Virus record (IMG/VR): IMGVR_UViG_3300025012_000031
Span: 91,099 to 155,098 of that record
Length of the DNA stretch: 64,000 bases
From: a virus
Direction: 5' to 3' (one strand)
Shown: positions 1 to 64,000 of the stretch, piece by piece
Layout: the number at the start of each line of letters is the position of its first letter
Numbering within the stretch: position 1 is the stretch's first letter
Notes under the pieces: model-generated
The model's database searches: none
What the model was told of the DNA's origin: nothing
The model's input: the letters and a program-made list of their open reading frames with translations, nothing else
Program-made: the position numbers and the translations under genes

Positions 1-35
1 GCTGCGATTTAAATCTTGGATATTTAAAATTCATT
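1..35 (-). CDS. partial CDS running off the left edge
   Basis: An ATG at 33-35 (minus strand) follows a ribosome site AAAGG seven bases upstream, and the frame stays open to the window edge (MNFKYPRFKSQ...). Only eleven codons are visible, so no function can be given. It lies just downstream of the last tRNA gene. Confidence 0.3.
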
Positions 36-53
36 AGTTTACCTTTCTTTGTG

Positions 54-127
54 TGGAGGGAAGTATGGGGTTCGAACCCATGCTCGCCGGGTCACGGCCG
101 ACGCGACTACCATTATCTTAACGACCC
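54..127 (-). tRNA. tRNA, anticodon GTG (probable His)
   Basis: The T arm is perfect (ATGGG/CCCAT around TTCGAAC). The D arm carries GG, and a five-pair anticodon stem encloses CCGTGAC, giving anticodon GTG. A 3' CCA is encoded after a T discriminator. Oddities are C instead of U at position 33, two mismatches in the acceptor stem, and T rather than the usual C73 of tRNA-His. The identity is therefore tentative, though the fold is clear. Confidence 0.6.
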
Positions 128-132
128 ATTAA

Positions 133-348
133 TCAAGATTCTTTTAATACTTCAAGATGCTTACGAATATACCGCATGAACAACATCGCCTTTTCTTCAG
201 CGGGGAATGTTGCCTCACCGCAATCTTCAATCGGTACAGGGAACTCGAAGTTCTTATCAATGACTTCATAGTAAAGATTACCAGCCCGATAGCGAACAAA
301 ACGAACGACTGTCCCTTTAACTAAATCTTTAATATTCAATTCACTCAT
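133..348 (-). CDS. small hypothetical protein, 71 aa
   Basis: Not recognised. This is a 71-residue soluble, mixed-charge protein (FPVPIEDCGEATFPAEEKA in the middle, a basic helix RYIRKHLE near the end). Its start overlaps the stop of the 55-residue gene upstream by eight bases, so the two are probably translationally coupled. They sit between two tRNA genes, as is common in phage tRNA clusters. Confidence 0.75.
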   Translation of the reverse strand: MSELNIKDLVKGTVVRFVRYRAGNLYYEVIDKNFEFPVPIEDCGEATFPAEEKAMLFMRYIRKHLEVLKES

Positions 349-508
349 CTTTGAAATATCCTTCCGTGTCGCTCATTGCATCGCTATAGCCGCTCCAATT
401 GTCAACACCATATACTTCAAGACGATCAAGGGTATCAGCACTCTTCAGTAGGCTGTTATATTCTTTCTCAGTGATGGTTACCATTTTTTCTTCTGTTGGT
501 TGAGACAT
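341..508 (-). CDS. small hypothetical protein, 55 aa
   Basis: A short frame with a strong ribosome site (AAAGGAGA, eight bases before ATG). The acidic product contains TITEKEYNSLLKSADTLDRL, a helical pattern often seen in tiny phage proteins. Its 3' end overlaps the next gene. No function can be assigned. Confidence 0.7.
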   Translation of the reverse strand: MSQPTEEKMVTITEKEYNSLLKSADTLDRLEVYGVDNWSGYSDAMSDTEGYFKDE

Positions 509-531
509 TGAAGTCTCCTTTCATTACGTGG

Positions 532-620
532 TGGTTCTAGGACGGAATTGAACCTCTTGCCCATACGGGGAATGTTCTACAGACATCCGGCAGCACCAGC
601 TACCCTTACTTGCAAGAACC
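532..620 (-). tRNA. degenerate tRNA-like gene, anticodon GTA
   Basis: The ends pair (GGTTCT with AGAACC). A six-pair stem encloses CTGTAGA (anticodon GTA, Tyr), and a long variable arm CCC...GGG fits a class II tRNA-Tyr. The T arm is poor, with at least one clear mismatch, and the D-arm region can fold as an alternative hairpin. A cleaner tRNA-Tyr with the same anticodon lies at 960-1045, so this may be a decaying second copy. Confidence 0.5.
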
Positions 621-630
621 ATAAGTTATA

Positions 631-783
631 TTACTTCCAACCGTAAAGATCTTTTCCCTGGTACATCCAACGGTGTACCTTCTTTTCGTCGTGTAGTCGA
701 CGTGATCTTTCCTGTGCAGCTCCGAAGTGATGATAGAAAATTCGTTCTTCGTCAAACTCAATTATTGATATCTCCGGCATCAT
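631..783 (-). CDS. small hypothetical protein, 50 aa
   Basis: Two adjacent ATG codons (778-783) follow the ribosome site AAAGGAAAG. The product is short and charged, ending KVHRWMYQGKDLYGWK, with many aromatic and basic residues. It lies between two tRNA genes. Function unknown; codon structure and ribosome site support it as real. Confidence 0.65.
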   Translation of the reverse strand: MMPEISIIEFDEERIFYHHFGAAQERSRRLHDEKKVHRWMYQGKDLYGWK

Positions 784-801
784 TCTTTCCTTTACTTAAT
801 A

Positions 802-946
802 TGGTGGCCCGCGTTGGAATCGAACCAACATTCCCGGAGACAGTGTCCTCAGAGTCGCGACTAAGAGTTATGATATACCGACATACGTTTCGACATACCA
901 CAAGAAACACCATCCACATGGTCTTAACCGATTAGATGAGCAGGCC
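802..946 (-). tRNA. tRNA-like gene with an internal insertion of about 65-70 bases
   Basis: The 5' end GGCCTGC (940-946) pairs with the 3' end GCGGGCC (806-812), followed by A and an encoded CCA. The 5' half continues with a D arm (ATCT...GG...AGAC), and the 3' half has a perfect T arm (GTTGG TTCGATT CCAAC). The two halves lie 145 bases apart end to end, far more than a class I or II tRNA. The interior holds no standard anticodon arm that I could find, only a GTATGTC direct repeat and small hairpins. It could be a tRNA with a short insertion or intron-like segment, or a fusion of two decayed genes. Confidence 0.5.
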
Positions 947-959
947 GTGCTTTAATTTT

Positions 960-1045
960 TGGTGTACGTAACAGGAGTCGAACCTGTTCAGCATTAAGCA
1001 ACTGGGTTACAGCCAGTCCCGGCTCTCCAACTCCGGCGTACGCAC
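960..1045 (-). tRNA. tRNA-Tyr (GTA)
   Basis: Complete class II tRNA. The acceptor GTGCGTA pairs with TACGTAC (one G-T) and is followed by A and an encoded CCA. The D stem CCGG/CCGG, anticodon stem ACTGG/CCAGT with loop CTGTAAC (anticodon GTA), a variable arm and the T stem ACAGG/CCTGT are all intact. Confidence 0.93.
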
Positions 1046-1054
1046 ATATAATTT

Positions 1055-1171
1055 TTATCCGTTGGTCGTTGGTCCATAACAAATCGGACAAATGACAGTC
1101 TTGTTATGATGACCGACTTTAAGCCGAAATGAACCGTGTACTTTACAAATTCGTTTGACTTCTATCTTCAT
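1055..1171 (-). CDS. tiny zinc-ribbon-like protein, 38 aa
   Basis: ATG at 1169-1171 with AGGAG eleven bases upstream. The 38-residue product has two metal-ligand pairs (ICKVHG near the start, CPICYG near the end), a C-x2-H / C-x2-C layout typical of small phage zinc-binding proteins. No specific role can be given. It lies between tRNA-Phe and tRNA-Tyr. Confidence 0.65.
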   Translation of the reverse strand: MKIEVKRICKVHGSFRLKVGHHNKTVICPICYGPTTNG

Positions 1172-1187
1172 TATTCATTCTCCTAAT

Positions 1188-1263
1188 TGGTCGAGTCTCG
1201 GGGTTTCGATCCCCGCTCTACTGCTTTTCAGACAGTTGCTTTCACCAGATTAGCTTAGACCCG
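1188..1263 (-). tRNA. tRNA-Phe (GAA)
   Basis: The acceptor CGGGTCT pairs with AGACTCG and is followed by A and an encoded CCA. The D arm is GCT...AGC. The anticodon stem ACTGT/GCAGT encloses CTGAAAA, giving anticodon GAA. The T arm CGGGG ATCGAAA CCCCG is perfect in the stem but has A at the first loop position. A first base of C rather than G is unusual. Confidence 0.85.
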
Positions 1264-1276
1264 ATTGTGTTGTGCT

Positions 1277-1366
1277 TTATCCAACTATTGATTTGAATGC
1301 CCATGCAAATGTTAAAACACCCACGAGAATAATGATAAATTGAACTGCTCTATATTGATGTTTCAT
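1277..1366 (-). CDS. single-span membrane miniprotein, 29 aa
   Basis: The start codon overlaps the stop of the upstream 69-residue gene (TAATG), so translation is coupled. About nineteen residues (FIIILVGVLTFAWAF) form one transmembrane helix, preceded by the basic residues KHQYR. Small single-pass phage membrane proteins of this kind often act on the host envelope, but no specific function is visible. Confidence 0.6.
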   Translation of the reverse strand: MKHQYRAVQFIIILVGVLTFAWAFKSIVG

Positions 1367-1575
1367 TACTTCTTATCCGTTGCATCGAGTTTTCTCTTTT
1401 GATATTTCCCGCAACATTTACATGTGCGATCCTCATATACAGATGTACGAATAATCGTTTCCCACCCAAAATGAAGTGGTACTGTTGTAGAAAACTTTGA
1501 CCACTTCTCCCAGTCATGGAAGAGGCGCCCTTCAAGACAACGGGCAAAGACTTTAAATATTCCTCTGAGTTTCAT
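1366..1575 (-). CDS. small Cys-containing protein, 69 aa
   Basis: ATG at 1573-1575 with AAAAGGAA upstream. The protein ends with CKCCGKYQKRK, a half zinc-ribbon with a basic tail. The middle reads HDWEKWSKF, a pattern I recall from small phage proteins of unknown role. It is coupled to the membrane miniprotein downstream through TAATG. Confidence 0.75.
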   Translation of the reverse strand: MKLRGIFKVFARCLEGRLFHDWEKWSKFSTTVPLHFGWETIIRTSVYEDRTCKCCGKYQKRKLDATDKK

Positions 1576-1599
1576 TCGTTTATTCCTTTTCTTTATGAG

Positions 1600-1672
1600 C
1601 GAGAATGACGGGATTCGAACCCGCGCTACAGGAGTGACAATCCTGCGTGCTAACCGCTAACACTACATCCCC
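1600..1672 (-). tRNA. tRNA-Asp (GTC)
   Basis: The acceptor GGGGATG/CATTCTC carries two G-T pairs and the discriminator is G73, as expected for Asp. The D arm is GTGTTAGCGGTTAGCAC. The anticodon stem CAGGA/TCCTG encloses TTGTCAC (anticodon GTC), and the T arm GCGGG TTCGAAT CCCGT has one mismatch at its base. CCA is not encoded and would be added after transcription, possibly by the phage enzyme at 33436. Confidence 0.92.
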
Positions 1673-1681
1673 GTGTAAATT

Positions 1682-1822
1682 TTAATCTGCCTCTTTAAGA
1701 AAGACCACAACTATTTCTGCGGCCAATCCTGTAGCAAATGATCCCGATTCTTCATGACGAATCTCAAACGGTGATTCGCATTCGATGATCCAACCATGTC
1801 TTGCTAAAAGTTCTTCGGTCAT
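1682..1822 (-). CDS. small hypothetical protein, 46 aa
   Basis: ATG preceded by GAGG at a spacing of eight bases. The product is short and acidic with a hydrophobic C-terminal stretch (TGLAAEIVVVFLKEAD). It lies between tRNA-Pro and tRNA-Asp. Not recognised. Confidence 0.6.
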   Translation of the reverse strand: MTEELLARHGWIIECESPFEIRHEESGSFATGLAAEIVVVFLKEAD

Positions 1823-1844
1823 TTGTTTACCTCATTTGAAAAAT

Positions 1845-1921
1845 TGGTCTATGTGGAGAGATTTGAACTCCCGTCCTCCTGCGTCCAAGGCAGGCCGTCT
1901 ACCAGGCTGACTTACACATAG
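1845..1921 (-). tRNA. tRNA, anticodon TGG (Pro)
   Basis: A perfect seven-pair acceptor (CTATGTG/CACATAG) is followed by A and an encoded CCA. The anticodon stem CCTGC/GCAGG encloses CTTGGAC (anticodon TGG). The T arm is GGGAG TTCAAAT CTCTC. Position 37 is A rather than the G usual in tRNA-Pro. A second TGG tRNA is at 2112-2186. Confidence 0.85.
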
Positions 1922-1935
1922 ATGATGAACATTAG

Positions 1936-2008
1936 CGAGCGCGACGGGATTCGAACCCGCAACAGTCTGATAGACAGTCAGACATCATTACCATTTGAAA
2001 CCGTGCCC
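1936..2008 (-). tRNA. second tRNA-Asp-like gene (GTC)
   Basis: The acceptor GGGCACG/CGCGCTC has one mismatch and the discriminator is G73. The anticodon stem TCTGA/TCAGA encloses CTGTCTA (anticodon GTC). The T arm matches that of the Asp gene at 1600. The T at position 37 and the weak D stem suggest a drifting duplicate. CCA is not encoded. Confidence 0.6.
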
Positions 2009-2042
2009 GTACTTTTTTCTTCCGTTCAATCAATGGTGAAGT

Positions 2043-2071
2043 ATTATACAAAATCTTCCTCACTTTGTCAA
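2043..2071 (-). promoter_or_regulatory. consensus sigma-70 promoter inside the tRNA cluster
   Basis: On the minus strand this reads TTGACA, 17 bases, TATAAT, a perfect match to both hexamers. It lies in the gap between tRNA-Pro (2112) and the Asp-like tRNA (1936) and would drive the rest of the tRNA cluster towards position 1. Confidence 0.85.
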
Positions 2072-2111
2072 ACAAAATCTTCACAGTACATCATTTTTAT
2101 TTCAAAGAACT

Positions 2112-2186
2112 TGGTCGGGATGACAGGATTCGAACCTGCATGGCCTCCGCCCCAAACGGAGTGACTGACCGTTAGCCTACATCCCG
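2112..2186 (-). tRNA. tRNA-Pro (TGG)
   Basis: Perfect acceptor CGGGATG/CATCCCG followed by A and an encoded CCA. The D arm is GGCTAACGGTCAGTC. The anticodon stem CTCCG/CGGAG encloses TTTGGGG (anticodon TGG, G37), and the T arm is GCAGG TTCGAAT CCTGT. C at position 1 is the usual state in bacterial tRNA-Pro. Confidence 0.93.
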
Positions 2187-2195
2187 ATATTTTAA

Positions 2196-2230
2196 AACTA
2201 AAAAAGGAGCCTACCGATAAGATAGGCTCC
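2196..2230 (-). terminator. rho-independent terminator
   Basis: An eight-pair stem GGAGCCTA/TAGGCTCC with a nine-base loop is followed on the minus strand by six T residues. It closes the small operon 3002-2263 just before the tRNA cluster. Confidence 0.85.
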
Positions 2231-2262
2231 CTTGAAATGGGGAAGGACTCTATACTTAAAGG

Positions 2263-2355
2263 TTAATCGGTGCTTACACCATAATCCACAGGCGACATCG
2301 GATAATCAGAGTCGCTAAAAGCAAAATCAAAATGTGGGGATGAATGTGTAAACAT
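2263..2355 (-). CDS. tiny hypothetical protein, 30 aa
   Basis: ATG at 2353-2355 with AGAGG upstream. The product is rich in Ser, Asp and aromatic residues (SPHFDFAFSDSDYPMSPVDY) and looks disordered. It is the last gene before the terminator at 2196. No function visible. Confidence 0.5.
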   Translation of the reverse strand: MFTHSSPHFDFAFSDSDYPMSPVDYGVSTD

Positions 2356-2412
2356 GATAAGACCTCTTGTAGTTTTTGTCCGTTTAAGTTATTTATAAAA
2401 GCACTCTGGTTT

Positions 2413-2523
2413 TTAGCCAATTTCGTTGTAGGCAATGCCCTGTTCATCGAGGAAATCTTCGATAGCTTGCTTCTGTTCATCGTTCTCATCATCCAATTCG
2501 ATCTCGTAAATTACAATTCCCAT
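2413..2523 (-). CDS. tiny acidic protein, 36 aa
   Basis: Excellent ribosome site (AAAGGAGG) nine bases before ATG. Strongly acidic (EIELDDENDEQKQ), with a predicted helix DFLDEQGIAYNEI. Not recognised. It is co-transcribed with the phosphoribosyltransferase gene upstream. Confidence 0.65.
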   Translation of the reverse strand: MGIVIYEIELDDENDEQKQAIEDFLDEQGIAYNEIG

Positions 2524-2549
2524 ATAGTATGTCCTCCTTTCGTTTATTT

Positions 2550-3002
2550 TTATTCCTGTAAAAGTCTGCGGTGAAGAATCTTGAATTCTTCGTCTTTGTT
2601 TAATCCTTCGAGTGCCGCCAACACTCTTTCTTCTAAACCATAACCACTTCTTGTATAAAATATGACAGCGGCTAAGGTGTTAACTTCTTTACTATTCTTG
2701 ATGATGTTGGTGGTGATATTCTTTATCGTTTCACCACTACAACAGAAATCATCGATGATGATGTACCGCCCCCGGAGTCGACCAACATCACCCCCCGAAT
2801 GACTTGATTTTTTGTCTTCATCTTTACGAATGACATAGATGTTTTTATCCAAGAGGTGTGCCAAAACAAATCCTAATGCCATACCAGAAACACCCCGACA
2901 CACAATAGTGTCAAATTTAATTCCGCTGAGTAATTTCTCACAATCTATAATAGTCTTCTTCCGTTGACTTGGATCAATTGCCTCTTTGAAATAACTTGCC
3001 AT
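2550..3002 (-). CDS. phosphoribosyltransferase (type I PRTase fold)
   Basis: 150 residues. The PRPP-binding signature is clear at about residues 86-99 (IIIDDFCCSGETI, matching the family pattern of hydrophobics, two Asp, then S/T-G-x-T). Upstream, TIVCRGVSGMALG matches the PRTase loop region. Such enzymes transfer ribose-5-phosphate from PRPP to a base (nucleotide salvage) or act as regulators. The base specificity cannot be read. It is the first gene after the promoter at 3038, followed by two tiny ORFs and a terminator. Confidence 0.8.
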   Translation of the reverse strand: MASYFKEAIDPSQRKKTIIDCEKLLSGIKFDTIVCRGVSGMALGFVLAHLLDKNIYVIRKDEDKKSSHSGGDVGRLRGRYIIIDDFCCSGETIKNITTNIIKNSKEVNTLAAVIFYTRSGYGLEERVLAALEGLNKDEEFKILHRRLLQE

Positions 3003-3037
3003 GGTTTGTCTCCTCGGTGTTTTTATTCAATGAGGAG

Positions 3038-3066
3038 ATTTTAATACAAAGCGATGATCAAGTCAA
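3038..3066 (-). promoter_or_regulatory. sigma-70-type promoter for the PRTase operon
   Basis: Minus strand TTGACT, 17 bases, TAAAAT. The spacer and flanks closely resemble the promoter at 21788-21816 (shared stretch around TTGACTTGAT and TTTGTATTAA), which suggests the two arose by duplication. Confidence 0.8.
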
Positions 3067-3091
3067 TATTAAAATTCATCGCCTTACATTT

Positions 3092-3226
3092 TTATATTCT
3101 TCCTTTATAACGAACCTTACATCTTTTACATGTAGCCGACTGGGTTGATTCACGCCCAACATAAGCAAGTTCGCTTAACCGCCAGGACCAACGATGCCAT
3201 CCGATGAAACAAAGAAATTTTCCCAT
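3092..3226 (-). CDS. small zinc-ribbon-like protein, 44 aa
   Basis: The start codon directly follows the stop of the upstream gene (TGAATG) with GAGGAG in place. The N-terminus MGKFLCFIGWHRWSW is rich in Trp and His. A CKRCK pair and basic residues end the protein. I recall similar small proteins from phages, without known role. Confidence 0.65.
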   Translation of the reverse strand: MGKFLCFIGWHRWSWRLSELAYVGRESTQSATCKRCKVRYKGRI

Positions 3227-3532
3227 TCATTCTCCTCTTGATTTCTGAAGTATTGCATATGCTTTGTTCCGAAGGTCCGCCTTAATAGCGTTGATCCTTT
3301 TTCTTTCGGCGCGTTCAGCGATAAGAATTTGCTTTTCATCACCTATCCCATCAACAATCTTTTCACAACGTAGACATATCTTAGTGGTGTAAACAAAACG
3401 AGACTTGCCACTACCCCTACAGAGTTTCACCCAGTTTCCAGTCTCGTCATGTATGATGTCTTCCAGTATTTTAAAACCGTGTCTCTGTTTAACAACAACG
3501 TATTTATGAATTCCGAATTTACACCAATTCAT
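3227..3532 (-). CDS. hypothetical zinc-ribbon-like protein, 101 aa
   Basis: The start is taken at ATG 3530-3532 because AAGGAG lies six bases upstream; a longer TTG start has no such site. The N-terminal MNWCKFGIHKY and the central CLRCEKI pair suggest metal binding. The C-terminal third is a charged helix (AERAERKRINAIKADLRNK). Function unknown. The downstream small gene starts on its stop codon. Confidence 0.7.
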   Translation of the reverse strand: MNWCKFGIHKYVVVKQRHGFKILEDIIHDETGNWVKLCRGSGKSRFVYTTKICLRCEKIVDGIGDEKQILIAERAERKRINAIKADLRNKAYAILQKSRGE

Positions 3533-3553
3533 GATTATCTCCTTCAAGAAAGT

Positions 3554-4633
3554 TTATGCGTCAGAATCCTTTATCAGATAGCGATTAGATATCGCCTTGA
3601 AGCTTAATATCTTACCATAATAATTATTGAATGATTTATGAAAACCGCGGATAACGATACCCTCCCGCTCGTTTGTCGTTCCTTCATATTTCGATTCGGC
3701 CAATTTAAGAAGGTCATCCATACTATATTCGAATGAATCACCGATTTTAAACAGCGGTACGCGCTTCAAATTGAGGGCATTACAGACAACACCCATATCG
3801 TGGTAATCGTAATACCGCTTCTGGGTTTTATCAAAGACATTGAAGACAAACATATCGATGGCTTTCAACCCAAGACGATTTTTCTGTATGCCCGGGCCGC
3901 AGATTTCCCCCTGGATGACAAGATGACTAAATTCTTTATCTAACATGATTTCATCAAGACGATATTTTTTAGCAATATTCCAATAAACATTACCGCCTTC
4001 TTTAATCATCAAATTCCTGGAACAAGCAAAGAACCCATCTTCATCAATACCATAGGTTCCTGACGTACCATCACACTTGACGGTAATCTCATACGGCTTC
4101 CCGGTGATTCGTTCAATAAGACTTGGGTCAGATTGAACTCGTGTCTCGTCGGTCCTTGGGAGAATATGATCGGGGAATGATCCCTTGGCGTCACCGTTCT
4201 CAAATGTGATCGGTGGTTCATACTTATTTATCCCGAGAGCATCGGTGAAGTCAATTCCTTCCATGAGGTTGAGATACTCGCATGTGCCATCATTCTCGGA
4301 CCTGGCCATACAGAAATGTCCGTTGTCATTCTCCATCAACCATCCATTGTCTTCAAGGATTTCTCGCACAACCGGAAATGGGATGACATAACCCTGGGAG
4401 ATCTGCCCGCGGAGTTTCATTGTGCGGATGCGACCCTTACAATTTTCAAGCTCAGGAAACCGATCAAGTGGAAGTACAGAGTCAATCTCGCAATAGATGA
4501 CTAGATCACCTTCCCGATGATATCCCTTTCCAACAACACAATCCCAACCAAGAACCTTTGCAACCTCTATACGATCGGCGTTAGGAATTGGGCGTAAACT
4601 TTCAATCCTTTGAAGCGAGGCTAACTTTCTCAT
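3554..4633 (-). CDS. RNA ligase, DraRnl (Rnl5)-like
   Basis: 359 residues from the ATG with AAGGAG at 4640. Residues 1-60 form the OB-like N-terminal domain typical of the Deinococcus DraRnl family (TIGR02306-type: LRPIPNADRIEVAKVLGW). The nucleotidyltransferase domain follows: motif I KCDGTSGT with the adenylated Lys, a GEICGPGIQ segment, motif IV EGIVIRG and motif V SFKAISNRYL. The family seals nicks with a 3'-OH end in an RNA strand. One of three ligase-like genes in the window, it probably belongs to a tRNA/RNA repair set. It overlaps the upstream 81-residue gene by 32 bases. Confidence 0.9.
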   Translation of the reverse strand: MRKLASLQRIESLRPIPNADRIEVAKVLGWDCVVGKGYHREGDLVIYCEIDSVLPLDRFPELENCKGRIRTMKLRGQISQGYVIPFPVVREILEDNGWLMENDNGHFCMARSENDGTCEYLNLMEGIDFTDALGINKYEPPITFENGDAKGSFPDHILPRTDETRVQSDPSLIERITGKPYEITVKCDGTSGTYGIDEDGFFACSRNLMIKEGGNVYWNIAKKYRLDEIMLDKEFSHLVIQGEICGPGIQKNRLGLKAIDMFVFNVFDKTQKRYYDYHDMGVVCNALNLKRVPLFKIGDSFEYSMDDLLKLAESKYEGTTNEREGIVIRGFHKSFNNYYGKILSFKAISNRYLIKDSDA

Positions 4634-4847
4634 TCGTTTCTCCTTTTCTGTATTCAAACAAGTCATCATGTTTGCCCTGTAATGAAAACAGCGCATCATC
4701 TCGTTGTTCTATCGTTTTATAACTTTTCCACTTTTTCCATTCACCCCATGATTTAAACACCGGGCGAGTCATCTTCCACTCGATTGTGAATGGTTTCTTT
4801 ATCTTTGCCCGACTTTTACGGTGTTTTGGAATCTCTTCATCATTCAT
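4602..4847 (-). CDS. hypothetical basic protein, 81 aa
   Basis: Starts at ATG 4845-4847 after GAGG. The protein is Lys-rich at the N-terminus (KHRKSRAKIKK) with a Trp-rich middle (EWKMTRPVFKSWGEWKKWK). It overlaps the RNA ligase start. Not recognised. Confidence 0.7.
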   Translation of the reverse strand: MNDEEIPKHRKSRAKIKKPFTIEWKMTRPVFKSWGEWKKWKSYKTIEQRDDALFSLQGKHDDLFEYRKGETNEKVSLASKD

Positions 4848-4856
4848 CACGGTACC

Positions 4857-5099
4857 TCACTCAAACGGATATTCTTGCCCCTGACTTCCGTCAGGAAAGA
4901 TTCGCCAATAACAACTTCGCCAATATGCACCATTATTCCCGCCGTTATCAACCTCGTGATTTGGACACCAAAATTGATATTCTTGGTGTTTATGTCCTCT
5001 TGGTAGACGATCGTAATAGGCACCGCACCCCCTACATCGATGTAATCTAAATTTGAAAGTCGGTATCTTAAACCAACTCTTGAGAAATCCGAACATCAT
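4857..5099 (-). CDS. hypothetical Cys/Trp-rich protein, 80 aa
   Basis: Coupled to the upstream gene by ATGA overlap with GGAG in place. It contains CRGCGAYYDRLP and a later CPNHE and SCYWR, so a zinc-ribbon is likely (C-x2-C ... C-x2-H). Its role is unknown. Confidence 0.7.
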   Translation of the reverse strand: MMFGFLKSWFKIPTFKFRLHRCRGCGAYYDRLPRGHKHQEYQFWCPNHEVDNGGNNGAYWRSCYWRIFPDGSQGQEYPFE

Positions 5100-5443
5100 T
5101 TCACCGGCTCCTTGTTATACTTTTTAAGAAATCCGTATAGTGCACAAGCAAATCTCTCGGGGTGGATGAACCAATTAATTTTGTTGTCTATGGATGAGCA
5201 ACAATCATATAGGATTTCATATTCAAAGTCAACCCACCATTCTTGTTCCTGTGCCCACACCCAAAGTTTCCCGAAGCCGGGCCATGTATCATAATACTTT
5301 TTATTTGCCAAACTTGGATTAACCGTGCTCGCTCCACATTTTAAACATTTCGTCGGTTCAATGAGGAGCTTATTGGGATAGTACTCGTGCCAACATTCGC
5401 CCATCATCTCTGTTAGGAATCTGTTAATCCCGTCGAATTCCAT
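5096..5443 (-). CDS. hypothetical protein, paralogue of the 30551-31060 gene, 115 aa
   Basis: Start chosen at ATG 5441-5443, one base after the upstream stop. The N-terminus INRFLTEMMGECWHEY closely parallels VNRFLTVTLYNRCWHEY in the gene at 30551. Both then carry a Cys pair (CLKCGAS here) and an aromatic C-terminal half. I recall this type of small phage protein, but its function is not known. It is part of a run of small overlapping genes. Confidence 0.75.
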   Translation of the reverse strand: MEFDGINRFLTEMMGECWHEYYPNKLLIEPTKCLKCGASTVNPSLANKKYYDTWPGFGKLWVWAQEQEWWVDFEYEILYDCCSSIDNKINWFIHPERFACALYGFLKKYNKEPVK

Positions 5444-5444
5444 G

Positions 5445-5843
5445 TTATACCGCCATGACATAGTAAGATACGACCGCGAGCAAGAAGTTGACAATCATAT
5501 GAAGCCACTGATCAATCTTAATCTGCATCCACCACAGAGAATCCATTTCTCGATCGCCAATCATCTTGACTTTCTTCATGAGCCACTTAACAGCTTTGCG
5601 ATCATCAATCATAAAGTGAGTTCCGAACAGCGTCAACCAAATACAGAGACCCCACCACGTGCAGTAACCGAACAAGCTGATTAGAACATATGTCAGCGCC
5701 GAATACTTGAATGCATGTCGTGCACGAATCCTCCAGTTATCAAATTTGCCTAGGCCTTCTTCAGCGGTTTGGTAAATCCAGTCAAATGCCATAGACATGT
5801 AAAGCAGGATGAATAGTGTCGTGTCAATATGAAGACTTGTCAT
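5445..5843 (-). CDS. membrane protein, DUF3307-like
   Basis: 132 residues with three or four hydrophobic segments (around residues 8-20, 48-75, 112-130). The signature GTHFMIDDRKAVKWLMKK followed by KIDQWLHM matches the DUF3307 pattern (HF-x-D ... DQ-x-LH). DUF3307 proteins are multi-span membrane proteins found in phages and bacteria, with unknown function. The start directly follows the stop of the 40-residue gene. Confidence 0.7.
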   Translation of the reverse strand: MTSLHIDTTLFILLYMSMAFDWIYQTAEEGLGKFDNWRIRARHAFKYSALTYVLISLFGYCTWWGLCIWLTLFGTHFMIDDRKAVKWLMKKVKMIGDREMDSLWWMQIKIDQWLHMIVNFLLAVVSYYVMAV

Positions 5844-5966
5844 TTAACCCTTCTTTCTGAAGTTGTTGCAGTATTTCCCATACTGCTCGTAATACCAATA
5901 GCGGCCATAGCGAATGTTTGATTCTTTCAACATATGCGATTTCCACTCATGAAATGGCAACATCAT
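5844..5966 (-). CDS. tiny hypothetical protein, 40 aa
   Basis: Two ATGs at 5961-5966 follow AGGAAGAG. The product is rich in Tyr and basic residues (YGRYWYYEQYGKYCNNFRKK). Its start overlaps the stop of the HNH C-terminal fragment and its stop abuts the DUF3307 gene. Not recognised. Confidence 0.6.
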   Translation of the reverse strand: MMLPFHEWKSHMLKESNIRYGRYWYYEQYGKYCNNFRKKG

Positions 5967-6127
5967 TGTCTCTTCCTCTTCCGCTTTCTTTCAATTGAAT
6001 CTTTTGATGATATGTAGAAATCAGGAGCTTTATGTTCAACCCACTCGATGAATTTTTGAATGTCAGGGTGTTCTTTGATTCTTTCCCATGTATGATAGTA
6101 GTTATGGAGTTCTCTCCCAATCTCGTT
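5963..6127 (-). pseudogene. C-terminal fragment of an HNH-family phage protein split by a HEG
   Basis: The minus frame reads NEIGRELHNYYHTWERIKEH... and ends PDFYISSKDSIERKRKRKRQ. This matches, from memory, the C-terminal half of small phage HNH proteins (pattern EL...Y.T.E.LK.HP.I.KFV.WV..KPPEFY). It has no start codon of its own and an upstream stop (TGA) closes the frame. The matching N-terminal half is at 7099-7239, on the other side of the EDxHD endonuclease gene. Confidence 0.7.
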
Positions 6128-7010
6128 CCCAAATACTCACTACATTAAAGCCCTCCTGTTTAAAGGAGTTTTCATATTCTATTGTTTCTTTATAAAGTAT
6201 CCCAGCCGTCTTACCAACACGCATATTGAGGAAGTCTGATTCATAAACTTCTGGGTTACCATGCCAATAATCACCATGAAAAAGATAAATCGTATTCGTG
6301 TTCGGATCAAAACCATCGACGATCCTAACCCTATCATTTATTGTAAATTTTACTTGTCTATGACCTTTATCAAATGGTATGCCGATCTCGGACAACCAAA
6401 TATCTTCTTTTTTCTGTTCACATATAAAACACCCAACCCGCAAATGATCCTTTGGTGTTATTTCTATTATTCCATGTTGTTCGCATATCAACTGAATCGA
6501 TGTATTGCAGTCTTTATATTCAACCAACTCATATGAAAATTTAGTCAAAAATTTCTTTCTTGACGCCTTAATGAAATTAGTTAATCTAAAATTTTTATTT
6601 TCTTCAACCGAGCATTTTTTACATCCACCACTATCAAATTGAAGATGGTGTTGCGCCTTATTTAATTTAAATTTTCCATGTTTTTTACAAACTAAAATTA
6701 TTGGTTTAGTGATCCCCTCGTAATTTTCTATTTGTGTATAATCAAAAGATGAAAACTTCAGTTTCCCCCTATTGATAAATTCTTGTTTATCTAAAGCGCG
6801 ATTCTTTGATTGTTTAAGTTGTCCGCAGTGCGGACAATCCCAACGTCTTTCTATATGATGTCTTGCTATCTGTTTGAAATCACCGTGTTCTTTACACCCA
6901 ATCGAAACGTGTCCACACCAACTATAATAATTATCTTTGTTATACGAATACTTGTCACCGTGAACTTCAATTGCCCGTTTTTTAAAAGTTTCAAATGTAA
7001 TCTTTTCCAT
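6102..7010 (-). CDS. homing endonuclease, EDxHD (VSR-like, I-Bth0305I type)
   Basis: 302 residues from the ATG with GGAGG upstream. The N-terminal two-thirds hold three Cys/His units (SIGCKEHGDF...CPHC; LVCKKHGKF...CKKC; LICEQHGII...CFIC), likely DNA-recognition zinc modules. The C-terminus has the VSR-like catalytic core: EIGIPF, RIVDGFDPNTN, FHGDYWHGNP, then VVSIWERDW. Its last codons overlap, in another frame, the target HNH gene it interrupts. A late-promoter box and a long hairpin sit at its start. Confidence 0.88.
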   Translation of the reverse strand: MEKITFETFKKRAIEVHGDKYSYNKDNYYSWCGHVSIGCKEHGDFKQIARHHIERRWDCPHCGQLKQSKNRALDKQEFINRGKLKFSSFDYTQIENYEGITKPIILVCKKHGKFKLNKAQHHLQFDSGGCKKCSVEENKNFRLTNFIKASRKKFLTKFSYELVEYKDCNTSIQLICEQHGIIEITPKDHLRVGCFICEQKKEDIWLSEIGIPFDKGHRQVKFTINDRVRIVDGFDPNTNTIYLFHGDYWHGNPEVYESDFLNMRVGKTAGILYKETIEYENSFKQEGFNVVSIWERDWERTP

Positions 7011-7011
7011 A

Positions 7012-7066
7012 CATACCTCCATTTGTCATCTATAAAATTATTTATAAAATGACATACAGAAGTATG
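7012..7066 (-). promoter_or_regulatory. late promoter inside an RBS-sequestering hairpin (HEG 6102)
   Basis: Arms 7049-7066 and 7012-7029 pair over 18 positions with one A-A mismatch and a few G-T pairs. The right arm contains the GGAGG ribosome site. The late box TATAAATA (7039-7046, minus) lies between the arms, so an RNA started there lacks the left arm and frees the ribosome site. Early read-through RNA would keep the hairpin. Confidence 0.75.
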
Positions 7067-7098
7067 ATAAATCTTATGGTATCAAGTGTTTTGGAAAT

Positions 7099-7239
7099 TT
7101 AATTTACATGTATCTTTCGGTGACAGATCTTATGGAGGGGGCTCTTAATCTTTCCTCCAAACGTCTTCGGTAGCAGGTGATGACGGTCAATCAATCTACC
7201 AAGGGTTCGGGCGCATATAGGACATTTTTCTTCATTCAT
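7099..7239 (-). pseudogene. N-terminal fragment of an HNH-family phage protein
   Basis: 46 codons from ATG 7237-7239 (ribosome site AAGGT). It contains CPIC, then RHHLLPKTFGGK and LHKICHRKIH, the HNH core of small phage HNH proteins, then stops four codons after the HNH His. The expected continuation (REL...HPDIQKF) is found at 5963-6127 beyond the EDxHD endonuclease gene. Either the HNH protein is dead, or the two parts are joined at RNA or protein level in a way I cannot see. Confidence 0.75.
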
Positions 7240-7255
7240 GATCAATAGACCTTAA

Positions 7256-7296
7256 AGAAAAAATCAGGGTGGCAACCTACACCACCCTGATTTTTG
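7256..7296 (-). terminator. rho-independent terminator after the LemA-like gene
   Basis: Stem AATCAGGGTGG/CCACCCTGATT with a nine-base loop, T-rich on the minus-strand side and A-rich on the other. It ends the operon 9037-7318. Confidence 0.85.
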
Positions 7297-7317
7297 TTTG
7301 CGACGTGATGTTGATTT

Positions 7318-7881
7318 TTACTTTCGGAGCTTCATACCGTTTTCAACACCGGTCTTCTGGGCTTCGACGGCCATGCCCGACTTGATGACTTTCATGTCAT
7401 CCATGTTGATCTTCGGAAAACCGAACAGACCTTTGAGGACGAAGTTGTTGGGAAACGTATCAAGCATCGTTTCGTATTGAGCTTTCATATCAAGCAACTT
7501 CTTCTGTTCGTTTTCAAAGGCATTACGGCCGGCGACGATCTCTGTTTGAATATTTGCATAGAGAGAAGAATCGAAATCGATGTTGCGTTCTTTGAGCCAC
7601 AACATTGCCTGCTCGGAACCATTCGGGCCGTACGTTCCGCTGATTGCCCCCTTCAGAACATCGCCGTAGTCAGCTTTGTACATTTCGGGAATTTGCGCCA
7701 TCTCGACGATCTTGTTGCTGTACTGCGAGAGGTTGTTCAGCTTCTGTTCGTTCTGTGCAAAGAGGCGTTTCTCGGTTCCGGTGGCGGTGTTGTAGGCGCC
7801 GATGAGTTTGCCGGCCATAAGTACGCCGACACAGGTAAGAGCTCCAACAATGCACAGGGCGATGATAGTACCTTTTTTCAT
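7318..7881 (-). CDS. LemA-family membrane-anchored protein
   Basis: 187 residues: an N-terminal signal-anchor (residues 5-23, IIALCIVGALTCVGVLMAG) and then a helical LemA-like domain with YNTATGTEKRLFAQNEQKLNNL and a later helix ending in NFVLKGLFGFPKI. LemA proteins are envelope-anchored helical bundles of unclear function. It is the second gene after the promoter at 9084 and precedes a strong terminator. The upstream partner is a two-span membrane protein, as often seen with LemA genes. Confidence 0.75.
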   Translation of the reverse strand: MKKGTIIALCIVGALTCVGVLMAGKLIGAYNTATGTEKRLFAQNEQKLNNLSQYSNKIVEMAQIPEMYKADYGDVLKGAISGTYGPNGSEQAMLWLKERNIDFDSSLYANIQTEIVAGRNAFENEQKKLLDMKAQYETMLDTFPNNFVLKGLFGFPKINMDDMKVIKSGMAVEAQKTGVENGMKLRK

Positions 7882-7915
7882 TTGTGTTCCTTTCGTTCTC
7901 TGTTTGGGGTTGATG

Positions 7916-9037
7916 TTACCAGCGACGTTTCATATCGCCAGAAGTCTTGTTCCATGTTTTTCGTTCAGTGCCGAAAACATCATTTTTGTAGAAGAAGAAT
8001 GTTAATCCAATACTACCTCCGATCGAAACGATTGCTGCCAAAATAAGGACCCATGTTGGTGGTTCAATGTTATCTTTTAGATATTCATAATCCTCCATGT
8101 TCATTTTTTTGTAGTGCTTTTCGATGTTCGCTTTCATTACGGCTGGTGCTAATTGAACGGTATCTTCATTCAGCTCTTTGAACTTTTCGAGATTGGCTCG
8201 GAGATTTGCCTTAAGATGTTCATTATCCCATGACATAATCCTAACCCAGTCGATCTTCGGATAATTTGGAACACCGAAAACAACAACCACATCATTCTTC
8301 TTGCCGCCCACCCATTCTTTTTCGAGTGCGTGGATGTACGCTGAATTGTTTGACTTGACGAAAATCGTTGACAGATTGACCTTTTTCTTCGGACCTAACT
8401 TCTTGTTGATGTCGTTGATTGCAGAGTTCCATTCTTTAAAATCTTTTAGTGGAACACCCATCGAAACAACACTGTCTTTTCGATAATAGTCATAAATTTT
8501 ATCAGGATATGGCGGGATCAGCCCAGCAAATTCTTCGGTACTAAACTCTGAATCATTAAACAGTGAACCGGATGATGCCCTGATGTAATTTGTATATGTT
8601 CGAGACGAGGAGAACGGATCACCAATCCTTGCAGCCGTCCATCGGGGTGGTTCTTTTACTCCTCTTTCATCAATTCGGTTAATCCTTACACCGATTCCGG
8701 TTGATGCGTACACATTCCAATCGAAGTCATTGTCATGATCATAACAGGTTTGGCAGGTTGTAATTGAACCGCCTTTCGAGTCGGTCGGTATCGTGACACA
8801 GTTACATTGGTATGAATGTTCACATGAAACCGTTTCTCGCGTTTTCTCGACAACCTCATCATTCCAAACTTCCGTATCAGTCATCGCCGAGGAACGACCC
8901 ATGGCAACAATGCCGACACAAACAACAGTGATGATGACGAGCTGTAGGCCGAGTTCTTTCCAACAAATCTTGTGGGGCCAAATCATTTTTGTAATCCAGG
9001 CCCAGATGATTGGAAACAAGAGGATCAGATAAATCAT
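7916..9037 (-). CDS. two-span membrane protein with large central domain, 373 aa
   Basis: N-terminal hydrophobic segments (residues 1-20 and 29-47) and a C-terminal helix (about residues 328-350) flank a roughly 270-residue domain. That domain begins with several Cys (CEHSYQCNCVTI, TTCQTCYDHD) and includes NDVVVVFGVPNYPKIDWVRIMSW. LemA genes are often paired with TPM-domain membrane proteins, but I do not see a decisive TPM motif here. First gene after promoter 9084. Confidence 0.75.
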   Translation of the reverse strand: MIYLILLFPIIWAWITKMIWPHKICWKELGLQLVIITVVCVGIVAMGRSSAMTDTEVWNDEVVEKTRETVSCEHSYQCNCVTIPTDSKGGSITTCQTCYDHDNDFDWNVYASTGIGVRINRIDERGVKEPPRWTAARIGDPFSSSRTYTNYIRASSGSLFNDSEFSTEEFAGLIPPYPDKIYDYYRKDSVVSMGVPLKDFKEWNSAINDINKKLGPKKKVNLSTIFVKSNNSAYIHALEKEWVGGKKNDVVVVFGVPNYPKIDWVRIMSWDNEHLKANLRANLEKFKELNEDTVQLAPAVMKANIEKHYKKMNMEDYEYLKDNIEPPTWVLILAAIVSIGGSIGLTFFFYKNDVFGTERKTWNKTSGDMKRRW

Positions 9038-9083
9038 TGATGTTTTCTCCTAACTTGATTTATGTTCCGTTAATTGTCAGAGT

Positions 9084-9112
9084 AAAATATCAAAGAATGC
9101 GGTGAATGTAAA
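9084..9112 (-). promoter_or_regulatory. promoter with TTTTTCTA upstream box
   Basis: Minus strand TTTACA, 17 bases, TATTTT. The -35 is preceded by CATTTTTCTAT, an upstream box also present at the promoters at 34721, 40227 and 48888. Confidence 0.75.
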
Positions 9113-9141
9113 TAGAAAAATGCACCATGATGTAATTTATG

Positions 9142-9300
9142 TTATCGAAGATAAATGGAGCTATCATCTTGATATCCGCACGTCGGACACGCCATGATAC
9201 ACACCCTCCCAATATAAATTTCGGTGTCACCGTTTGAACAATAAGGGTCTTTGCATGTAGAGAATTCTTCAAGTTCAATGTTGCAGTTTGGGCACGTCAT
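9142..9300 (-). CDS. small double zinc-ribbon protein, 52 aa
   Basis: ATG at 9298-9300 with AAAGGA eight bases upstream. Cys pairs occur at the start (MTCPNC), middle (CKDPYC) and end (CPTCGY), so the whole protein may be a compact zinc-binding unit. Not recognised further. Confidence 0.7.
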   Translation of the reverse strand: MTCPNCNIELEEFSTCKDPYCSNGDTEIYIGRVCIMACPTCGYQDDSSIYLR

Positions 9301-9342
9301 TTCTTTTCCTTTATAATGTTGGGCTTGCTCGGAAATGTTGTC

Positions 9343-9630
9343 TTAATTGACCTTTAATTGGGGGATGGCATCCCCCAATTGTTTGCGGGCCGCATTTACA
9401 AAATCGTAGCTGGCACCCTTGCCCGCTAGAACGGCTTTACACAATGTATTGATGTTATTACGAATCATATCTTGTGTAGCAATAACAAGATACTGTTTGT
9501 GGTCTTCTTTCTCCTGGAGAGCTCTGTTATACTCAATCTCGTTCATTCGCTTTTGGTGCTGAAGTTGTTCTTCACGTTCAGCAATCTCAAGACGGCGACA
9601 CTCTTTTTCATAATTTTCTACTTCCATCAT
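9343..9630 (-). CDS. coiled-coil protein, 95 aa
   Basis: Residues 1-50 are strongly charged and helical (ECRRLEIAEREEQLQHQKRM) and would form a coiled coil. The C-terminal part is a short domain ending GDAIPQLKV. It follows the NADAR gene. Function unknown. Confidence 0.75.
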   Translation of the reverse strand: MMEVENYEKECRRLEIAEREEQLQHQKRMNEIEYNRALQEKEDHKQYLVIATQDMIRNNINTLCKAVLAGKGASYDFVNAARKQLGDAIPQLKVN

Positions 9631-9667
9631 TATAACCTTTCGTTTGAGCGAGCAAGCCCATTACATC

Positions 9668-10159
9668 TTACAGTTGACCGAAGGCAGCAGCAATTGCCCA
9701 ACAATCATTTTCTTTATCAAGCAGGTCCCTGAGTTTATGTAGGCGACCACAAAATTCTGAAGTCGTGAGAACTGTTTCGTTCGTCTTCCTCTTCCCCATT
9801 GAGTGACAAAAGACGGCGTTCCCTGAAGCGCGTAGTGCATTACGGAATCCTTCGTTCTGAAGAAACATGGAAAGATATGCGCTGTCGAGGAGACGTTGAT
9901 ACCCATCGCTATCACGGTGATATTTGACACCGTCCCAATAGAGAGTTTGTGTTCTGTACCAATTCTTTTTCTTCCCACGAAACTTCGCAGCCTTTCCGAC
10001 GAGCTTACAGACTTCCTTTTGGATTTCCGGATTCTCAAACTTAAAACTTTGTAACAGCCCCTCCATCCCCGCGCATTCAACGCCACGAAAGACAAACGGA
10101 TGAACCGCGAAGTTACTCAACTTATTTGATGGGAACGAACCACCCGATGATATGTCCAT
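9668..10159 (-). CDS. NADAR (YbiA/DUF1768) family ADP-ribose hydrolase-like protein
   Basis: 163 residues. Family landmarks appear in order: LSNFAVHPFVFRG (the SNF...PF...G core), MEGLLQSFKF (in place of S-x-E-x2-x-Q-x2-K-F), GKAAKFRGKKKNW, then a helical half ending TTSEFCGRLHKLRDLL. NADAR proteins bind ADP-ribose, and members remove ADP-ribose from guanine bases, reversing DarT2-like toxins. It may protect phage DNA or RNA from ADP-ribosylating defence. It sits in the radical SAM operon. Confidence 0.78.
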   Translation of the reverse strand: MDISSGGSFPSNKLSNFAVHPFVFRGVECAGMEGLLQSFKFENPEIQKEVCKLVGKAAKFRGKKKNWYRTQTLYWDGVKYHRDSDGYQRLLDSAYLSMFLQNEGFRNALRASGNAVFCHSMGKRKTNETVLTTSEFCGRLHKLRDLLDKENDCWAIAAAFGQL

Positions 10160-10181
10160 TATTTATCCTTCATCTTTCTGT

Positions 10182-10589
10182 CTACCAAGACGCGGTGATT
10201 TCGGCTATCCATACTTCCATGCCGTCCCACGGATCATCTATTCCAGAGGAGTGGTGTGTATAATTATCAAGTCTTGTGTTAATAGTAAAACCATCGCTTT
10301 GTAGTTTTGAAAAGAATGATTTTAAGTCGCCGTTTTTTATTGCCGAATAGACCGTGCTCTCCATGAATTCATGTTTATTGCAGTCCATCACAAATTTATT
10401 TTTACCAGCTGCAATTGCCTTCTTCACATTCTCATCAAAAGACTTGGTTTGATATCCAATGTAGTCAATGAGAAACTTTTCATAATATGACTTTGAAATA
10501 GCAAGTTGTTTTTTTCGCTTTTCTTGCTCTTCTTTTTGTTTTTTATTAATTTCTTCATCTAATAATTGTCTTGCATCCGATGCTTTCAT
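10182..10589 (-). CDS. hypothetical coiled-coil protein, 135 aa
   Basis: The N-terminal half is a highly charged helix (NKKQKEEQEKRKKQLAISKS). The C-terminal half is globular (DGFTINTRLDNYTHHSSG, ending WIAEITASW). I recall related phage proteins without function. Transcribed just upstream of the NADAR gene. Confidence 0.75.
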   Translation of the reverse strand: MKASDARQLLDEEINKKQKEEQEKRKKQLAISKSYYEKFLIDYIGYQTKSFDENVKKAIAAGKNKFVMDCNKHEFMESTVYSAIKNGDLKSFFSKLQSDGFTINTRLDNYTHHSSGIDDPWDGMEVWIAEITASW

Positions 10590-10599
10590 GATCTACTCC

Positions 10600-10818
10600 T
10601 TATTTTCTTTGAGCAAGGATATTAACTAAACGTTCGAACTGTAAGATGATACTCACCAGATGTTGGGCGGAGTCGTCACCTTCATATGCCAACTTTTCTA
10701 AGTTAAGCATTGCTGTTTTAACCTTAACAAGTTCAACCCCGCCGTCGGTACACGCAAACACATCGATAATTCTAACGATAGAATTTTGTATCGGAGATTC
10801 TTTAATGAATGTCGACAT
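10600..10818 (-). CDS. hypothetical protein, 72 aa
   Basis: A small mixed helical protein (VRIIDVFACTDGGVELVKVK...). The frame is open and lies two bases after the preceding gene. No recognisable motif. Confidence 0.7.
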   Translation of the reverse strand: MSTFIKESPIQNSIVRIIDVFACTDGGVELVKVKTAMLNLEKLAYEGDDSAQHLVSIILQFERLVNILAQRK

Positions 10819-10820
10819 TT

Positions 10821-11120
10821 TTAATGATCCTCGATTGGATTTTCCTTCTCGTATTTCTTGTATAGGTCGGCTACATAATTTGGGTTCTCACAATGATTGT
10901 ATGCATACCCAAATCCAAAACCAAAGAACCTGATGACGCCCGCACAGATATAATCCCAACTTTTTCTGTTAGAGTAAACGATCGCGGTCTGAAAGAAGAT
11001 CGCCTTTTGAATTTTACTCCGAACAATAAGTGGCCAATATATTTCAACCGAATGCAGCTTGCAGAAAATTTGTACTCTATCAGAGCAGATGTAACAGTGT
11101 TTAAACCTTTTGAGTATCAT
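10821..11120 (-). CDS. hypothetical protein, 99 aa
   Basis: ATG preceded by AAAGGAAC. Cys/His at the start (HCYICSDRVQIFCKLH) could bind metal, and a hydrophobic segment with a glycine run (AGVIRFFGFGFGYAY) follows. Not recognised. Confidence 0.65.
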   Translation of the reverse strand: MILKRFKHCYICSDRVQIFCKLHSVEIYWPLIVRSKIQKAIFFQTAIVYSNRKSWDYICAGVIRFFGFGFGYAYNHCENPNYVADLYKKYEKENPIEDH

Positions 11121-11131
11121 GTTAGTTCCTT

Positions 11132-11389
11132 TCAGATTGGTTTAGAGACATCTTTATATTGATAAAACCCCTGCTTGTATCTTTGGTAGTACATTGTATT
11201 GTCACCAAGTAGGTCCATATCAATTCCTCTACGAATCTCATCAAAGAACGAGTATCCGCATACACATGTGTATTTGTTTTTATGAACTAAAATCAATCCA
11301 TCCTTTGTCTTTCTTACATAGGGATAAGGATGTTCCACCAAAGGAACATGATCTTCTTTTCCACAGTATGGGCAAATTGGTTTGTTCAT
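11132..11389 (-). CDS. zinc-ribbon protein, 85 aa
   Basis: Start at ATG 11387-11389, overlapping the upstream stop (TAATG). Two knuckles, CPYCGKE and CVCGYSFFDEIRRG, separated by about 35 residues give a classic zinc-ribbon. Many such small phage proteins bind nucleic acid, but no role can be fixed here. Confidence 0.75.
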   Translation of the reverse strand: MNKPICPYCGKEDHVPLVEHPYPYVRKTKDGLILVHKNKYTCVCGYSFFDEIRRGIDMDLLGDNTMYYQRYKQGFYQYKDVSKPI

Positions 11390-11640
11390 TATATAGTCCA
11401 CGTGATGCAGTCAACATTATTTTTCTTATAGAAAGAGATGATAACTTCCTTGGCAATGGGGTGCATTTTGTAGGCGGTCCCTTCTATTTCGCTAAGGTCC
11501 CAACAAATTGTTCCATCACCATCACTCGGTAAGAAATCACTTTCGTTAGCGATAAATTCATGAAGCTCGTTCCAGTCATGACCCAATTCTTGACCGTGCT
11601 CTAAGAGTTCGCTCCAATCAGCAAGGTTAACTGTTTTCAT
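11389..11640 (-). CDS. hypothetical acidic protein, 83 aa
   Basis: Acidic, Trp-containing protein (LADWSELLEHGQELGHDWNE). Its end overlaps the zinc-ribbon gene. Unknown function. Confidence 0.7.
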   Translation of the reverse strand: MKTVNLADWSELLEHGQELGHDWNELHEFIANESDFLPSDGDGTICWDLSEIEGTAYKMHPIAKEVIISFYKKNNVDCITWTI

Positions 11641-11644
11641 TTAT

Positions 11645-11944
11645 CTATGTCTCCTTATTTAAGTAAGCCGCATACCTAGCGAGGATTTCTCCATGACATG
11701 GTAGGGGAGCACAAAAGCAGACAAGAATCTTACCATGAAGGTCCTTGACTGCCTTTGCAAATTCAACATCTTTTGTGATTTTATCTTTAAGATAAGTTTC
11801 GTATTTGCGGAGGGTTGATCCGCGAGCAGATTCTTTTGGGAGATGATATGGATTACCGAATATGCTTGGTCTGGCGATGTAGACGTACCGCGGGTCATTC
11901 TTCCAACCACGCGGTGCATCTACAATATTAATTACATGCGTCAA
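11645..11944 (-). CDS. DUF4326 protein
   Basis: 99 residues with family landmarks VYIARPSIFGNPY, then a helix, then CFCAPLPCHGEILARY at the C-terminus. DUF4326 is a small domain common in phages, sometimes near nucleotide-modification genes, with unknown function. Its start overlaps the end of the radical SAM gene by 17 bases. Confidence 0.85.
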   Translation of the reverse strand: MTHVINIVDAPRGWKNDPRYVYIARPSIFGNPYHLPKESARGSTLRKYETYLKDKITKDVEFAKAVKDLHGKILVCFCAPLPCHGEILARYAAYLNKET

Positions 11945-13007
11945 TTTTGTATGTCTCGTCAGGCAAACTATTCAGCACGGATTTATTGAATGTAACCAAC
12001 TTCTTGTTACACCCATAAAGACATTTAGCCGACATCACCTTATGAACGCTGAATTTCTTTGCTCGGCGAAACACCGATTCTAACGGCCAATCAGCGATGT
12101 TATCACCGGTGTGAGATGTTCCGTCGCGATACAAGTGCGAGCAGTTAGCAACATCACCGTATTCATTCACGACGAGTTCTGACAACTGAAGATAACACGG
12201 AACATGGCGATTGTCTTCAAAGCGAACACCAGCCGTGAATGTAGTCTTGTCGTGAGAAGCATTAAACAAAAACTTTGATTCCCCATCTTCGTGTGCCTCG
12301 AATAGAAAATCAAGTTCTGGCTTGATGTCATTAAACAAATGATCGATGCTTTCTTCTGTGAATACGAATCGCTCGTTCGTTCCTTTGTATGCCGAAAAGA
12401 ATGCTGCATACAGATTCGGTAGCTCGTTATAATACATCTTAAGGAACGGAACAATGTGATCCAGATTCTCCCTGGTCATCGTATATGTAATAGAGGTGAT
12501 CGGACGAATATCTTCCGGTAATTTATTGATACGACGAAGATTTGTCAGGACACTATAGAATGATCCTTGTATACCCACCAACGAATCAAAGTAACCGGCA
12601 TCATGAGAATCAAGAGAAACTTTCAATCTCTTAATATAACGGAGTGTTTCCATCGGGATGAATGTGACAAGATTTGTGTTAAGATGAAACTGCACCGAGG
12701 GAAACATCCTTCCCAACCGAGCAATGTCACTATATAGCCAAGGAACACAGGAAGGTTCCCCACCGGTGATATGAAGAATACCCCCACCCATTTCATGATA
12801 TTCACGAACGAGTTCACTGAACAGACGCCGATCAAGACTCTTCGGGGAACGCTCTTCATTGCAGTAGCTGCACTTGAGATTACAAGCAGAAGTTATATGT
12901 AAAGATAATCTTCTAAGATTTGGAAGTTCGTTCTTCAATAGACTATCAATTGTCTCCCCTATTCGCATTTCAAATAAATCCCAATATTTCGCTCCCGGAT
13001 TGCTCAT
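11928..13007 (-). CDS. radical SAM protein with SPASM-like C-terminus
   Basis: 359 residues. The [4Fe-4S]-binding motif CNLKCSYC lies near residue 43, followed by HITGGEP (SAM-binding GGE) and a TIM-barrel pattern (FHLNTNL, RLKVSLDSHD). The C-terminal part has spaced Cys (VPCYLQLSELVVNEYGDVANCSHL and CLYGC), as in SPASM-type auxiliary cluster domains. Such enzymes often modify peptides or carbohydrates. The substrate is unknown. The N-terminus overlaps an HNH homing endonuclease gene, and a fossil of the same Cys motif lies upstream of that gene. Confidence 0.88.
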   Translation of the reverse strand: MSNPGAKYWDLFEMRIGETIDSLLKNELPNLRRLSLHITSACNLKCSYCNEERSPKSLDRRLFSELVREYHEMGGGILHITGGEPSCVPWLYSDIARLGRMFPSVQFHLNTNLVTFIPMETLRYIKRLKVSLDSHDAGYFDSLVGIQGSFYSVLTNLRRINKLPEDIRPITSITYTMTRENLDHIVPFLKMYYNELPNLYAAFFSAYKGTNERFVFTEESIDHLFNDIKPELDFLFEAHEDGESKFLFNASHDKTTFTAGVRFEDNRHVPCYLQLSELVVNEYGDVANCSHLYRDGTSHTGDNIADWPLESVFRRAKKFSVHKVMSAKCLYGCNKKLVTFNKSVLNSLPDETYKIDACN

Positions 13008-13824
13008 TTTCTAATTCCTTCCTTATTTTATTATTTCGTTTTGTCTCTGCTATTTTTCTTTTTGTTTCTTCTGTATGTTTTCTCCTAGGCCTATTTTTTA
13101 ATTTCATTCTTGTTTCTTCAGAAATTCCTGGCCTATTTTTTGCTGATTCTGATTGTTTTCTTTTTGTTTCTGGTGAAAATGTTTTTCCTATATTACTAAT
13201 TCCAATTTTCTTTCGATGTTCCTCCGTTAAACAAATACCCTTTGTAGACTTCCCCACCTTTTTCCCAACTTCCTTAAATTTTTCTTTCATAACATCAGTC
13301 ATGAATCTACCCAACACCCACCCGTTTTTTATTAGATCATCGATTTCTGTTAAATGCGCCGGGCGAGATATGACTCCATTATTCAACCAAGATGTTCCTT
13401 TATTCCCACCCGGATATGTATTTCTATCTCTATTTTTGTGAGACAGTTTTATTTTTTCTATATGATCATTTTTTAATTTGTCTGTACCATTTTTTTCTCT
13501 CGTTAATCTTTTCCTATTTTTACATTCGTCACTCTTTTGATATGTATTATATTGTTTTTTTAACCATTCATAATTTCTACTATTATATTTTTTGAAATTA
13601 CTCATCATCACGGCTGCACAACATAAACTAGAATTTTTATATATCTTTGCTAATAATAAATGACACACGAAATGTTCTCTTAATGTTAAATATGCAAAAT
13701 TATCTTCTATATCTGAACCACCGATACATCGTGGTAAAATATGATGTCTTTCGTATTTTACTTCGGATTTTATTCTATTAACACTATTTGAAATTATCAG
13801 CTCGTAAATTTTTGTGTAATTCAT
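12970..13824 (-). CDS. HNH homing endonuclease with NUMOD3 repeats
   Basis: 284 residues from the ATG preceded by AGGAG. The N-terminal HNH domain reads YERHHILPRCIGGSD ... NFAYLTLREHFVCHLLL. After a linker come NUMOD3-type units (TEEHRKKIGISNIGKTFS, SPETKRKQSESAKNR and HTEETKRKIAETKR), which bind DNA in many phage HEGs. Its 3' end overlaps the radical SAM gene by 38 bases. A late box and hairpin precede it. AT-rich relative to its neighbours, as expected of an invader. Confidence 0.9.
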   Translation of the reverse strand: MNYTKIYELIISNSVNRIKSEVKYERHHILPRCIGGSDIEDNFAYLTLREHFVCHLLLAKIYKNSSLCCAAVMMSNFKKYNSRNYEWLKKQYNTYQKSDECKNRKRLTREKNGTDKLKNDHIEKIKLSHKNRDRNTYPGGNKGTSWLNNGVISRPAHLTEIDDLIKNGWVLGRFMTDVMKEKFKEVGKKVGKSTKGICLTEEHRKKIGISNIGKTFSPETKRKQSESAKNRPGISEETRMKLKNRPRRKHTEETKRKIAETKRNNKIRKELENEQSGSEILGFI

Positions 13825-13835
13825 ATAATAGGCTC

Positions 13836-13861
13836 CTGTTTTATTTTTATTTATAAAACAG
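13836..13861 (-). promoter_or_regulatory. late promoter in hairpin upstream of HNH HEG
   Basis: Arms CTGTTTTA and TAAAACAG pair over eight bases, and the right arm runs into the AGGAG ribosome site. The late box TATAAATA (13848-13855, minus) lies across the left arm and loop, so a late RNA would lack the left arm. Confidence 0.65.
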
Positions 13862-13880
13862 TTAACCAATTAGTGCATTA

Positions 13881-13919
13881 TGCAAAGCTGCACTTAAGAT
13901 TGCATTTATTTATGATATG
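13881..13919 (-). pseudogene. fossil of a radical SAM Cys motif
   Basis: This frame reads HIINKCNLKCSFA then stop, matching HITSACNLKCSYC of the intact gene at 11928-13007. At DNA level 15 of 16 bases match over the CNLKCS codons. It lies between promoter 13938 and the HNH HEG and looks like the remnant of an older 5' part of the radical SAM gene. Confidence 0.55.
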
Positions 13920-13937
13920 TCAAATTCATAGAGGCGA

Positions 13938-13966
13938 ATTATATCACACTTTGGGTGTGGTGTCAA
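13938..13966 (-). promoter_or_regulatory. consensus sigma-70 promoter
   Basis: Minus strand TTGACA, 17 bases, TATAAT. It would drive the HEG, radical SAM, DUF4326 and NADAR operon. The predicted start point falls about two bases before an ATG, so the original transcript may have been leaderless. Confidence 0.88.
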
Positions 13967-13970
13967 CAAC

Positions 13971-13995
13971 TAAAAAGGCCACCAGAAGGCAGCCT
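13971..13995 (-). terminator. rho-independent terminator
   Basis: Eight-pair stem AGGCTGCC/GGTGGCCT with loop TTCT, then five T on the minus strand. It separates the short transcript from promoter 14175 from the radical SAM operon promoter, which begins five bases further on. Confidence 0.85.
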
Positions 13996-14019
13996 AAAGT
14001 TTAATAAGGAAATTTTTAA

Positions 14020-14166
14020 TTAAACTTTATTCATAAAATAAACACCCAGACGGCAATCAGAATCTTCCGCTTCAATTTGGCCGAAATCATGACAAGGAAG
14101 ATCTTTGTAGTAAGGTCTGTCATGTAAAGCACAAAGGTATTCTCCGTATGTTGTTGTTTGTTGTTC
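14020..14166 (-). CDS. coding-like frame without a clear start
   Basis: The frame ends YLCALHDRPYYKDLPCHDFG...GVYFMNKV and looks protein-like in composition, but has no ATG/GTG start downstream of promoter 14175. An overlapping frame (14031-14132) does have a GTG with GGAG nine bases upstream and gives a 33-residue hydrophobic peptide. Only one is likely translated, and I cannot decide which. Terminator 13971 follows. Confidence 0.35.
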   Translation of the reverse strand, partial: EQQTTTYGEYLCALHDRPYYKDLPCHDFGQIEAEDSDCRLGVYFMNKV

Positions 14167-14174
14167 GTGATTAA

Positions 14175-14203
14175 ACAATAACAAAATACGAAGATGGTGT
14201 CAA
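14175..14203 (-). promoter_or_regulatory. sigma-70-type promoter
   Basis: Minus strand TTGACA, 17 bases, TATTGT. It drives only the short region 14168-13971. Confidence 0.75.
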
Positions 14204-14235
14204 TAGATTTTTTCATATAGATGATTTTTATTTTG

Positions 14236-14286
14236 AAATGAAAAAGGACTTCAAGGAAATTAATCCAAGAAGTCCTTTTTTCATTT
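14236..14286 (-). terminator. terminator after the 14281-14601 gene
   Basis: Stem AAAAAGGACTT/AAGTCCTTTTT with T-runs on both strands, so it may work both ways. It overlaps the stop codon of the 106-residue gene. Confidence 0.8.
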
Positions 14287-14601
14287 GCCCTTCATTGTTC
14301 TGTACCAATGGCGATAAAGCGCCTTCCAATCGGGTTCATCCCTTTTATCGGTAAGACTACGGGGATTGAAGGCGTGACCGAATTTCTTCATGTCACGATT
14401 GACGCCCTCTACCTCTTGTTGCCATGTTCTTGACCAGCCCCAATCACGAATGTCATATTGACAGTAGGCCTTTTTGTAATTTGATCCGTCGGCAAATGTC
14501 TTGCCGCCACGCATCATTGCTCTGACTTTCCCATTAGCCAACCGTTTCCCAACAGTTGGGCAATCTCCACAGAACGGATGTTTCTTGAAACTTCTGCTCA
14601 T
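14281..14601 (-). CDS. conserved small basic phage protein, 106 aa
   Basis: Begins MSRSFKKHPFCGDCP, a start I recall from conserved phage proteins of about 100 residues. Basic throughout, with Trp-rich patches (IRDWGWSRTWQQE) and a HWYRTMKGK tail. Probably binds nucleic acid or a virion component, but this is not established. AGGAGG ribosome site. Confidence 0.8.
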   Translation of the reverse strand: MSRSFKKHPFCGDCPTVGKRLANGKVRAMMRGGKTFADGSNYKKAYCQYDIRDWGWSRTWQQEVEGVNRDMKKFGHAFNPRSLTDKRDEPDWKALYRHWYRTMKGK

Positions 14602-14693
14602 AAAAGTACCTCCTCGGATTGTATTAGTGTAACTACAAACCGTGAGTGCATTTTCCTTTTACAAGATAGTGACGCATATTTGCGCTCCGTTGT

Positions 14694-15143
14694 TTAAGGG
14701 CGGTTATATTTCACGAAGGTCTTTTTGACCTCATCCCGGAATTCGCCGAGAGTCAATTGCCTGAAATAATACGAGCAGCTGACGGTAAAGTTATTTATGG
14801 CGGCCCGGAGAATGTAATGGCGGTCACAGTCTTTGTTCGGGTTGATGTAGATCACGGGCTTTCCAGTAAGGGCGTTTTGAATGGCGATCTCCCGGCCGGT
14901 TTCTTTCACGAACGTGTCGCCGTGATTGATGAGCGCCAAACCGAATTTGATTTTCCCATCGTCATCAATGACGGCTGCGAGTGTACCGATGCCTTTGCCG
15001 TCATAATTGCGGATGTGGGCGATCTTCATTTGTCTTTTACCTTTGGTTTCCATCTGTTTATTTCCCTTCGTTAGTTTGGCCAACAGACACTTGAAAATCA
15101 TCATGTATGAGGGCGGTTGTTTATTGGGGTCGAATGAAAACAT
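14694..15143 (-). CDS. hypothetical protein, up to 149 aa
   Basis: The recognisable part starts MKIAHIRNYDGKGIGTLAAVIDDDG (residue 39 of the longest frame). An ATG there (15027-15029) has AAAGG upstream, so the true protein may be 111 residues. The longer start at 15143 lies two bases after the upstream stop. The domain has a beta-rich first half and a helical Tyr-rich end. Function unknown. Confidence 0.7.
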   Translation of the reverse strand: MFSFDPNKQPPSYMMIFKCLLAKLTKGNKQMETKGKRQMKIAHIRNYDGKGIGTLAAVIDDDGKIKFGLALINHGDTFVKETGREIAIQNALTGKPVIYINPNKDCDRHYILRAAINNFTVSCSYYFRQLTLGEFRDEVKKTFVKYNRP

Positions 15144-15145
15144 GA

Positions 15146-15463
15146 TTACACCCGAGCCATGACAAAGTTTTCGTACTGTGGTCCGAGAAAATATTTCTTT
15201 GCACTTCGGCAGAATGTCACCAGCCCCGCATGTTTAAGAACACGGAATGTCGTTGAGTGGCACCCGTTCATCACCATGCCCTGCGTATTGTAACCAAGCC
15301 GAACGAGGATTTCGTTCTTTGACATCGGTCCGTGTTTCTCGATGCTTTCCATCATCCGCAAGTAAACAGACTTCTTTCCGTCGGCGGTAACAGGCCGATT
15401 GAGATTGAATTCTTTGCATCCCGGTACGTCCGGTGATTGGAATCTGTTTTCACTTCTTGTCAT
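15146..15463 (-). CDS. probable winged-helix DNA-binding protein, 105 aa
   Basis: Residues 33-90 fit a winged helix-turn-helix (MMESIEKHGPMSKNEILVRLGY ... VLKHAGLVTF). The Ser/Lys/Asn-Glu-Ile-Leu segment would be the start of the DNA-recognition region. AAGGAG ribosome site, driven by the promoter at 15503. It could regulate neighbouring early genes. Confidence 0.65.
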   Translation of the reverse strand: MTRSENRFQSPDVPGCKEFNLNRPVTADGKKSVYLRMMESIEKHGPMSKNEILVRLGYNTQGMVMNGCHSTTFRVLKHAGLVTFCRSAKKYFLGPQYENFVMARV

Positions 15464-15502
15464 GATTTTGTTGATCTCCTTCGTTCGTTGATTGATTAAA
15501 GC

Positions 15503-15531
15503 AATTTATCAAAATTTGCTTGCGATGTCAA
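15503..15531 (-). promoter_or_regulatory. sigma-70-type promoter
   Basis: Minus strand TTGACA, 17 bases, TAAATT. The -35 overlaps the stop codon of the transglycosylase gene. Confidence 0.75.
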
Positions 15532-16136
15532 CCACTTTTTGCTATGATATAGACATCTTTATTTTTGAGTTGTCTTTCATATTCAAGAACATCATCGGCA
15601 TATCTTGCACATACCTTCCATCGTAGGCCGGCGTGCCCGCCATTATAGAAACGTAGGGCATCTCGCTTATTTGGATACTCGCTCATCAGTGTATTCATGA
15701 TGAAGTCACAGGCTGCGAGATTTTGCTCAATCTTATAATAATCATCCATTCCACGTATGATGCCCGCCTTCTTTAATGCCTTATGCCAGTATCGTGGAAT
15801 GATGCCCGTTAAACCTTTTGCTCCCTTATGACTAATTGCACTCTTGTTGAAAGAAGATTCTCGTAAAGTAATAGCGATGATTAATTCCGGTTGAGATGTT
15901 TTCATCGCGGCGATTACGATACGATCAATGTATTCTTCGCTGAGGGTCGGATCAAAGTCATATATGAAATCTGCTATTCGTTCTTTTCTTACGAAGAACT
16001 GGTTGCTGATGTCGCCCGCAACCAGTTCTTCGGCGGATTTCATACTTGGTATATTTTGTCTTTTCATCACCGTATTGATACCTAGAATAGTAAAGATACC
16101 TATCAGGCACAAGATGATAAAATTACGATTTTTCAT
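15528..16136 (-). CDS. lytic transglycosylase (SLT domain), membrane-anchored
   Basis: 202 residues. An N-terminal signal-anchor (residues 6-23, FIILCLIGIFTILGI) precedes an SLT-like domain: catalytic Glu in ITLRESSFNKSAIS, then KGAKGLTGIIPRYW and later DALRFYNGG. These enzymes cut peptidoglycan between MurNAc and GlcNAc. The anchor suggests action at the host inner membrane rather than in the virion tail. Its start overlaps the NadE stop. Confidence 0.87.
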   Translation of the reverse strand: MKNRNFIILCLIGIFTILGINTVMKRQNIPSMKSAEELVAGDISNQFFVRKERIADFIYDFDPTLSEEYIDRIVIAAMKTSQPELIIAITLRESSFNKSAISHKGAKGLTGIIPRYWHKALKKAGIIRGMDDYYKIEQNLAACDFIMNTLMSEYPNKRDALRFYNGGHAGLRWKVCARYADDVLEYERQLKNKDVYIIAKSG

Positions 16137-17011
16137 TATCCTGATACTCCGTGAACGATGACCTCCCGCGGGATGTTAAACGGATTGTCTCGTTTGAATT
16201 TTGTTGCGTTATGGCGCTTGATGACAGGGCAGCCGGGAATCACGTCATTCTTGTTGATGCAGAATGCAAGGAGTCGACAATCGACCTCTGCATACGAATC
16301 GACCCCAAGTTGGTCAAGATCAGAATTTGTGATACCAAGACCGTCGGTCGGCGTCGCATCAATGCAGGCATAAAGAGCTTCAGCAGGACGAAGTGCAATT
16401 AGATCGCCGCTAAGACCAGCTTCTCTGCGGTATTCATCGGCCATGAATTTCGCGAGACCATAAACTTCAGTCTTCCAAAGCTGTTGAATCATGCCGTAGT
16501 CGCCGACGTCACCGTGTAGTGTCCAGAATCCGAGTGCGAGTTCGGTGAGATTGTCTGTCGAAAGGACAAGACCTTTATACATCGATGCGATATGGTAGAG
16601 CTGAATCATCCGCACTCGAGCTTTGACGTTGCCGCGCCGAATCTTGATGCCGAACTCGATTTCATCTTCGGTCGCATCGTCCGAAATATAAAAAGCGGCT
16701 TCTTCATAATTTTCCATCGGGTCATAAAGACCACGGAACGACCTCGTCATATCAATTGTCGCAAAATCTTGGCAGAAGTGCAAACCGATAGCCGTGCCCC
16801 TGGCGGTTTCTTCCTTTGAGTTCGTTTCAATCGGTAGGCATCGACCGATGACGGGAACACCGCATTCTGAAGCAAGGGCCGCCACGAGTGCCGAGTCAAT
16901 TCCTCCAGATAATCCGATAACGAGGGCCTGGATGTTATTTGCTGCAATGTACTCTTTGGTCTCGCGAAGGATGTTCTCCTTCATCTTTGCATAGTCTGTT
17001 CTGAATTTCAT
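16136..17011 (-). CDS. nadE: NAD synthetase, ammonia-dependent type
   Basis: 291 residues without a glutaminase domain. The ATP-pyrophosphatase P-loop GLSGGIDSAL is at about residues 33-42, followed by STDNLTELALGFWTLHGDVGDYG, the deamido-NAD/metal site region typical of NadE, and PTDGLGITNSDLDQLG. It converts nicotinate adenine dinucleotide to NAD. With PncA (26618) and PncB (23624) it gives three of the four steps from nicotinamide to NAD; no adenylyltransferase is seen in the window. Confidence 0.95.
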   Translation of the reverse strand: MKFRTDYAKMKENILRETKEYIAANNIQALVIGLSGGIDSALVAALASECGVPVIGRCLPIETNSKEETARGTAIGLHFCQDFATIDMTRSFRGLYDPMENYEEAAFYISDDATEDEIEFGIKIRRGNVKARVRMIQLYHIASMYKGLVLSTDNLTELALGFWTLHGDVGDYGMIQQLWKTEVYGLAKFMADEYRREAGLSGDLIALRPAEALYACIDATPTDGLGITNSDLDQLGVDSYAEVDCRLLAFCINKNDVIPGCPVIKRHNATKFKRDNPFNIPREVIVHGVSG

Positions 17012-17022
17012 TCTTTTCTCCT

Positions 17023-17526
17023 TTACAGATTTAGTTTACGAGCGATTTCATCTGTTCTCACGCTGAGAACATCTGTTCTCAAATTGAGAACATAGGCCAG
17101 TTCATAAGGTGTCGGTGCTGTCCAACTTTTCGCCATATTACTTAGTATTTCTTTAGGAACCTGTCTTTCACGCAAATTTTGGAGTTTCATTGCCGCATCA
17201 ATATCTGGTGCAAACAACACAAACTTGAACTTGGCGCCGAACTCTCTACCAACAACCAACCAATCTTTTCTTGCCTTCGGTGAAGTATGAGTGTTGGTTA
17301 TTCCAATATGAGTGATGTTCGGATCAGTAAGCGCCTGTGTGTACAAGGCACGACAACGATCGGTTACTTGTCTTTCATGTGTAAAGCAATCTTCTCTACC
17401 AGTCAATATCTTTCGCATGTCATCCCTATTGATAATAACATGCGGTGTATCTTTAAGCATTTCCGCAACGAACGTTGACTTACCACATGATGGTATGCCG
17501 ATCGTTATGATAACTGTTTTTTCCAT
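17023..17526 (-). CDS. pseT: 5'-polynucleotide kinase (T4 Pnk-like kinase domain)
   Basis: 168 residues. Walker A GIPSCGKS sits near the N-terminus, followed by VIINRDDMRKILTG, RCRALYTQAL and DWLVVGREFG, in the order found in T4 Pnk. There is no C-terminal phosphatase domain, so it is kinase only. The later start (ATG 17524-17526) gives proper spacing to GGAG. Promoter 17539 puts the RNA start at about the first ATG, so translation may be nearly leaderless. Likely phosphorylates 5'-OH RNA ends for the phage ligases. Confidence 0.85.
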   Translation of the reverse strand: MEKTVIITIGIPSCGKSTFVAEMLKDTPHVIINRDDMRKILTGREDCFTHERQVTDRCRALYTQALTDPNITHIGITNTHTSPKARKDWLVVGREFGAKFKFVLFAPDIDAAMKLQNLRERQVPKEILSNMAKSWTAPTPYELAYVLNLRTDVLSVRTDEIARKLNL

Positions 17527-17538
17527 ATTCATATCTCC

Positions 17539-17567
17539 ATATTAATTCAATGAATTCGTTATGTCAA
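17539..17567 (-). promoter_or_regulatory. sigma-70-type promoter for pnk-nadE-transglycosylase
   Basis: Minus strand TTGACA, 17 bases, TAATAT. The predicted start point is within a base or two of the first ATG of the kinase gene. Confidence 0.8.
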
Positions 17568-17572
17568 CAACT

Positions 17573-17665
17573 TTATTTTAAAATTTCATAAACGTGCCGA
17601 TGTTCAATTTGGGCCGATATCTTCCTAAGTTTCCACCGCTCGTATAACTGTTGCCGACTAGCCAT
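17573..17665 (-). CDS. tiny basic protein, 30 aa
   Basis: The start overlaps the stop of the upstream gene. Composition is helical and basic (RQQLYERWKLRKISAQIEHRH). No motif. The stop lies next to the -35 of promoter 17539. Confidence 0.45.
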   Translation of the reverse strand: MASRQQLYERWKLRKISAQIEHRHVYEILK

Positions 17666-18077
17666 TCCCTGAAACCCCGTCGACCTTAGTCGTGTCGGCA
17701 TCGTCAAGATCGCATAAACGACTTATATCATCAACAGAAAGTTTCTTGGCATATGTTTTGAAGTAATCAATGAAAATGCCGATCCCCGCCCTATGATCAT
17801 ATTGGTTTTCTTCCTTCTCGTATAAAGAAACAATCACATTACGAAATTTTAGCAGCGTATCAATACTAAAAATTTCTTTGGGTAACTTCACTGCTATATT
17901 GTTGTACCGATCAATGTACAGGTCTTTAAGGATGACCCCGTCAATCTCAACCGAGTCGTCGGTTCTTTTAATATAGCCAACATTCAGAACATTGGCTACC
18001 TCGATATTAATCCGCCGATTCATCACTTCTAACGCTTCACGTTCAATCGTCTTTATGCTTTCACGTAGTCCGTTCAT
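17658..18077 (-). CDS. hypothetical protein, 139 aa
   Basis: Helical N-terminal third (TIEREALEVMNRRINIEV), then beta-rich (VEIDGVILKDLYIDRYNNIAVKLP). No recognised family. Lies in the operon started at promoter 19121 with the nucleotidyltransferase-like gene. Confidence 0.75.
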   Translation of the reverse strand: MNGLRESIKTIEREALEVMNRRINIEVANVLNVGYIKRTDDSVEIDGVILKDLYIDRYNNIAVKLPKEIFSIDTLLKFRNVIVSLYEKEENQYDHRAGIGIFIDYFKTYAKKLSVDDISRLCDLDDADTTKVDGVSGNG

Positions 18078-18089
18078 TCGTTTTCTCCT

Positions 18090-19085
18090 TTACATACGAA
18101 GTTTATCTTTGAGATATGTGATCGGAATCATCTTCACTGCTTTATCTTTTTCTTCGTCATCACGGTATAATTGCTGGGCATTAGTTCCGATACATCTGTT
18201 GACAAATTCATCATAGATTTTTTTCTGTTCATCTCTTGGAAATCTATATTTGATAACTTCACATAGATCAATGAAACTCCACATCCGATCTTTTGTTGTA
18301 TGCGTGGTAAATAATATATCTGAAATTTCTGATAGATCAGTTGTATATGATGATTCCGCTACAGACAGTTCACCCAATAGACGGCCGTTTAGTGCCGGTG
18401 AATTCTCCATGATAACTTTGTATTTTTTCCGAAGGCCATGTGTCACCGAAAATGCATGTGGGTGGACTTCTATGTAAGTCGGTATACCCTTTTTACACTT
18501 AGCAACATATTCATATTGACTGTTGGCGAAATCAATGGAACCCAACAGATACTTATGGAAGACACCCTTGATTCCTTTAGTGATATCATTCCAATCGCTA
18601 TAGTGCGAGAATATCGCCCACTCTGTTGGAATACACGCAGCATCACAGTCAACAGGAACGAAGTCAAATTGAATGTTGCCAATTGGAGTTTTGAATAATG
18701 CCGAAATTTGAGAGATGGACGTTTGACTAATACCAAAGCATTCAAACGAACCGATCTGTTTATTGTCCCTTAGAAATTGTCTTAGAGAATGATAGTCACG
18801 TTTGTCAATGAAAACATCAACATCACCGAACTGCGGTTTAAACTCGGCAAGTTCGATATTGGCTATTGCATAATCAAAAAGAAATCGCGATGAACCGGCG
18901 AAACGATACTTACTTGGTATTACTATGTTCGGCCAAAGTGGAACAGCATCAATCCACTTTTGCTCGAACTCGGCATTTAGTACACCCAATAGTTCATTGA
19001 TGACCGTTGTGACTTGGTGCCTTGGATAAACTAAAAGGTCGACACAATCTGCGCCGACCCCATTGACTTGAATGTTTCCGCCCAT
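18090..19085 (-). CDS. nucleotidyltransferase-fold protein, 331 aa
   Basis: Start at ATG with AAAGGAG. The core is FGDVDVFIDKRDYHSLRQFL (Asp-x-Asp metal pair) followed by PIGNIQFDFVPVD, the third acidic strand of a Pol-beta-like nucleotidyltransferase fold. A helical C-terminal half (DRMWSFIDLCEVIKYRFP) follows. I recall similar phage proteins of unknown substrate. It could modify RNA or a protein. Promoter 19121 is directly upstream. Confidence 0.7.
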   Translation of the reverse strand: MGGNIQVNGVGADCVDLLVYPRHQVTTVINELLGVLNAEFEQKWIDAVPLWPNIVIPSKYRFAGSSRFLFDYAIANIELAEFKPQFGDVDVFIDKRDYHSLRQFLRDNKQIGSFECFGISQTSISQISALFKTPIGNIQFDFVPVDCDAACIPTEWAIFSHYSDWNDITKGIKGVFHKYLLGSIDFANSQYEYVAKCKKGIPTYIEVHPHAFSVTHGLRKKYKVIMENSPALNGRLLGELSVAESSYTTDLSEISDILFTTHTTKDRMWSFIDLCEVIKYRFPRDEQKKIYDEFVNRCIGTNAQQLYRDDEEKDKAVKMIPITYLKDKLRM

Positions 19086-19120
19086 GTGATCGTCTCCTTT
19101 AGGATTCGTAATGAACGGCC

Positions 19121-19149
19121 ATTTTATCAATTTTTTAGAAGAATGTCAA
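19121..19149 (-). promoter_or_regulatory. sigma-70-type promoter
   Basis: Minus strand TTGACA, 17 bases, TAAAAT, upstream of the nucleotidyltransferase-fold gene. Confidence 0.8.
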
Positions 19150-19154
19150 TAACT

Positions 19155-19442
19155 TTATACTCCACGCCTACGAGATTTGAGATCACGCATCAACCGATCG
19201 AATTGGTCCTCGGCAATCCAAACAACAACAGTCTTCCCCGTGCCAGGGTCCTTCTGGTGAATTGCCACACCGACCGCGGATGTTCCACCGACAAAGAGTG
19301 TTGGGACTGATGTATTAGAGATGATCTTTGTGAACTCATCGCCGAATGAAGTTGTGGGGAGCACTTCGGCTTCTGTGACCGGTTTGGCACCGAGAACCTC
19401 AGCTGCTTTAAGATGTCGTGAGAATTTATCTTTTGTGATCAT
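19155..19442 (-). CDS. hypothetical protein, 95 aa
   Basis: Compact alpha/beta protein with VPTLFVGGTSAVGVAIH and KTVVVWIAEDQFDRLMRDL. It shares an A of its start with the stop of the preceding gene. Unknown function; part of the ligase-containing operon 21454-19155. Confidence 0.7.
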   Translation of the reverse strand: MITKDKFSRHLKAAEVLGAKPVTEAEVLPTTSFGDEFTKIISNTSVPTLFVGGTSAVGVAIHQKDPGTGKTVVVWIAEDQFDRLMRDLKSRRRGV

Positions 19443-19876
19443 TATTCTATCTCCACTATTGTCAATTTTTTAAACTCTATGATAGTACCGTTCATATCTT
19501 CAACGACAACCTTTTCTGTTCCTGGTTTTGGAAATGATCGACCCGGTGGAAGAAACGTAATTAAGCTAAGATTGCCATTGGCATCGACCCCAGAAACAAA
19601 TCCCTGATTAAGAGACTTGGAGAAGAAAAGAATCTCATCTCCAGCTTTTGCGGTCATCGTCTTAAACTGTTCTATTGCATTAATGAATAGTGTTTTGATA
19701 TCATCCGTGGTTAATGTTGTCCTTTGAATGATTCTATCAAGACCGTGCTTTGTATTGAGGAGCCAGAGATTCTTCCAAAAGAAAAGAAACTTACTACCAA
19801 GATTAAGCACGCCATCAAGCAAGCCTTCATCTATTTCTGTTTGTCTTTGTTTGAAAGATTTTATCATCTTCATCAA
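19442..19876 (-). CDS. hypothetical protein, 144 aa
   Basis: N-terminal SFKQRQTEIDEGLLDGVLNL, then a helical middle and a beta-rich end (RSFPKPGTEKVVVEDMNGTI). Not recognised. It lies between two genes of the same operon with almost no spacing. Confidence 0.7.
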   Translation of the reverse strand: MMKMIKSFKQRQTEIDEGLLDGVLNLGSKFLFFWKNLWLLNTKHGLDRIIQRTTLTTDDIKTLFINAIEQFKTMTAKAGDEILFFSKSLNQGFVSGVDANGNLSLITFLPPGRSFPKPGTEKVVVEDMNGTIIEFKKLTIVEIE

Positions 19877-19884
19877 TACCGATC

Positions 19885-20541
19885 TTATGCAAACAATACA
19901 CCCAGCTCTGCTTGTTTACCACCCTTGCTAACACGAACTTCATAGCGAAGGTTCGGAGAAAATTGACGATTGATCTTGTCCTTATAAGCGACAAATGCTT
20001 TGATGTTGTCAACATCCGTGTCATCAAACTTACGCTTGTCTCGGCGAGAGATGATGCTTGGCATTGTACCAAACGTATCATAGTCCTTTTCGGCCATTTC
20101 ATCTGGATCACAGTCAGCAACTTTATAAACATCATCTTCTTTTATGACATAGAACTCTTCAAAATCGTTGAGATCATATTCACTGAACTTCCCACCCATT
20201 GTAAATGCAGGAGCGAAGAGTTTGTCACGAGCCGCATCTTTGAGAGATTCGAAGCTACGAGGATTATATTCATCATATTCCTTGTTACGAAACTTCTTTT
20301 TCAATTGTTTACGACGCGATTGGCCCTTCTCAAGAGCGACCTCTCCACCGCCGCTATTAGGATCATTTCCTATGACGACGTCTTCTGCCGCGGTATCATC
20401 AAGATCAAGTTTATTATACCACTTGAAAAATTCATCCCATGTAGTAAATCCGAACATCCCTTCAAATTCCTTAAGCGGTGGGACTGACACTTTCTTACCA
20501 CGACCTTCGGTGAGATAGACTTTAAAGCCCTTTATCTTCAT
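19885..20541 (-). CDS. hypothetical acidic protein, 218 aa
   Basis: Start MKIKGFKVYLTEG chosen because GAGGAAGG lies upstream. Central basic segment (GQSRRKQLKKKFRNKEYDEY) in an otherwise acidic, Asp/Phe-rich protein (KFSEYDLNDFEEFYVIKEDD). No family recognised. Its start follows the stop of the ligase-like gene by four bases, suggesting a shared job. Confidence 0.7.
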   Translation of the reverse strand: MKIKGFKVYLTEGRGKKVSVPPLKEFEGMFGFTTWDEFFKWYNKLDLDDTAAEDVVIGNDPNSGGGEVALEKGQSRRKQLKKKFRNKEYDEYNPRSFESLKDAARDKLFAPAFTMGGKFSEYDLNDFEEFYVIKEDDVYKVADCDPDEMAEKDYDTFGTMPSIISRRDKRKFDDTDVDNIKAFVAYKDKINRQFSPNLRYEVRVSKGGKQAELGVLFA

Positions 20542-20545
20542 ATTA

Positions 20546-21454
20546 TTACCTTCCTCTGAATGTATCACTTATCACTTTAAATTTGAAAGTATCAGCAACG
20601 GTGCAGACGATTCCTTCGACTTCATCCCCGAACTTATAATCATTCACACTATCAAAGATGTCTTTAGCAAACGAGTTGCCGTACTCAAGCATCAGATCAT
20701 ATAGCTCTTGTTTTACTTCCTTATGTCGATGTTTTCGACTTTGGAGAATAAAGGACGGCATATCATCTAATTTTATTTTATTTATACTTTCAATGAATTC
20801 AGAAAATGGCTTTGTGATCTTGATCGGTTTCTGTCTGATAAATGGGTCGCTATAAATCGCTCGTTCATTATTTAATCTCTTGATCGAATTAATCAGAAAC
20901 ATTTGAACATTTGGCTGTATGGCGCCATCAAACCCACCAAAATCATTGTTCCCAATAACAGCATGATTGACTATAGTCATCATGTGGCCAAGTTTTCCCA
21001 TGTCATAATCTGTCTTAATGAAACGGATAGACCCATTCGGTTGAATCGTACCCAATGGATTATAAAGACATTCAGCGACAAATTTAATACCACGATGACT
21101 ACGAAATGCATATTTGTTCAAACTCAAGAATTTCTGTAGCCTCGCATCATTCAACATCATATCAAAGATGTGATCATACGCATCGGCGATTTCATTTGAC
21201 TGCCCATATTTTTGTATGGCATATTCAGAGAAGGACCCGTGTTTATGTTGGGGACCAGACCTAGATGATTCGATAAAAAATCTATCATGTTCATCTAACC
21301 CATACCGAAGACCAAAGCCATCGATCTTGAGTTGAATGTGCGGTGTAAAGCCGGGTAGATTACCGAAAGAATTCATCGAAAATAACATACGAAGTAAATC
21401 ATTCTTTTGCATCGTTTCGATATGCGGTATGCCTTTTCTTGGTGTCGGTTCCAT
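20546..21454 (-). CDS. RNA/DNA ligase-like nucleotidyltransferase, 302 aa
   Basis: Motif I is LKIDGFGLRYG (K-x-D-G-x3-R, with the adenylated Lys), motif III-like KFVAECLYNPLG, motif IV VEGIVCTV and motif V FKFKVIS at the C-terminal end. These are the ordered motifs of the covalent nucleotidyltransferase superfamily. There is no clear extra domain, and the protein matches neither the Rnl1-like nor the DraRnl-like ligase elsewhere in the window. It could be an RNA ligase or a small DNA ligase. Followed by three unknown genes in one operon. Confidence 0.75.
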   Translation of the reverse strand: MEPTPRKGIPHIETMQKNDLLRMLFSMNSFGNLPGFTPHIQLKIDGFGLRYGLDEHDRFFIESSRSGPQHKHGSFSEYAIQKYGQSNEIADAYDHIFDMMLNDARLQKFLSLNKYAFRSHRGIKFVAECLYNPLGTIQPNGSIRFIKTDYDMGKLGHMMTIVNHAVIGNNDFGGFDGAIQPNVQMFLINSIKRLNNERAIYSDPFIRQKPIKITKPFSEFIESINKIKLDDMPSFILQSRKHRHKEVKQELYDLMLEYGNSFAKDIFDSVNDYKFGDEVEGIVCTVADTFKFKVISDTFRGR

Positions 21455-21473
21455 GTGTTCACCTCAAATGAAA

Positions 21474-21497
21474 ATGGCCACCTTTTCAGATGGCCAT
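21474..21497 (-). terminator. probable weak terminator
   Basis: Stem ATGGCCA/TGGCCAT with a ten-base loop, followed by TTTTC on the minus strand. It lies between the 75-residue gene and the ligase-like gene. Confidence 0.55.
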
Positions 21498-21519
21498 GAT
21501 TGAATTAATCAGTTAATGA

Positions 21520-21747
21520 TTATTGCAAATTGGCGCGGATGTATCTTTTCACCGCCGCCGAATCAACCTTGAAGTTCGGTTTGTTAAGTTCTGCGGCAAT
21601 GTTAACTGAACCCGCTTCGGGACCAAAAAGTACAGGCAAACCGCGGATCGCAATTTCACCATTCGGTCCATTCATCGTGATTGACTTGCGTTCTTTGTTG
21701 ACTGTGTACTGCCATTCTTGATCACCAACTTTTACGGATGAAATCAT
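21520..21747 (-). CDS. hypothetical protein, 75 aa
   Basis: Short beta-rich protein (VGDQEWQYTVNKERKSITM, GPNGEIAIRGLPVLFG). AAGGAGA ribosome site. It has its own promoter (21788) and a terminator behind it, so it is transcribed alone, probably strongly. Function unknown. Confidence 0.7.
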   Translation of the reverse strand: MISSVKVGDQEWQYTVNKERKSITMNGPNGEIAIRGLPVLFGPEAGSVNIAAELNKPNFKVDSAAVKRYIRANLQ

Positions 21748-21787
21748 GTGAATCTCCTTTGATGCTATGTGGGTTGATGATAGTGAG

Positions 21788-21816
21788 ATATTAATACAAA
21801 CGATGAATCAAGTCAA
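21788..21816 (-). promoter_or_regulatory. sigma-70-type promoter
   Basis: Minus strand TTGACT, 17 bases, TAATAT. Near-duplicate of the promoter at 3038-3066 across spacer and flanks. Confidence 0.8.
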
Positions 21817-21818
21817 TA

Positions 21819-22217
21819 TTAAACTGACCTCATGTTGCTTTTCAAAATGCGGATGAATTTTATCCATTCCGTCAGCAAAGAAATCCGGGCGGGAACGGTA
21901 GAAACCGGGTCGTCACAAAAGGCATCGTGTATAGAGTAAAATTTTCTGGGAAGGCTCCGGGCCCACAAATTACACACGGCGTCATTGCCGCTTTCCTGCC
22001 ATAATTGGTGCTCAAGAATACCCCACACACAATTAAGTCGACATTTCTCTACTTCAATTCCTCTGTCTTGAACCCTTTCACATAATGGACAATCACCGCC
22101 GACTGCGCTAAAATCATTCTTCTTATATGCCCGACGCATCTTTATCAGCGTCGGTAAAAACAGCACCAGCCGATTAATGTCTTCCTTTGATAATTCTCTA
22201 TCGGTATAATCTGACAT
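21819..22217 (-). CDS. hypothetical Cys-rich protein, 132 aa
   Basis: Central Cys cluster (GGDCPLCERVQDRGIEVEKC then LNCVW) suggests a bound metal. The rest is helical. Last gene of the PncB/CYTH/PHP run. Unknown function. Confidence 0.7.
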   Translation of the reverse strand: MSDYTDRELSKEDINRLVLFLPTLIKMRRAYKKNDFSAVGGDCPLCERVQDRGIEVEKCRLNCVWGILEHQLWQESGNDAVCNLWARSLPRKFYSIHDAFCDDPVSTVPARISLLTEWIKFIRILKSNMRSV

Positions 22218-22228
22218 ATTTGTCTCTC

Positions 22229-22930
22229 CTAACCCCGACCGTTGATGATGTGTTTGAATGAATTTTTCGCCTTGATGTAATCAATTAATTCATCTTCATT
22301 TGTGATAGGTGTCTTTGACTCCATGTAACACACCTCTAACAATTTGGAATGATGCGCATCAGAACTACATAACTGAACTTTTCTTTTCATTCCCCAAGGA
22401 ATCATCCGCCATCTCCAAAACGGAATGTGGCTTGGATGGAAATGATCAGTGCCACCGTTGACGCGTTCGAAGCCATCAATGATATCAGCAGCCCCTCTTT
22501 TAACCCATCGCTTTGGTTGATTTGGGTGCGCCATGATAACGGCACATTTGTATTTGTTGCGAATCATTCTGATATCGTCGACAGTCATTAACCCTGTAAT
22601 TAAATCAAAGCCCGTTATTAAACGTGCATCTCGTAAATGAAGAATCTCTTTGATTGCCTCCTCTCCGAAGATAAGACATTCTTCCATGCGACCGACGCTA
22701 ATCTCGATGCCGCAGATGATAGGAATACCAACTACCCGCGACGCCGAGGCCACAACATCAATTTGGTCAATATACTTGTTAAGATTCAGACTACATGTAT
22801 CTTTTGAATACACATGATCCGTCAAAACACATGCAGTGAATCCGAGGCGTTTACATTCCATGGCCATCTCTGTGACAGTGTTTTTACCGTCGGAGTAAAC
22901 ACTATGGGCGTGCATATTAATGTAATTCAT
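22229..22930 (-). CDS. PHP-domain metal-dependent phosphoesterase
   Basis: 233 residues. N-terminal HAHSVYSDG (H-x-H-x4-S-D-G), then VLTDHVYS, CGIEIS, IMAHPNQPK and C-terminal CSSDAHH: all the metal-ligand blocks of a PHP phosphoesterase (histidinol-phosphatase or trpH-like). Substrate unknown, though nucleotides or oligonucleotides are plausible. Start chosen at the ATG overlapping the stop of the CYTH gene. Confidence 0.88.
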   Translation of the reverse strand: MNYINMHAHSVYSDGKNTVTEMAMECKRLGFTACVLTDHVYSKDTCSLNLNKYIDQIDVVASASRVVGIPIICGIEISVGRMEECLIFGEEAIKEILHLRDARLITGFDLITGLMTVDDIRMIRNKYKCAVIMAHPNQPKRWVKRGAADIIDGFERVNGGTDHFHPSHIPFWRWRMIPWGMKRKVQLCSSDAHHSKLLEVCYMESKTPITNEDELIDYIKAKNSFKHIINGRG

Positions 22931-22932
22931 AT

Positions 22933-23601
22933 TCACCACCGCTCAAACGGCAAGACCGCCATCGCCGAATTCGTATACTTCATATCATGAGTGATCTCAT
23001 CACCGATCCATAGCGCATGACAAAACGGCGACGGCCTTTCTTTACCAAACTCCATCTCGGCCACAATGAGGCCTCTATTCTCGTCTAGAAACTCGTCGAC
23101 CTCGTAATAGAGGTTATTCGTATACGGAATAATATTGCGGACCTTACGGACCCTTCCAGCATCCAGAACCGCCACAATATCATATGCCAGGTCAAGATCG
23201 GCGGGAAAATTAAATTCGTCTCTCTCGTAACCACAACCACCTTTGAAAGTTAGTTCTGCTTTCTTTCCTTCGGTGATGCGAATCCTGATCGCCGTTTCGT
23301 TGGTATCAATCGCCCACACCCTAATGTTAGCCCCGGTCTCACTTATTCTCTTGGGTCGGAGAACACTTATCATCTCCATTGCATCACTGGGTTTAACGAC
23401 AAAGCTGAAACTAATCTCGGCACCATCACGTTCGTCGGCGAACGTGATCTCGGCAGCGCCTATTATAAGATTGCCGATCATACCTACTGTTATCTTTGTG
23501 TTTTCGTTGAAGTACCATTGCTCGATGATCTTTGCTTCTTTGATATGATTTCGCCACTCCGGGGAGCAGACGAGAAATTTCTGTTCACGTTCTTTTGCCA
23601 T
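22933..23601 (-). CDS. CYTH-domain (triphosphate tunnel) protein
   Basis: 222 residues. The N-terminal E-x-E-x-K motif (EREQKF) begins the fold. Later strands carry IRIRITEGKKAELTFKG and LYYEVDEFLDENRGLIVAEMEF, the basic and acidic rows lining the tunnel. CYTH proteins hydrolyse inorganic or thiamine triphosphate, or act as RNA 5'-triphosphatases or adenylyl cyclases. The substrate cannot be decided here. It follows pncB in the same operon, so a link to nucleotide or RNA-end metabolism is possible. Confidence 0.85.
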   Translation of the reverse strand: MAKEREQKFLVCSPEWRNHIKEAKIIEQWYFNENTKITVGMIGNLIIGAAEITFADERDGAEISFSFVVKPSDAMEMISVLRPKRISETGANIRVWAIDTNETAIRIRITEGKKAELTFKGGCGYERDEFNFPADLDLAYDIVAVLDAGRVRKVRNIIPYTNNLYYEVDEFLDENRGLIVAEMEFGKERPSPFCHALWIGDEITHDMKYTNSAMAVLPFERW

Positions 23602-23623
23602 TCATTTTTTCTCCAAAAGGTTA

Positions 23624-24814
23624 TTATGCAGATAGTGCCAATTGAAAAGTGTCTCTCAGCATCACCATGTAATTACGATCCTCGCACATGCTTTTCCCGG
23701 GGGAGTCAGAAAGTTTGGCCACGGGTTTTCCATCGCAGTTGACCATCTTCATTACGATAGATAGAGCTTTGCTTGAATCGAAGTCATTGGTCAGATTGGT
23801 GCCGATTCCGAAGACGATGGTTGGAAAGGCCAGACCGAGATGTTGATTATATTCGCCACAGCTAAACATAATCGACGATGCCGTCTCAACATCAAGTCCA
23901 TCACTGAAAATGAATGTCTTTGTGGAGGGATCAACACCAAGTTCAGCAAGACGATTAATCAGTGTCATATACCAAATCATGGTGTTTCCAGAATCATGGC
24001 GGAAGCCGCGGTATCGCTTGGCGTTTTCAACAGAGAGATCGCGACAAAATGCATCAATACCAACGATGTCTGTTAGAGCAACGGCGAGCTTATCGCCATA
24101 CTCATCGTACCAAACATTGAGGGCATTCTTCTGAAAGTCGATGAGTTTGGGAGAAAGAGCCTGATATGCCTGGAACCACTCGTGGGCTTGGGTACCTTTA
24201 CAGGGAATGCCGAGTTTCCAGGCGAGGTAGACGTTAGAGGTGCCACCAAAATTTTTCAGATTGTCTTTGAGATACGAAACGACCTCGTACTGCCAACGAC
24301 GTGAGCGGCGACGGCGGGTTCCCATCTCAATGATCGGCATACCAACCTCATTAGCATCGTTGATCTTTTCACGGAGGTTAAACATTGCACTGGTGTAATC
24401 GGGGTGGGGGTCCTCATTGCGGAAGTAAACCTCGTTAACGATGGCAAGAACCGGGACCTCAAAGAGGATCGTATTGACCCAATGACCTCGGATGCGGATA
24501 ACGATGTCATTCCAATCCCAGGAGATGAAAACCGTCTTCGGATCAAGCTGGAAGTCTTTGAGATAGTCAAGAAAGTCTTCAGCGAAGATATCCAAAGATC
24601 GAAGGTACTCAATTTCTTCGGACTTGAATTTCAATGCACAATACCATCTGATCTGATTCTCGATCAGCTCGATATATTTCGTCAGATTTACTCCTTCCGA
24701 CCGGCACTTAAATGCATAATCAACAATCGGATTTTCTGTCTGATGAAATGCTGCTTGCATCTGTGTGAGTTTGTATAAGTCATTATCTAACAACGAAGGT
24801 TCTAACATAAACAT
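23624..24814 (-). CDS. pncB: nicotinate phosphoribosyltransferase
   Basis: 396 residues, close to full length. Landmarks: DNDLYKLTQMQAAFHQ near the start, EMGTRRRRS, GTSNVYLAWKLGIPCKGTQAHEW, RGFRHDSGNTMIW, FSDGLDVETA and GIGTNLTND. It makes nicotinate mononucleotide from nicotinate and PRPP. Its first codons and ribosome site (GGAG) lie within the 3' end of a GIY-YIG HEG. An older start of the same gene survives upstream at 25487-25540. Confidence 0.95.
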   Translation of the reverse strand: MFMLEPSLLDNDLYKLTQMQAAFHQTENPIVDYAFKCRSEGVNLTKYIELIENQIRWYCALKFKSEEIEYLRSLDIFAEDFLDYLKDFQLDPKTVFISWDWNDIVIRIRGHWVNTILFEVPVLAIVNEVYFRNEDPHPDYTSAMFNLREKINDANEVGMPIIEMGTRRRRSRRWQYEVVSYLKDNLKNFGGTSNVYLAWKLGIPCKGTQAHEWFQAYQALSPKLIDFQKNALNVWYDEYGDKLAVALTDIVGIDAFCRDLSVENAKRYRGFRHDSGNTMIWYMTLINRLAELGVDPSTKTFIFSDGLDVETASSIMFSCGEYNQHLGLAFPTIVFGIGTNLTNDFDSSKALSIVMKMVNCDGKPVAKLSDSPGKSMCEDRNYMVMLRDTFQLALSA

Positions 24815-25443
24815 TTAATGATTCTCCATCCCTTATGTTTCTTATTGTTTGTTAACGTGCGTTGCATATGGGCACGATGAAGGTTATGTTCTCTACAAAA
24901 TGCATTCATTCCAGATGTTGTATTATACAAATTTCCGTCTTGATCTTCAACTAAATAATTCTTTATATTAATTTTTCCGGTTGATGTTGCACTACATTTT
25001 TTTCTTGTTTCATCTGTTGTTATTCTTGCCTTTCTAGCTATCGAAAGATTTGATTTATGTTCCTCTGAAAAGAGGACACCCATCTTCCCTTTACTTATAT
25101 TTTCGCGATGTTCTTTAGAAAACTTTCGACCGATTCTTTTCTCGGCCATCTTTCTTTGCATCTCTTCAGTGAATCCCGAAAAGCCGTCGCCGCCAATAGA
25201 TAAATTATATCCAACGTCTGCATTCCGAGAATTTAATTTCTCTATCCAAAATATCTCTCTTTGGTTTAATTCTTCAAAAGAAAAACATTCTTCGAGAATT
25301 TCTTTAGAAAAACTTTCTTTACCGTATTTCTTTATTGCATGTGATAACACAATACCAGAACCAAGATAATCTTTTCTCTTTGATGATTGTTTCCCAACAT
25401 AAATTTTCCCATTGATATTATTCGTCGTCTTATAAATGAACAT
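24802..25443 (-). CDS. GIY-YIG homing endonuclease with NUMOD3 motifs
   Basis: 213 residues. The N-terminal GIY-YIG-type domain has the IYKTTNNINGKIYVGKQ start, then LGSGIVLSHAIKKYG and the catalytic-Glu region REIFWIEKLNSR. Middle NUMOD3 units (FSKEHRENISKGKMGVLF, SEEHKSNLSIARKAR) and a C-terminal DNA-binding part (AFCREHNLHRAHM) follow. It sits inside the 5' end of pncB. The hairpin and late box at 25440-25476 control it. Confidence 0.92.
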   Translation of the reverse strand: MFIYKTTNNINGKIYVGKQSSKRKDYLGSGIVLSHAIKKYGKESFSKEILEECFSFEELNQREIFWIEKLNSRNADVGYNLSIGGDGFSGFTEEMQRKMAEKRIGRKFSKEHRENISKGKMGVLFSEEHKSNLSIARKARITTDETRKKCSATSTGKINIKNYLVEDQDGNLYNTTSGMNAFCREHNLHRAHMQRTLTNNKKHKGWRIIKCLC

Positions 25444-25476
25444 ACAAACCGCCTTTCTGGTTTGTATGTATTTATA
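25440..25476 (-). promoter_or_regulatory. late promoter overlapping a start-codon hairpin (HEG 24802)
   Basis: Arms 25459-25469 and 25440-25450 pair perfectly over eleven bases. The right arm contains the ATG, and the AAAGGC ribosome site is in the loop. The late box TATAAATA (25469-25476, minus) would start RNA at about 25463, inside the left arm, removing half of the hairpin. Confidence 0.75.
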
Positions 25477-25486
25477 AAAGTCTTTA

Positions 25487-25540
25487 TCAAATTAAGAGTT
25501 TATATAAGTCATTGTCGAGAAGACTGTGTTCAAGTATCAT
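25487..25540 (-). pseudogene. remnant of the original pncB 5' end
   Basis: ATG 25538-25540 with GGAG in place encodes MILEHSLLDNDLYKLLI then stop. Residues SLLDNDLYKL are identical to the functional pncB start (MFMLEPSLLDNDLYKLTQ). The DNA differs at many synonymous positions, except for a conserved core around AATGACTTATA.AAACTC. It directly follows promoter 25582 and precedes the HEG. Confidence 0.85.
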
Positions 25541-25562
25541 TTCTTTCTCCATTTCAAAAGAT

Positions 25563-25602
25563 TATGGGCCTTCCTAAAAACAATATATCAGGAAGGCCCA
25601 TA
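25563..25602 (-). terminator. terminator interleaved with the pncB promoter
   Basis: Thirteen-pair stem (TATGGGCCTTCCT/AGGAAGGCCCATA) with a loop containing TTTTT on the minus strand. It ends the pncA operon after the 149-residue gene. The loop also holds the -10 of promoter 25582. Confidence 0.75.
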
Positions 25603-25610
25603 GATGTAAA
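25582..25610 (-). promoter_or_regulatory. promoter for the HEG/pncB operon
   Basis: Minus strand TTTACA, 17 bases, TATATT. The spacer is the left arm of the terminator hairpin and the -10 lies in its loop. Confidence 0.65.
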
Positions 25611-25613
25611 TGG

Positions 25614-26063
25614 TTAAATTGCGTCGGGGAAAAGTTTATCCCATTCATCGGCGAGCTTGTGCATGGCCTTTTCATCGTTGTCCCAGAAACCGATTTTCTT
25701 CGCCGCGGCATAAAGTCTGTTGCCTTCGGTGAACATTGGTTCTGGTGCAATGACAACTTTACACGGGTCAGAACAACAAGAGCTTCCTTCAAAGAGAAGT
25801 TCGCAATCCGGGAAGTGTACTTTCAATATCTCAATTGCCCGCTGTCTGACATCATCTTCAGTGTCAAACCGCTCTGTCAAATCGCCGACTTTATACGAAT
25901 CCCAGTTGTCTTTTTTGTTGAGGGTGTCAACTTCTTCCCGTGACATCGGTTTTGAAACTTCAACTTTAGAGTGCGGGGAATTGCATGTCAGCGATCCGTA
26001 AAAATGTTCGGCACCTATTGATACACCGGCCCAGGAAGTGATTCTTAGATACACGGCTTTCAT
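25614..26063 (-). CDS. hypothetical protein, 149 aa
   Basis: Contains LLFEGSSCCSDPCKVVIAPEP (Cys cluster) and a helical C-terminus. No family recognised. Second gene after pncA; a co-transcribed partner in NAD metabolism cannot be excluded. Confidence 0.7.
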   Translation of the reverse strand: MKAVYLRITSWAGVSIGAEHFYGSLTCNSPHSKVEVSKPMSREEVDTLNKKDNWDSYKVGDLTERFDTEDDVRQRAIEILKVHFPDCELLFEGSSCCSDPCKVVIAPEPMFTEGNRLYAAAKKIGFWDNDEKAMHKLADEWDKLFPDAI

Positions 26064-26065
26064 GA

Positions 26066-26614
26066 TTAAACCTTTGGCCTTTCCTTGACCTCGAGAAGAT
26101 CATATTTATAGTCGTTACCACCACGACGATCAAACTTGATGTCGACGAAGCGGAAACCCTCAAGAGTGTTGAACATGCTGATGTCTTTCGGAGCAACCTT
26201 CAATTTATCAGGCAAATGATTCTGCACTTCATCACAGAGAGCAAAGTAAGTGGATGATATCTTCCGCAGACCGTCAGATCGCCAACAGGAGTCATGGTTA
26301 GATGTGTTCTCCCATTCCTCCATCGGCAAGATGTTCCCAAAGAATAGTTTACCTATTGTGTGGCCACACCACACATGGACATTGCCATGGAAGATGAAGT
26401 TCAGATTGGCATATGCCGACTTTGCATCGTAGCCGCTAAGGGTGTTCCCGTCCTCAAGATACCCCCAATAGTTGGCGCGGAGTTCAACAGAGACAAGCAG
26501 CGCGGTTTGGTATTCGCCGTCTCGTCTTGATTTGAAGTTATGATCAATCTCTTTACGAAAAAAATCGACAATCGTTGCAACGGTGTGTTCGGCATCAAGC
26601 CCACATACGCCCAT
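26066..26614 (-). CDS. hypothetical protein, 182 aa
   Basis: Globular protein with ELRANYWGYLEDGNTLSG, VHVWCGHTIGKLFFGN and a basic end (KFDRRGGNDYKYDLLEVKER). Three bases separate it from pncA. Not recognised. Confidence 0.7.
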   Translation of the reverse strand: MGVCGLDAEHTVATIVDFFRKEIDHNFKSRRDGEYQTALLVSVELRANYWGYLEDGNTLSGYDAKSAYANLNFIFHGNVHVWCGHTIGKLFFGNILPMEEWENTSNHDSCWRSDGLRKISSTYFALCDEVQNHLPDKLKVAPKDISMFNTLEGFRFVDIKFDRRGGNDYKYDLLEVKERPKV

Positions 26615-26617
26615 GAT

Positions 26618-27265
26618 TTAGTTCCTCAGTTCGTCGGATGATGCAATGATCAGAACACCAGCCACCCGCATTTCTTCTAATGCTGTTGCGGCGGTCTCCT
26701 CGGAAACTGCCCGGCAGGCTGCGAGATTTACGATGACCCGGAAACCCGCGGCGACCAATTGGATAGCCGTTGTCTTGACGCAGTAGTCAAGGGCGAGGCC
26801 TCCAACGACGACGGTATCAACGGCGGAATCTTGTAGATATTCGATGACACCGGTTGAGATGTCTTCTCGGAGATCATGGAAGCAGGCGCCGTATGGGTGC
26901 ATGTCTCGTTCAATGCCCTTATAGACAAAGAAATCATACATCGAAACTTTAGGGAGACCGTCAATCAGTTCGAATCCCTCAGTGCCGACGATGCAGTGTG
27001 CATTCCAGGCAAGATCGATGTCAGGACCAAAGAAACCACGAAGATCAGAAAACTGGGGGAGTCCGGCATTGGCAATCCAGAATGCATTGGGTGGGTGCGC
27101 ATCTTTACTTCCGACCCTGTATGCAGCAAATCGCGCCTGTGCCTCGAGTTCACCGACGATGTTGTGTCCATCGGGTACCGGGAGTTCGTTGGGACAAAGA
27201 GGAGTGAAACCCTTTTGGGCATCAACATCAAAAGTTGCGGTGTTCATCAGGCTGAGTGTTATCAT
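26618..27265 (-). CDS. pncA: nicotinamidase
   Basis: 215 residues of the cysteine hydrolase family. The catalytic Asp is in FDVDAQKGF, the metal ligands lie in GSKDAHPPNAF, the Lys is in FFVYKG and the nucleophile Cys is in GGLALDYCVKTTA. It converts nicotinamide to nicotinate, feeding PncB. First of three genes in an operon with a strong GGAGGAT ribosome site, preceded by a membrane miniprotein. Confidence 0.93.
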   Translation of the reverse strand: MITLSLMNTATFDVDAQKGFTPLCPNELPVPDGHNIVGELEAQARFAAYRVGSKDAHPPNAFWIANAGLPQFSDLRGFFGPDIDLAWNAHCIVGTEGFELIDGLPKVSMYDFFVYKGIERDMHPYGACFHDLREDISTGVIEYLQDSAVDTVVVGGLALDYCVKTTAIQLVAAGFRVIVNLAACRAVSEETAATALEEMRVAGVLIIASSDELRN

Positions 27266-27266
27266 C

Positions 27267-27437
27267 TTATCCTCCGACCTTCACAAGATACCCGAGTGCA
27301 TTCAGAAAATTGAAACCGCTCCATAATGTCATTGTGAAGAAAGTAAACTTGATTGAAAAATTGGACCAACCTTTTGTTGACCAAATAATGGCCAACAACA
27401 TGAAAATAATTGTAGCAACACCCGTGTAAAATATCAT
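27267..27437 (-). CDS. membrane miniprotein, 56 aa
   Basis: ATG at 27435-27437 with GGAGG upstream. Two hydrophobic segments (residues 4-18 and about 32-50). The stop codon lies one base before the pncA start. First gene after promoter 27465. Role unknown. Confidence 0.7.
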   Translation of the reverse strand: MIFYTGVATIIFMLLAIIWSTKGWSNFSIKFTFFTMTLWSGFNFLNALGYLVKVGG

Positions 27438-27464
27438 TCTCGTTTCCTCCGTTTATTTTGTCAA

Positions 27465-27493
27465 ATTGTATTCTATATCAGTGAAGATGTCAA
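27465..27493 (-). promoter_or_regulatory. sigma-70-type promoter for the pncA operon
   Basis: Minus strand TTGACA, 17 bases, TACAAT. Confidence 0.82.
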
Positions 27494-27497
27494 CAAC

Positions 27498-27782
27498 TTA
27501 TTTCTCGTTAATAAGATAAACATTGATGGGCAAACAAGAACACCCGACATTATCAGTGTCACTCAATTTGACGGTTTCTAACCCGGCAGCGATGCAAGAT
27601 TTCTTGTTTGGCCAAGCGGTGTACACTATCTGATGCACACGTTCTTTATTGTTACCGGTATAAATCACCGTGATGAGATTATGTGGTGTGTCGCCTACTT
27701 CTACCGATGTACGAAACTGCTTCGCTTGGGCAATATTTGCAATCATGACAAACATAACTAAAAGGACGATGATATTTTTCAT
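27498..27782 (-). CDS. small secreted protein, 94 aa
   Basis: N-terminal signal peptide (MKNIIVLLVMFVMIANIAQA with a likely cut after A-x-A), then a 74-residue domain with three Cys (KKSCIAAG, VGCSCLPI) that could form disulphides. Exported to the periplasm by inference. No family recognised. Confidence 0.75.
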   Translation of the reverse strand: MKNIIVLLVMFVMIANIAQAKQFRTSVEVGDTPHNLITVIYTGNNKERVHQIVYTAWPNKKSCIAAGLETVKLSDTDNVGCSCLPINVYLINEK

Positions 27783-27806
27783 GTGGTTCCTCCGTTAAAG
27801 ATAAAT

Positions 27807-28109
27807 TTAAAAATATGATATCTTGATCGACCTTGCACTCAATATTTGTCCGTCACTTTCATGTTCCTCATAAAAGAATTCGTGGTTGCAGTTATAGCAG
27901 ATCATATCAACAATCGTTCGTCTTTCGCAGATCGGACATTTTTCCTTTTCATCCGATTCTTCCCGTGATTTACCATTAAGCAACCAATCAATGAGGAGGG
28001 CGAGGAGAACGCCCGATGCAACACCGAGGCAGATACCGAATGATAACGTGATAAAGTTGATCGATGGTGCCAGTAAAGTATCAATGGATACGTCATATAA
28101 GTTTGTCAT
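27807..28109 (-). CDS. membrane protein with C-terminal zinc ribbon, 100 aa
   Basis: Hydrophobic segment at about residues 18-42 (FGICLGVASGVLLALLID), then a charged linker and a four-Cys ribbon (CPICERR...CYNCNHEF). Role unknown. Confidence 0.75.
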   Translation of the reverse strand: MTNLYDVSIDTLLAPSINFITLSFGICLGVASGVLLALLIDWLLNGKSREESDEKEKCPICERRTIVDMICYNCNHEFFYEEHESDGQILSARSIKISYF

Positions 28110-28117
28110 CGTATCTC

Positions 28118-28405
28118 CTAAAACCCGCGCTGTTCTTTTTCAGTCGGAACATACCCGTCTTCAACTTCTTTGAAACCGGCAAAGGCAACCATGAACCGCT
28201 TGTCTTCGATGTGGATGATGTCGCCGCAAGAAACGGAACGAATCGGAAGAGGCTGAAAATCATTCTGACCGTACTTGTAAATCTCATCAAGAAGATTATC
28301 AGGTTTGTCTTTGTTCTTCTCGACGATTGCATCGGTCAGTTCAACTTCGCGAATTGCCCCATTAGAACCGAATGCCCAGAGTTGAACTTTGAATTTCTTT
28401 CCCAT
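28118..28405 (-). CDS. hypothetical protein, 95 aa
   Basis: Beta-rich protein beginning MGKKFKVQLWAFGSNG, with VSCGDIIHIEDKRFMVAF. I recall similar small phage proteins; function unknown. Confidence 0.75.
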   Translation of the reverse strand: MGKKFKVQLWAFGSNGAIREVELTDAIVEKNKDKPDNLLDEIYKYGQNDFQPLPIRSVSCGDIIHIEDKRFMVAFAGFKEVEDGYVPTEKEQRGF

Positions 28406-28416
28406 GACCCGTCCTC

Positions 28417-28872
28417 CTAGCAGTTAAGTGAATAGTTATAAAGTTTTGCTTCAAGATCGGCAAGATCATCGGAAAGCCAATCCTCATTACAAAGCAACAA
28501 ATAATATTTGCCTTTCGATGGGTCTTTCTCGATTTCGATGTAATAACCATCTTCATAAACAAGAACCGTTGCCGCTTCGGAGAAAACGTCTTCATCGGAG
28601 CCGATCAAATTGGCAAAGTCAACAACCGACATTTCCCGTTTTGTTGCGACGAATTCGTCAAATGAAAGTTTTTTCGAAGGATCGTAAACAATTTCGATCG
28701 GTGTACGAAGCGAATGCTCTTTGCTGTAATGATAAGCAAACAGATCAGCACTACTTTGAGCGGAAATGCCTTTGAACTCTGCCTCCATGACGGTTTGATC
28801 GGCGGCGGTGAGTGTCACGGTTGTTTTCTCGGCACTGATAGTTTTTATTGTCAAGATCTGTTTTTCATTCAT
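28417..28872 (-). CDS. hypothetical acidic protein, 151 aa
   Basis: Start MNEKQILTIKTISAEK chosen for AAAGGAG upstream; promoter 28900 is 20-30 bases before it. Acidic, alternating strand/helix. Not recognised. It leads an operon of four small genes. Confidence 0.75.
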   Translation of the reverse strand: MNEKQILTIKTISAEKTTVTLTAADQTVMEAEFKGISAQSSADLFAYHYSKEHSLRTPIEIVYDPSKKLSFDEFVATKREMSVVDFANLIGSDEDVFSEAATVLVYEDGYYIEIEKDPSKGKYYLLLCNEDWLSDDLADLEAKLYNYSLNC

Positions 28873-28899
28873 TGTTTTGCTCCTTTGTTGTTTGTTGGA

Positions 28900-28928
28900 T
28901 ATACAATAACAAAAGAGCACAATGATGT
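28900..28928 (-). promoter_or_regulatory. sigma-70-type promoter
   Basis: Minus strand TTGACA, 17 bases, TATTGT. Confidence 0.78.
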
Positions 28929-28965
28929 CAACAAAAATAATGATTATTTTCTTTAGATGATGTTT

Positions 28966-29256
28966 TTATTTTTCAAAGAACGTACCAGCCAACGGACGTA
29001 TGCACCCACCACCTTTTTTGTGTGTTTGGAAGTACAGTGAAACCGAAAGAACATCGAGACCTTGAAGACGGCCCCTGACTGTATTTTCAAAATTCACAAC
29101 CGAATCGAGAGTCTTCACGAACTCGATTTGCCGCTGAAGAAATATTGGATCGGTGTCAATACTGAACTTAAAGCGAATCTCTGTAGGAGTGATGGTGATC
29201 TTTGATTTATATGCCGGCCATTCACTTTTTCCTTGAAGAACAATTTCACGGTTCAT
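28966..29256 (-). CDS. hypothetical protein, 96 aa
   Basis: Start at the ATG preceded by GGGGAG, one base after the upstream gene. Beta-rich (SKITITPTEIRFKFSIDTDP). The C-terminus is GGGCIRPLAGTFFEK. Last gene of the operon from promoter 33127. Unknown. Confidence 0.7.
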   Translation of the reverse strand: MNREIVLQGKSEWPAYKSKITITPTEIRFKFSIDTDPIFLQRQIEFVKTLDSVVNFENTVRGRLQGLDVLSVSLYFQTHKKGGGCIRPLAGTFFEK

Positions 29257-29257
29257 C

Positions 29258-29704
29258 TCACTCTCCCCTGAATAATCTGATGTTTGGGCCACTGTGAATG
29301 CATTCAATCACTCTCAGCGAGCCGCATATGATCGTGCCCGGGGGTGTGTCCACAAATCTTACACCGAGGTTATCTAAGACCACCCTGATCTCGTCTATAG
29401 CGGCGTCTTCACCTTTTGATATGGCATCCCAGTACAAAGACACCACCTCGTTATCATATAGTGATCCGACGGCGAGAATAAATGGTGGTGTTGATTTGAT
29501 ATCATACGCCTCACACCTGCATAGCGCATCACCAACACCATATTTTTGTGCAGAAGCCACCGAATCAAAAACGAACAAACCGCCGACGGTTGGTAAGATT
29601 GTATCGCCGACATTATATTGTATTGTCATTTCAGCAGCACCATTAATTGATACCATGTAACCGTCATACTCCACACAGAGAGCCTTATAAACAATATTGC
29701 TCAT
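29258..29704 (-). CDS. hypothetical protein, 148 aa
   Basis: Starts MSNIVYKALCVEYDGYMVS, with a central GDALCRCEAYD region and LAVGSLYDNEVVS. It resembles, from memory, a family of small phage proteins with a K-x-L/T-x3-C start, but no function is known. Confidence 0.7.
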   Translation of the reverse strand: MSNIVYKALCVEYDGYMVSINGAAEMTIQYNVGDTILPTVGGLFVFDSVASAQKYGVGDALCRCEAYDIKSTPPFILAVGSLYDNEVVSLYWDAISKGEDAAIDEIRVVLDNLGVRFVDTPPGTIICGSLRVIECIHSGPNIRLFRGE

Positions 29705-29706
29705 CG

Positions 29707-30048
29707 TTATCTTCCTTTCAAGTATTCACTGATTGACTTACAGACGGCATTTCTTATTGATGAACACCCATAACCAAGACCATCATGAATTCTAAGTTCA
29801 TGAACATTATGTCCTGCCATTTTATAACTCAGCAGCTTATATTCAATGTTCTTCTCCGTCAGTTTATCAAGGAGTTGAAGAATGACGGTTGGATTATCAA
29901 ACTTCGGATTTTTGTAACGAATGCAACGAACAACATTCGTTACGCCACATATACACATACTATGTACACCCGTAGGTTCGTGCCATGCCACACCAAGGAA
30001 TTCGGCAAGAGCTCTCTTATCATCGTTTGTTAGAAATTCATTTACCAT
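29707..30048 (-). CDS. hypothetical protein, 113 aa
   Basis: Contains EFLGVAWHEPTG, MCICG and CIRYKNPKFDNPTVILQLLDKL. The AWHE...C...NP.F layout resembles, in my memory, small phage 'ABA sandwich' proteins, but this is not certain. Its start overlaps the next gene by eleven bases. Confidence 0.65.
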   Translation of the reverse strand: MVNEFLTNDDKRALAEFLGVAWHEPTGVHSMCICGVTNVVRCIRYKNPKFDNPTVILQLLDKLTEKNIEYKLLSYKMAGHNVHELRIHDGLGYGCSSIRNAVCKSISEYLKGR

Positions 30049-30268
30049 TTTTGTTTATCCTGTTTGAGAAAGAATCTTTGTATTGTTTACAGACACTAGT
30101 AATAGTAAAATAAAATGGAATCATTAAATCTTTCCAAAAAATACTCTTGATATCATATTGGTCAAAAATAAATCGTAAGAGAACGAATATTCTTTCGGCA
30201 ACACAAAATGCCATCAGAAAGAAGATATAAAAATTTGGGTCTGTCAACGGGTTAAAGTTTACTGTCAT
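30038..30268 (-). CDS. small membrane protein, 76 aa
   Basis: Hydrophobic segments at residues 12-32 (FYIFFLMAFCVAERIFVLL) and about 44-60, with a basic C-terminus. Function unknown. Confidence 0.6.
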   Translation of the reverse strand: MTVNFNPLTDPNFYIFFLMAFCVAERIFVLLRFIFDQYDIKSIFWKDLMIPFYFTITSVCKQYKDSFSNRINKNGK

Positions 30269-30279
30269 ATAAAGCTCCT

Positions 30280-30567
30280 TTAGAAAGACGAAGTTGTATC
30301 AGTTGCATGACCTTCTGCAACGTCATGAATATAATCATATAATGCAATATAAGCAAGGTAAATACCAAGACCACCATAAACGGTCATCCATACGAAATCA
30401 TTCTGTTGGTGACCGATGACGTTACAAAACTTCTCGATGGCAAAACTGAAGTTAAGGAAGCAAGCGACTATCAAGACTTTCATATTTCGTTTTGCATCGC
30501 TTGAAAGACGATCAGCTTTGATAAGGTGTATGAAATACTTATATGGGTTTCTATTCTTTTTCATCAT
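30280..30567 (-). CDS. small membrane protein, 95 aa
   Basis: Start at one of two ATGs (30562-30567) after GAAGGTG, overlapping the upstream gene. Two membrane segments (KVLIVACFLNFSFAIEKFC and WMTVYGGLGIYLAYIALY). Unknown role. Confidence 0.65.
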   Translation of the reverse strand: MMKKNRNPYKYFIHLIKADRLSSDAKRNMKVLIVACFLNFSFAIEKFCNVIGHQQNDFVWMTVYGGLGIYLAYIALYDYIHDVAEGHATDTTSSF

Positions 30568-31060
30568 CACCTTCGCGCCAACCAAGATATCTTGCAACCA
30601 ATAATGGGAACGTGTTGAAATCTATGTTTATCAGAATATCATTTTGGCTCATTAATTTTCTACCAAAGCAATATTCGATAAAGTTCTGATGCCAACCTTC
30701 CCCGACAATCTTGTTCTTCAAAAGAAAGAAGCCTTTTTCTGTGAAGAAGTTTTTGTTATTTCTGTAGGGGCGGGGGGGATTTAATGACATCATTCGTTTG
30801 AGTGCCTTTTCTGCATCCTCTTTACACAGAAAACTTCCCTCTACGACATCGTCGCCGCACCGACATTTTAAGACAATGTCACAACCTTTAAAAGAGACAT
30901 TACTTGAATCAGAATACTCTTCCCCAACCACTGGCGTATATTCATGCCAACACCGATTGTAGAGAGTCACCGTAAGAAAACGATTGACAGATTCTTCCAT
31001 TTTTAATCTTGCTTGATATTTTGGATCGGCCGTGTCGGGTATAACTATGCAGTCTCCCAT
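30551..31060 (-). CDS. hypothetical protein, paralogue of the 5096-5443 gene, 169 aa
   Basis: Contains VNRFLTVTLYNRCWHEYTP, then a Cys pair (ILKCRCGDD), then a C-terminal part with FNTFPLLVARYLGW. The same layout occurs in the gene at 5096. It directly follows the Rnl1-like ligase, with its first base shared. Function unknown. Confidence 0.75.
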   Translation of the reverse strand: MGDCIVIPDTADPKYQARLKMEESVNRFLTVTLYNRCWHEYTPVVGEEYSDSSNVSFKGCDIVLKCRCGDDVVEGSFLCKEDAEKALKRMMSLNPPRPYRNNKNFFTEKGFFLLKNKIVGEGWHQNFIEYCFGRKLMSQNDILINIDFNTFPLLVARYLGWREGDDEKE

Positions 31061-32163
31061 TATAGCAACACCTTCTCAATGTATGATTCTGATTTACGCC
31101 ACAGGTGATCTAACTGTTCATCCGTAACCTCCGTTCCGTACTGCTTCCTTAGATCAAACAGAAGGCCGCTGAACGGAGTTGGATTCTTCTTGGTGATGTG
31201 AATCGCAAAAGCCTTCTGTTCAACGATCTCCCGTGACTCATAGAAGACCTGCATCAATTGTGCATATGCAGCATCAACTTTGACTTTGAGTTTTTCGTAG
31301 TACGGTTTAACTTCGGGGAAATATGCAAAGAGCTCATCTTCTTCACCTTTAAGTAGCCAGGGAAGAATATTTTTAGGGTTAAAGATGTTTCCGTTGTCTT
31401 TGAGATGATGAAGACTCATATACATTTTACTTTTGATCTTGAGTCGCATTCCATACTGGTCCATAACGACAACACCTTCAAAAGTCGGATCATTTACTTC
31501 CTGGTACTCAATGAACTTCTCGATTTCCTTTAGAGAATTGAATGTGTGCTTGGTCGGTCTACGAATGCCATAATCCTCTGCATAGATATCAACCGACATG
31601 GGGTAAACTTCTTCCATGGTTTGATTATTGAATATCGCAAGAAGAATGAGTTGGGTTTCAGCATAGTGACGGACAACTTTGTTATGAACCGAACAGAATT
31701 CAAAAACATACGTGTAGTTTTTATTTAAAGAAGACAAATTGAAATCTATTACTTCAAATGCCAACTGCTTCCAGGTCTTCCCTGAGAAACCGGGGTCACC
31801 GTCTGCAAAGGAACCACGGGTGTTGACATGCCACTCGCCGTTCCAATAATACATTGGCATCAATGATCCGTCTTCCTTTGTGTAAACAGTAAGCGGACCG
31901 TTCCAATCAAACTTATCGGTGAGGTCAAGCATTTCACCGAAGTTGAAAAAACGATCGAAAGATTTTGAAACAACATCCCAACCATCTTGATGAAGCGTCA
32001 GACCACGACATTCACGAACAATCGGATGGGCCTTTGGTGAATTAATTTGACAGTAATTCAAGATCACACGACCATCTTCATGTTTGACATTCTTGATGCC
32101 GAACTGTTCGTTTAGTGTGTCAAGCGTACCGCCGTTCCGCAGGAACTTCTGAACTTCCATCAT
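31060..32163 (-). CDS. rnlA: RNA ligase 1 (T4 RnlA family)
   Basis: 367 residues, about T4 Rnl1 length. Features: RECRGLTLHQDGWDVVSKSFDRFFNFGE upstream of motif I YTKEDGSLM (adenylated Lys), motif III FEFCSVHNKVV, motif IV FEGVVVMD and motif V LKIKSKMYM, then the helical C-terminal domain that gives tRNA specificity in T4. It joins 5'-phosphate to 3'-OH RNA ends, classically repairing tRNA cut by PrrC. Partner kinase at 17023, though T4's phosphatase half is missing. Confidence 0.95.
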   Translation of the reverse strand: MMEVQKFLRNGGTLDTLNEQFGIKNVKHEDGRVILNYCQINSPKAHPIVRECRGLTLHQDGWDVVSKSFDRFFNFGEMLDLTDKFDWNGPLTVYTKEDGSLMPMYYWNGEWHVNTRGSFADGDPGFSGKTWKQLAFEVIDFNLSSLNKNYTYVFEFCSVHNKVVRHYAETQLILLAIFNNQTMEEVYPMSVDIYAEDYGIRRPTKHTFNSLKEIEKFIEYQEVNDPTFEGVVVMDQYGMRLKIKSKMYMSLHHLKDNGNIFNPKNILPWLLKGEEDELFAYFPEVKPYYEKLKVKVDAAYAQLMQVFYESREIVEQKAFAIHITKKNPTPFSGLLFDLRKQYGTEVTDEQLDHLWRKSESYIEKVLL

Positions 32164-32178
32164 ATCTAATTCTCCTAG

Positions 32179-32436
32179 TTATTTCTCTGTAAAATTAATT
32201 GATGCATTATAACGATCGAATGTCAACGAAAAGGAACGCAATTTTCCATATGTGAAGATGTTTATTATCATCCAATCCGAATATAAGTTTATGATTTTGA
32301 AATCAGAAATTTTTGATTTATTCAAAGCATTTCTTAATACATCAACTAATTCGGCTTGTAGGGAATGCACCATCATATCGGTGTAATTTCTACCTCTATA
32401 TGAGTTGAGTAATTCTATGATATCATCAACTATCAC
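32179..32436 (-). CDS. hypothetical protein, 85 aa (GTG start)
   Basis: GTG start overlapping the HD-gene stop (GTGA). Residues include VDDIIELLNSYRGRNYTD and a beta-rich end (LRSFSLTFDRYNASINF). Not recognised. Confidence 0.6.
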   Translation of the reverse strand: MIVDDIIELLNSYRGRNYTDMMVHSLQAELVDVLRNALNKSKISDFKIINLYSDWMIINIFTYGKLRSFSLTFDRYNASINFTEK

Positions 32437-33095
32437 TTCTTTACTGCTTCGGCGAATTCGTGGGCGTATTCGAGGAGGGCGATTTGCCGCTCGAGCGAAT
32501 GCTGAATGTTGATGAAGATCATGTAATATTGGGGCCATTTTTCTCGGGCCGCTCGAAGCATCGGATAGAAGTAACTCTTGACTTCTTCAATGTAGTACTT
32601 CTGTTTGACGATACCGAATGCACGAGCCATTGACTGAATGTTGTGCATTCGGTCGCCGCCCTTAACCATCACTGAGAATGCATCTTCGAGAATTGCCATG
32701 TAGTAGGCATGTTTATGTTCGGTATCTCTTTTGTTGAAATTGGCCGGCTTGGAAACTCGTTTGATGATTCCGTGAACGGCCTCTCCGAAATTTTCAAGAA
32801 CTTCTTCGAGGGAATACTTATCAGGATAATCTTCAACTAGATCATGTAGGAAGGCGGCGGCGATGATGATGTCGAGTTCGTCATTGGGAATCTTGTTCTC
32901 GAGTACTTGAATAAGATACCCAGCAATTTCGATTTGGTGCGATACTTCTTCCCGGCCATCAGATCGTTTGCCGATGTGGAACTTGAGAGCCAACTCGAGA
33001 GCACGAATTGATTTGAGCATGTTACGACCGACAAAATAACCTTTGAAGAAGATGATTTGTTTCTTAAGTCTGTCTTTTGATTTCTCGATCGTCAT
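32433..33095 (-). CDS. HD-domain hydrolase, SpoT/MESH1-like
   Basis: 220 residues. The HD motif FLHDLVEDYP (H-D-x2-E-D, as in SpoT/Mesh1 (p)ppGpp hydrolases) is followed by VMVKGGDRMHNIQSM, matching the K-x2-D-R-x-H-N block of that family. There is no synthetase or regulatory domain. It probably hydrolyses (p)ppGpp or a related alarmone, or a nucleotide made by host defence. First gene after promoter 33127. Confidence 0.83.
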   Translation of the reverse strand: MTIEKSKDRLKKQIIFFKGYFVGRNMLKSIRALELALKFHIGKRSDGREEVSHQIEIAGYLIQVLENKIPNDELDIIIAAAFLHDLVEDYPDKYSLEEVLENFGEAVHGIIKRVSKPANFNKRDTEHKHAYYMAILEDAFSVMVKGGDRMHNIQSMARAFGIVKQKYYIEEVKSYFYPMLRAAREKWPQYYMIFINIQHSLERQIALLEYAHEFAEAVKK

Positions 33096-33126
33096 TTCAT
33101 CACCTCGTTTATTTGTTTAGATAAGC

Positions 33127-33155
33127 ATTGTATACCAATCCGTCATACAAGTCAA
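33127..33155 (-). promoter_or_regulatory. sigma-70-type promoter
   Basis: Minus strand TTGACT, 17 bases, TACAAT. It drives the HD hydrolase and RNA ligase 1 operon. Confidence 0.8.
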
Positions 33156-33162
33156 TAATAAA

Positions 33163-33203
33163 ACAAAAGAGCAGACGATTATTTTTATCGTCTGCTCCTT
33201 TGT
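33163..33203 (-). terminator. rho-independent terminator
   Basis: Eleven-pair stem GAGCAGACGAT/ATCGTCTGCTC followed on the minus strand by TTTTGTTTT. It ends the CCA-enzyme operon just before promoter 33127. Confidence 0.88.
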
Positions 33204-33232
33204 TTGGGTGTTATATATTTTTAGTTATCGGA

Positions 33233-33412
33233 TTATTCATCCTCCTCGAAAGTAGTACCCGCGATACTTTTCAGTCGGTGCGACATATTGCCGGGACGAC
33301 TATAACGCTCCCGATCAAATTCATGCCGATGAGGACGAGACTTCGGTCCGCCGCTGTTTTTGAAAAATTTGTTCCGTCCCTTTTCGTTGCTGAGGTCAAC
33401 ACAGCCGTCCAT
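33233..33412 (-). CDS. small basic protein, 59 aa
   Basis: ATG with CAGGAG upstream. Arg/His/Ser-rich (FKNSGGPKSRPHRHEFDRER) and probably disordered, with an acidic end. Co-transcribed with the CCA-adding enzyme. Unknown function. Confidence 0.65.
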   Translation of the reverse strand: MDGCVDLSNEKGRNKFFKNSGGPKSRPHRHEFDRERYSRPGNMSHRLKSIAGTTFEEDE

Positions 33413-33435
33413 GATCTTTTTCTCCTGTTAGTTGT

Positions 33436-34695
33436 TTACGAAATGACCGCTACAAGGCGGCTCTTGAAATCCTTCTCTGCGTGTGCAAAGGCCTGGACAT
33501 ATTGATTGAATGCCGCTTCTCGTGGATTCTTTGCATTGGTGACATCGATCACTGCATGTTTTGCTACCGCGGTTGCCATCCTCCACCGATGATCTTGCTC
33601 GGAGGTTAACGGATGATCACACATACAACATGCATGATATTCTGGCCATTGCTCGGAGCGGATTGCTTTAACGAGGGCCATTACTTTCCGACCTTTCATC
33701 TCTGCAATGTAATGCATCTGCATATGATATCTTGCAACCGTGAGAACGAGTTTATTTGTGTGGCGATCAAATGTCTGATCCTTCAACCACTCTTCGGCGA
33801 TGTCTTTACTCCTGAGCTCATGACCATAATGATGTGGGAGAATTTCGGGTTTGGTTGTTGCTTTCCCAAAGTCATGACACATGCAGGCGATGAAGCAAGA
33901 GAAGCTGTACTCATTTTCCTGGCATCGGTCAATCACTTCCATCGTATGTTCAAATGCCGTGTTACCGTGATGCCACTGAATCGGACCAGCGGTGACATAA
34001 CGAAGATCATCGAGCGGTTTGATGATGTACTTAAGAGCATCAATTTCCGCAAGTACTTTGAAGAAAGAAGATGCCGGGAACTTATTCTGGGCTTTCCACA
34101 ATTTCTCGAGCTCCAGAACAATTCTTTCCTTTGTAACAAATTGCAGCTTATGAGCGGCCGCCTTCATCAGAGACAATGTGTTGTCGTCAAAGGTGAATCC
34201 TAAACGTGCATGCAATCTTGCACCACGAAGGATGCGGACGGGGTCTTCAAGAAATGCCTTTTCAAAAACGGTCCTTAAGATGCCGGCCTTACAATCGGGA
34301 ATACCACCGAAGGGATCAACGAATGTTTCTGTTTGCATGTGCCAAGCAATCGAGTTGACTGTGAAGTCACGACGGCCGAGGTCTTCAATCAGAGGAACAC
34401 CGACGCGATCAACAACGAAGTCTCCATATCCATCACCGGTGGAACGCTCGGTGCGGGTCAGCGCAATCTCTGACTTGAAGTCGGACATAAACACCGGGAA
34501 ATCTTTACCAACCCTGGGCCATGCCGGAAACGCTTCCCTGAGTTGCTCTTCCGTTGCTTCAACTACGATGTCCATGTCATTGGGCATCAGGCCGATATGC
34601 TTGTCTCGGCAAAATCCACCAACGATGTATGTCATTGGATGAAGAGCGCCGAGCAAATGTTTTCTTCCATATATTTCTTCGGTCGTTACGTGCAT
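33436..34695 (-). CDS. cca: CCA-adding tRNA nucleotidyltransferase with HD domain
   Basis: 419 residues. Class II nucleotidyltransferase head: IVGGFCRDKHIGLMPNDMDIV (G-G-x3-R-D and D-x-D), DLGRRDFTVNSIAWH, DPFGGIPDCKAGILRTV and DPVRILRGARLHARLGF. A C-terminal HD region has ACMCHDFGKATTK and LRSKDIAEEWLK, as in E. coli Cca. It adds or repairs CCA ends, useful here because two phage tRNA-Asp genes lack encoded CCA. Confidence 0.93.
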   Translation of the reverse strand: MHVTTEEIYGRKHLLGALHPMTYIVGGFCRDKHIGLMPNDMDIVVEATEEQLREAFPAWPRVGKDFPVFMSDFKSEIALTRTERSTGDGYGDFVVDRVGVPLIEDLGRRDFTVNSIAWHMQTETFVDPFGGIPDCKAGILRTVFEKAFLEDPVRILRGARLHARLGFTFDDNTLSLMKAAAHKLQFVTKERIVLELEKLWKAQNKFPASSFFKVLAEIDALKYIIKPLDDLRYVTAGPIQWHHGNTAFEHTMEVIDRCQENEYSFSCFIACMCHDFGKATTKPEILPHHYGHELRSKDIAEEWLKDQTFDRHTNKLVLTVARYHMQMHYIAEMKGRKVMALVKAIRSEQWPEYHACCMCDHPLTSEQDHRWRMATAVAKHAVIDVTNAKNPREAAFNQYVQAFAHAEKDFKSRLVAVIS

Positions 34696-34720
34696 TGTGT
34701 TTCCTTTCATTGTTGGGTAA

Positions 34721-34749
34721 ATTATATATCATTACTTTTCATATGTAAA
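34721..34749 (-). promoter_or_regulatory. promoter with upstream TTTTTCTA box
   Basis: Minus strand TTTACA, 17 bases, TATAAT, preceded by TATTTTTCTAT. It drives cca. Confidence 0.82.
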
Positions 34750-34782
34750 TAGAAAAATACATCACTCCTATTATTTTCTTTT

Positions 34783-34790
34783 GATAAATA
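34783..34790 (+). promoter_or_regulatory. T4-type late promoter box for the PARP-like gene
   Basis: GATAAATA, one base off the T4 late -10 TATAAATA, 35 bases before the start codon. The same variant precedes uvsY (40328) and uvsW (41535). Confidence 0.55.
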
Positions 34791-34825
34791 ATCTAAATTT
34801 CTAATCACATTGGGAGTATACATAA

Positions 34826-37800
34826 ATGAAGAAACATCTTAACAATTATCTTATCGAGAATTCGATGTTCACCGATGCTGCAGGCAGAGCAAAGCTTGTA
34901 CCAAAGGACCCAGATAAAACTCTCGGTAACCTTTTCGTTATTAACTTCCTTGGATTTTTAGCGCTCTATCAGGTCAACCCAAAACACTCCAGATTAGTTA
35001 ACTATCTCCGCAAGTATCCCGTTAAAATCGGGAGCATCGATGATACAGGTAGTGACCTTACTCTTATTATCAAAATTCTTAATGATGAAGGTATCTTGAA
35101 TGATGCCTACACCACGAGATACACAAAACTACTTGCCCTTATGAAGCAGGGGTCTATTGATAAGCTTGATGAAGAGGTGATCAAAGATCTTCTCAAACCA
35201 ATCAAATTCTCTCAGATGTGGACCAGCCCAAAACTATACTCTCTTGTGAATAGTTTTAAAAAGGGCGATACGAACCTCCTCGGTATGATCAAGCCGATCT
35301 ATGAACATGCCCGTCGTCTAAAATACGCTGATGAGTTTAGAGATGTCGCTCGCCATGTTGTTCATGACATCAATGACCCAAAATCTCCGATTGTGGCGGC
35401 CGTTGATACCGGTAAACCCGCAGCTCCTGTCACCCAGCCTGCAGTCGGAAACTCGAATACACAACAAACGGTACCAACACAAGCTGCTGCTCCAGTAACA
35501 CCAATCAATCCCCCGCCTCAACCAGTCAAAGTAAGGTTCTCTGGTACCGGCATTGATGAGCTTGATTATAATGACCTCTCCAAAAAATTACCAATTAGTA
35601 ATGCTGAAGACGGCGCAACTATCTTCATGCGATTAATTGATTCTAATGGGGCCGCGGCCTTCACTAGTGTGTTAGAGACAGTGAAAATATCGCTCGCTGA
35701 ATTATCAACGAATGTTTTTGTCAGGGCAGCAGCGATTCGGATCGTCGATAAAAATAACGATCCAACTAACGGCCCAATTCTTACTGCGGCAATCAAACTA
35801 TTCCATGACGATTATATTTCGTATGATGTGATCAACGGTCCACTCACAAGAATGTCCCCATATGGGTTCTCTAACATCTACAATGCGACCGTTAAACTTT
35901 GGTTCAACGAAGGTCGTTTTGATGCAAAAAATCTTGATCACTTAAGAATGATTGTTATAACTGGGGCCGCTTTAACACAACCAATATTCATTGCACGTGG
36001 TGATAATGTTAAGGGTGGTCTTGATGTTATTGATAAATGTAAAAAAAGATTACTAAATGACACGGTAGAATTTTTAAAGGACCTTTTCTCGATTGATAAT
36101 GGTTACGGAACTTGGATTGTACAAAGACTTCGATTGAACAGTTCACTTTATGGTAACTATCAGACATGGAAGTTCTTTCTCATAGATACACTTGTTAGAA
36201 ATATCGCCGTGGATGGGGATAACATCGATTGGAATGTTGTACTTAAAGCATGCCAAAGTGATCCGACTATGTTTGAAGAATTTGGACTCCTATATGCGCG
36301 GATGTTCGATTTTAGAAAAGATACATTCGAAAGTATGAAGGGCGCTGTTAAGGCTGCTGGTCTGTTTGGCACAGGCAACTTTGCACATGGGGCTACTATT
36401 ACTGACTTCCCGACATTCCAAATAAACGAGTTCCTCGTTAGATACATCGCCGGTGAGATCGGCGCTGGTAATTTTGATTATTCTTTTAAAGATGAACTCA
36501 TTAAACAAGGTGGAATTCTTAAAGTCTTAAAAGAAGATGGTCGCTTTTATGATAAGTTCTGTTCGATGTTGACGAAAGATGCTATTCAATATAGTCGCGT
36601 GCAGGATATATGGAAGCGCGGGGGACCAATTGAAATATTAAACTTTGATGATGGGTTGATGATTTCAGTTATTGGCCAAATTAATATTGCCAAACATATT
36701 TACATGTCTGGTTATGCAGAAGCAATGATCACTAATCTCCAACGAGGATTTGAAAAATCACCAGCTTTCAAAGAGGCATTCATTGCAAGAGCAAAACCGC
36801 TCGACAGCAATCCATCTGGTGTTTATAATGTCGGTTATGGCGATGTGCTTATTGGCGCAAAAACAATGAAAAGACTCTTTGGGAAAGATTATCTCCAACA
36901 GTATTGGCTCGATGCAATTCCTTTTGTGAGAGATAATTATAGAGGGGAACAATTCCAAAAGCAAGTCTGTTTTGAACTAGGTGAGGACTTCTTTGAGAAA
37001 TATAATGACGAATTGTTTGCAGTAATATTTAGTCGGGAGTATTCTCGTTGGGATACTATCCTCGGTGATATGAGATCGTTTGGCGCTTTCTATGTTTTCA
37101 ATAAATTCTTCTTCACCAAACCAACACAGATTGAAAAGTTCAAGACAGATATATCTACACAAATCGAAAATGCGGGCCCGGGTGAAATCATTAAATTCTT
37201 CACGGATACGAAAATCACAGAGCCGGTTGATTTCGTAAATGATATTTTTAACAATATCAAAAATAGATATGAAGTTTCTTCTGGTAGTAGTTATGAAGAT
37301 AGAGGGGCCATTCCTGTCATCGTTGACATAGGAGCCTACATTGTCAACGATGCGGATGATCTTCCAGAACAATTACGTGATCTGTATAAAGATCGTGAAG
37401 TAAGAGCAAAAAAATACATCGACAATATGCTTGCTTTTGCCGCCGAGTGTGATGGTAAGGACGAAGAAAATTATAGAACAGTAAAAGAGAAGTTTGAACG
37501 TGCAAACAATAATGAAAATGTCGCTGTGTTCAGTAAGATCATACGTGAAATTGATCGCCATGAAAATAAATTTTGTGAATGGTTAAACAGGACAAAAATT
37601 TACACGGAAGATGAAAAGAATAAACTAAAATCAGACATCGTGAAATTTAGTATGAAGGGTGGATCACAATCATTTAATCCATTGGCATCAACGAATATTT
37701 CTTTAGACATCAGAAAAAACCCCGAAACATACGATGCCGAGGCATCCGCCGCCTATATGTTAAAACAGGCAAGAAATGCATCGTATCAAACGTGGAGAGA

Positions 37801-39109
37801 GATTGACGAATCTATCGGTAATTATCAAGGAACATTATTGTTCAACATCTATAGTGATGTCAAAAAACGCCATCTCATCAATAAATGTATTGATGCATAT
37901 GGAAAGAAAGCTCCAATCGTTTATAAGAAGCTGAAAGACCGCTGCGTGCTTCTTCCTATTCTTGAGGAACTCAAAGGACAGAACACCCCAATCAAACCAC
38001 CATCGGATATGCCGCTTAAAGAGATGATTGAAATCCTTGCTCATAATAACTTCGAGTTAACACAGAAGAAAATTATGAAAAGACCCAAAGAAGATTATGT
38101 TGAATACCTAACTCGTATTACAACCGACAAGAAATATGCATCAGCTGACCTCGAGCCACTAAAGGTTACACCGCTCGTTGAAACGGCAGAAGAACTTGAA
38201 ATTAAAACGGCAGAACTCTATCAATACTATTCGCCGAAATGGAGACATGGTAATACTGGTCTGAAGATCATTCAATCATTTAATGTTGATCTCGAATTTC
38301 CTGAGTTCAAAGATTTCAAAGAGAAACACCCAAACACCCAGATCATTCCAGCATTCCATGGTACGGGTTCTGTTGGTGCATCAATGATTCTTCGCTTTGG
38401 TTTCATGGTTATGACTGGTAAGTTTGAGAAGGCCGGAAAAATGTTGGGCCACGGTATCTACTTCACTAATACTCTTGACAAAGCCATCCAATATGTTGGT
38501 GATAAAGGTATGACTAGATCAAGTGGCACAACGGGTTATGTCTTCGAGATGGATGCGTTCACTGGTAGTAGTGATGAGGATTTTAAAGCGGCGGGCGTTG
38601 GTGGTGATGGTATTCGTTCTCCCGAATGGTGCGTCTTTAACCCAAGGGCTCAGTTGAAAATAACCAAGGCTCATAAGGGTGTAATCATACCACGAAACGA
38701 AGCAAAAGAATTAGCAAAGAAACATAACAAGACAATCCTGGACGAAGGTATCTACTTCCAAAAGTTCAAGAAATATAATGACCTACTTAAAGAAAATGAA
38801 ATGATAGAACCGATTGTTGATAATGCTACACCAAGTCAATATTATGATGTAATTGACTTCGTCTTCATGGATGACAGGATTCCGGTTTCAGACTGGGAGC
38901 TTGATGATCCGATTCAATTTACGAAAAGGTTGGCAGGAAATGATCTTGTCTCTGTTGAACATTCGATGATGGGCGGATCAACCGTTAGCATTAAGAATAA
39001 GCTTGGTTATAACGGTACAGTAAGGGTACCATCTGGTGATGAATTCTACAGAGAAAATCCTGAAGGAAATCTAGAATTGTTCATGCAACTAACAGGTCAG
39101 ACAATATAA
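34826..39109 (+). CDS. giant protein with C-terminal PARP-like ADP-ribosyltransferase domain, 1427 aa
   Basis: The C-terminal domain (about residues 1130-1285) has the H-Y-E triad of PARP/diphtheria-toxin-like transferases: FHGTGSVGASMI (His about 1178), GHGIYFTNTLDKAIQYV (Tyr about 1212) and SPEWCVFNPRAQLKI (Glu about 1267). Such enzymes transfer ADP-ribose from NAD to proteins or nucleic acids. The 1100 residues before it are largely helical with a Pro/Ala/Gln-rich linker near residues 190-235. GGGAG ribosome site, a late-type promoter box and its own terminator. Late expression and size suggest a virion-packaged, injected enzyme, analogous to T4 Alt, but this is inference. Confidence 0.85.
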   Translation: MKKHLNNYLIENSMFTDAAGRAKLVPKDPDKTLGNLFVINFLGFLALYQVNPKHSRLVNYLRKYPVKIGSIDDTGSDLTLIIKILNDEGILNDAYTTRYTKLLALMKQGSIDKLDEEVIKDLLKPIKFSQMWTSPKLYSLVNSFKKGDTNLLGMIKPIYEHARRLKYADEFRDVARHVVHDINDPKSPIVAAVDTGKPAAPVTQPAVGNSNTQQTVPTQAAAPVTPINPPPQPVKVRFSGTGIDELDYNDLSKKLPISNAEDGATIFMRLIDSNGAAAFTSVLETVKISLAELSTNVFVRAAAIRIVDKNNDPTNGPILTAAIKLFHDDYISYDVINGPLTRMSPYGFSNIYNATVKLWFNEGRFDAKNLDHLRMIVITGAALTQPIFIARGDNVKGGLDVIDKCKKRLLNDTVEFLKDLFSIDNGYGTWIVQRLRLNSSLYGNYQTWKFFLIDTLVRNIAVDGDNIDWNVVLKACQSDPTMFEEFGLLYARMFDFRKDTFESMKGAVKAAGLFGTGNFAHGATITDFPTFQINEFLVRYIAGEIGAGNFDYSFKDELIKQGGILKVLKEDGRFYDKFCSMLTKDAIQYSRVQDIWKRGGPIEILNFDDGLMISVIGQINIAKHIYMSGYAEAMITNLQRGFEKSPAFKEAFIARAKPLDSNPSGVYNVGYGDVLIGAKTMKRLFGKDYLQQYWLDAIPFVRDNYRGEQFQKQVCFELGEDFFEKYNDELFAVIFSREYSRWDTILGDMRSFGAFYVFNKFFFTKPTQIEKFKTDISTQIENAGPGEIIKFFTDTKITEPVDFVNDIFNNIKNRYEVSSGSSYEDRGAIPVIVDIGAYIVNDADDLPEQLRDLYKDREVRAKKYIDNMLAFAAECDGKDEENYRTVKEKFERANNNENVAVFSKIIREIDRHENKFCEWLNRTKIYTEDEKNKLKSDIVKFSMKGGSQSFNPLASTNISLDIRKNPETYDAEASAAYMLKQARNASYQTWREIDESIGNYQGTLLFNIYSDVKKRHLINKCIDAYGKKAPIVYKKLKDRCVLLPILEELKGQNTPIKPPSDMPLKEMIEILAHNNFELTQKKIMKRPKEDYVEYLTRITTDKKYASADLEPLKVTPLVETAEELEIKTAELYQYYSPKWRHGNTGLKIIQSFNVDLEFPEFKDFKEKHPNTQIIPAFHGTGSVGASMILRFGFMVMTGKFEKAGKMLGHGIYFTNTLDKAIQYVGDKGMTRSSGTTGYVFEMDAFTGSSDEDFKAAGVGGDGIRSPEWCVFNPRAQLKITKAHKGVIIPRNEAKELAKKHNKTILDEGIYFQKFKKYNDLLKENEMIEPIVDNATPSQYYDVIDFVFMDDRIPVSDWELDDPIQFTKRLAGNDLVSVEHSMMGGSTVSIKNKLGYNGTVRVPSGDEFYRENPEGNLELFMQLTGQTI

Positions 39110-39150
39110 CAATGAAAAGGCCGGAAGATGATTTCCGGCCTTTTCATTGT
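39109..39150. terminator. bidirectional terminator
   Basis: Perfect 18-pair stem (ACAATGAAAAGGCCGGAA and its complement) with a six-base loop and T-rich flanks on both sides. It separates the PARP-like gene (+) from the convergent metallophosphoesterase gene (-). Confidence 0.9.
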
Positions 39151-39165
39151 GTACTTATTTTAGAT

Positions 39166-39900
39166 TTAAGGGTTGTACTTATCAAGATCGCTAAATGAAA
39201 TTATATCCCTGAATAAGCAGATGAATTTTTCATCGAGCCGCAGATCACAGTGATAGTGTCCCATCAACCAATACTTGAATTTTGTACTTCTCCTTATGTC
39301 CTCGAGTATACTTTCGGTGTGATCGAATTGCTTGATTAAATTTCTGATAGTTGCAATCTGATCTTTCCGTGTAGATGGCGCAGTATGAGTCAGGACGAAG
39401 TCGACTTTGAATTTATGTTTAGCTAAATTCTCGAAAGCAAAGTCAATTTCCTCGGCCGATGGGGTTTCTTTCGTCCAAATCGATTTAACACCCGTCTTTA
39501 GGAAGTCAGCCTCACGTTCGTGTTTGTCGACTGATTTGGCTCCACCCATTGTGAAGAACTTCAAACCGTCGATGATATAGACCCGGCCTCGCCGTAGATG
39601 ATAAATTGATTCACTGACCTTCCCGACATCTGCACCATATTTAAATACCGTTGGAAGTGTCGCAAGAGCATCGTGATCTTCGTGGTTGCCGTCAATGAAA
39701 AGGATGGTGAAATTGCAATTCTCTAACACCCCACGAATAGCAGCTTCCGTGAGTGGCCGTTTCTGTGTATTGAAAAATAACCCGGTGTCTCCAAGCAGAA
39801 TCAATTTGTCCGCCTTGGTGAGTTGTTGGTTATCTGCATTGAACTTGAGTAATTTCTCAAGATCGTAATAGCCGTGATTGTCTGCTCCGAAATAAATCAT
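39166..39900 (-). CDS. metallophosphoesterase, 244 aa
   Basis: Start at ATG with AAAAAGGA. Calcineurin-like blocks: FGADNHGYYD (D-x-H), LLGDTGLF (G-D), IDGNHED (G-N-H-E/D), FVLTHTAPS and GHYHCDLRL (G-H-x-H). Substrate unknown. It is convergent with the PARP-like gene and coupled to the zinc-ribbon gene upstream. Confidence 0.85.
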   Translation of the reverse strand: MIYFGADNHGYYDLEKLLKFNADNQQLTKADKLILLGDTGLFFNTQKRPLTEAAIRGVLENCNFTILFIDGNHEDHDALATLPTVFKYGADVGKVSESIYHLRRGRVYIIDGLKFFTMGGAKSVDKHEREADFLKTGVKSIWTKETPSAEEIDFAFENLAKHKFKVDFVLTHTAPSTRKDQIATIRNLIKQFDHTESILEDIRRSTKFKYWLMGHYHCDLRLDEKFICLFRDIISFSDLDKYNP

Positions 39901-40052
39901 ATTCCTTTTTCCCCACATTTTGGACATTCTGTATCAGGAACGTGAAGTGCGAATCCTCGAACATATTTCTCTTGGTGACGCATAACACAACGTTCCGTTT
40001 TTATCGGAACAACCTTCTCGCCACATGCTCTACATATCTTCGTATCGCTCAT
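39897..40052 (-). CDS. small zinc-ribbon protein, 51 aa
   Basis: Two Cys pairs (CRACGEK and CPKCGEKG) flank a basic middle. The stop overlaps the start of the phosphoesterase gene (ATGA). Driven by promoter 40082. Confidence 0.7.
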   Translation of the reverse strand: MSDTKICRACGEKVVPIKTERCVMRHQEKYVRGFALHVPDTECPKCGEKGI

Positions 40053-40081
40053 CTATAATCTCCGATCACTAATTTGAAATA

Positions 40082-40110
40082 AATATAACATATAAGAGGA
40101 TGAATGTCAA
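40082..40110 (-). promoter_or_regulatory. sigma-70-type promoter (leftward)
   Basis: Minus strand TTGACA, 17 bases, TATATT. It is divergent from the tandem promoters at 40124 and 40227. Confidence 0.8.
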
Positions 40111-40123
40111 TCATTATTTTCTA

Positions 40124-40152
40124 TTGACAGAAGATAATTCTTGTGTTATAAT
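40124..40152 (+). promoter_or_regulatory. consensus promoter P1 (rightward)
   Basis: TTGACA, 17 bases, TATAAT, both hexamers perfect. The transcribed sequence is the first copy of a 44-base repeat, followed by a potential hairpin (AAAAGATT/AATCTTTT) and T-rich tract that could end a short RNA near 40206. Confidence 0.88.
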
Positions 40153-40292
40153 AGAACCGTGTTCGCCGGAGAAAAGATTAATAGGGACCGTGTAGCAAAT
40201 CTTTTTCGTAGTGGTGTATTTTTCTATTGACATTCATCTGATTTGCTGTTATAATAGAACCGTGTTCGCCGGAGAAAAGATTAATAGGGACC
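40146..40292 (+). repeat. 44-base direct repeat: two copies of a promoter -10 plus leader
   Basis: Copies at 40146-40189 and 40249-40292 are identical. Each starts at the -10 and runs into the transcript through CCGTGTTCGCCGG and GAAAAGATTAATAGGGACC. Downstream the copies diverge. The first can pair AAAAGATT with AATCTTTT; the second can pair TAGGGAC with GTCCCTA. These 312 bases hold no protein gene. They may encode small RNAs or a regulatory leader for uvsY. Confidence 0.8.
40227..40255 (+). promoter_or_regulatory. consensus promoter P2 (rightward) with TTTTTCTA box
   Basis: TTGACA, 17 bases, TATAAT, preceded by TATTTTTCTA. The leader runs about 100 bases to uvsY and contains the TAGGGAC/GTCCCTA hairpin. 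Confidence 0.88.
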
Positions 40293-40327
40293 TTGGAGAA
40301 ATCCTCGAGTCCCTATATTAGTATCTT

Positions 40328-40335
40328 GATAAATA
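40328..40335 (+). promoter_or_regulatory. late-type promoter box before uvsY
   Basis: GATAAATA, 30 bases before the uvsY ATG, in the context CTTGATAAATATAAC. Confidence 0.5.
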
Positions 40336-40364
40336 TAACAAATTAAATAACTTGGGAGTAAATT

Positions 40365-40802
40365 ATGGAAATGACACTGTCTGAACAGAGGGACAAAATC
40401 ATCGAAAAGTTCCAAGAACTCAAAGCCAAATCGGTTAGTGATGTCAAATTTGACAGGGGTTCGTTGGAAAAATCTTTCGACTGTACGATGAAAATCGCGT
40501 GGTGGATAAACATGCGAACGGAATGGTCTAAGGCTTTTAGGACCTACGAGTACAAGCGAAACAACGCTTGGAAGAAAGCTTATGAGTACTATCGTACGGA
40601 GTATCAACTTAAACTTGAGACGAAAGAAGAGTTTAAGCTTATGGTCGACTCCGATCCTGACTACTTCGAAGCAGCCGAACTAACGAAACTTGTTCAAGAG
40701 ATCATCAACTTCATTGATTCTGTAATTGATAATATGAAAGCCCGGCAGTGGGAGATAAAAAATTGCATGGAGTGGCAAAAGTTTACTAATGGTGTGGGTT
40801 AA
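40365..40802 (+). CDS. uvsY: UvsY-like recombination mediator
   Basis: 145 residues, helical and charged, close to T4 UvsY in length and layout: N-terminal helix, FDCTMKIAWWINMRTEWSKAF, a KKAYEYYRTEY segment, and C-terminal IDSVIDNMKARQWEIKNCMEWQKF, matching the UvsY end (AIKSRGFAIKH). UvsY helps load UvsX on gp32-covered DNA. Its neighbourhood (uvsW, 47/46, uvsX) supports the call. The 3' end overlaps a convergent HEG by 17 bases. Confidence 0.85.
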   Translation: MEMTLSEQRDKIIEKFQELKAKSVSDVKFDRGSLEKSFDCTMKIAWWINMRTEWSKAFRTYEYKRNNAWKKAYEYYRTEYQLKLETKEEFKLMVDSDPDYFEAAELTKLVQEIINFIDSVIDNMKARQWEIKNCMEWQKFTNGVG

Positions 40803-41523
40803 TCTTATATGAGTTTAACGACCAACCTTCTGTTGTTGATTTAAGTGTATGGTCATTTTTATAAACAACAGGACCCGAATTCATAAATTTAGTCAATCTT
40901 GTGGCTGAAATATTGTTATCACTACAGAATTTAACGAAGTTACATTTGAGGGTGAATTTGAATGTAATTCCATTCGGGGATGTCATTTCATATATTTTTG
41001 ATTGTGAATTATTTTCTCCTGAATTTAGTTCTCTTTGTCGTTGTTTATATTCTTCTGTATGCTTCTTTCCGTAAAATGGATTGCTTTCGTTAAATTGATT
41101 CAGTCTACGCCATTTAGATGTTCCTAGTTTACGTCCCTTCATTCTTTCTCTAGTTTCATTTTTGTGCTTCTTACCGAAGAATGGATTTTTACTTCCCGTC
41201 ATCGCCAAACTTATCTTTAATTTCGAAGAATCATCGTGATAAATTGAAGACTTATCTCCTTTCATCAAATTATACCCACCTACAGAGACATGCGTATTAA
41301 ATAATTCAATGAAATGTGCTTCTTTTTCACAAAGATCTTGCCCATTAAATGAAATATAGATAATGTCTTTTCTGAAATTCTCTTTCCCATACTTTTTAAA
41401 AGCATTACGAATTAATATACCAGAACCTAGATACCCGTCATCCAATACAGTGGTTCGATGCTGTCCCACATATGACTTGTTATTAATAATATTTGTTGTT
41501 TTATAGATTAGATGATATTGCAT
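40786..41523 (-). CDS. GIY-YIG homing endonuclease with NUMOD3 motifs
   Basis: 245 residues, on the strand opposite to its neighbours. The N-terminal LIYKTTNIINNKSYVGQH start, LGSGILIRNAFKKYG and KEAHFIELFNTH give the GIY-YIG domain. Two NUMOD3-like units follow (GSKNPFFGKKHKNETRERMKG, here with SNPFYGKKHTEEYKQ). It sits between uvsY and uvsW without visible damage to either. Hairpin and late box at 41535-41570. Confidence 0.9.
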   Translation of the reverse strand: MQYHLIYKTTNIINNKSYVGQHRTTVLDDGYLGSGILIRNAFKKYGKENFRKDIIYISFNGQDLCEKEAHFIELFNTHVSVGGYNLMKGDKSSIYHDDSSKLKISLAMTGSKNPFFGKKHKNETRERMKGRKLGTSKWRRLNQFNESNPFYGKKHTEEYKQRQRELNSGENNSQSKIYEMTSPNGITFKFTLKCNFVKFCSDNNISATRLTKFMNSGPVVYKNDHTLKSTTEGWSLNSYKINPHH

Positions 41524-41534
41524 GAAACATCTCC

Positions 41535-41570
41535 GATAAATATTAAAGGCCGTGCTGTTAATATTTATTC
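41535..41570. promoter_or_regulatory. palindromic hairpin carrying late boxes on both strands
   Basis: Perfect eleven-pair stem ATAAATATTAA/TTAATATTTAT with an eleven-base loop. On the minus strand it holds AATAAATA (41562-41569) and abuts the HEG ribosome site (GGAG at 41531-41534). On the plus strand it gives GATAAATA (41535-41542), a possible late start for uvsW. Confidence 0.6.
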
Positions 41571-41587
41571 ATATTAGGATATACATT

Positions 41588-43081
41588 ATGTCAGATATCA
41601 AGGTTCATAAGGTAAATGAGTCAACAATTTTTATAGAAACAACCAATCTTAAGATTTCTAAAGAAATATCAAATTACTTCACCGTAAAGGCCCCTAACTA
41701 TAGGTTCTCGCCTAAATATCGCCAAGGGTTCTGGGATGGGAACATTAGGTTCTTCTCTACTATGGACGCGACTCTTGCGATCGGATTAACGGAAGAACTG
41801 AAAAACTTTGCTCGCGGTGGTGACTATTCGATCAAGCTGAACTTCGAAGATGGGTTCTCGATGGAACCCGAGGAGTTTCGTAAGTTTGTTGATATGCTCA
41901 ACATCGTCGTTCCTGGCGGCGGTAAGCCGAGGAACTACCAGATAGCGGCTGCTTGGGATGCTATTACAAAACGAAGGATTTCTTTAGAGATTCCTACATC
42001 TGGTGGTAAGACACTCGTCAGCTACATTGTTGCTCGATTCATGCAGTTGACTGGCCGAAAGATGCTGATGGTTGTTCCAACAACTTCTCTTGTCGAGCAG
42101 ACATTCTCTGACTGGTATACGTACGGTTGGTATGACATCGACAAACATGTTCACCGCATCTACGGCGGACAGAAGAAAGTGTACGATGCTCCTATTATTG
42201 TTTCAACATGGCAGAGCCTTTACAAAGACAAAGAGCTGTTCTCTGTTTTTGATACACTCCTCGTAGACGAAGCCCACCTAGCAAAAGCAACCTCCTTGAA
42301 GAATATATCCGCGTGGTGTACAAGCGCTGCGCACCGCATCGGTATGTCCGGTACTTATCCTGATGCTGGTAATGCTGACTATCTTACCGTTGTCGGTGCT
42401 CTTGGGCCAATCAAGAAGTACATCACATATCAAGAGATGGCTGATAAGGGATATATTGCAAGGTTGAAGATATTCTCTGTCATTCTTGATTACGACCAAG
42501 AGTTCAGAATGAGGATTAAGAATGAGTGTTATAAGGATTATCCTGGCGAGGGCGATCTTATACATAATCATCCTGGTCGGAATATGTTCATCTCAAAGCT
42601 AGTCAATAATTTAGACAAGAACGTGTTGATTCTTTTCACGAAGATCGAGAAGCACGGCCTTGTGTTGAAGAAACACCTCGAGCAGCACTGTAAGGAAAAG
42701 TCGATCATTTACATTGACGGCGACACCCCGACTATGGAGCGAGAACGGTTCAGGCGAATTGCCGAGGAAAGAAACGATCTCGTCATCCTTGCTTCATATG
42801 GTACATTCTCTACGGGTATTTCTATCAAGAATATTCACCATGTTATCTTTGCATCTGGTTACAAGTCAAAGTATAAAGTTCTTCAATCAATCGGTCGTGG
42901 ATTACGAAAAATGAAAGATAAATTCGTCATCCATCTGTATGATTTGATAGATGATTGTAAGACAAAGAAAAAAGGCGAACCGGCATACATTAACTATTCT
43001 CTTCAGCACTACGATGAACGTAAAATTCTTTATGAAAACAACAACTTCGAGAATAAAGAAATGCGGTACCCAATTAAGTAA
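41588..43081 (+). CDS. uvsW: UvsW-like DNA/RNA helicase
   Basis: 497 residues from the ATG at 41588. N-terminal UvsW-specific domain (RFSPKYRQGFWDGNIRFF), then SF2 helicase motifs: Walker A IPTSGGKT, LMVVPTTSLVEQ, DEAH (LVDEAHL), GMSGTYPD and motif VI SIGRGLRKM. UvsW reverses forks, unwinds R-loops and shifts phage replication from origin to recombination mode. Confidence 0.95.
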   Translation: MSDIKVHKVNESTIFIETTNLKISKEISNYFTVKAPNYRFSPKYRQGFWDGNIRFFSTMDATLAIGLTEELKNFARGGDYSIKLNFEDGFSMEPEEFRKFVDMLNIVVPGGGKPRNYQIAAAWDAITKRRISLEIPTSGGKTLVSYIVARFMQLTGRKMLMVVPTTSLVEQTFSDWYTYGWYDIDKHVHRIYGGQKKVYDAPIIVSTWQSLYKDKELFSVFDTLLVDEAHLAKATSLKNISAWCTSAAHRIGMSGTYPDAGNADYLTVVGALGPIKKYITYQEMADKGYIARLKIFSVILDYDQEFRMRIKNECYKDYPGEGDLIHNHPGRNMFISKLVNNLDKNVLILFTKIEKHGLVLKKHLEQHCKEKSIIYIDGDTPTMERERFRRIAEERNDLVILASYGTFSTGISIKNIHHVIFASGYKSKYKVLQSIGRGLRKMKDKFVIHLYDLIDDCKTKKKGEPAYINYSLQHYDERKILYENNNFENKEMRYPIK

Positions 43082-43107
43082 GGATGATGTGAAAACCTTT
43101 ATTTTTG

Positions 43108-43136
43108 TTGACTTTCTTTATGGTTTTTGTTATAAT
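43108..43136 (+). promoter_or_regulatory. sigma-70-type promoter before gene 55
   Basis: TTGACT, 17 bases, TATAAT. It gives gene 55 an early/middle transcript independent of late transcription. Confidence 0.82.
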
Positions 43137-43163
43137 AACTAACTTAAGTAAATGGAGGTACAC

Positions 43164-43823
43164 ATGGATATTCCACTTAGAAAACCCGCAAGAGAAAAAG
43201 AACATTATGTCAACAATAAAGAGTTCACCGCTGCCGTTAGCGAGTGGGCCAGATTAGTTAAAAAAGCGAAGAAAGAAGGCACGGAAATTCCTCCAGTGAC
43301 AACTTATATCGCAGGCTGTATTATGAAGATCACCGAGCGGTATTCAAAGAAACCGAACTTCTCTGGTTATACATACCTTGACGAGATGAAATCAAATGCA
43401 ATCTTTCTCAGCTTGAAGTATGCCCATAACTTTGACCCAGAGAAATCTTCGAATGCATTTGCCTATTTCACCACCGTTATCAACAATGCTTTCATTGCTA
43501 TCATCAACAGCGAGAACAAGTATGCGGCCCTGAAGTTCAATGTTTTCAAGGAACAAGAGTTCAATAAGATCGGCGGCAACGACTATCGGAATATTCGCCT
43601 CGGTGAAGATGACGATGAAAGTAATTCATTTTTTGAGGATGATGTTTTTTCAGAAGAAAGAACCGCTCTTGATGAGCTGAATGAAAAGAAACTAAAGGAA
43701 GACCTCGCTCTTGCCGAAATTGATGAGGTGATGCCTGACATTGAGGAGCTGATCGAATCAGGTGAGTTTGTAGAGCTTCTTGATCTTGATCCTGATGACG
43801 AATTAGATGAAGAAATTCAATAA
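43164..43823 (+). CDS. 55: late-transcription sigma factor, T4 gp55-like
   Basis: 219 residues; start with GGAGG. N-terminal half similar to sigma region 2: ITERYSKKPNFSGYTYLDEMKSNAIF ... NFDPEKSSNAFAYFTTVINNAF. The C-terminal part is highly acidic (DELDEEIQ end), longer than in T4. gp55 directs host RNA polymerase to TATAAATA late promoters, boxes seen repeatedly in this window. Tight operon with 47 and 46. Confidence 0.92.
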   Translation: MDIPLRKPAREKEHYVNNKEFTAAVSEWARLVKKAKKEGTEIPPVTTYIAGCIMKITERYSKKPNFSGYTYLDEMKSNAIFLSLKYAHNFDPEKSSNAFAYFTTVINNAFIAIINSENKYAALKFNVFKEQEFNKIGGNDYRNIRLGEDDDESNSFFEDDVFSEERTALDELNEKKLKEDLALAEIDEVMPDIEELIESGEFVELLDLDPDDELDEEIQ

Positions 43824-43832
43824 GGTGTAAAA

Positions 43833-44957
43833 ATGATTCCTATCGTAAGTGATACACATTTTGGGAGCAAATCATTCAACAAGGGCATCTTTGAATTAAT
43901 GATGCTTTTCTTCGAGAAACAATTCTTCCCATTCCTGTTGAAGAACAAAGTCAAAGATGTGCTGCATCTCGGCGACGTGTTTCACAATAGGAATATCATC
44001 GATCTATACATCCTCCAGCAGGTTAAACAGCGCTTCTTTCAATTCTTTGAAGACAACAACATCAACCTCCACATCGTTGTCGGTAATCATGACATCTACT
44101 ACAAAACGACTATTGAATATAATGCTCTTGTAGAGAACACAAAAGAATTCAAGAACATCATAATCTACGACAAACCGACAAAGGAAACGATTGGTAGGTA
44201 CACAGTCAATCTCGTGCCGTGGGTTATAAATTACGAAAAGGACCTCGATCTTAGTGTGAACGCCGATATCTGTTGCGGTCATTTTGATATCCAAGGTTTT
44301 AAGATGACCAAGACACAACTATCAGAAGAAGGTGCTGATAGTGAAATGTTCAAGAAATATCCTCTCGTTTTCTCTGGGCATTATCATGTACATGGATCAA
44401 AGGATAACATTCACTATGTCGGTACACCCTATCAAATCAACTGGGCCGACTATGATGAAGACAAGGGCTTCTACGTTCTCAAAGAAGATTTTAAATATGA
44501 GTTCATTCAGAACGAAACAAATGCTCGATTTCTTAAACTTTACTATGACGAGATTGATGATCGCGTTTCTGTTCGTGTCGGTGGACTTATTAGAGGAAGG
44601 GTTGTAGAACTCAAGAATATCAATGAGGCAATTGAACTGGCCTCCAACAACTATGTCCGCCTGATAACAAACAATGTAATGAACAAAACCATGCTAGATG
44701 CATTCTGGACATCTCTAACCCGTGTTTCTAGGGACGATTATAAAATAGAAATCCTTGACGCAAATGAAGTTATCGAATCATTTGACGTTAGCGAACTTGA
44801 AGAGCAGATTCAATGTGAAAGCGATGTATTCTCTACTGTCAGAACATTCCTTGACGGTATGGAGTTTGAGAAAGACATTGACAAGAGTGTTCTGTTGGGG
44901 CTCTTCGAATCTCTTTATAAAGAAGCTTCAGAAATCACAGACGACGGTGAAATTTAA
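43833..44957 (+). CDS. 47: recombination nuclease subunit gp47 (Mre11/SbcD-like)
   Basis: 374 residues. Phosphoesterase motifs SDTHFG, HLGDVFHNR, VVGNHDIY, CGHFDIQG and FSGHYHVHG in order. Forms the DNA end-resection complex with gp46. Its stop overlaps the gene 46 start (TAATG). Confidence 0.95.
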   Translation: MIPIVSDTHFGSKSFNKGIFELMMLFFEKQFFPFLLKNKVKDVLHLGDVFHNRNIIDLYILQQVKQRFFQFFEDNNINLHIVVGNHDIYYKTTIEYNALVENTKEFKNIIIYDKPTKETIGRYTVNLVPWVINYEKDLDLSVNADICCGHFDIQGFKMTKTQLSEEGADSEMFKKYPLVFSGHYHVHGSKDNIHYVGTPYQINWADYDEDKGFYVLKEDFKYEFIQNETNARFLKLYYDEIDDRVSVRVGGLIRGRVVELKNINEAIELASNNYVRLITNNVMNKTMLDAFWTSLTRVSRDDYKIEILDANEVIESFDVSELEEQIQCESDVFSTVRTFLDGMEFEKDIDKSVLLGLFESLYKEASEITDDGEI

Positions 44958-46678
44958 TGTTAATTTTTAAAGAACTTACATATAAGAACTTCCTTTCATA
45001 CGGCAATGTTCCAACAACATTCCACTTTGCATCCGGCATCACGAGGATACGAGGAGAGAACGGTGCCGGTAAGAGTTCGTGTATTCTTGATCCACTGTTC
45101 TTTGCTCTATTCGGCAAACCGTACCGCAAGAAACAGAAGCTTGAACATTTGATTAATGCGATAAACAAAAAGGACTTAGAGGTTTCCCTTCTATTTGAAA
45201 GTGGATCATCCGTCTACAGGATTGAGCGAGGAATCAAACCTCATTACTTTAGGATGTTTAAGGATGATGAACTGATTGACATCTCTTCCCATAAGAAGGA
45301 TTATCAGCAACATCTTGAAGAAGACATACTACACTTCAATGAAAACATCTTTGACCAAACCGTTGCCAAGTCGCTAACAAAGAACATATCGTTTCTTGCT
45401 CTCTCAAAGTATGAGAAACGTAACATCGCCGAGGGAATTTTCAACATTGAAATTTTCTCAGTGATGAATCGGTTAGCAAAAGAAAATGTCACGAAGCTTG
45501 AGGATAAAATCTCCAAGGTCATGGCTGACATTCAACACTGTAAGGTATTGATCGAGCGGGAAGTTGTTAACCTTGATCGTCTAAAGAGTATTAAAGAGAA
45601 GATGGACGCCGATACGACGAAGGAAAAGGAACGAATTCTTGCCCAGATAGAAGATGATAAACAGAAATTAAATACATTCACCGAAGCACTCCAGAAAATT
45701 GATTTCTACAAGAACGAAAAGGCTGTTGCCACGGAGAAGTTAAAGTCAATCACCGCTCAGATAAAGGCTACAAAAAAGGATCGTGATGATCTCTCCATTG
45801 CAATTCAATTAGCAGAAAAGAAACTGGAATTGTTCACGAAAACATGTCCTGGTTGTGCCAAACTTGAAGACATTAATACAGGAAGCAGTTTTGAAGTAAA
45901 ACGGGAAAAATATACAGAGATCATCGAGAACTTAAAGGTATTGGTTACAGATCAAGAGGCAACGCAGAATAACATTTCAAAGCTTGACTCGATCATCAAC
46001 AACGAACGATTCGTTAAGAACAGTATTGATGGGCTTCGTAAGAATATAACTAATCTTGAAAATACTCTTAAAGAACAAAACACTCGAGAGAATATTGTCA
46101 TTGATGAAAGTGTTCTGATAGAATACAAGAAGAAGCGCCTTGACAAAGAGAAGGATTATAACAGTCTCAGCCGCTCAAAGAAACACATGGCTGTCATCCG
46201 CAATCTGTTGGCCGATGAGGGTATCAAGTCATTCATCATCAAACGATATCTTCCGTACATCAACAAATTGCTTAACACCTACCTTCAGAAATTTCAATCG
46301 GACATTCTGTTTTATTTTGACACCGAGTTCAACGAAGTCATTGGTACGCGTAATAAAGAGAAATTTAATTACTACTCTTTCTCTGAAGGTCAGAAGAGAA
46401 GAATCGACATGGCTATTCTATTCTCGTTCTTGGAGTTCTGTAAGATCAAGAATCGCAAATCTGACACGAATCTTTTGGTTCTTGATGAAATCACCGCAGG
46501 AGTAGATGCCAACGGCGAAAATATGCTGTATGACATACTTCGGGAGATTGTTCATAAGGAAGGTAAGGAAATTGTCACTGTTAGTCATTCAATGGCTATA
46601 GATTCTGATAAGATTGATAACTGTTATGACGTTAGAATGGAAAAAGGTTTCTCTATCCTCACCAGAGCAGAATCATAA
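44957..46678 (+). CDS. 46: recombination ATPase subunit gp46 (Rad50/SbcC-like)
   Basis: 573 residues. Walker A RGENGAGKSS near residue 31, a long coiled coil with a zinc hook CPGC in the middle, the ABC signature FSEGQKRRIDMA and Walker B LLVLDEITAGVD, ending with TVSHS. Together with gp47 it resects DNA ends for recombination-dependent replication. Confidence 0.96.
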   Translation: MLIFKELTYKNFLSYGNVPTTFHFASGITRIRGENGAGKSSCILDPLFFALFGKPYRKKQKLEHLINAINKKDLEVSLLFESGSSVYRIERGIKPHYFRMFKDDELIDISSHKKDYQQHLEEDILHFNENIFDQTVAKSLTKNISFLALSKYEKRNIAEGIFNIEIFSVMNRLAKENVTKLEDKISKVMADIQHCKVLIEREVVNLDRLKSIKEKMDADTTKEKERILAQIEDDKQKLNTFTEALQKIDFYKNEKAVATEKLKSITAQIKATKKDRDDLSIAIQLAEKKLELFTKTCPGCAKLEDINTGSSFEVKREKYTEIIENLKVLVTDQEATQNNISKLDSIINNERFVKNSIDGLRKNITNLENTLKEQNTRENIVIDESVLIEYKKKRLDKEKDYNSLSRSKKHMAVIRNLLADEGIKSFIIKRYLPYINKLLNTYLQKFQSDILFYFDTEFNEVIGTRNKEKFNYYSFSEGQKRRIDMAILFSFLEFCKIKNRKSDTNLLVLDEITAGVDANGENMLYDILREIVHKEGKEIVTVSHSMAIDSDKIDNCYDVRMEKGFSILTRAES

Positions 46679-46681
46679 AGA

Positions 46682-46689
46682 TATAAATA
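46682..46689 (+). promoter_or_regulatory. late promoter box TATAAATA
   Basis: Exact T4 late -10 sequence just after gene 46, 35 bases before the 72-residue gene. It would give late transcription of the small genes and uvsX. Confidence 0.7.
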
Positions 46690-46723
46690 ACGTATAACAT
46701 AAAAGAAAGTATGACACTTACTC

Positions 46724-46942
46724 ATGGAAAACATTAAGCTACTAAAAATTTTTGCAAAAAGAGCCGGCATCACTACCAGACAAGCAAGGGTGGTGTGGGA
46801 TAACAATGTGAATAGGCTGGTTGCAGAAGGCCACGCTCAATCTGACAGACTATTCATCCAGGATGTTGTTATTGCCGTGCGAAAAGAACTTAATGTACAT
46901 GAGAATACAGCCACTCTTGAAAAATTTAAAAAATATCTATAG
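46724..46942 (+). CDS. small hypothetical protein, 72 aa
   Basis: Starts MENIKLLKIFAKRAGITTRQARVVWD, a helix-turn-helix-like start, followed by IQDVVIAVRKELN. May be a small DNA-binding protein (it faintly resembles a HU or toxin-antidote fold), but this is not certain. Confidence 0.65.
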   Translation: MENIKLLKIFAKRAGITTRQARVVWDNNVNRLVAEGHAQSDRLFIQDVVIAVRKELNVHENTATLEKFKKYL

Positions 46943-46953
46943 GAGATAAAGCA

Positions 46954-47139
46954 ATGGCAAGAATTAAGATAATGGGTTACCCCGTTATTGAAGAAGCTGT
47001 CTTTACTGATGTTGAGCTAACCCCGCTCATTAGTTTACTCAAGGTTAGTGGAAAAATTCAAACAGATCATCCGGTTGATGCTCTACGACCGTTTGAAATA
47101 ATCATTCACCCAGATAGGATAGAATCTTATTTGGAATAA
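46954..47139 (+). CDS. small hypothetical protein, 61 aa
   Basis: Beta-rich with PVIEEAVFTDVELTPLISLL and ending HPDRIESYLE. GGAG ribosome site. Not recognised. Confidence 0.65.
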   Translation: MARIKIMGYPVIEEAVFTDVELTPLISLLKVSGKIQTDHPVDALRPFEIIIHPDRIESYLE

Positions 47140-47163
47140 CAAACGAAGGAGATAAATGAACGT

Positions 47164-47709
47164 ATGATTAACAACACAACCATTGCTTGGAATTTTCACG
47201 ATGCTTTTAATATTTCATCCATATTCAATAAATTAGAGCGAATAGGCCGAAACTTTTTAAATGTCAAAACTAACCCAGACGGTCTTGAAGGTTCAAAAAG
47301 ATTCGTCTCGGACATGATTCATAACCTCAACCACCAAGCAATCCTTTCTCACTTCCTCATCACTATCGTATTACAAGAATCCCCCGAACACGAAGAAGAT
47401 CGTTTGACAATTCAAAGATACTTGACATGCTTTCCTGGAGCAGTCGTCAATGGTAATGTGATCACCATGACGCTACTCGGTTGGCGAACATTCTTCAAGA
47501 GTGAGGTCGAGGTTTCTTTATCAAATGAGGCCATCCATTTCTTTGCAATGGACCTCGCCTGTAAATTTGAAAAGGAAATCCCAATTGTGTTTGATGATAT
47601 TGCAAGTTGTTATAGAGTTGCACATAGTCATTGGGCACCGGCCGCCGGAATCAATAAAGGCAAAATTGCACCAATGGTGCATTTATCAACCACCGCGAAT
47701 ATGCATTAA
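47164..47709 (+). CDS. hypothetical protein, 181 aa
   Basis: Helical protein with NPDGLEGSKRFVSDMIHNLNH, a strand-turn VVNGNVITMTLLGW, and a His-rich end (YRVAHSHWAPAAGINKGK). The middle has a faint ThyX-like look (LLGW...EAIHFFAMDL), but the ThyX motif is absent. Sits just before uvsX. Confidence 0.7.
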   Translation: MINNTTIAWNFHDAFNISSIFNKLERIGRNFLNVKTNPDGLEGSKRFVSDMIHNLNHQAILSHFLITIVLQESPEHEEDRLTIQRYLTCFPGAVVNGNVITMTLLGWRTFFKSEVEVSLSNEAIHFFAMDLACKFEKEIPIVFDDIASCYRVAHSHWAPAAGINKGKIAPMVHLSTTANMH

Positions 47710-47721
47710 GGAGAAAAACAA

Positions 47722-48840
47722 ATGGCCAAAAAAGGAAGTCTCAGAGACAGAATGTTAGGCGCCGCTAAATCAGAATTTGCTGGGTATTTTGATGACGAAG
47801 ATTATGGTAAGATTCGTGATTGGATTGACACTGGGTCCATCGTTCTCAACTGTCTAATCTCCGCTGACCCAGATCGTGGTATGCCGACTGGTCGTATCAT
47901 CCAATGGGCAGGACCTCAATCCGTAGGTAAAACATTCGTTTGTATGGAGACGGTAAAACAGGCTCAAGCAAAAGGATACTTTATTGTATACTATGACTCA
48001 GAAGCCGCCAATGATAAGGATAGCGTACTCAAGCGTGGTCTTGATCCAGCCTCCCTACTCTATGTCCCCGTAGCAACCGCCGAGGAACTTACTACATCAA
48101 TGCTGAACATCATTGATGAGGCCGACGCTGATGAGAAGGTTATGATCGTCGTTGACTCCATCGGTAATCTTTCAACTCGTAAAGAGCTTCAGGATTCGAC
48201 TGACGGTTCCGAAAAGAAAGACATGACACGCGCCGCAAAGCTTAAGGCACTCTTCAGAACCGTCACGATCAAAGCCGGTATGAAGAACATTCCTGTCGCG
48301 GCCGTCAATCACGTCTATGCAAGCGTCGGTTCGTTCTTCCCATCTAATACCGTTGGTGGTGGTTCCGGCAGCCTTTATGCTTCATCGGCGATCATTGAAC
48401 TTTCAAAAGCCCAAGACAAAAAAGGAACAGACGTTGTTGGTGCCATCATCACGGCCAAGAATATCAAATCTCGTTTTGCTAAAGAGAAGATGAAAGTTAA
48501 GTTCAACATCAACTTCAACAAAGGTCTCCAACGTTATTCTGGACTCCTTGAGATTGCTGAGGTGATGAATGTTTTGATTCCGGTCAAGCGTTCATATGCA
48601 TTTAACCCAACTGGTGAAATTCCAAAAGATTGTCAGGGTGCAAGTAAGGAAGCAAAGGCCAATTACGATAGATGGATTACAACAATGCCTCTATTCAGTG
48701 CGGGAATGCTTGATCCAACCGACCCGATTGTCTGGGACAAGATTCTTGAAGATGGGTTCGCTGACAAGCTCCGGGATATCTTCGGGTATCAATCAGCAAC
48801 ACAATGCCTTGGATTAATGGAAGACGAATCAGAAGAATAA
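47722..48840 (+). CDS. uvsX: UvsX recombinase (RecA-like)
   Basis: 372 residues. Walker A GPQSVGKT near residue 61, Walker B MIVVDSIGN, and the DNA-binding loop region with NTVGGGSGSLYASS. Acidic tail (MEDESEE). Carries out strand exchange with UvsY and gp32. Confidence 0.95.
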   Translation: MAKKGSLRDRMLGAAKSEFAGYFDDEDYGKIRDWIDTGSIVLNCLISADPDRGMPTGRIIQWAGPQSVGKTFVCMETVKQAQAKGYFIVYYDSEAANDKDSVLKRGLDPASLLYVPVATAEELTTSMLNIIDEADADEKVMIVVDSIGNLSTRKELQDSTDGSEKKDMTRAAKLKALFRTVTIKAGMKNIPVAAVNHVYASVGSFFPSNTVGGGSGSLYASSAIIELSKAQDKKGTDVVGAIITAKNIKSRFAKEKMKVKFNINFNKGLQRYSGLLEIAEVMNVLIPVKRSYAFNPTGEIPKDCQGASKEAKANYDRWITTMPLFSAGMLDPTDPIVWDKILEDGFADKLRDIFGYQSATQCLGLMEDESEE

Positions 48841-48857
48841 TAATTCACAACAACATA

Positions 48858-48916
48858 AAAATAAATGGCCGCAAATGTATTTTTCTATTTACATTTGCGG
48901 CCATTTATTTTATAAT
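48858..48916 (+). promoter_or_regulatory. composite terminator and promoter between uvsX and gene 41
   Basis: A perfect 22-pair hairpin (48858-48879 with 48890-48911) works as a terminator on either strand. The loop and right arm also hold TTTACA (48888-48893), a 17-base spacer and TATAAT (48911-48916), preceded by TATTTTTCTA. The following leader of about 110 bases holds no gene. Confidence 0.8.
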
Positions 48917-49035
48917 CTATCTCCTTCAATAAAAACACCCCGTTTTTCTCAGAAGCAAATCCCAAATAAATTCAAGTTTACATTAGAGATCGCCGGCTCT
49001 TAGGAGTTGCCCTGTCTTTAGTGTTGGAGAAGTGA

Positions 49036-50448
49036 ATGTTAAATCAGGCCATTATTAAAAGCTTGTTTGAAAGTCCAACCTATTTCAATAAGACCATACA
49101 TCATCTAACACCAGAACTATTTGATAATGATGCGCAGGGTGTAGTTGTTCGTAAAATCAAGGATTATTCCGAACTCTATAAAAGACAACCGAAGTGGGCC
49201 GATATTAAATTACTCATCAAGAATGACCTTAATCTGAATGAAGGAGTTACAGATGAGGCTATCGAATTTATTGATTCGTGTAAAGGCGCAGAGGAAGTTG
49301 CCGATGATATGCTTATCACCGAATCCGAAAATTGGGGAAAGCTACGTTCGCTTGAGAATGCCATTATGGATTCTCTTAAAATCATGCAGGACCCGAAGTC
49401 AAATAAAGGAATCATTGAGGATATCATCAAGCAGGCTCTTCGGTTTGGGTTTGCACAGACGCTCGGCCACGACTATTTTCGTGATGCACCGACACAGTAC
49501 GAGTACTATACCACACAAGACGAAGTGATGCCAACTGAAGTTGAGTCAATGAATCAATCGCTCGGTGGTGGCTATCGTCGCAAAGCAATCTACGTTTATA
49601 TGGGTCGGACAAACATCGGTAAGACTCTTTGGATGTGTCATGAAGCCGCAGCATTAATGCGTAAAGGTTACAACGTTCTTTATGTCTCTGCTGAAATGTC
49701 TGAAGAGATGATCCGCACACGCCTTGATGCAAATCTCCTTGAGTTTATGACAGATGAACTTGGGATGCAACTTGATAAAAAGGAGTACTTCAAGAAGGTT
49801 CGTGAACTGTATGACAAAACGACCGGTCGTTTAAAAATCAAGGAGTATCCTAGCGGAACGGCATCAGCCAACACCATCCGTGCTTTGATTAATGACTACA
49901 AACTTAAGGAAGGTTTCGTTCCTGACGTTATCATTCTCGATTATCTCAACATCTTTGCCAGCTATCGTCTACCCGCCTCTGCAATATCCAATCAGTATCT
50001 ATATGTCAAATCTGTAACAGAAGAAATGCGCGGTCTCGGAGCATCTTTTGAGAACGGCGGTTTCAACTGTGCGGTCATCTCTGCAACACAAACAAACCGC
50101 GGTGGATCAGAAGCCGGTGTTGACACTGGTATGGAAGATATCGCTGACTCATTTGGCCTTCCGATGACGGCTGATTGGATGGGGGCTATCATTCAGAACC
50201 CAGAATTGTTCAAACTATGTAAGTACCTTCTGAAAGTTATTAAGACACGGTTCGGTGCAAACAACTATGAGATCTATACGGTCGGTGTTAACAGAAGTCA
50301 TATGAAGTTACATCAGCTTGCAGAGAGTGAACAAGAGTTGCCGCTGCATGTAAAAGATCAGTTGAAGGTTGAAGAAGCCACCAGGTATAAGAAGAAAAAT
50401 GCCGAGGCAACAGAAGACGTTCTTGCAAGATTTACATTTGAGGAGTAA
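49036..50448 (+). CDS. 41: replicative helicase gp41 (DnaB-like)
   Basis: 470 residues. DnaB-type ATPase: Walker A MGRTNIGKTLW, LYVSAEMSEEMI, VIILDYLNIF (Walker B), CAVISATQTNRGGSEA and the R-finger region VKTRFGANN-like (IKTRFGANNYE). N-terminal domain about 170 residues. Unwinds DNA ahead of the fork with the primase at 52477. Confidence 0.95.
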   Translation: MLNQAIIKSLFESPTYFNKTIHHLTPELFDNDAQGVVVRKIKDYSELYKRQPKWADIKLLIKNDLNLNEGVTDEAIEFIDSCKGAEEVADDMLITESENWGKLRSLENAIMDSLKIMQDPKSNKGIIEDIIKQALRFGFAQTLGHDYFRDAPTQYEYYTTQDEVMPTEVESMNQSLGGGYRRKAIYVYMGRTNIGKTLWMCHEAAALMRKGYNVLYVSAEMSEEMIRTRLDANLLEFMTDELGMQLDKKEYFKKVRELYDKTTGRLKIKEYPSGTASANTIRALINDYKLKEGFVPDVIILDYLNIFASYRLPASAISNQYLYVKSVTEEMRGLGASFENGGFNCAVISATQTNRGGSEAGVDTGMEDIADSFGLPMTADWMGAIIQNPELFKLCKYLLKVIKTRFGANNYEIYTVGVNRSHMKLHQLAESEQELPLHVKDQLKVEEATRYKKKNAEATEDVLARFTFEE

Positions 50449-50451
50449 TAA

Positions 50452-50943
50452 ATGAGAATAGTTAAACCACCAGAATTTTACCAAACAAAAGGATTCTCTG
50501 TCTTTCTTGCCGGCTCAATAGAGATGGGAACCTGTGCTGATTGGCAGAATGAGTTGATTCAATTAGTGGAAGATCACACGGAATGGTCGTCGAACTTTAC
50601 AATTTATTCACCTCGCCGCGATGATTTCGATGCAACACAAGATCAACACATCTCGAATCCGTACTTCTTCCAACAAGTTACATGGGAGCTTGATTACATT
50701 GATAAGTGTGATGTTGTTGTGATGTATCTTGATCCAGTAACAAAATCACCGATCTCATTATTCGAACTTGGTTATCTTGCTGGTAAATGCCCACAGAAAT
50801 TGGTCGTATGTTGCCCAGATAGGTTTTATCGCAAGGGTAATGTTGACATCATATGTCACCGTTTTGGAATAGAGCAAGTACCATACATCGCCTCTCTTGC
50901 CGGTGCATTGATTTATAAGGAGTCACAACATGGTAAACATTGA
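50452..50943 (+). CDS. nucleoside 2-deoxyribosyltransferase-like protein
   Basis: 163 residues. FLAGSIEMGTCADWQ near the start, PRRDDFD, then WELDYIDKCDVVVMYLDP and SLFELGYLAGK: the fold core with the catalytic-type Glu in F/S-x-E-L-G. Family members cleave or exchange the base of deoxynucleosides or nucleotides; exact activity unknown. Three bases after gene 41. Confidence 0.85.
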   Translation: MRIVKPPEFYQTKGFSVFLAGSIEMGTCADWQNELIQLVEDHTEWSSNFTIYSPRRDDFDATQDQHISNPYFFQQVTWELDYIDKCDVVVMYLDPVTKSPISLFELGYLAGKCPQKLVVCCPDRFYRKGNVDIICHRFGIEQVPYIASLAGALIYKESQHGKH

Positions 50944-51934
50944 TATGTCTCACTATCTTTATCGGTTGATCTATGCAACCACTAAAGACCTGTTCGATAA
51001 GAACGAGGAATATGGTACTGATGAAGATACGGTCGGTTCAAAGAGAAAATTAAACCGTCATTATATGATGCATATTCTAATGCGTGGTCTTCTATCACGG
51101 GCTCGTGTTTTTGGATGTTCGGTGACAAATCCTCTAATCGTTGCTCTTGATGATAGCCCAACATGGCGTCACATATGGTTTGAAAAAAATCGACACAACA
51201 TTGATGTTTACAAGGAACGATCATATAAACAGGGCCGTGATAAGAATGACGACTATCCGTGGCCTGATATCTTCTCGGCTTATAATGAATGTATGGACAT
51301 TCTCGATAAGTATAGCGATTTTATCGTACTACGGTGTAAAGAAGCAGAGGGCGACGACGTCATTGCGATCACAACAAGACACTATGCCGCAAAAGGCGAG
51401 CCTGTTTTCATCGCTGGTTCTGATAAAGATTTTAAACAGCTACAACAGGAAGGTGTTCATATTTATGATCCCATGACGAATAAATATTGTCCACCGATCA
51501 ATACCGACTTTCAGCTTCAAACTTTGATTATAGCCGGCGATAGAGGAGACGGTTGTCTTCCTATCAAGAAAGGAGTTGCACAAAAGACAGCTGAGAAAAT
51601 TTATAAGGCTGGGATTGAGACATTTCTCAAAACGGAAAAAGGGGCGAGGGAGATTTACGAGTTCAATCGTACACTAATTGACTTCAATTATATCCCCGCC
51701 GATGTCAAGAATGGAATTATTTCAGATCTGACTGAAAAGAAACATATGAACTTCAATTCTACGGAGTTGATGAAGTTCTTTGTTAAGTACGGCCTGAAAG
51801 ACATTGCAGCGCAGATGAACAATTTCAAAATGAACACCCCCGTGATCAAGACAAAACTCAACACACCACAACAAGAAAAAAAGAAATCGCATGACGCGAT
51901 GATGAATTCTAATTTGGAGGATTTTTTCTCATGA
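50930..51934 (+). CDS. rnh: RNase H / 5'-3' flap nuclease (T4 Rnh-like)
   Basis: 334 residues. IDMSHYLYRLIYATT (first Asp), ALDDSP, YKQGRDKN, CKEAEGDDVIAI (acidic pair), IAGSDKDFKQLQQ and AGDRGDGCLP, the metal-site blocks of FEN-type nucleases. C-terminal tail NSNLEDFFS resembles a peptide that binds the sliding clamp. Removes RNA primers from lagging-strand fragments. Confidence 0.92.
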   Translation: MVNIDMSHYLYRLIYATTKDLFDKNEEYGTDEDTVGSKRKLNRHYMMHILMRGLLSRARVFGCSVTNPLIVALDDSPTWRHIWFEKNRHNIDVYKERSYKQGRDKNDDYPWPDIFSAYNECMDILDKYSDFIVLRCKEAEGDDVIAITTRHYAAKGEPVFIAGSDKDFKQLQQEGVHIYDPMTNKYCPPINTDFQLQTLIIAGDRGDGCLPIKKGVAQKTAEKIYKAGIETFLKTEKGAREIYEFNRTLIDFNYIPADVKNGIISDLTEKKHMNFNSTELMKFFVKYGLKDIAAQMNNFKMNTPVIKTKLNTPQQEKKKSHDAMMNSNLEDFFS

Positions 51935-52236
51935 AGAAAACAGTAGAAGTACCAGTGAATACCCTAATTCATATGTTCAGAAAAGAACAAGACCCAGTCC
52001 TTAAAACACAGATCATTGACCTTGCAATTAATGGTGTTGAGACAAAGGCATTCGAGTCACTCGTCAGAGAGTATGAAGAGAATATGTTGATTTCTACAGG
52101 ATTACCAATCAACGAATCGACTGTCATGAATTGTGTTACCAAAATAATGGAAGAAATTGCAAATTACAGAACACCGCTATCACAACAACCCAAAACCAAG
52201 CAGTCGATGGATGACTATTTGAGCTTACTCAGATAA
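51931..52236 (+). CDS. hypothetical helical protein, 101 aa
   Basis: ATGA overlap with the nuclease gene and GGAGG upstream. Helical throughout (VPVNTLIHMFRKEQDPVLKT) with a C-terminal KQSMDDYLSLL tail that could be a clamp- or partner-binding peptide. Unknown. Confidence 0.7.
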   Translation: MKKTVEVPVNTLIHMFRKEQDPVLKTQIIDLAINGVETKAFESLVREYEENMLISTGLPINESTVMNCVTKIMEEIANYRTPLSQQPKTKQSMDDYLSLLR

Positions 52237-52248
52237 GGAGATCATAAT

Positions 52249-52431
52249 ATGAAGATGGAAGATTACTTTCATTGCAGCGCAAAAATTCGCATAGAGAATT
52301 GCACAAAGACAACAAATGTATGTTGTCTGCAGTGCGATGACGCCGGAAGATGTTCCTCTGTAAATAAATTCCCCCGCCCCTGTAATGCTTCTGATTTAGA
52401 ACAAGACGAAATTTGCGAATTCGCTGTTTAA
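52249..52431 (+). CDS. small Cys-rich protein, 60 aa
   Basis: Eight Cys, spaced as C...C...CCLQC...C...C...C over 60 residues (FHCSAKIRIENC, VCCLQCDDAGRC), so probably binds zinc or an Fe-S cluster. Ribosome site AAGGAGA. Function unknown. Confidence 0.7.
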   Translation: MKMEDYFHCSAKIRIENCTKTTNVCCLQCDDAGRCSSVNKFPRPCNASDLEQDEICEFAV

Positions 52432-52434
52432 TAG

Positions 52435-52463
52435 TTGACATCAAACCCCAATGGGATTATAAT
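52435..52463 (+). promoter_or_regulatory. consensus promoter before the primase gene
   Basis: TTGACA, 17 bases, TATAAT. The RNA would begin near 52470, only about seven bases before the primase ATG. Confidence 0.82.
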
Positions 52464-52476
52464 ATCTGACCTTCCT

Positions 52477-53466
52477 ATGATTGACTACTTTACCGAAATA
52501 GAGTTCATCCATAAACTCAACCTACGAAATCTTCGCCAAGAAGGCCGTAACTTCCGTTTCTCTTGTCCTCTGTGTAATGAAGGCAAGTCTCCGTGGAAGA
52601 GACGCGGTTACTATCTTTTTGACAACGGAACGAGAGGGCACAATACTTTCTGCTGTCAGAACGGTTGTGAACCAAGGTCATTAAAAACGCTTATAAGAGA
52701 CCTTGATTACGAGCTCTATAAACAATATTGCCGGGTCGAAAAAGACGAGCTGGTGAAGGAATTGAAATCCGGAAGGTCTATATTTAAAAAGAGGACGATC
52801 GCCAAGTTTACTGAAGGGTCATCAGAACCAAAATACGTTTTTAAATTAAGTCCACGTACATTCACCCCCGCCCGCAAAATTCCAAAGGCCGTTGAATATT
52901 GCCGCTCGAGGAAATTCCCAGATGCCATCATTGATACCCTTTTCTTTGGTACTAAGAAAAACACCGACTTCTACAATATGTTGATTTTCCCACTCAGTTA
53001 CGACGAAGAAAGCGTTACTGGTTTTCAGGGTAGAACTATCGAAGGTAAGAAGCGGTTTCAGACATTCACCAAGAATGATTCATTCAAGGTCTACAATTTC
53101 TTCAATGTTGATTCAGATAGAAATGTTTATGTTCTTGAGGCCATCATAGATTCGTTCTTCATCGACAATGCCATCGCAATGTTAGGTTCTGACCTATCGG
53201 TGACCGTTCGGAAAACACTGAAGCATCCGATATTTTGCTTTGATAATGACAGGACCGGTTGGGAGAAAAGTCTCAAGTACCTTAATCAAAATGAAAGAGT
53301 ATTCATTTGGCCGGATCAGTTACAATCGAAGGATTTTAACGAACTGATCTGTAAAGGTGTTACACCACCACAGATCAAGAAAATGGTTGATGAAAACATA
53401 TTCTCTGGTCCACAAGGAATAGCCAGGGTCATGTTAAAACTTGGGAGACTGAAGAGAGGAAGGTAA
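52477..53466 (+). CDS. 61: DNA primase, T4 gp61-like
   Basis: 329 residues from ATG 52477. N-terminal zinc ribbon (FSCPLCNEG...FCCQNGCEP), TOPRIM-like half with GFQGRTIEGKKRFQTF, VYVLEAIIDSFFIDNAI, CFDNDRTGWEK and a C-terminal segment (WPDQLQSKDFNELICKG) paralleling T4 gp61. Synthesises RNA primers with gp41. No Shine-Dalgarno; the promoter suggests a nearly leaderless mRNA. A TTG at 52435 is an alternative start but lies in the -35. Confidence 0.9.
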   Translation: MIDYFTEIEFIHKLNLRNLRQEGRNFRFSCPLCNEGKSPWKRRGYYLFDNGTRGHNTFCCQNGCEPRSLKTLIRDLDYELYKQYCRVEKDELVKELKSGRSIFKKRTIAKFTEGSSEPKYVFKLSPRTFTPARKIPKAVEYCRSRKFPDAIIDTLFFGTKKNTDFYNMLIFPLSYDEESVTGFQGRTIEGKKRFQTFTKNDSFKVYNFFNVDSDRNVYVLEAIIDSFFIDNAIAMLGSDLSVTVRKTLKHPIFCFDNDRTGWEKSLKYLNQNERVFIWPDQLQSKDFNELICKGVTPPQIKKMVDENIFSGPQGIARVMLKLGRLKRGR

Positions 53467-53473
53467 TAAATAA

Positions 53474-53734
53474 ATGGCTGTAATGGTTGAAGTTAAATGT
53501 CCGACCTGTAAGAAGGTGTATCGTACGGGGGTGCCGGCGAGGATGGGTTACATCAGCGAGCTTCTTTGTAGTGACTGCGAAAAGTTAGAAAAGGAAGTTA
53601 AAGAGAAGGCTCATTTTGATGTGCTCGATTCCATGACGATTGACGAAAGAGTTCGCCGAATCGAGAAGATTCTTTACGATATGAGTGTTAACCCCAAACC
53701 GGAGCGATTTGATCCTTATGCTCTCATCGGATAA
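53474..53734 (+). CDS. zinc-ribbon protein, 86 aa
   Basis: CPTCKKVYRTGVPARMGYIS then CSDCEKLEKEV give a four-Cys ribbon, followed by a helical tail (IDERVRRIEKILYDM). Unknown role; lies after the primase. Confidence 0.75.
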   Translation: MAVMVEVKCPTCKKVYRTGVPARMGYISELLCSDCEKLEKEVKEKAHFDVLDSMTIDERVRRIEKILYDMSVNPKPERFDPYALIG

Positions 53735-53739
53735 TAATT

Positions 53740-54177
53740 ATGAATGTACCAGAAGAAATTCAAAAGGAGTATCATGTAGTAATAGACTCCCTCATCGATC
53801 TCAACAAAAAGTACAGAGAGGCATTTTCATCGAAGATAGAAGATCTTCTATCACCGGGTTTATATGCAATGGAGTGCTGCACCGTCAAAGTCGATATTGG
53901 TCGGCAGACAGGTAAATCATCATACATCAGACAGCATGCTGGCCCACATGACCTTGTCATAACATTCAACGAAGCATCTGCCAGGGAAATCGGACGTGAT
54001 CTATCATCATCGGTCGTTTGTGTTAGAGATCTTGACGTTGATGTAAAATATATCAAACCGCTTAATAAGGTTTACATCGACGAACCACAAGCAGTATTCA
54101 GAATCATCCCCGCCGTTACAATCTACAATCTCCTAACAATGAACAACCAAAAACCCACCTTTATCCTTCTCGGATAA
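53740..54177 (+). CDS. P-loop-like protein, 145 aa
   Basis: A Walker-A-like segment (DIGRQTGKSSYIRQH) and a later NKVYIDEPQAVF that resembles Walker B. The rest is short for an ATPase. Could be a small ATPase or a stripped-down one. Not assigned to a family. Confidence 0.6.
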   Translation: MNVPEEIQKEYHVVIDSLIDLNKKYREAFSSKIEDLLSPGLYAMECCTVKVDIGRQTGKSSYIRQHAGPHDLVITFNEASAREIGRDLSSSVVCVRDLDVDVKYIKPLNKVYIDEPQAVFRIIPAVTIYNLLTMNNQKPTFILLG

Positions 54178-54213
54178 TTTTTCAAACAAATACCCCACTA
54201 CAAGGAGCACCAC

Positions 54214-54510
54214 ATGCCATCATACGTTTTTGTATGCGACCGGGAGGAGTGTAAGAATCCCGTCGAACGCATTGTGCCTATGCGAGATCATGACGAATTA
54301 AAGAAAAACATTCGTTGTGAAAAATGCGGAAGTACAATGTCTCAGGAAATACCAAACCAATTTCGTTTTAAATTAAAGGGCAATGGTTGGTCCGATCAAG
54401 AATATGGAATCACCGACATGGAGACCGATAAGAATCTTGACGGTGAGAAACGAATTGAAGAGATAGCAAAAGATTATGTCCGCGCTGATCGAGAAGCCAA
54501 CAGAAAATAA
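54214..54510 (+). CDS. FmdB-like small zinc-ribbon protein, 98 aa
   Basis: Starts MPSYVFVCDREECKNPVERIVPM, with a second pair CEKCGST, as in FmdB-type regulatory zinc ribbons. The remainder is charged. AAGGAG ribosome site. Role unknown. Confidence 0.75.
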   Translation: MPSYVFVCDREECKNPVERIVPMRDHDELKKNIRCEKCGSTMSQEIPNQFRFKLKGNGWSDQEYGITDMETDKNLDGEKRIEEIAKDYVRADREANRK

Positions 54511-54522
54511 TAGGAGCACTAC

Positions 54523-55737
54523 ATGAATTTGAATTTTTTTATTAATGAGTTTCAGCATGATATTTGGAGTGATCACTATCGGTTCAACGGTGAAACAATC
54601 GAAGGAATGATGTGGCGACTTGCTAGTGGTATTCTCCATGATGGCGGTCCCGTAATGCAGCAAGCATTATTTGATGCAATGATGTCCCGCCGCATCTCCT
54701 TTGGTGGTCGTGTTATTGCTAACACAAATACATCATACGGTAAAACGAACTCGTTCAACTGCTACGGTGCACAAAGAGCAAAAAAACCTTATGACTCTAT
54801 TCAGGGAATCTTCACCGATCTTCTGAATGCCGCGGAGATTTTGAAAACAGAAGGTGGGATCGGTTTTAACTTCAACCATATTCGGCCACGTGGTACACTC
54901 ATCAAAGGTGTACGTGTCGGGACCCCGGGTGTTGTTTCATTCATGGACATTTATAATGTCAGTGCAGACGTCATTACTCGTGGTGATTCCGGTGAATTAC
55001 ACCAAGATGACGGGAAACCAACAAAAAAGAAAATCCGCAAGGGTGCACAAATGGCGATGCTTGATTGCCGCCACCCCGAGATCATTGATTTCATCGAGGC
55101 CAAGAAGATTCCTGGTCGTCTGACGAAATTCAATATGTCAGTTATCGTCACCGATAAATTTATGGAAGCCGTCGCTGCCGATGATGACTGGGAACTATGG
55201 TTCCCCGATATCCGTTATGAAAAATATGACGAGCTGTGGGATGGTGATTTTGATAAATGGGAAGAGGCTGGACTTCCGAAATATGTTTACAAAACAATAA
55301 AGGCATGCGATCTCTGGGAACTTCTTCTCAAAAATACATATACACGCAATGAACCCGGTATCTATTTCATCGATAGCGCAAATCGTTTTAATAATCTCAT
55401 TTATTATCAGAAAGTAACCGGAACTAATCCCTGTGTTGTTGGGAACACCGTTGTTAAGACTGATGGTGGCGATATTACAATCCAAGAATTATGTGATCGT
55501 TATAAAGCTGGTGATAAATTTAAAGCATTAACAATGAACACCGAAACACTTTGTCTTGAATACGAAAACATCGTATTTGCTGATAAAACAAGAAATAACA
55601 CGGATGTTATTAAAATTGAGTTGGATGATGACATGATTCTTGAATTAACACCAGACCATAAAGTGTTTACGGAAAATCGCGGTTACGTCGAGGCGGCATT
55701 ATTAAACGATGACGATATTTTACTGCTTGTAGATTAA
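54523..55737 (+). CDS. nrdJ: ribonucleotide reductase (class II-like) N-half fused to N-intein
   Basis: 404 residues. Residues 1-303 are the N-terminal part of an adenosylcobalamin-type ribonucleotide reductase (RISFGGRVIAN, SFNCYGAQ, KTEGGIGFNFNHIRP, DCRHPEIIDFIEAKK, ending TGTNP). Residue 304 is Cys1 of an intein N-fragment (CVVGNTVVKTDGG) with block B TPDHKVF and the end ENRGYVEAALLNDDD. The intein fragment ends in a stop, so it must act in trans with the C-fragment at 56512. Similar to the NrdJ-type split inteins known from phage metagenomes. Confidence 0.93.
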   Translation: MNLNFFINEFQHDIWSDHYRFNGETIEGMMWRLASGILHDGGPVMQQALFDAMMSRRISFGGRVIANTNTSYGKTNSFNCYGAQRAKKPYDSIQGIFTDLLNAAEILKTEGGIGFNFNHIRPRGTLIKGVRVGTPGVVSFMDIYNVSADVITRGDSGELHQDDGKPTKKKIRKGAQMAMLDCRHPEIIDFIEAKKIPGRLTKFNMSVIVTDKFMEAVAADDDWELWFPDIRYEKYDELWDGDFDKWEEAGLPKYVYKTIKACDLWELLLKNTYTRNEPGIYFIDSANRFNNLIYYQKVTGTNPCVVGNTVVKTDGGDITIQELCDRYKAGDKFKALTMNTETLCLEYENIVFADKTRNNTDVIKIELDDDMILELTPDHKVFTENRGYVEAALLNDDDILLLVD

Positions 55738-55751
55738 ATATCAAAAAACCA

Positions 55752-55797
55752 CATGGATTTATAAATATTTCTAAAAAGGAGTATTTATGAATCCATG
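55752..55797 (+). promoter_or_regulatory. late promoter inside a start-codon hairpin (HEG 55787)
   Basis: Arms 55752-55767 and 55782-55797 pair over all 16 positions (one G-T). The right arm contains the ATG, and the AAAAGGAG ribosome site is in the loop. The late box TATAAATA (55760-55767) is part of the left arm, so late RNA starts in the loop and cannot form the hairpin. Confidence 0.8.
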
Positions 55798-56542
55798 GAA
55801 TAAAGATACACTTAGATTTGACTTTGATACAACACATAAAGATGAATTGATTAAATTTTATAAAAATGTAGTTTCGTATCCAAAGGCAAAAAGAAAACAG
55901 GCACTGGTTGATACAAAACGCCCCACAGAAGAAACGATAAAATATCTAAAAAGTGTATATGATGATGGATATGGTTTAAAAGTTATCGCTAGGGAAATCG
56001 GCCTTACATATTCTAGAATACGATCATTATTCGTCTATTTAGAAATAGATATCAGACGTGGTTATGACATATCGACATCAAAAACAGATGAATTCCGTAG
56101 TGCTCGTGTTAAAGGCAATAAGAATCCTTGGTATGATTGGACAAACAGAATACCAGAGATGCATGCATCTACGTCAAAAGGAATACAGGGATATTTTAAA
56201 AGGAAAAATGGCCAATTCGTATGGTTAAGATCTACATGGGAATTCATTTATGCAAAATGGATTGATGATAAAAACATTAATTGGGAGTTTGAAGGAGAAC
56301 ACTTTCATTTATCAAGCGGTGAAAGTTACCGCCCCGATTTTTCAATTTTTGATGATAATGGTCAACTTCTATACATCGTCGAGGTTAAGGGTTTTTTTAA
56401 GAATAGAATGTATAAAATTGATTTGATGAAGAAGGACTATCCTAACATTAAAATGATCGTTATACACGACATATCTAAATATTGTAAAAATTATCACGAG
56501 GAGCTTAAAATATGGAAACAGGAACGAATCCTGCTAAAGTAA
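55787..56542 (+). CDS. homing endonuclease, PD-(D/E)XK-like, in the split intein gap
   Basis: 251 residues. Middle: IAREIGLTYSRIRSLFVYLE (helix-turn-helix-like). C-terminal nuclease part: VWLRSTWEFIYAKWIDD, then YRPDFSIFDDNG and IVEVKGFF, giving the D ... E-x-K pattern. The gene lies exactly between the N- and C-intein halves of the reductase and overlaps the latter by 31 bases. It replaces the usual in-frame intein endonuclease by a freestanding one. Confidence 0.85.
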   Translation: MNPWNKDTLRFDFDTTHKDELIKFYKNVVSYPKAKRKQALVDTKRPTEETIKYLKSVYDDGYGLKVIAREIGLTYSRIRSLFVYLEIDIRRGYDISTSKTDEFRSARVKGNKNPWYDWTNRIPEMHASTSKGIQGYFKRKNGQFVWLRSTWEFIYAKWIDDKNINWEFEGEHFHLSSGESYRPDFSIFDDNGQLLYIVEVKGFFKNRMYKIDLMKKDYPNIKMIVIHDISKYCKNYHEELKIWKQERILLK

Positions 56543-58341
56543 TTAGAAAACGAATTAAAAGAATAACCGTCATTGAAAATCAGGATGTCTATGATATTCA
56601 AACAACAACAAATCATAACTTTTTTGCTAATAATATATTAGTTCATAATTGCGGAGAGATAGCAATGTTGGCTGATGCCGGTATTGTCGAGATTGACGGC
56701 GTCATCTATGATCACCTTGGTGATATCTGTAACCTCGGGCATATCAATGTACCAATGTACTATGATAAGAATAAAGGATTTGACTGGGAAACATATGCGG
56801 CCGATATTGCTCTCCTCGTCCGTTCACTTGACTCTATCATTGATGTTTCTGGTTATCCGCTCCCGGGAATCGAGGCATCGGCACAACTTCGCCGTAAGAT
56901 CGGTTGTGGTCTCCTCGGTTACGGTTCTCTGTTGATGATGATGGGTTTCAAGTATGGATCACGGGATGCAAACGCATTCACACAACAACTAATGGCAACA
57001 TATGCAAATGCGGCCTATCATGCATCGGCCATGCTTGCTAAGGAGAAAGGTTCATTTAAACTCTTTGATGTAGATCTAATTTTTAACGGTGGGTTCGTCA
57101 AAAATTCGGGCGTTCTTACAAAGAACACTCTTGATGCAATTCGTCATTATGGTCTTCGTAACTCCCAACTGCTAACCGCCGCGCCGACGGGAACTACGGG
57201 AATTCTTATGGGGCTTGTATCAGGTGGAATTGAGCCAGTCTTTGATCTTGACTACATTCGTTGGGTAACTATTACCTATAAGATACATGAGGAACTAAGA
57301 GGACTGGCTTACCCTGATGTGACAAAGGGTGAATGGTTTGAAACGAAAGACTTCGTTGCAGAAAAAGTTGGCGATGACGATGTACTGATGTCAACATGCC
57401 GCAATTATTACTTTGACAAAAATCGTGGTCTCGTCAAGAAGACGGAATGTATGGACTTTGGTTGGTTGTGGTGTAAAGAGAATCTTTCAGTTGAAGAGAT
57501 GGAAAGATATAAAGCCAATGGCGCATTCACGACGGCAATGGACCTCACCGTTGAAGAACACATTGACCCGTTTACCATCTTCTCCTCACACATCGATAAC
57601 TCTATTTCCAAGACTGTTAACCTTCGTGCTGATTATCCTTATGAAGAGTTTGACCAATTATTCCGTAAGATGTGGCGGGACGGCGTAAGGGGTATCACAA
57701 CCTACCGTGAAGGTACCATGATGTCGGTACTTGAAACGAAAAAGAGTAATGATGGAAGTTCAATCAAAATGCAACAGCATGAATTTTTTGATTCGTGGAA
57801 AGATCACCAGGATGGACATATTTTCCTTGATGATGTTTCGCTCCCAGATGAATATCCGATGAAGGGTTACAAGATCAAGTCCGAAGGTAAAAAGTGGTAT
57901 GTTTCGGCTGCATTCAAAGATCACGAAATGAAACGCCCCTTCGCTATCTTCGTACAGACAAATAACCGCGAGCCTGATGTCAATACCCATGCTTGTATTG
58001 AGGCGCTAACGGAAATTGCAAAGAATGCCGGTATTGCTCCACATATCATTGATGATAACGATTCAAAGATGATCGGTAACACAAATGTTACAAAGATCGC
58101 AAGGACGCTGAGCTTATTGCTTCGTCATAACATACCAATCATTGACATTATTAAAACTCTTGATACACTTGATCTACCGATCGGTTCTTTTATTTTCAGA
58201 ATCAAAAAATTCATTGCGAATTTTATCGATGAAGATGATCTGATGGCTGAAATGACATGTCCCGAATGCGGCGGTCATGAATTCAAAATGTCAGAGGGTT
58301 GTCCGATCTGTAAAACATGTAGTTGGACAAAGTGCGGTTAA
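56512..58341 (+). CDS. nrdJ: C-intein fused to ribonucleotide reductase C-half
   Basis: 609 residues. Residues 1-46 are the intein C-fragment, with block F VYDIQTTTNHNFFANN and block G ending in VHN. Residue 47, Cys+1, begins CGEIAML, the family's active-site NPCGE motif: the splice junction lies directly before the expected thiyl-radical Cys. The rest includes APTGTTGILMG and ends with a zinc-finger-like tail (CPECGGHEF, CPICKTCSW), as in class II enzymes. GAGGAG ribosome site. Needs trans-splicing for a whole 866-residue enzyme. Confidence 0.93.
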   Translation: METGTNPAKVIRKRIKRITVIENQDVYDIQTTTNHNFFANNILVHNCGEIAMLADAGIVEIDGVIYDHLGDICNLGHINVPMYYDKNKGFDWETYAADIALLVRSLDSIIDVSGYPLPGIEASAQLRRKIGCGLLGYGSLLMMMGFKYGSRDANAFTQQLMATYANAAYHASAMLAKEKGSFKLFDVDLIFNGGFVKNSGVLTKNTLDAIRHYGLRNSQLLTAAPTGTTGILMGLVSGGIEPVFDLDYIRWVTITYKIHEELRGLAYPDVTKGEWFETKDFVAEKVGDDDVLMSTCRNYYFDKNRGLVKKTECMDFGWLWCKENLSVEEMERYKANGAFTTAMDLTVEEHIDPFTIFSSHIDNSISKTVNLRADYPYEEFDQLFRKMWRDGVRGITTYREGTMMSVLETKKSNDGSSIKMQQHEFFDSWKDHQDGHIFLDDVSLPDEYPMKGYKIKSEGKKWYVSAAFKDHEMKRPFAIFVQTNNREPDVNTHACIEALTEIAKNAGIAPHIIDDNDSKMIGNTNVTKIARTLSLLLRHNIPIIDIIKTLDTLDLPIGSFIFRIKKFIANFIDEDDLMAEMTCPECGGHEFKMSEGCPICKTCSWTKCG

Positions 58342-58347
58342 CACAAC

Positions 58348-58379
58348 ACTGGGTGGTTCTGAATTCAGAACCACCCAGT
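58348..58379. terminator. perfect palindrome, probable terminator
   Basis: A 32-base fully self-complementary sequence (ACTGGGTGGTTCTGAA and its complement) seven bases after the reductase stop. The T-run is weak (TTCAATT), so it may also act as an RNA stability element. Confidence 0.65.
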
Positions 58380-58402
58380 TCAATTAAAGAAAGGTTAAAC
58401 TA

Positions 58403-58843
58403 ATGTCTGAAGAAATCGTTGTTAACCATCACTCAAAATTTAGCAAGTGTCCAACGGATGTATATGCCCTTGTATTATATGGTTATGCCGATCTTATGTC
58501 TAAGAATCTTGCCGACAAAGGATTAGTGATAGACATTAATGAGGTGATTTCCGCAACAATCGGAAATGAGGTTGTTGGTATCATGGTGTTCTTTGAAACA
58601 GAAGCTGATTATATTTGGATAAACTTGGCATATGTAAAAGAAGAACATAGGAACAAAGGCATCTACAAAGCAATGCTCGGTTGTTTGAATGAAGAAGCGC
58701 GGTCCCGGGATATTAAATCACTTCGCTCTGGTACTGGGATAGAAAATGAAGTGATGATTGTTGTTAAAGAGAAAGTCGGGTTTGTTAAAACATACATCAT
58801 GCATGAATATAAAATTGAGGATGTCGATCAATGCGAAAAATAA
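58403..58843 (+). CDS. GNAT-family acetyltransferase
   Basis: 146 residues. The acetyl-CoA motif YVKEEHRNKGIYKAML (R/Q-x2-G-x-G/Y type) is clear, with a preceding strand INLAYV. Substrate unknown. Its end overlaps the next gene by 13 bases. Confidence 0.8.
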   Translation: MSEEIVVNHHSKFSKCPTDVYALVLYGYADLMSKNLADKGLVIDINEVISATIGNEVVGIMVFFETEADYIWINLAYVKEEHRNKGIYKAMLGCLNEEARSRDIKSLRSGTGIENEVMIVVKEKVGFVKTYIMHEYKIEDVDQCEK

Positions 58844-59322
58844 AAACATCAACGGTTCGCCAATTGGCAAAATCGGTTTTAAAAGAAAGGGTGACACAGC
58901 CAACGAAATGTAGTTGTGTTGCGGCCGTCATTGCAATGGCAACACACTCTCCGATAACAGATATCTTTGAACACTGTGGACATGATGGGTCATCTCGGGG
59001 TTTCTATCTAAAGGAAATGATTGCCTTTATGGTAAAGTGTGGTTACATGGTCGGCACCTATCCCGAATTAAAACCGGCCTACACTAACTACTATGACGGT
59101 GGGGTGAATGGCGCCGCCATCGGCGATACATTGTACTTAAAGTTGTCAATGGATTCTCCGGCGATGTTGACGGTGCGGAGTGAAAAGTATGAAAGTGGAC
59201 TTCACGCTGTGTTCTGGGATGGTTCATCGGTTAGAGACCCCAACCCTGACGTCGAAGATCATCGCCCTTTATCAGATTATCATATTCTTGACATCATACC
59301 GATCAACTTAATTTGGGGTTAA
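58831..59322 (+). CDS. papain-like cysteine protease (C39-like), 163 aa
   Basis: QPTKCSCVAAVIAM gives a Gln followed by the candidate nucleophile Cys at a helix start; GLHAVFWDG supplies the His and SVRDPNP the Asp, as in C39-like peptidases. Could cleave a host or phage protein; the overlap with the GNAT gene suggests a linked role. Activity inferred from motif order only. Confidence 0.65.
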   Translation: MRKIKTSTVRQLAKSVLKERVTQPTKCSCVAAVIAMATHSPITDIFEHCGHDGSSRGFYLKEMIAFMVKCGYMVGTYPELKPAYTNYYDGGVNGAAIGDTLYLKLSMDSPAMLTVRSEKYESGLHAVFWDGSSVRDPNPDVEDHRPLSDYHILDIIPINLIWG

Positions 59323-59334
59323 TGTTCATTCTTA

Positions 59335-59363
59335 TTGACATTCATCGTCTAATGTATTAAAAT
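59335..59363 (+). promoter_or_regulatory. sigma-70-type promoter
   Basis: TTGACA, 17 bases, TAAAAT; drives the coiled-coil gene and the phosphatase. Confidence 0.82.
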
Positions 59364-59394
59364 ACACCTCTTATCCAATCAAGGAGGTTGTTTT

Positions 59395-59790
59395 ATGGCA
59401 AGAAGAACGACGTGCCCGGTGCCATTTACATGTCCAGACATCAATTCGGTTATACATGAAATCAAATCAACGGTAGAAGACCTTCAATTACTCGAATCCG
59501 ATTTCATGTCAATGACGCCGAATGATATTATGAAAATGTTATCAGAGGCCGCCGACCGATTGAATGATCTTATTAGTGGAAATAAGTCGGCCCTTGAAGA
59601 AATACGAGAAGCGAATCATAACCTGCGTGAATGGGGCGCTGATTTAGAAGAGGCATCCTGGAAGCTCGAAGACACAATTTCTAATAATGGCGACGAAATT
59701 GAAGATCTCAAAGATCAGGTTGGTTCATTAAAGGACGAAATTGATTCTCTCGAAAATCAAATCGAAGAATTACGAAAAAACACATATTAA
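59395..59790 (+). CDS. coiled-coil protein, 131 aa
   Basis: AAGGAGG ribosome site. The N-terminus has CPVPFTCPDINSVI, a motif I recall in small phage coiled-coil proteins. Residues 70-128 are a long heptad repeat (DEIEDLKDQVGSLKDEIDSL). Role unknown. Confidence 0.75.
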   Translation: MARRTTCPVPFTCPDINSVIHEIKSTVEDLQLLESDFMSMTPNDIMKMLSEAADRLNDLISGNKSALEEIREANHNLREWGADLEEASWKLEDTISNNGDEIEDLKDQVGSLKDEIDSLENQIEELRKNTY

Positions 59791-59809
59791 ATTATTGGAG
59801 ATCATCAAA

Positions 59810-60508
59810 ATGAAACAAAGAATTATTCCAATCGGCGATGTACACGGCTGTCTCTACTCACTTGCAAAATTACTAGGTTTAATCAAACCAAAGACGAACG
59901 ATGTCATTGTTTTTCTTGGGGATTATATTGACCGCGGACTTCGTTCGAGTGGTGTCATTGAGGCACTGATTGATATGAAACGCACCTATCCAAACATGGT
60001 TTGTCTGAAGGGCAACCACGAGGATATGTTTATACGAGCACTTGCCGGGGACAGATATCAAGAGGGGTTGTTTCTCTATAATGGTGGGACCATGACGGTT
60101 GATTCATACACGGTCAAAGAAACACCACCGGTCGTCGGTGAAGAATTTGAAATGGGTGGGGTGAAATTTATATTACCGGATTCTCATAGAAAGTTTTTAG
60201 ATGAACTCCCAACTCATTTTGAAACAGACGATTACATTTTTGTTCATGCCGGGCTTTACCCAACGATCGAACTCAAAGATCAAAACGATCAAGATAAGAT
60301 GTGGATTCGTGCTGACTTTCTTGAGTCAAAATGTAAGTGGGACAAGATCGTAGTGCACGGCCACACACCAGGAACATGGCCACACATTGACGAGCGTCGT
60401 ATAGGTCTTGACACCGGTGTTGTGTTTGGTGGACGATTGACGGCGCTTGACTTAACGAATGACATTCTGTACTCTGTTGGCAAACACCCAATGGATAAAC
60501 TCAAATAA
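59810..60508 (+). CDS. serine/threonine-type protein phosphatase (lambda PP-like)
   Basis: 232 residues. IGDVHGCLYSL (G-D-V-H-G), FLGDYIDRGLRS (G-D-x2-D-R-G), LKGNHEDMF (G-N-H-E), FVHAGLYP and VVHGHTPG, the full set of PPP family motifs, as in phage lambda phosphatase. Removes phosphate from proteins, or possibly from cyclic or di-nucleotides. Confidence 0.9.
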   Translation: MKQRIIPIGDVHGCLYSLAKLLGLIKPKTNDVIVFLGDYIDRGLRSSGVIEALIDMKRTYPNMVCLKGNHEDMFIRALAGDRYQEGLFLYNGGTMTVDSYTVKETPPVVGEEFEMGGVKFILPDSHRKFLDELPTHFETDDYIFVHAGLYPTIELKDQNDQDKMWIRADFLESKCKWDKIVVHGHTPGTWPHIDERRIGLDTGVVFGGRLTALDLTNDILYSVGKHPMDKLK

Positions 60509-60540
60509 AGGATAAAAAACGAATGTCAAATTAAACACCA

Positions 60541-60606
60541 ATAAGTGCACGATCGTGTATACTTTTTATAAATAAAATAAAAGCCAATCACAGGAGATGC
60601 ACTTAT
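60541..60606 (+). promoter_or_regulatory. late promoter between arms of a start-codon hairpin (HEG 60605)
   Basis: ATAAGTGCA (60541-60549) pairs with TGCACTTAT (60598-60606), which includes part of the start codon and lies just after the AGGAG site. The late box TATAAATA (60567-60574) lies between the arms, so late RNA would lack the left arm. Confidence 0.7.
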
Positions 60607-61543
60607 GATTTTAACGGAGCTAGAAATTTGTAAAGATAGAAGAGGATGGCGTTCAAAAGATGGTTTCAGGGGAATGCAGCTCATTGACGTGTGTTGCGAC
60701 AAATGTAAACATGTTTTTAATTCTTCATATAATTGTGTAAGAAATAATAGGGAAAAACATCATAAGGATTTGTGTGGTGGTTGTCGAAGTGCAGCCGCCA
60801 ATATAGCGAATTCATCAAGGCGTAAAGGGAAAACATTTGAAGAAATTCTCGGCACAGAGAAAGCAAATAAGGCAAGGGAAAAACTAAAATTGTATGTTGG
60901 TGAAAGGGCCTCAAATTTTGGGGGGAAATTTAACGGCCCCGGACAACATATTGCAAACGCAAAACGCATAGGAAAAACATATGATGAACAATATGGAAAA
61001 GAAAAGGGGGATTTAATAAAGAAGAAGTTGTCTCGATGCGGAGAAAAAAATCATATGTTTGGTAAAGCCGCCCCGGTTGGTTCTGGTCGAGGTATATCCG
61101 GAATGTATGAGGGTTTTCATTTTCGAAGCACTCTTGAATTGACATTCATCAAACATCTTGTTACAATAAAGATTCCGTTTGTTTCTGGGGAGTCTAAGGA
61201 ATATCGAGTTGAATATGAAAAAGATGGTTGTAAGAGAAACTACTACCCGGATTATGTCTTGGGTACGGGGGAGATTATAGAAATAAAACCATCACGATTA
61301 ATTAATTCGGATGATAATAAATTGAAATTCGCCGCAGCAATTAATTTATATAGGGAAAGATTTAAAGTTTTAACCGAAAAGGATTTTCCAACATACAAGA
61401 CAGAATTGGCTGAAGATTTTATTGCCGGAAGAATTAATTTAAGCGAGCATAATAAAGGAAGATTTGAAAAATATGTTGGACTACAAAAAAGGCATGAATT
61501 TTTTCAAGAAGAACAATCTGACCCCACGTCAAATACAAATTGA
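60605..61543 (+). CDS. homing endonuclease, PD-(D/E)XK-like with zinc module
   Basis: 312 residues. N-terminal DVCCDKCKHVFNSSYN ... CGGCRS zinc-ribbon, middle basic NUMOD-like part (GEKNHMFGKAAPVG), C-terminal nuclease: HFRSTLELTFIKHL, YYPDYVLGTG, IIEIKPSRL. The end shares layout with the HEG at 55787 (RST-x-E-F ... Y-x-P-D). Its 3' end overlaps the helicase gene by 71 bases. Upstream at 60524 an orphan ribosome site and ATG (MSN then stop) may be the old helicase start. Confidence 0.85.
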   Translation: MILTELEICKDRRGWRSKDGFRGMQLIDVCCDKCKHVFNSSYNCVRNNREKHHKDLCGGCRSAAANIANSSRRKGKTFEEILGTEKANKAREKLKLYVGERASNFGGKFNGPGQHIANAKRIGKTYDEQYGKEKGDLIKKKLSRCGEKNHMFGKAAPVGSGRGISGMYEGFHFRSTLELTFIKHLVTIKIPFVSGESKEYRVEYEKDGCKRNYYPDYVLGTGEIIEIKPSRLINSDDNKLKFAAAINLYRERFKVLTEKDFPTYKTELAEDFIAGRINLSEHNKGRFEKYVGLQKRHEFFQEEQSDPTSNTN

Positions 61544-63125
61544 ATCTATTACAAAGATAATAAATGCATTAAATTCCGGAAAACGATTTGTGTTATTAAG
61601 CGCGCCGGTGGGCGTCGGAAAGCAGTTCATTGCACAGGCAATTGCTGAGTCAGCTCGCAATGCCCACATCATCACTTCCTCTAAACAACTTCAAGATCAG
61701 TACAAGAATCCCGGGGGTGTTGTTGACCTTCGCGGTAAGGGAAATTATAAGTGCGGTATTAATCAACTGATGACATGCGAATCTGCTCCCTGTGCAGCAA
61801 TGCCGCAGATCATCAGGCAGTGTCAAGCTCGTCAAGTGTGTCCGTATATCAATCAACGAAACAAGGCAATGGAAGCACCCGTGATGCTGACCAACTATGC
61901 ATACTATCTCTTTGCCCGATTGTGTGGTCCACTATCTGACGAGAAGCAAGTTACACCCCGTGAAGTTTGTATCATGGACGAAGCCCATGCCCTTGAAGGT
62001 TATCTTGTTGGATTTGCGGAGATCATACTCAAACCGGCAGAACTAAAAGAGCGGTACGGTATTTCTGATCTGACATGGTTCTTCAACGGGTCAAAGAATG
62101 AGGATATGAAGGTTCTTGTTTCAATGACGAGGGCAATCATGGCTCGTAAAGCAGAGTGGACGAAGGACCGTGATAACATTTATGCTGATAATGGCATTGA
62201 TGAAAACACACCGATGCAGAACATATCTAAACCGATCCTCGAGAAGATCAATAAGATTAGTGCAAAGGTCAGTGATATTGATAAGGTCGTTAAGAAGCTC
62301 GAGATTTACTTTGAACGTCGAGACCTTGAAGAATGGATCGTCGAATCAAATGCCGACGAGAATCACCTGACTATCACACCTCTTTCGGCTCGTGGTCTTT
62401 TTCAAAAGTTCATTGGGGAATCGGCGAGCAAGTTTGTATTCATGTCAGCAACAATCGGTTCTGCTGTAGAATTTGCTCGTGAGCTTGCTTTGCCGGCCGA
62501 TCAAGTCGAATACATTGAAGTTGATTCTCCGTTCTCTCCAGATATGTCACCGATCATCGTCCTTCCCATTGGTAAGATGAACTACCAAAACATCACAGCA
62601 ACACTACCGAAAATTGCTGATGCTGTTGACCACATCATGGATCATCACAAGACAGAAAAGGGAATCATACACAGCGTCAACTATCGTATCACCGATGATA
62701 TTGCTAAAAGGGTTAAAAGAAACCGATCACGATTGCTCAGTCGTGGTATGGACCCCGTGAACTTCAAGTTCGGAATCAAGAATGATGTTCTGATCAAGAA
62801 ACACATGGAATCGAGAACACCAACTGTTTTGCTCAGTCCTTCTATGAGTGAAGGTATAAGTCTTGATGACGATCTTGCTAGGTTTCAGATTATAGTCAAG
62901 CTCCCATTTGCAAGCATGGCTGATCCGCGGGTTAAAGCGAAGATGAAAGAAGGTAAATGGTATGTTAATCAAATGCTGAAGGAAATCATGCAAGCAAGCG
63001 GGAGAGCTACAAGATCAGAAGAAGATCACTCGGTCACATATGTACTTGATAGTAGTTTTCCTTTTTTTATAGAACAGTGTAAAAATGAATTACCAAAATG
63101 GTTTGTTGATAGAATTCAGATGTAA
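61473..63125 (+). CDS. DinG/XPD-like DNA helicase with Fe-S cluster motif
   Basis: 550 residues. Walker A-like SAPVGVGKQFIAQA, four Cys between motif I and II (CGINQLMTCESAPCAA ... CQARQVCPY) as in Fe-S helicases, DEAH box IMDEAHALEG, MSATIGS, LLSPSMSEGISL and QASGRATRSEED (motif VI). Start chosen at ATG 61473 with AAAGGA upstream, within the 3' end of the HEG. Likely unwinds forked or damaged DNA. Not a core T4 protein. Confidence 0.88.
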   Translation: MLDYKKGMNFFKKNNLTPRQIQIESITKIINALNSGKRFVLLSAPVGVGKQFIAQAIAESARNAHIITSSKQLQDQYKNPGGVVDLRGKGNYKCGINQLMTCESAPCAAMPQIIRQCQARQVCPYINQRNKAMEAPVMLTNYAYYLFARLCGPLSDEKQVTPREVCIMDEAHALEGYLVGFAEIILKPAELKERYGISDLTWFFNGSKNEDMKVLVSMTRAIMARKAEWTKDRDNIYADNGIDENTPMQNISKPILEKINKISAKVSDIDKVVKKLEIYFERRDLEEWIVESNADENHLTITPLSARGLFQKFIGESASKFVFMSATIGSAVEFARELALPADQVEYIEVDSPFSPDMSPIIVLPIGKMNYQNITATLPKIADAVDHIMDHHKTEKGIIHSVNYRITDDIAKRVKRNRSRLLSRGMDPVNFKFGIKNDVLIKKHMESRTPTVLLSPSMSEGISLDDDLARFQIIVKLPFASMADPRVKAKMKEGKWYVNQMLKEIMQASGRATRSEEDHSVTYVLDSSFPFFIEQCKNELPKWFVDRIQM

Positions 63126-63157
63126 AAACATGACCGGCCTTCGTGTGATAAGGAGAA

Positions 63158-63616
63158 ATGAATGCATGGAAAAGATTAGTAATTGCTGTTGGGAGAAAAA
63201 ATAGAATGATGGGACCCGACGGCCCTGACTTTCAAGATGTTAGTATCTGCCCACATTGTAAGGAACACTGTGAATTTGTTGAAGATGACAAGGATACATT
63301 ATGGTTAGAACACGTCAAAAAGAAAACACAGATTCTTGATATAATTACTACACAGTATGGCGAACAATTGATACTCGGCAATCCATATTTACTTTATTAC
63401 TATGGTGAAATTGATGGTGTGAAAAGACCAGCAAGAGTCGGTTGTCATCTCGGAGACGAGTTAGTCACTACATCAAGAATAGAAAAAACAGATGGCTTTG
63501 TGCGATGGTTGACGGTCGAGGATCGTGAATATCTTAATAGTATAATCAAAGATGAAATATATCATCGGATTATGCATGGGAATAATTGTTGGGTTACAAG
63601 AATAAAGGAGGAATAG
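63158..63616 (+). CDS. hypothetical protein, 152 aa
   Basis: Contains a CPHCKEHC pair near residue 34 and LLYYYGEIDGVKRPARVGC; helical end. AAGGAG ribosome site near the first ATG; a second candidate start (MMGPDGPD) has GGGAG upstream. No family recognised. Confidence 0.7.
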   Translation: MNAWKRLVIAVGRKNRMMGPDGPDFQDVSICPHCKEHCEFVEDDKDTLWLEHVKKKTQILDIITTQYGEQLILGNPYLLYYYGEIDGVKRPARVGCHLGDELVTTSRIEKTDGFVRWLTVEDREYLNSIIKDEIYHRIMHGNNCWVTRIKEE

Positions 63617-63619
63617 AAA

Positions 63620-63781
63620 ATGTTACATGAAATAAAAGACAATGATAAATGCCCAAATTGCGGGAACCTCTTAATTATCACCGGGGTCCTTCCTGGGAAC
63701 AGAGTTAAACGTGAGTGCACGGAACGGTGTGGATTTGATCGCCTTGATGAAGTAAAGACTGTCCAGTTGAACGAGGGATAA
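63620..63781 (+). CDS. small zinc-ribbon protein, 53 aa
   Basis: ATG 63620 with AAGGAGG. CPNCGNLL and CTERCGFD give a four-Cys ribbon. Three bases after the preceding gene. Unknown role. Confidence 0.7.
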   Translation: MLHEIKDNDKCPNCGNLLIITGVLPGNRVKRECTERCGFDRLDEVKTVQLNEG

Positions 63782-63818
63782 AAATATTCATCTAAAGTAA
63801 AAATAATCATTTTTCTTA

Positions 63819-63847
63819 TTGACACGGCCTCTGTTGTTTGTTATTAT
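63819..63847 (+). promoter_or_regulatory. sigma-70-type promoter
   Basis: TTGACA, 17 bases, TATTAT; drives the gene that runs off the right edge. Confidence 0.8.
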
Positions 63848-63883
63848 TGTCTCAACAATCAAACAAACACAATGGAGGCCATC

Positions 63884-64000
63884 ATGGCAAAAGCAAATTT
63901 GACGCCCGAAGAAAAAGCTGACAAGATTCTTACCCTCACCAAACTTGCCGATCGTATCGGACGGCAACAGATCAAGTGCGATGCCATTCTTGCCAAGCAC
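63884..64000 (+). CDS. partial CDS at the right edge (39 codons)
   Basis: ATG with GGAGG upstream; MAKANLTPEEKADKILTLTK and onwards, a helical start. Incomplete, so function unknown. Confidence 0.7.
   Translation, partial: MAKANLTPEEKADKILTLTKLADRIGRQQIKCDAILAKH

Follow-up and report, generated by a model that had tools for sequence, protein, structure and literature searches.

The window analysed here, the final 64 kb of a virus record 155,098 bases long, carries on its minus strand a nicotinate phosphoribosyltransferase gene (pncB), a free-standing homing endonuclease gene (HEG) of the GIY-YIG type directly ahead of it and, further upstream, a second and truncated copy of the pncB start. 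The features of the locus are listed below in the order of their coordinates in the window.

23624-24814, minus strand: working pncB, nicotinate phosphoribosyltransferase of 396 aa, beginning MFMLEPSLLDNDLYKLTQ (PF17767, PF04095)
24767-24814, minus strand: rebuilt pncB 5' end, differently spelled, MFMLEPSLLDNDLYKL (read from the sequence; codon usage weakly HEG-like)
24802-25443, minus strand: intact GIY-YIG HEG, 213 aa (PF01541 above cut-off)
24824-24827, minus strand: GGAG serving the rebuilt pncB start, within the final HEG codons (read from the sequence)
25441-25468, minus strand: hairpin CATACAAACC-agaaaggc-GGTTTGTATG (-16 kcal/mol, z -5.6)
25469-25476, minus strand: TATAAATA, predicted T4-type late-promoter-like box (9 in the window versus 3.3 expected)
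25471-25487, minus strand: third and degenerate target copy, ATAAAGACTTTTATAAA, matching ATAATGACTTATAYAAA at 15/17, candidate operator (3 matches in 64 kb versus 0.14 expected)
25487-25540, minus strand: dead stub left by the 5' end of the original pncB, reading MILEHSLLDNDLYKLLI-stop, its first 15 codons (25540-25496) being pncB-derived
25547-25550, minus strand: GGAG, the ribosome-binding site that belonged to the original pncB start (read from the sequence)

The working gene matches PF17767 and PF04095 well above cut-off. The first-pass annotation had placed above the HEG a ribosome site and a start encoding a match to the pncB start, and both are indeed present, the start at 25540-25487 with GGAG ahead at normal spacing. 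Its 17-codon scar has to be shortened: codons 1-15 match the NAPRTase N-terminal motif through AAACTC, the sequence beyond is unrelated, and the last two codons (LI) together with the stop derive from the inserted element. The proposal that the working pncB takes its GGAG from the last HEG codons proved correct, as the pncB ATG lies inside these codons, 9 nt after the GGAG (24827-24824), and the end of the HEG and the start of pncB share 13 nt. Over 13 aligned codons of the stub and of the rebuilt start (LEHSLLDNDLYKL and LEPSLLDNDLYKL), six are identical, six synonymous and one nonsynonymous, amounting to 67% nucleotide identity plus one extra codon; 17 of the final 18 nt agree between the copies (AATGACTTATAYAAACTC). 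Codon usage separates the two weakly, the rebuilt start falling in the top 8% of native gene starts. Considered as proof of a foreign pncB 5' end, it is suggestive at most, because native gene starts are AT-rich as well.

The HEG product matches PF01541 with 25.6 bits for a cut-off of 22.6 and the homing endonuclease family phrog_314 with an E-value of 1.7e-45. A search of 24600-25800 against Rfam returned no intron, and the available space is too small for a ribozyme; the HEG is thus free-standing, outside any self-splicing intron or intein. Its start lies about 44 nt beyond the stub stop, and the interval holds the TATAAATA box and the hairpin, whose loop contains the HEG ribosome site AGAAAGG and whose stem contains the HEG ATG. 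The HEG is probably made late from this predicted box, with the hairpin hiding the ribosome site. In the folded excerpt of a second HEG, a hairpin like that of the window was not significant. The third, degenerate copy of the pncB target overlaps the late-promoter-like box, and similar sequences precede the HEGs of two other pncB loci (L083 and L076). From this resemblance, a role of the third copy as a HEG operator may be proposed as a speculation.

pncB loci with and without a homing endonuclease

In 80 pncB loci from IMG/VR and five from annotated phage records, we searched the upstream sequence for peptides similar to the N-terminus of the pncB in question. The window scored 58, L076 45 and L087, which shares its contig with L012, 38; among HEG-free loci the highest score was 35. 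The motif D-x-D-L-Y-K occurs upstream only in the window, L087/L012, L076 and L083 (about 127 kb and 87 pncB entries), all of them HEG-bearing; the L083 stub was added on inspecting the HEG-bearing loci. The first-pass annotation had suggested looking for both starts in relatives lacking the HEG. A stub is present in four of the five distant phages whose pncB directly follows a HEG, for none of the 81 other entries, and the arrangement of stub, HEG and rebuilt start is therefore restricted to HEG-bearing pncB loci. In L039, the fifth of these phages, a clear stub was not found ahead of the HEG.

The pncB proteins of L087, L076 and L083 are only about 37-44% identical to that of the window, and all four stubs break at the LDxDLYK codons. 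Stub and rebuilt copies are 54-86% identical over short stretches, with synonymous to nonsynonymous differences of 6:1 in the window, 3:0 in L087 and 3:1 in L076. The working pncB of L083 starts 45 nt past the HEG, and its start is unlike the stub. The stubs of L087, L076 and L083 have lost the start codon and differ in length, and stub translation is therefore not conserved.

The C-terminal half of the endonuclease (A3) aligns well across all five pncB HEGs, and the GIY-YIG half is of a different type in L076 and L083; a NUMOD3 match above cut-off was obtained among the five for L039 only. A scan with the shared half recovered the pncB HEG loci and weaker relatives elsewhere, including L173 and L175, where the HEG lies upstream of a gene other than pncB. 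One putative DNA-binding module combined with two catalytic halves, and the same codons involved each time, point to the C-terminal half as the part which aims the enzyme. As a separate observation, the phage of L087 bears a second GIY-YIG HEG (L087:6868-7464) upstream of pncA, and HEGs seem to lie often beside genes of NAD salvage.

Duplicated ends at other genes

The only clean comparison of an empty and an occupied site comes from two cultured Bacillus phages, the HEG-free relatives at pncB being distant. In 015DV002 a HEG lies at the Holliday junction resolvase gene, and the sister phage 000TH009 lacks it. The 015DV002 stub ATGGGCAAAAAATCGAAAACTAAAGGCGCA is identical to the native 000TH009 start (30/30 nt), as are 59 of the 60 preceding nucleotides. 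The rebuilt resolvase start agrees with 000TH009 at 19 of 30 nt and the following 30 nt at 97%. The original start thus remained in place, and the foreign 5' end came with the HEG.

The thymidylate synthase gene (thyA) shows an exchange of motif. Nine (seven distinct) of 80 thyA loci have a HEG directly upstream, and all nine read ETRNG near the N-terminus, for 60 DRTGT, 10 ETRNG and one other among the HEG-free loci (Fisher 4.5e-7, the loci not being independent). Of the six peptides used in the search, one was taken from the rebuilt N-terminus and enriched the HEG-bearing loci, a bias which cannot explain that none of the 60 DRTGT loci has a HEG. The stubs read DRTGT in L225, L219 and L127 and break at this conserved motif, and for most HEG-bearing loci the nearest HEG-free neighbour of the gene body is DRTGT-type.

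These comparisons bear on the origin of the replacement ends; for the two pncB copies, the first-pass annotation had proposed different alleles. At thyA, as at the resolvase gene, the evidence argues strongly for an end from another lineage. This origin is seen directly in the analogous Bacillus pair; at pncB itself we infer it from the excess of synonymous differences and the weak codon usage signal, as the collections hold no close HEG-free relative. A single-protein scan with the window pncB found no relative, and a DNA search of annotated phages gave HEG matches only, with no close HEG-free pncB relative.

To survey the arrangement more widely, the translated flanks on both sides were compared for 80 IMG/VR relatives of the window HEG. 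Random flank pairings reached 39, apart from one at 77 which we read as two related thyA loci. Cases above this control at the 5' end comprise thyA (L127, L144-146), NAMPT-type nadV (L104, PF18127), a glycosyltransferase gene (L126 group) and an unknown short protein (L106); at the 3' end they comprise L130 and thyA in L166. Altogether, usable flanks were available for 57 distinct HEG clusters, and in nine of these, pncB loci included, a gene end is present on both sides of the HEG; the nine contain L088 (score 38) and L089 (by eye), counted because of the pncB evidence. Among HEG loci from annotated phages the duplicated end was absent in 14 of 15, and most HEGs therefore do not replace ends.

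Several loci were set aside. L101 (score 62) has thyA split by the HEG and was left out of the end-replacement count. L226, L229 and L218 reached scores indicating duplicated thyA ends and were not counted, no GIY-YIG gene having matched upstream. The intervening ORFs were listed for two of them: in L226:1876-2517 and L229:1812-2066, an unrelated ORF lying directly or shortly upstream of thyA begins with a copy of the thyA N-terminus, again with no GIY-YIG match. In L166:1-1200 the thyA 3' end precedes the HEG and a second thyA C-terminal remnant (QSHPTIKSPLSN) follows about 176 nt after, as in a 3' form.

Five further relatives of the HEG lie elsewhere in the same virus record. At one of them (C1:56356-55514) the mirror 3' form is found: the upstream radical-SAM gene ends SPVNESDITRKNNIGPGIIKGNNLV-stop, and MNDISIANNMGEGIIKGRNIV-stop, a remnant of the old radical-SAM 3' end, lies at the stop of the HEG. 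This radical-SAM gene (G000:C1:55000-60500, L183) has a GIY-YIG HEG on each side, of which the downstream one replaced the 3' end. Within the window, a relative with NUMOD3 motifs (40786-41523, minus strand) sits between opposite-strand genes, where a duplicated end was not found. Also in the window, the ribonucleotide reductase large subunit is split over two ORFs (54523-58341, plus strand), the first ending in an intein-like domain (PF14890, below cut-off), with a 251-aa endonuclease-like ORF between them (55787-56542, phrog_945). The arrangement is suggestive of a fractured gene associated with a split intein and a free-standing endonuclease.

The proposed mechanism and its alternatives

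Our preferred reading, to which we give a probability of about 0.83, is that a free-standing GIY-YIG HEG invades genes by end replacement, homing together with a divergent and probably uncuttable end. In a mixed infection, a HEG-free pncB would be cut at the conserved LLDxDLYK codons near its start, which the enzyme most likely recognises. Repair off the HEG-bearing phage would copy the HEG with the adjoining pncB 5' end, and recombination would join the incoming 5' end back to the gene body of the recipient, whose own start would stay upstream as a stub reaching to the cut region, as is directly seen for the resolvase. The new 5' end, with nearly the same residues in other codons or with another motif at thyA, would restore the enzyme, and its different spelling would probably render the rebuilt site uncuttable.

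Recurring at several genes of unrelated phages, the arrangement suggests a natural selfish element of a "cut and repair" kind. We lean, with some reserve, towards the wider view that home-and-rescue occurs naturally in many GIY-YIG HEGs of phages, which would target ultra-conserved codons at one or the other end of metabolic genes (pncB, nadV, thyA, a resolvase) and supply a cleavage-resistant replacement. Since the HEG would carry the resistant end, the host gene would be forced into a chimera, and thyA would even swap DRTGT for ETRNG.

The strongest competitor, possible and in our judgement rather unlikely, accepts end replacement and sees in the recoding a means of stability, the low identity preventing a recombination that would delete the HEG, instead of a block to cleavage. 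A direct repeat flanking a HEG would favour its loss in phage recombination, and the limited identity of the copies over short stretches fits this idea; however, the thyA change falls on the DRTGT motif where the stubs break, as site protection predicts.

We regard as improbable that ordinary recombination duplicated the pncB start when the HEG landed and that the copies drifted in place, with no second allele. The near-identity of the last 18 nt is what a small junction duplication would give, but a dead copy should then gain nonsynonymous changes, whereas the differences are mostly synonymous at all three loci counted. Moreover, it is the working resolvase copy of 015DV002 that differs from the sister phage, at 11 of 30 nt, the stub still matching it throughout, and the working thyA copy carries a different conserved motif.

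There is very little probability, in our view, that the stub is retained as a functional leader ORF or as a HEG operator. The operator-like third target copy overlapping the late-promoter-like box and the self-repression of I-TevI at an operator resembling its homing site (PMC2988022) would agree with the latter, but stubs of unequal lengths deprived of a start codon in L087, L076 and L083 speak against the former. Finally, a group I intron or a bypass element joining stub and gene in RNA or protein hardly deserves credence: introns often house HEGs and the stub has its own ribosome site, yet the stub stop and the HEG start are only about 44 nt apart, the HEG runs into the pncB start, the Rfam search gave no intron, and the joined protein would repeat about 14 residues.

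The accepted view is that a HEG in coding sequence depends on an intron or an intein, and that HEGs otherwise sit between genes. The end replacement proposed here would offer them another route, which consists in breaking a gene and carrying its repair. It would explain the chimeric starts of phage enzymes, and start-site annotation beside HEGs may conceal dead stubs. Cultured phages provide paired empty and occupied sites.

Comparison with known systems

In the open-licence papers searched, duplicated gene ends on both sides of a HEG were not reported for any phage, nor did we find a report of the 5' form, or of either form in phages. The nearest described system is that of fungal mitochondrial mobile ORFs, which replace gene 3' ends, leave the native end behind and show mostly synonymous differences; the cases are Allomyces atp6, Glomus atp6, atp9, cox2 and nad3, and Tremella (PMC3630166, PMC7315562). 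Both systems have a free-standing endonuclease ORF in a gene, a foreign end in phase and the native end on the far side. The duplicated end across the endonuclease ORF, the dead native copy and the divergent replacement are all found at pncB. The fungal elements differ in being mitochondrial and mostly LAGLIDADG and in replacing the downstream (3') part, whereas the phage elements are GIY-YIG and replace mainly the 5' end, supplying a new start codon and ribosome site. A 3' replacement as in fungi is absent from pncB, which has the 5' form, and is seen at the radical-SAM gene of the same genome.

The free-standing HEGs of phage T4 (segA, segF, segG, mobE) are GIY-YIG or HNH, lie beside a conserved target gene and are controlled by late promoters and by hairpins hiding the ribosome site (PMC2988022). 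They differ in sitting between genes, with no duplicated gene end described in that review, whereas the HEG studied here lies inside a coding region whose end it replaced. The upstream signals of the window HEG resemble the controls of T4 I-TevI, segB and mobE (PMC2988022). With I-TevI of the td intron it shares the TATAAATA box, the hairpin over the ribosome site and a homing-site-like sequence at the promoter; I-TevI is intron-borne, whereas here there is no intron and the putative operator is a resemblance in sequence.

The last parallel is with engineered home-and-rescue and cleave-and-rescue drives, which cleave a required gene and restore it from a recoded copy that they bring along (PMC7968924). 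These drives are synthetic and Cas9-based, and the phage element would be their natural analogue. End replacement by phage HEGs may thus represent a natural counterpart to recoded-rescue gene drives.

What the first reader, a model, noticed from the sequence alone, without database searches (positions are those of the whole stretch)
54523..58341. Ribonucleotide reductase split by a trans-splicing intein with a freestanding HEG in the gap
The N-half ends in an intein N-fragment with Cys1 and TPDH; the C-half begins with a 46-residue C-fragment ending VHN before Cys+1. Between them lies a complete PD-(D/E)XK-like HEG. This is the 'fractured gene' layout described for phage metagenome NrdJ and gp41 inteins. 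Cys+1 is in the NPCGE motif, so the radical Cys is also the splice nucleophile: no splicing, no enzyme.
Basis: partly seen in the sequence, partly recalled or inferred. Interest (0 to 1): 0.8.

Follow-up and report, generated by a model that had tools for sequence, protein, structure and literature searches.

The report
Enzyme gene fractured by split intein
In a T4-like phage, a selfish DNA-cutting gene has cut the gene for the DNA-building enzyme ribonucleotide reductase in two, exactly at its catalytic cysteine, and the halves are very probably rejoined as proteins by a split intein; relatives show the same spot empty, holding an unbroken intein, split with the cutter, and split with only the cutter's remains.

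Summary
54523-55737 is an N-half of a class II (B12-type) ribonucleotide reductase ending in a 101-aa intein N-fragment; 56512-58341 begins with a 46-aa intein C-fragment and carries the rest. The junction is NP|CGE; Cys+1 aligns with Cys322 of T. maritima NrdJ, the thiyl-radical cysteine. Between the halves lies an intact PD-(D/E)XK endonuclease gene (55787-56542), distantly similar to T7 endonuclease I. This is a new member of the known 'fractured gene' kind. The intein is homologous to NrdJ-1 but sits one residue upstream of it.

New here: (1) the endonuclease start is buried in a 21-bp RNA hairpin whose 5' arm holds a T4-type late promoter, TATAAATA: the classic T4 homing-endonuclease switch, repeated in most relatives. 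(2) The same module occupies the same NP|C site in 18 analysed phage loci, across dimeric NrdJ and monomeric RTPR reductases. (3) That site shows the allelic states of a cycle: empty, contiguous mini-intein, LAGLIDADG intein, endonuclease-split, split with an endonuclease fossil. One pair of phages, 98.7% identical, differs by an 841-bp endonuclease block that changes a split intein into a contiguous one. Splicing and homing themselves are untested.

The parts
54523..55431 (+). N-extein of class II ribonucleotide reductase (303 aa, ends GTNP)
   Evidence: PF02867 2.4e-43, TIGR02504 NrdJ_Z 1.4e-48, 1xje alignment to residue 322
55432..55737 (+). Intein N-fragment (101 aa, Cys1, TPDH, own stop TAA)
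   Evidence: TIGR01445 4.6e-10; NrdJ-1 8ubs E=1e-12; G+C 0.35
55752..55797 (+). RNA hairpin, 21-bp stem, pairing the Shine-Dalgarno and AUG of the endonuclease
   Evidence: MFE -25.3 kcal/mol, z -10.0, 0/200 shuffles; lost when the 5' arm is removed; 5th strongest of 233 gene starts in this phage
55760..55767 (+). TATAAATA, T4-type late promoter -10 element inside the 5' arm of the hairpin, 19 nt before the endonuclease ATG
   Evidence: 6 of 16 split loci's gaps (this one included) carry it against 0.32 expected
55787..56542 (+). Free-standing PD-(D/E)XK homing endonuclease-like gene (251 aa; helical N-domain, nuclease domain ~130-250, YRPDF...EVKG)
   Evidence: 18-member alignment with invariant P183 D184 E199 K201; AF2 pLDDT 84.5; family profile to T7 endonuclease I 1m0d E=4e-4
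56512..56542 (+). 31-nt overlap: 3' end of the endonuclease ORF holds the start codon of the C-half; its Shine-Dalgarno (GAGGAG) lies just upstream inside the endonuclease ORF
   Evidence: sequence; similar overlap in most split relatives
56512..56649 (+). Intein C-fragment (46 aa, ends NNILVHN)
   Evidence: TIGR01443 over cut-off, PF14890 4e-9, 8ubs E=9e-8; G+C 0.27
56650..58341 (+). C-extein (563 aa) starting with the radical/nucleophile Cys+1 (CGEIAM); C-terminal Cys-rich tail
   Evidence: PF02867 1.1e-51, TIGR02504 1.5e-74, 1xje 5.3e-31

Best explanation
A homing endonuclease gene sits inside an intein that interrupts the radical-cysteine codon of a phage class II ribonucleotide reductase, so the reductase is made as two polypeptides. 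IntN and IntC associate and trans-splice: Cys1 attacks the NP-Cys1 bond, Cys+1 takes over the N-extein, Asn cyclises. This ligates the halves into an 866-residue reductase and restores NPCGE, whose Cys is also the enzyme's radical Cys. The C-half has its own Shine-Dalgarno and AUG inside the 3' end of the endonuclease gene. Early or middle transcripts running through the N-half fold the 21-bp hairpin and keep the endonuclease silent. Late transcripts starting inside the 5' arm lack it and make the endonuclease, which cuts intein-less or endonuclease-less alleles in co-infecting phages so that the module is copied in. At this site the element cycles between states: empty; intein; endonuclease gain, which fractures the intein; endonuclease decay, which leaves a plain split intein; and occasional deletion, which restores a contiguous intein. 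Shown: anatomy, homology, hairpin stability, allelic states. Inferred: splicing, cleavage, timing, direction of the events.
For: Intein halves intact and homologous to the solved, fast NrdJ-1. Cys at the 1xje residue-322 position. Uninterrupted relatives L003-L006. Same NP|C position in 18 endonuclease-split loci in NrdJ and RTPR. The endonuclease tree joins RTPR and NrdJ hosts with 99/98 support, so the module has moved between gene families; endonuclease and intein distances correlate (Mantel r 0.50, 0/2000) more than either does with the host (0.33, 0.32). Endonuclease under purifying selection, dN/dS 0.11-0.25 in relatives. Hairpin and TATAAATA match the published T4 endonuclease control scheme (PMC2988022). 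L039/L040: 98.7% identical DNA, 841-bp block present or absent. All three endonuclease-less split alleles keep a fossil of the endonuclease C-terminus, E about 1e-8 to 1e-6. 23 relatives of L039 with empty sites.
Against: No biochemical data: splicing, cleavage and target site are untested. IntN lacks close relatives of proven activity (NrdJ-1 is the nearest solved one). The fold search with the model gave only marginal restriction-fold hits, so the nuclease assignment rests on the motif and a weak T7 endonuclease I match. Hairpins are absent or weak in 6 of 18 loci. The direction of the L039/L040 difference is not settled by the tree.
Confidence: 0.88

Rival explanations
1. Genes-in-pieces without splicing: the endonuclease broke the gene and the two polypeptides assemble non-covalently into a working reductase, as in phage Aeh1 NrdA-a/NrdA-b with mobE; the intein halves are decaying remnants.
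For: Aeh1 precedent (PMC3653736). The endonuclease sits between two complete ORFs, each with its own start and stop.
Against: Both intein halves keep all splicing residues and, in relatives, evolve under strong constraint (IntN and IntC dN/dS about 0-0.13). Unspliced tails would sit on both sides of the radical Cys.
Confidence: 0.06
2. The gap is an RNA intron (group I or II), so a contiguous intein is made from spliced mRNA.
For: Phage reductase genes often hold group I introns with endonucleases (PMC3653736).
Against: No Rfam intron match at E<=1 in 54200-58500. IntN and IntC each have their own stop or start and end at the NrdJ-1 split position. The same-site contiguous mini-inteins have only short linkers.
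Confidence: 0.02
3. A dying locus: the reductase is a pseudogene fractured by a selfish gene, and the phage relies on the host enzyme.
For: Some phage reductase genes are degenerate (PMC3653736).
Against: All ORFs intact, catalytic motifs present, exteins still 51-63% identical to intact relatives. This is the only reductase gene match found in the record by PF02867. Identical in a second assembly. Exteins of close split alleles are under purifying selection (L041/L043 dN/dS 0.03-0.04).
Confidence: 0.04

Closest known systems
Fractured genes with split inteins and a free-standing endonuclease (Dassa et al. 2009, NAR 37:2560; paper not held, known here by citation and memory)
   Same: Conserved phage enzyme broken by a split intein with an endonuclease gene between the halves; reductases (7 nrdA, 2 nrdJ) among the reported cases (PMC3653736)
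   Different: Endonuclease is PD-(D/E)XK, T7 endonuclease I-like, not of the Vsr-like family that (from memory) was found in half of those loci; the allelic series and the near-isogenic with/without pair were found here
NrdJ-1 split intein (PDB 8ubs)
   Same: Homologous IntN (E=1e-12) and IntC (E=9e-8), same split position, same enzyme type
   Different: NrdJ-1 native exteins NPC/SEI with Ser+1; here NP|CGE with Cys+1, one residue upstream
T4 intron endonucleases and Aeh1 mobE control (PMC2988022)
   Same: Hairpin hides the ribosome binding site on early transcripts; a late promoter lies so that late transcripts lack the hairpin
   Different: Endonuclease is of another fold family and sits in a split intein, not in an intron or a plain break
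T7 endonuclease I / PD-(D/E)XK homing endonucleases (such as I-Ssp6803I)
   Same: PD...E-K catalytic motif; family profile matches T7 endonuclease I
   Different: Extra helical N-domain; weak similarity only; resolvase activity untested
Large contiguous inteins of bacterial reductases at the same site (L073, L076, L100, L104, L106, L108, L109)
   Same: Same NP|C insertion, VHN|CGE end
   Different: About 350-400 aa, contiguous, not split

Membership tests
Fractured-gene split intein | N-half ends with IntN (Cys1) and its own stop | tested here: met
Fractured-gene split intein | C-half starts with IntC ending in Asn followed by Cys/Ser/Thr | tested here: met
Fractured-gene split intein | Free-standing endonuclease gene between the halves | tested here: met
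Fractured-gene split intein | Intact uninterrupted host genes in relatives | tested here: met
   L003-L006; 23 empty sites near L039
Fractured-gene split intein | Trans-splicing | not testable with these tools
   needs protein work; residues intact
Vsr-like (EDxHD) homing endonuclease family | Vsr-type catalytic motif | tested here: not met
   YRPDF...EVKG PD-(D/E)XK motif invariant in 18 members; no Vsr/DUF559 match
PD-(D/E)XK nuclease, T7 endonuclease I-like | PD-(D/E)XK motif and restriction-type fold | tested here: met
   motif, strand/helix order in AF2 model, 1m0d E=4e-4 and PF05367 in 5 of 18 members; Foldseek hits only marginal
PD-(D/E)XK nuclease, T7 endonuclease I-like | Site-specific cleavage and homing | not testable with these tools
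   with/without alleles and gene-family jump are indirect support
NrdJ-1 intein allele | Insertion NPC|SEI with Ser+1 | tested here: not met
   NP|CGE, Cys+1; NrdJ-1 exteins from PMC13123727
Class II (B12) ribonucleotide reductase, dimeric NrdJ | NrdJ profile and radical Cys | tested here: met
   TIGR02504 165.9 + 251.6 bits on the two halves (cut-off 399.95 for a whole protein); Cys aligned to 1xje 322
Group I/II intron | Intron RNA structure | tested here: not met
T4-type late promoter plus RBS hairpin control | TATAAATA close upstream, hairpin pairing RBS/AUG that needs the 5' arm | tested here: met

The most novel reading that the evidence does not exclude
The NP|C radical-cysteine codon of phage class II reductases is a site where split inteins are made and unmade. 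An endonuclease enters an intein and fractures it. The endonuclease then decays but its last ~30 codons stay, because they hold the ribosome binding site and start of the C-half, leaving a plain split intein of the biotechnological kind. Deletions occasionally restore a contiguous mini-intein (L040, L023). The allelic series, the 98.7%-identical L039/L040 pair and the fossils L024, L034 and L051 would then be direct evidence for the proposed route by which split inteins arise, and show it to be reversible.
Probability: 0.65. Interest if true: 0.7.

Novelty: new member of a known kind. Interest (0 to 1): 0.55.

Why it matters
Split inteins are workhorse tools for protein ligation, but how a contiguous intein becomes split in nature is argued from scattered examples. 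One homologous site, in two reductase families and dozens of phages, now shows each state, including near-identical phages that differ mainly by the endonuclease block. That makes gain, decay and re-fusion directly testable in co-infection or co-expression. It also offers about 18 natural split inteins with Cys+1, relatives of one of the fastest known, and a clear case of a selfish gene placed where loss of splicing should disable an important enzyme.

Tried and rejected
Intron in the gap: no Rfam match. tblastn of the endonuclease in annotated phages: no match. Foldseek of the model against PDB: no confident hit; the top R2 retrotransposon hits are long poor alignments and were not used. Dassa 2009 and Carvajal-Vallejos 2012 are not in the library, so statements on them rest on citing papers or memory. 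Polarity of L039/L040: HEG identity to L041 (78%) is like that of IntN (77%) and above that of the exteins (66-70%), which does not single out a recent arrival; a short diverged tract beside the block points to recombination; the junction of L040 still reads LELKWWKQ in the endonuclease frame (weak), which favours loss in L040. Left open.
Full report
Observation. Two reading frames of one class II ribonucleotide reductase flank an endonuclease gene. N-half 54523-55737: 303-aa extein ending GTNP, then a 101-aa intein N-fragment CVVGNTVV...TPDHKVFTENRGYV...LLLVD*. C-half 56512-58341: METGTNPAK...NHNFFANNILVHN (46 aa), then CGEIAML... (563 aa). Joined exteins are 866 aa. Both fragments pass curated intein models and match the solved NrdJ-1 intein. 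The G+C drop begins and ends exactly at the splice junctions. Four contigs with 59-63% identical N-exteins have the uninterrupted NPCGE. A second metagenome carries the same allele with 1 mismatch in 13.2 kb. Rfam finds no intron.

The enzyme. Best family is adenosylcobalamin-dependent NrdJ (TIGR02504; the two halves together give 417 bits against a cut-off of 399.95). The Cys at the break aligns with residue 322 of T. maritima NrdJ (1xje), the thiyl-radical cysteine (established knowledge). The phage record is 155,098 bp with a T4-type Gp23 capsid protein (6e-39; about 25% identity to the nearest annotated phages), and this is its only reductase match.

Position relative to NrdJ-1. NrdJ-1 has native exteins NPC and SEI and an obligate Ser+1 (PMC13123727). 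Here the insertion is NP|CGE with Cys+1: a homologous intein, one residue upstream, a different allele.

The endonuclease. 18 homologues from split loci align with an invariant P-D-F...E-x-K core. AlphaFold gives a helical N-domain and a mixed C-domain (pLDDT 84.5). The family profile reaches T7 endonuclease I (4e-4). No Vsr-like signal was seen. dN/dS between close homologues is 0.11-0.25, so it is maintained as a protein. Homing is inferred from its distribution.

Control of the endonuclease. The 49 nt before its ATG hold TATAAATA (55760-55767) in the 5' arm of a 21-bp hairpin (55752-55797) that pairs both Shine-Dalgarno and AUG: -25.3 kcal/mol, z -10, none of 200 shuffles; without the 5' arm the fold is gone. 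It ranks 5th of 233 gene starts in this genome. In the phage, 19 of 23 TATAAATA sites are intergenic and most lie 16-46 nt before a gene; most of those genes are GIY-YIG, HNH or similar endonucleases. Among the 18 split loci, 12 have a hairpin over the endonuclease start that at most 2 of 100 shuffles equal, built from different sequences, and 6 of 16 non-redundant gaps have exact TATAAATA against 0.32 expected. This is the published scheme for I-TevI, segB and Aeh1 mobE (PMC2988022). The C-half has its own Shine-Dalgarno (GAGGAG) and AUG within the endonuclease ORF, so it need not wait for endonuclease translation (inference).

Allelic series at one site. With tblastn and profile scans of viral contigs the loci were classified. 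Endonuclease-split at NP|C: 18, including the window. Contiguous mini-intein at NP|C: L019, L025, L027, L029, L038, L040 (and L023, if its TGA codons are read as Trp). Split without endonuclease: L024, L034, L051. Empty: L003-L006 and 23 relatives of L039. In the lineage of L022 the same site also carries larger contiguous inteins, one with a LAGLIDADG domain (L155; also L150, L154). Bacterial reductases carry ~350-400 aa contiguous inteins there too. Hosts fall in two class II families, dimeric NrdJ and monomeric RTPR, separated by long branches on the host tree; the endonuclease tree mixes them with 99/98 support, so the module moves between gene families and lands on the same catalytic codon.

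Transitions. On the intein tree split and contiguous states need at least 6 changes, with well-supported mixed pairs L022/L025, L009/L029 and L039/L040. L039 and L040 are 98.7% identical over about 7 kb; L039 has an 841-bp block with the endonuclease and L040 reads straight through. Differences pile up only in a short stretch beside the block (90.7% over 75 bp against 99.6% in the rest of IntN), as expected from recombination at the site. L024, L034 and L051 keep the last ~30 codons of the endonuclease (1e-8 to 1e-6), the part that overlaps or precedes the C-half start. So the gap of a plain split intein can be the relic of an endonuclease.

What is shown and what is not. Shown by sequence: anatomy, homology, site, hairpin potential, allelic states, purifying selection. 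Inferred: trans-splicing, cleavage and homing, early/late timing, the direction of each transition. The fractured-gene kind is known (Dassa 2009, cited in PMC3653736 as 7 nrdA and 2 nrdJ cases; the original could not be read here), so the locus itself is a new member. The site-wide cycle is the part a specialist may find new.

Noticed in passing
L007 5929-11249: Close relative of the window's NrdJ with an empty NP|C site but two other interruptions: a break after FNMSVIITDRFM with a DUF559/Vsr-like endonuclease gene, and a split intein at SISK|TVNL with a PD-(D/E)XK endonuclease between the halves.
   Followed up: partly
L023 and L034: Two phage contigs whose reductase frames are open only if TGA is read as Trp (recoded genetic code); the intein frames show the same.
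   Followed up: partly
L014 977-3874, L015 4122-7025: The same PD-(D/E)XK endonuclease family as an in-frame domain inside a contiguous intein in the Walker A motif (GKG|C...HN|SGKD) of a probable terminase large subunit.
   Followed up: partly
L010 6113, L039 5460, L051 5460: RTPR genes with the NP|C intein carry a second intein start at KP[ES]G|C downstream, so one reductase can need two protein-splicing events.
   Followed up: no
L021 3538-4212: IntN of this split allele has a ~120-aa C-terminal extension of unknown nature before its stop.
   Followed up: no
window 60605-61543: Second endonuclease I-like ORF (312 aa) on the same strand with TATAAATA 30 nt before its start (60567) but only a weak hairpin.
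   Followed up: partly
window 6102-7022, 12970-13824, 24802-25443 and the rest of the 155-kb record: The phage is rich in GIY-YIG and HNH homing-endonuclease-like genes; exact TATAAATA sites occur mainly in front of them.
   Followed up: partly
window 54-2186 (-): Cluster of seven tRNA genes, with Asp and Pro each present twice.
   Followed up: no
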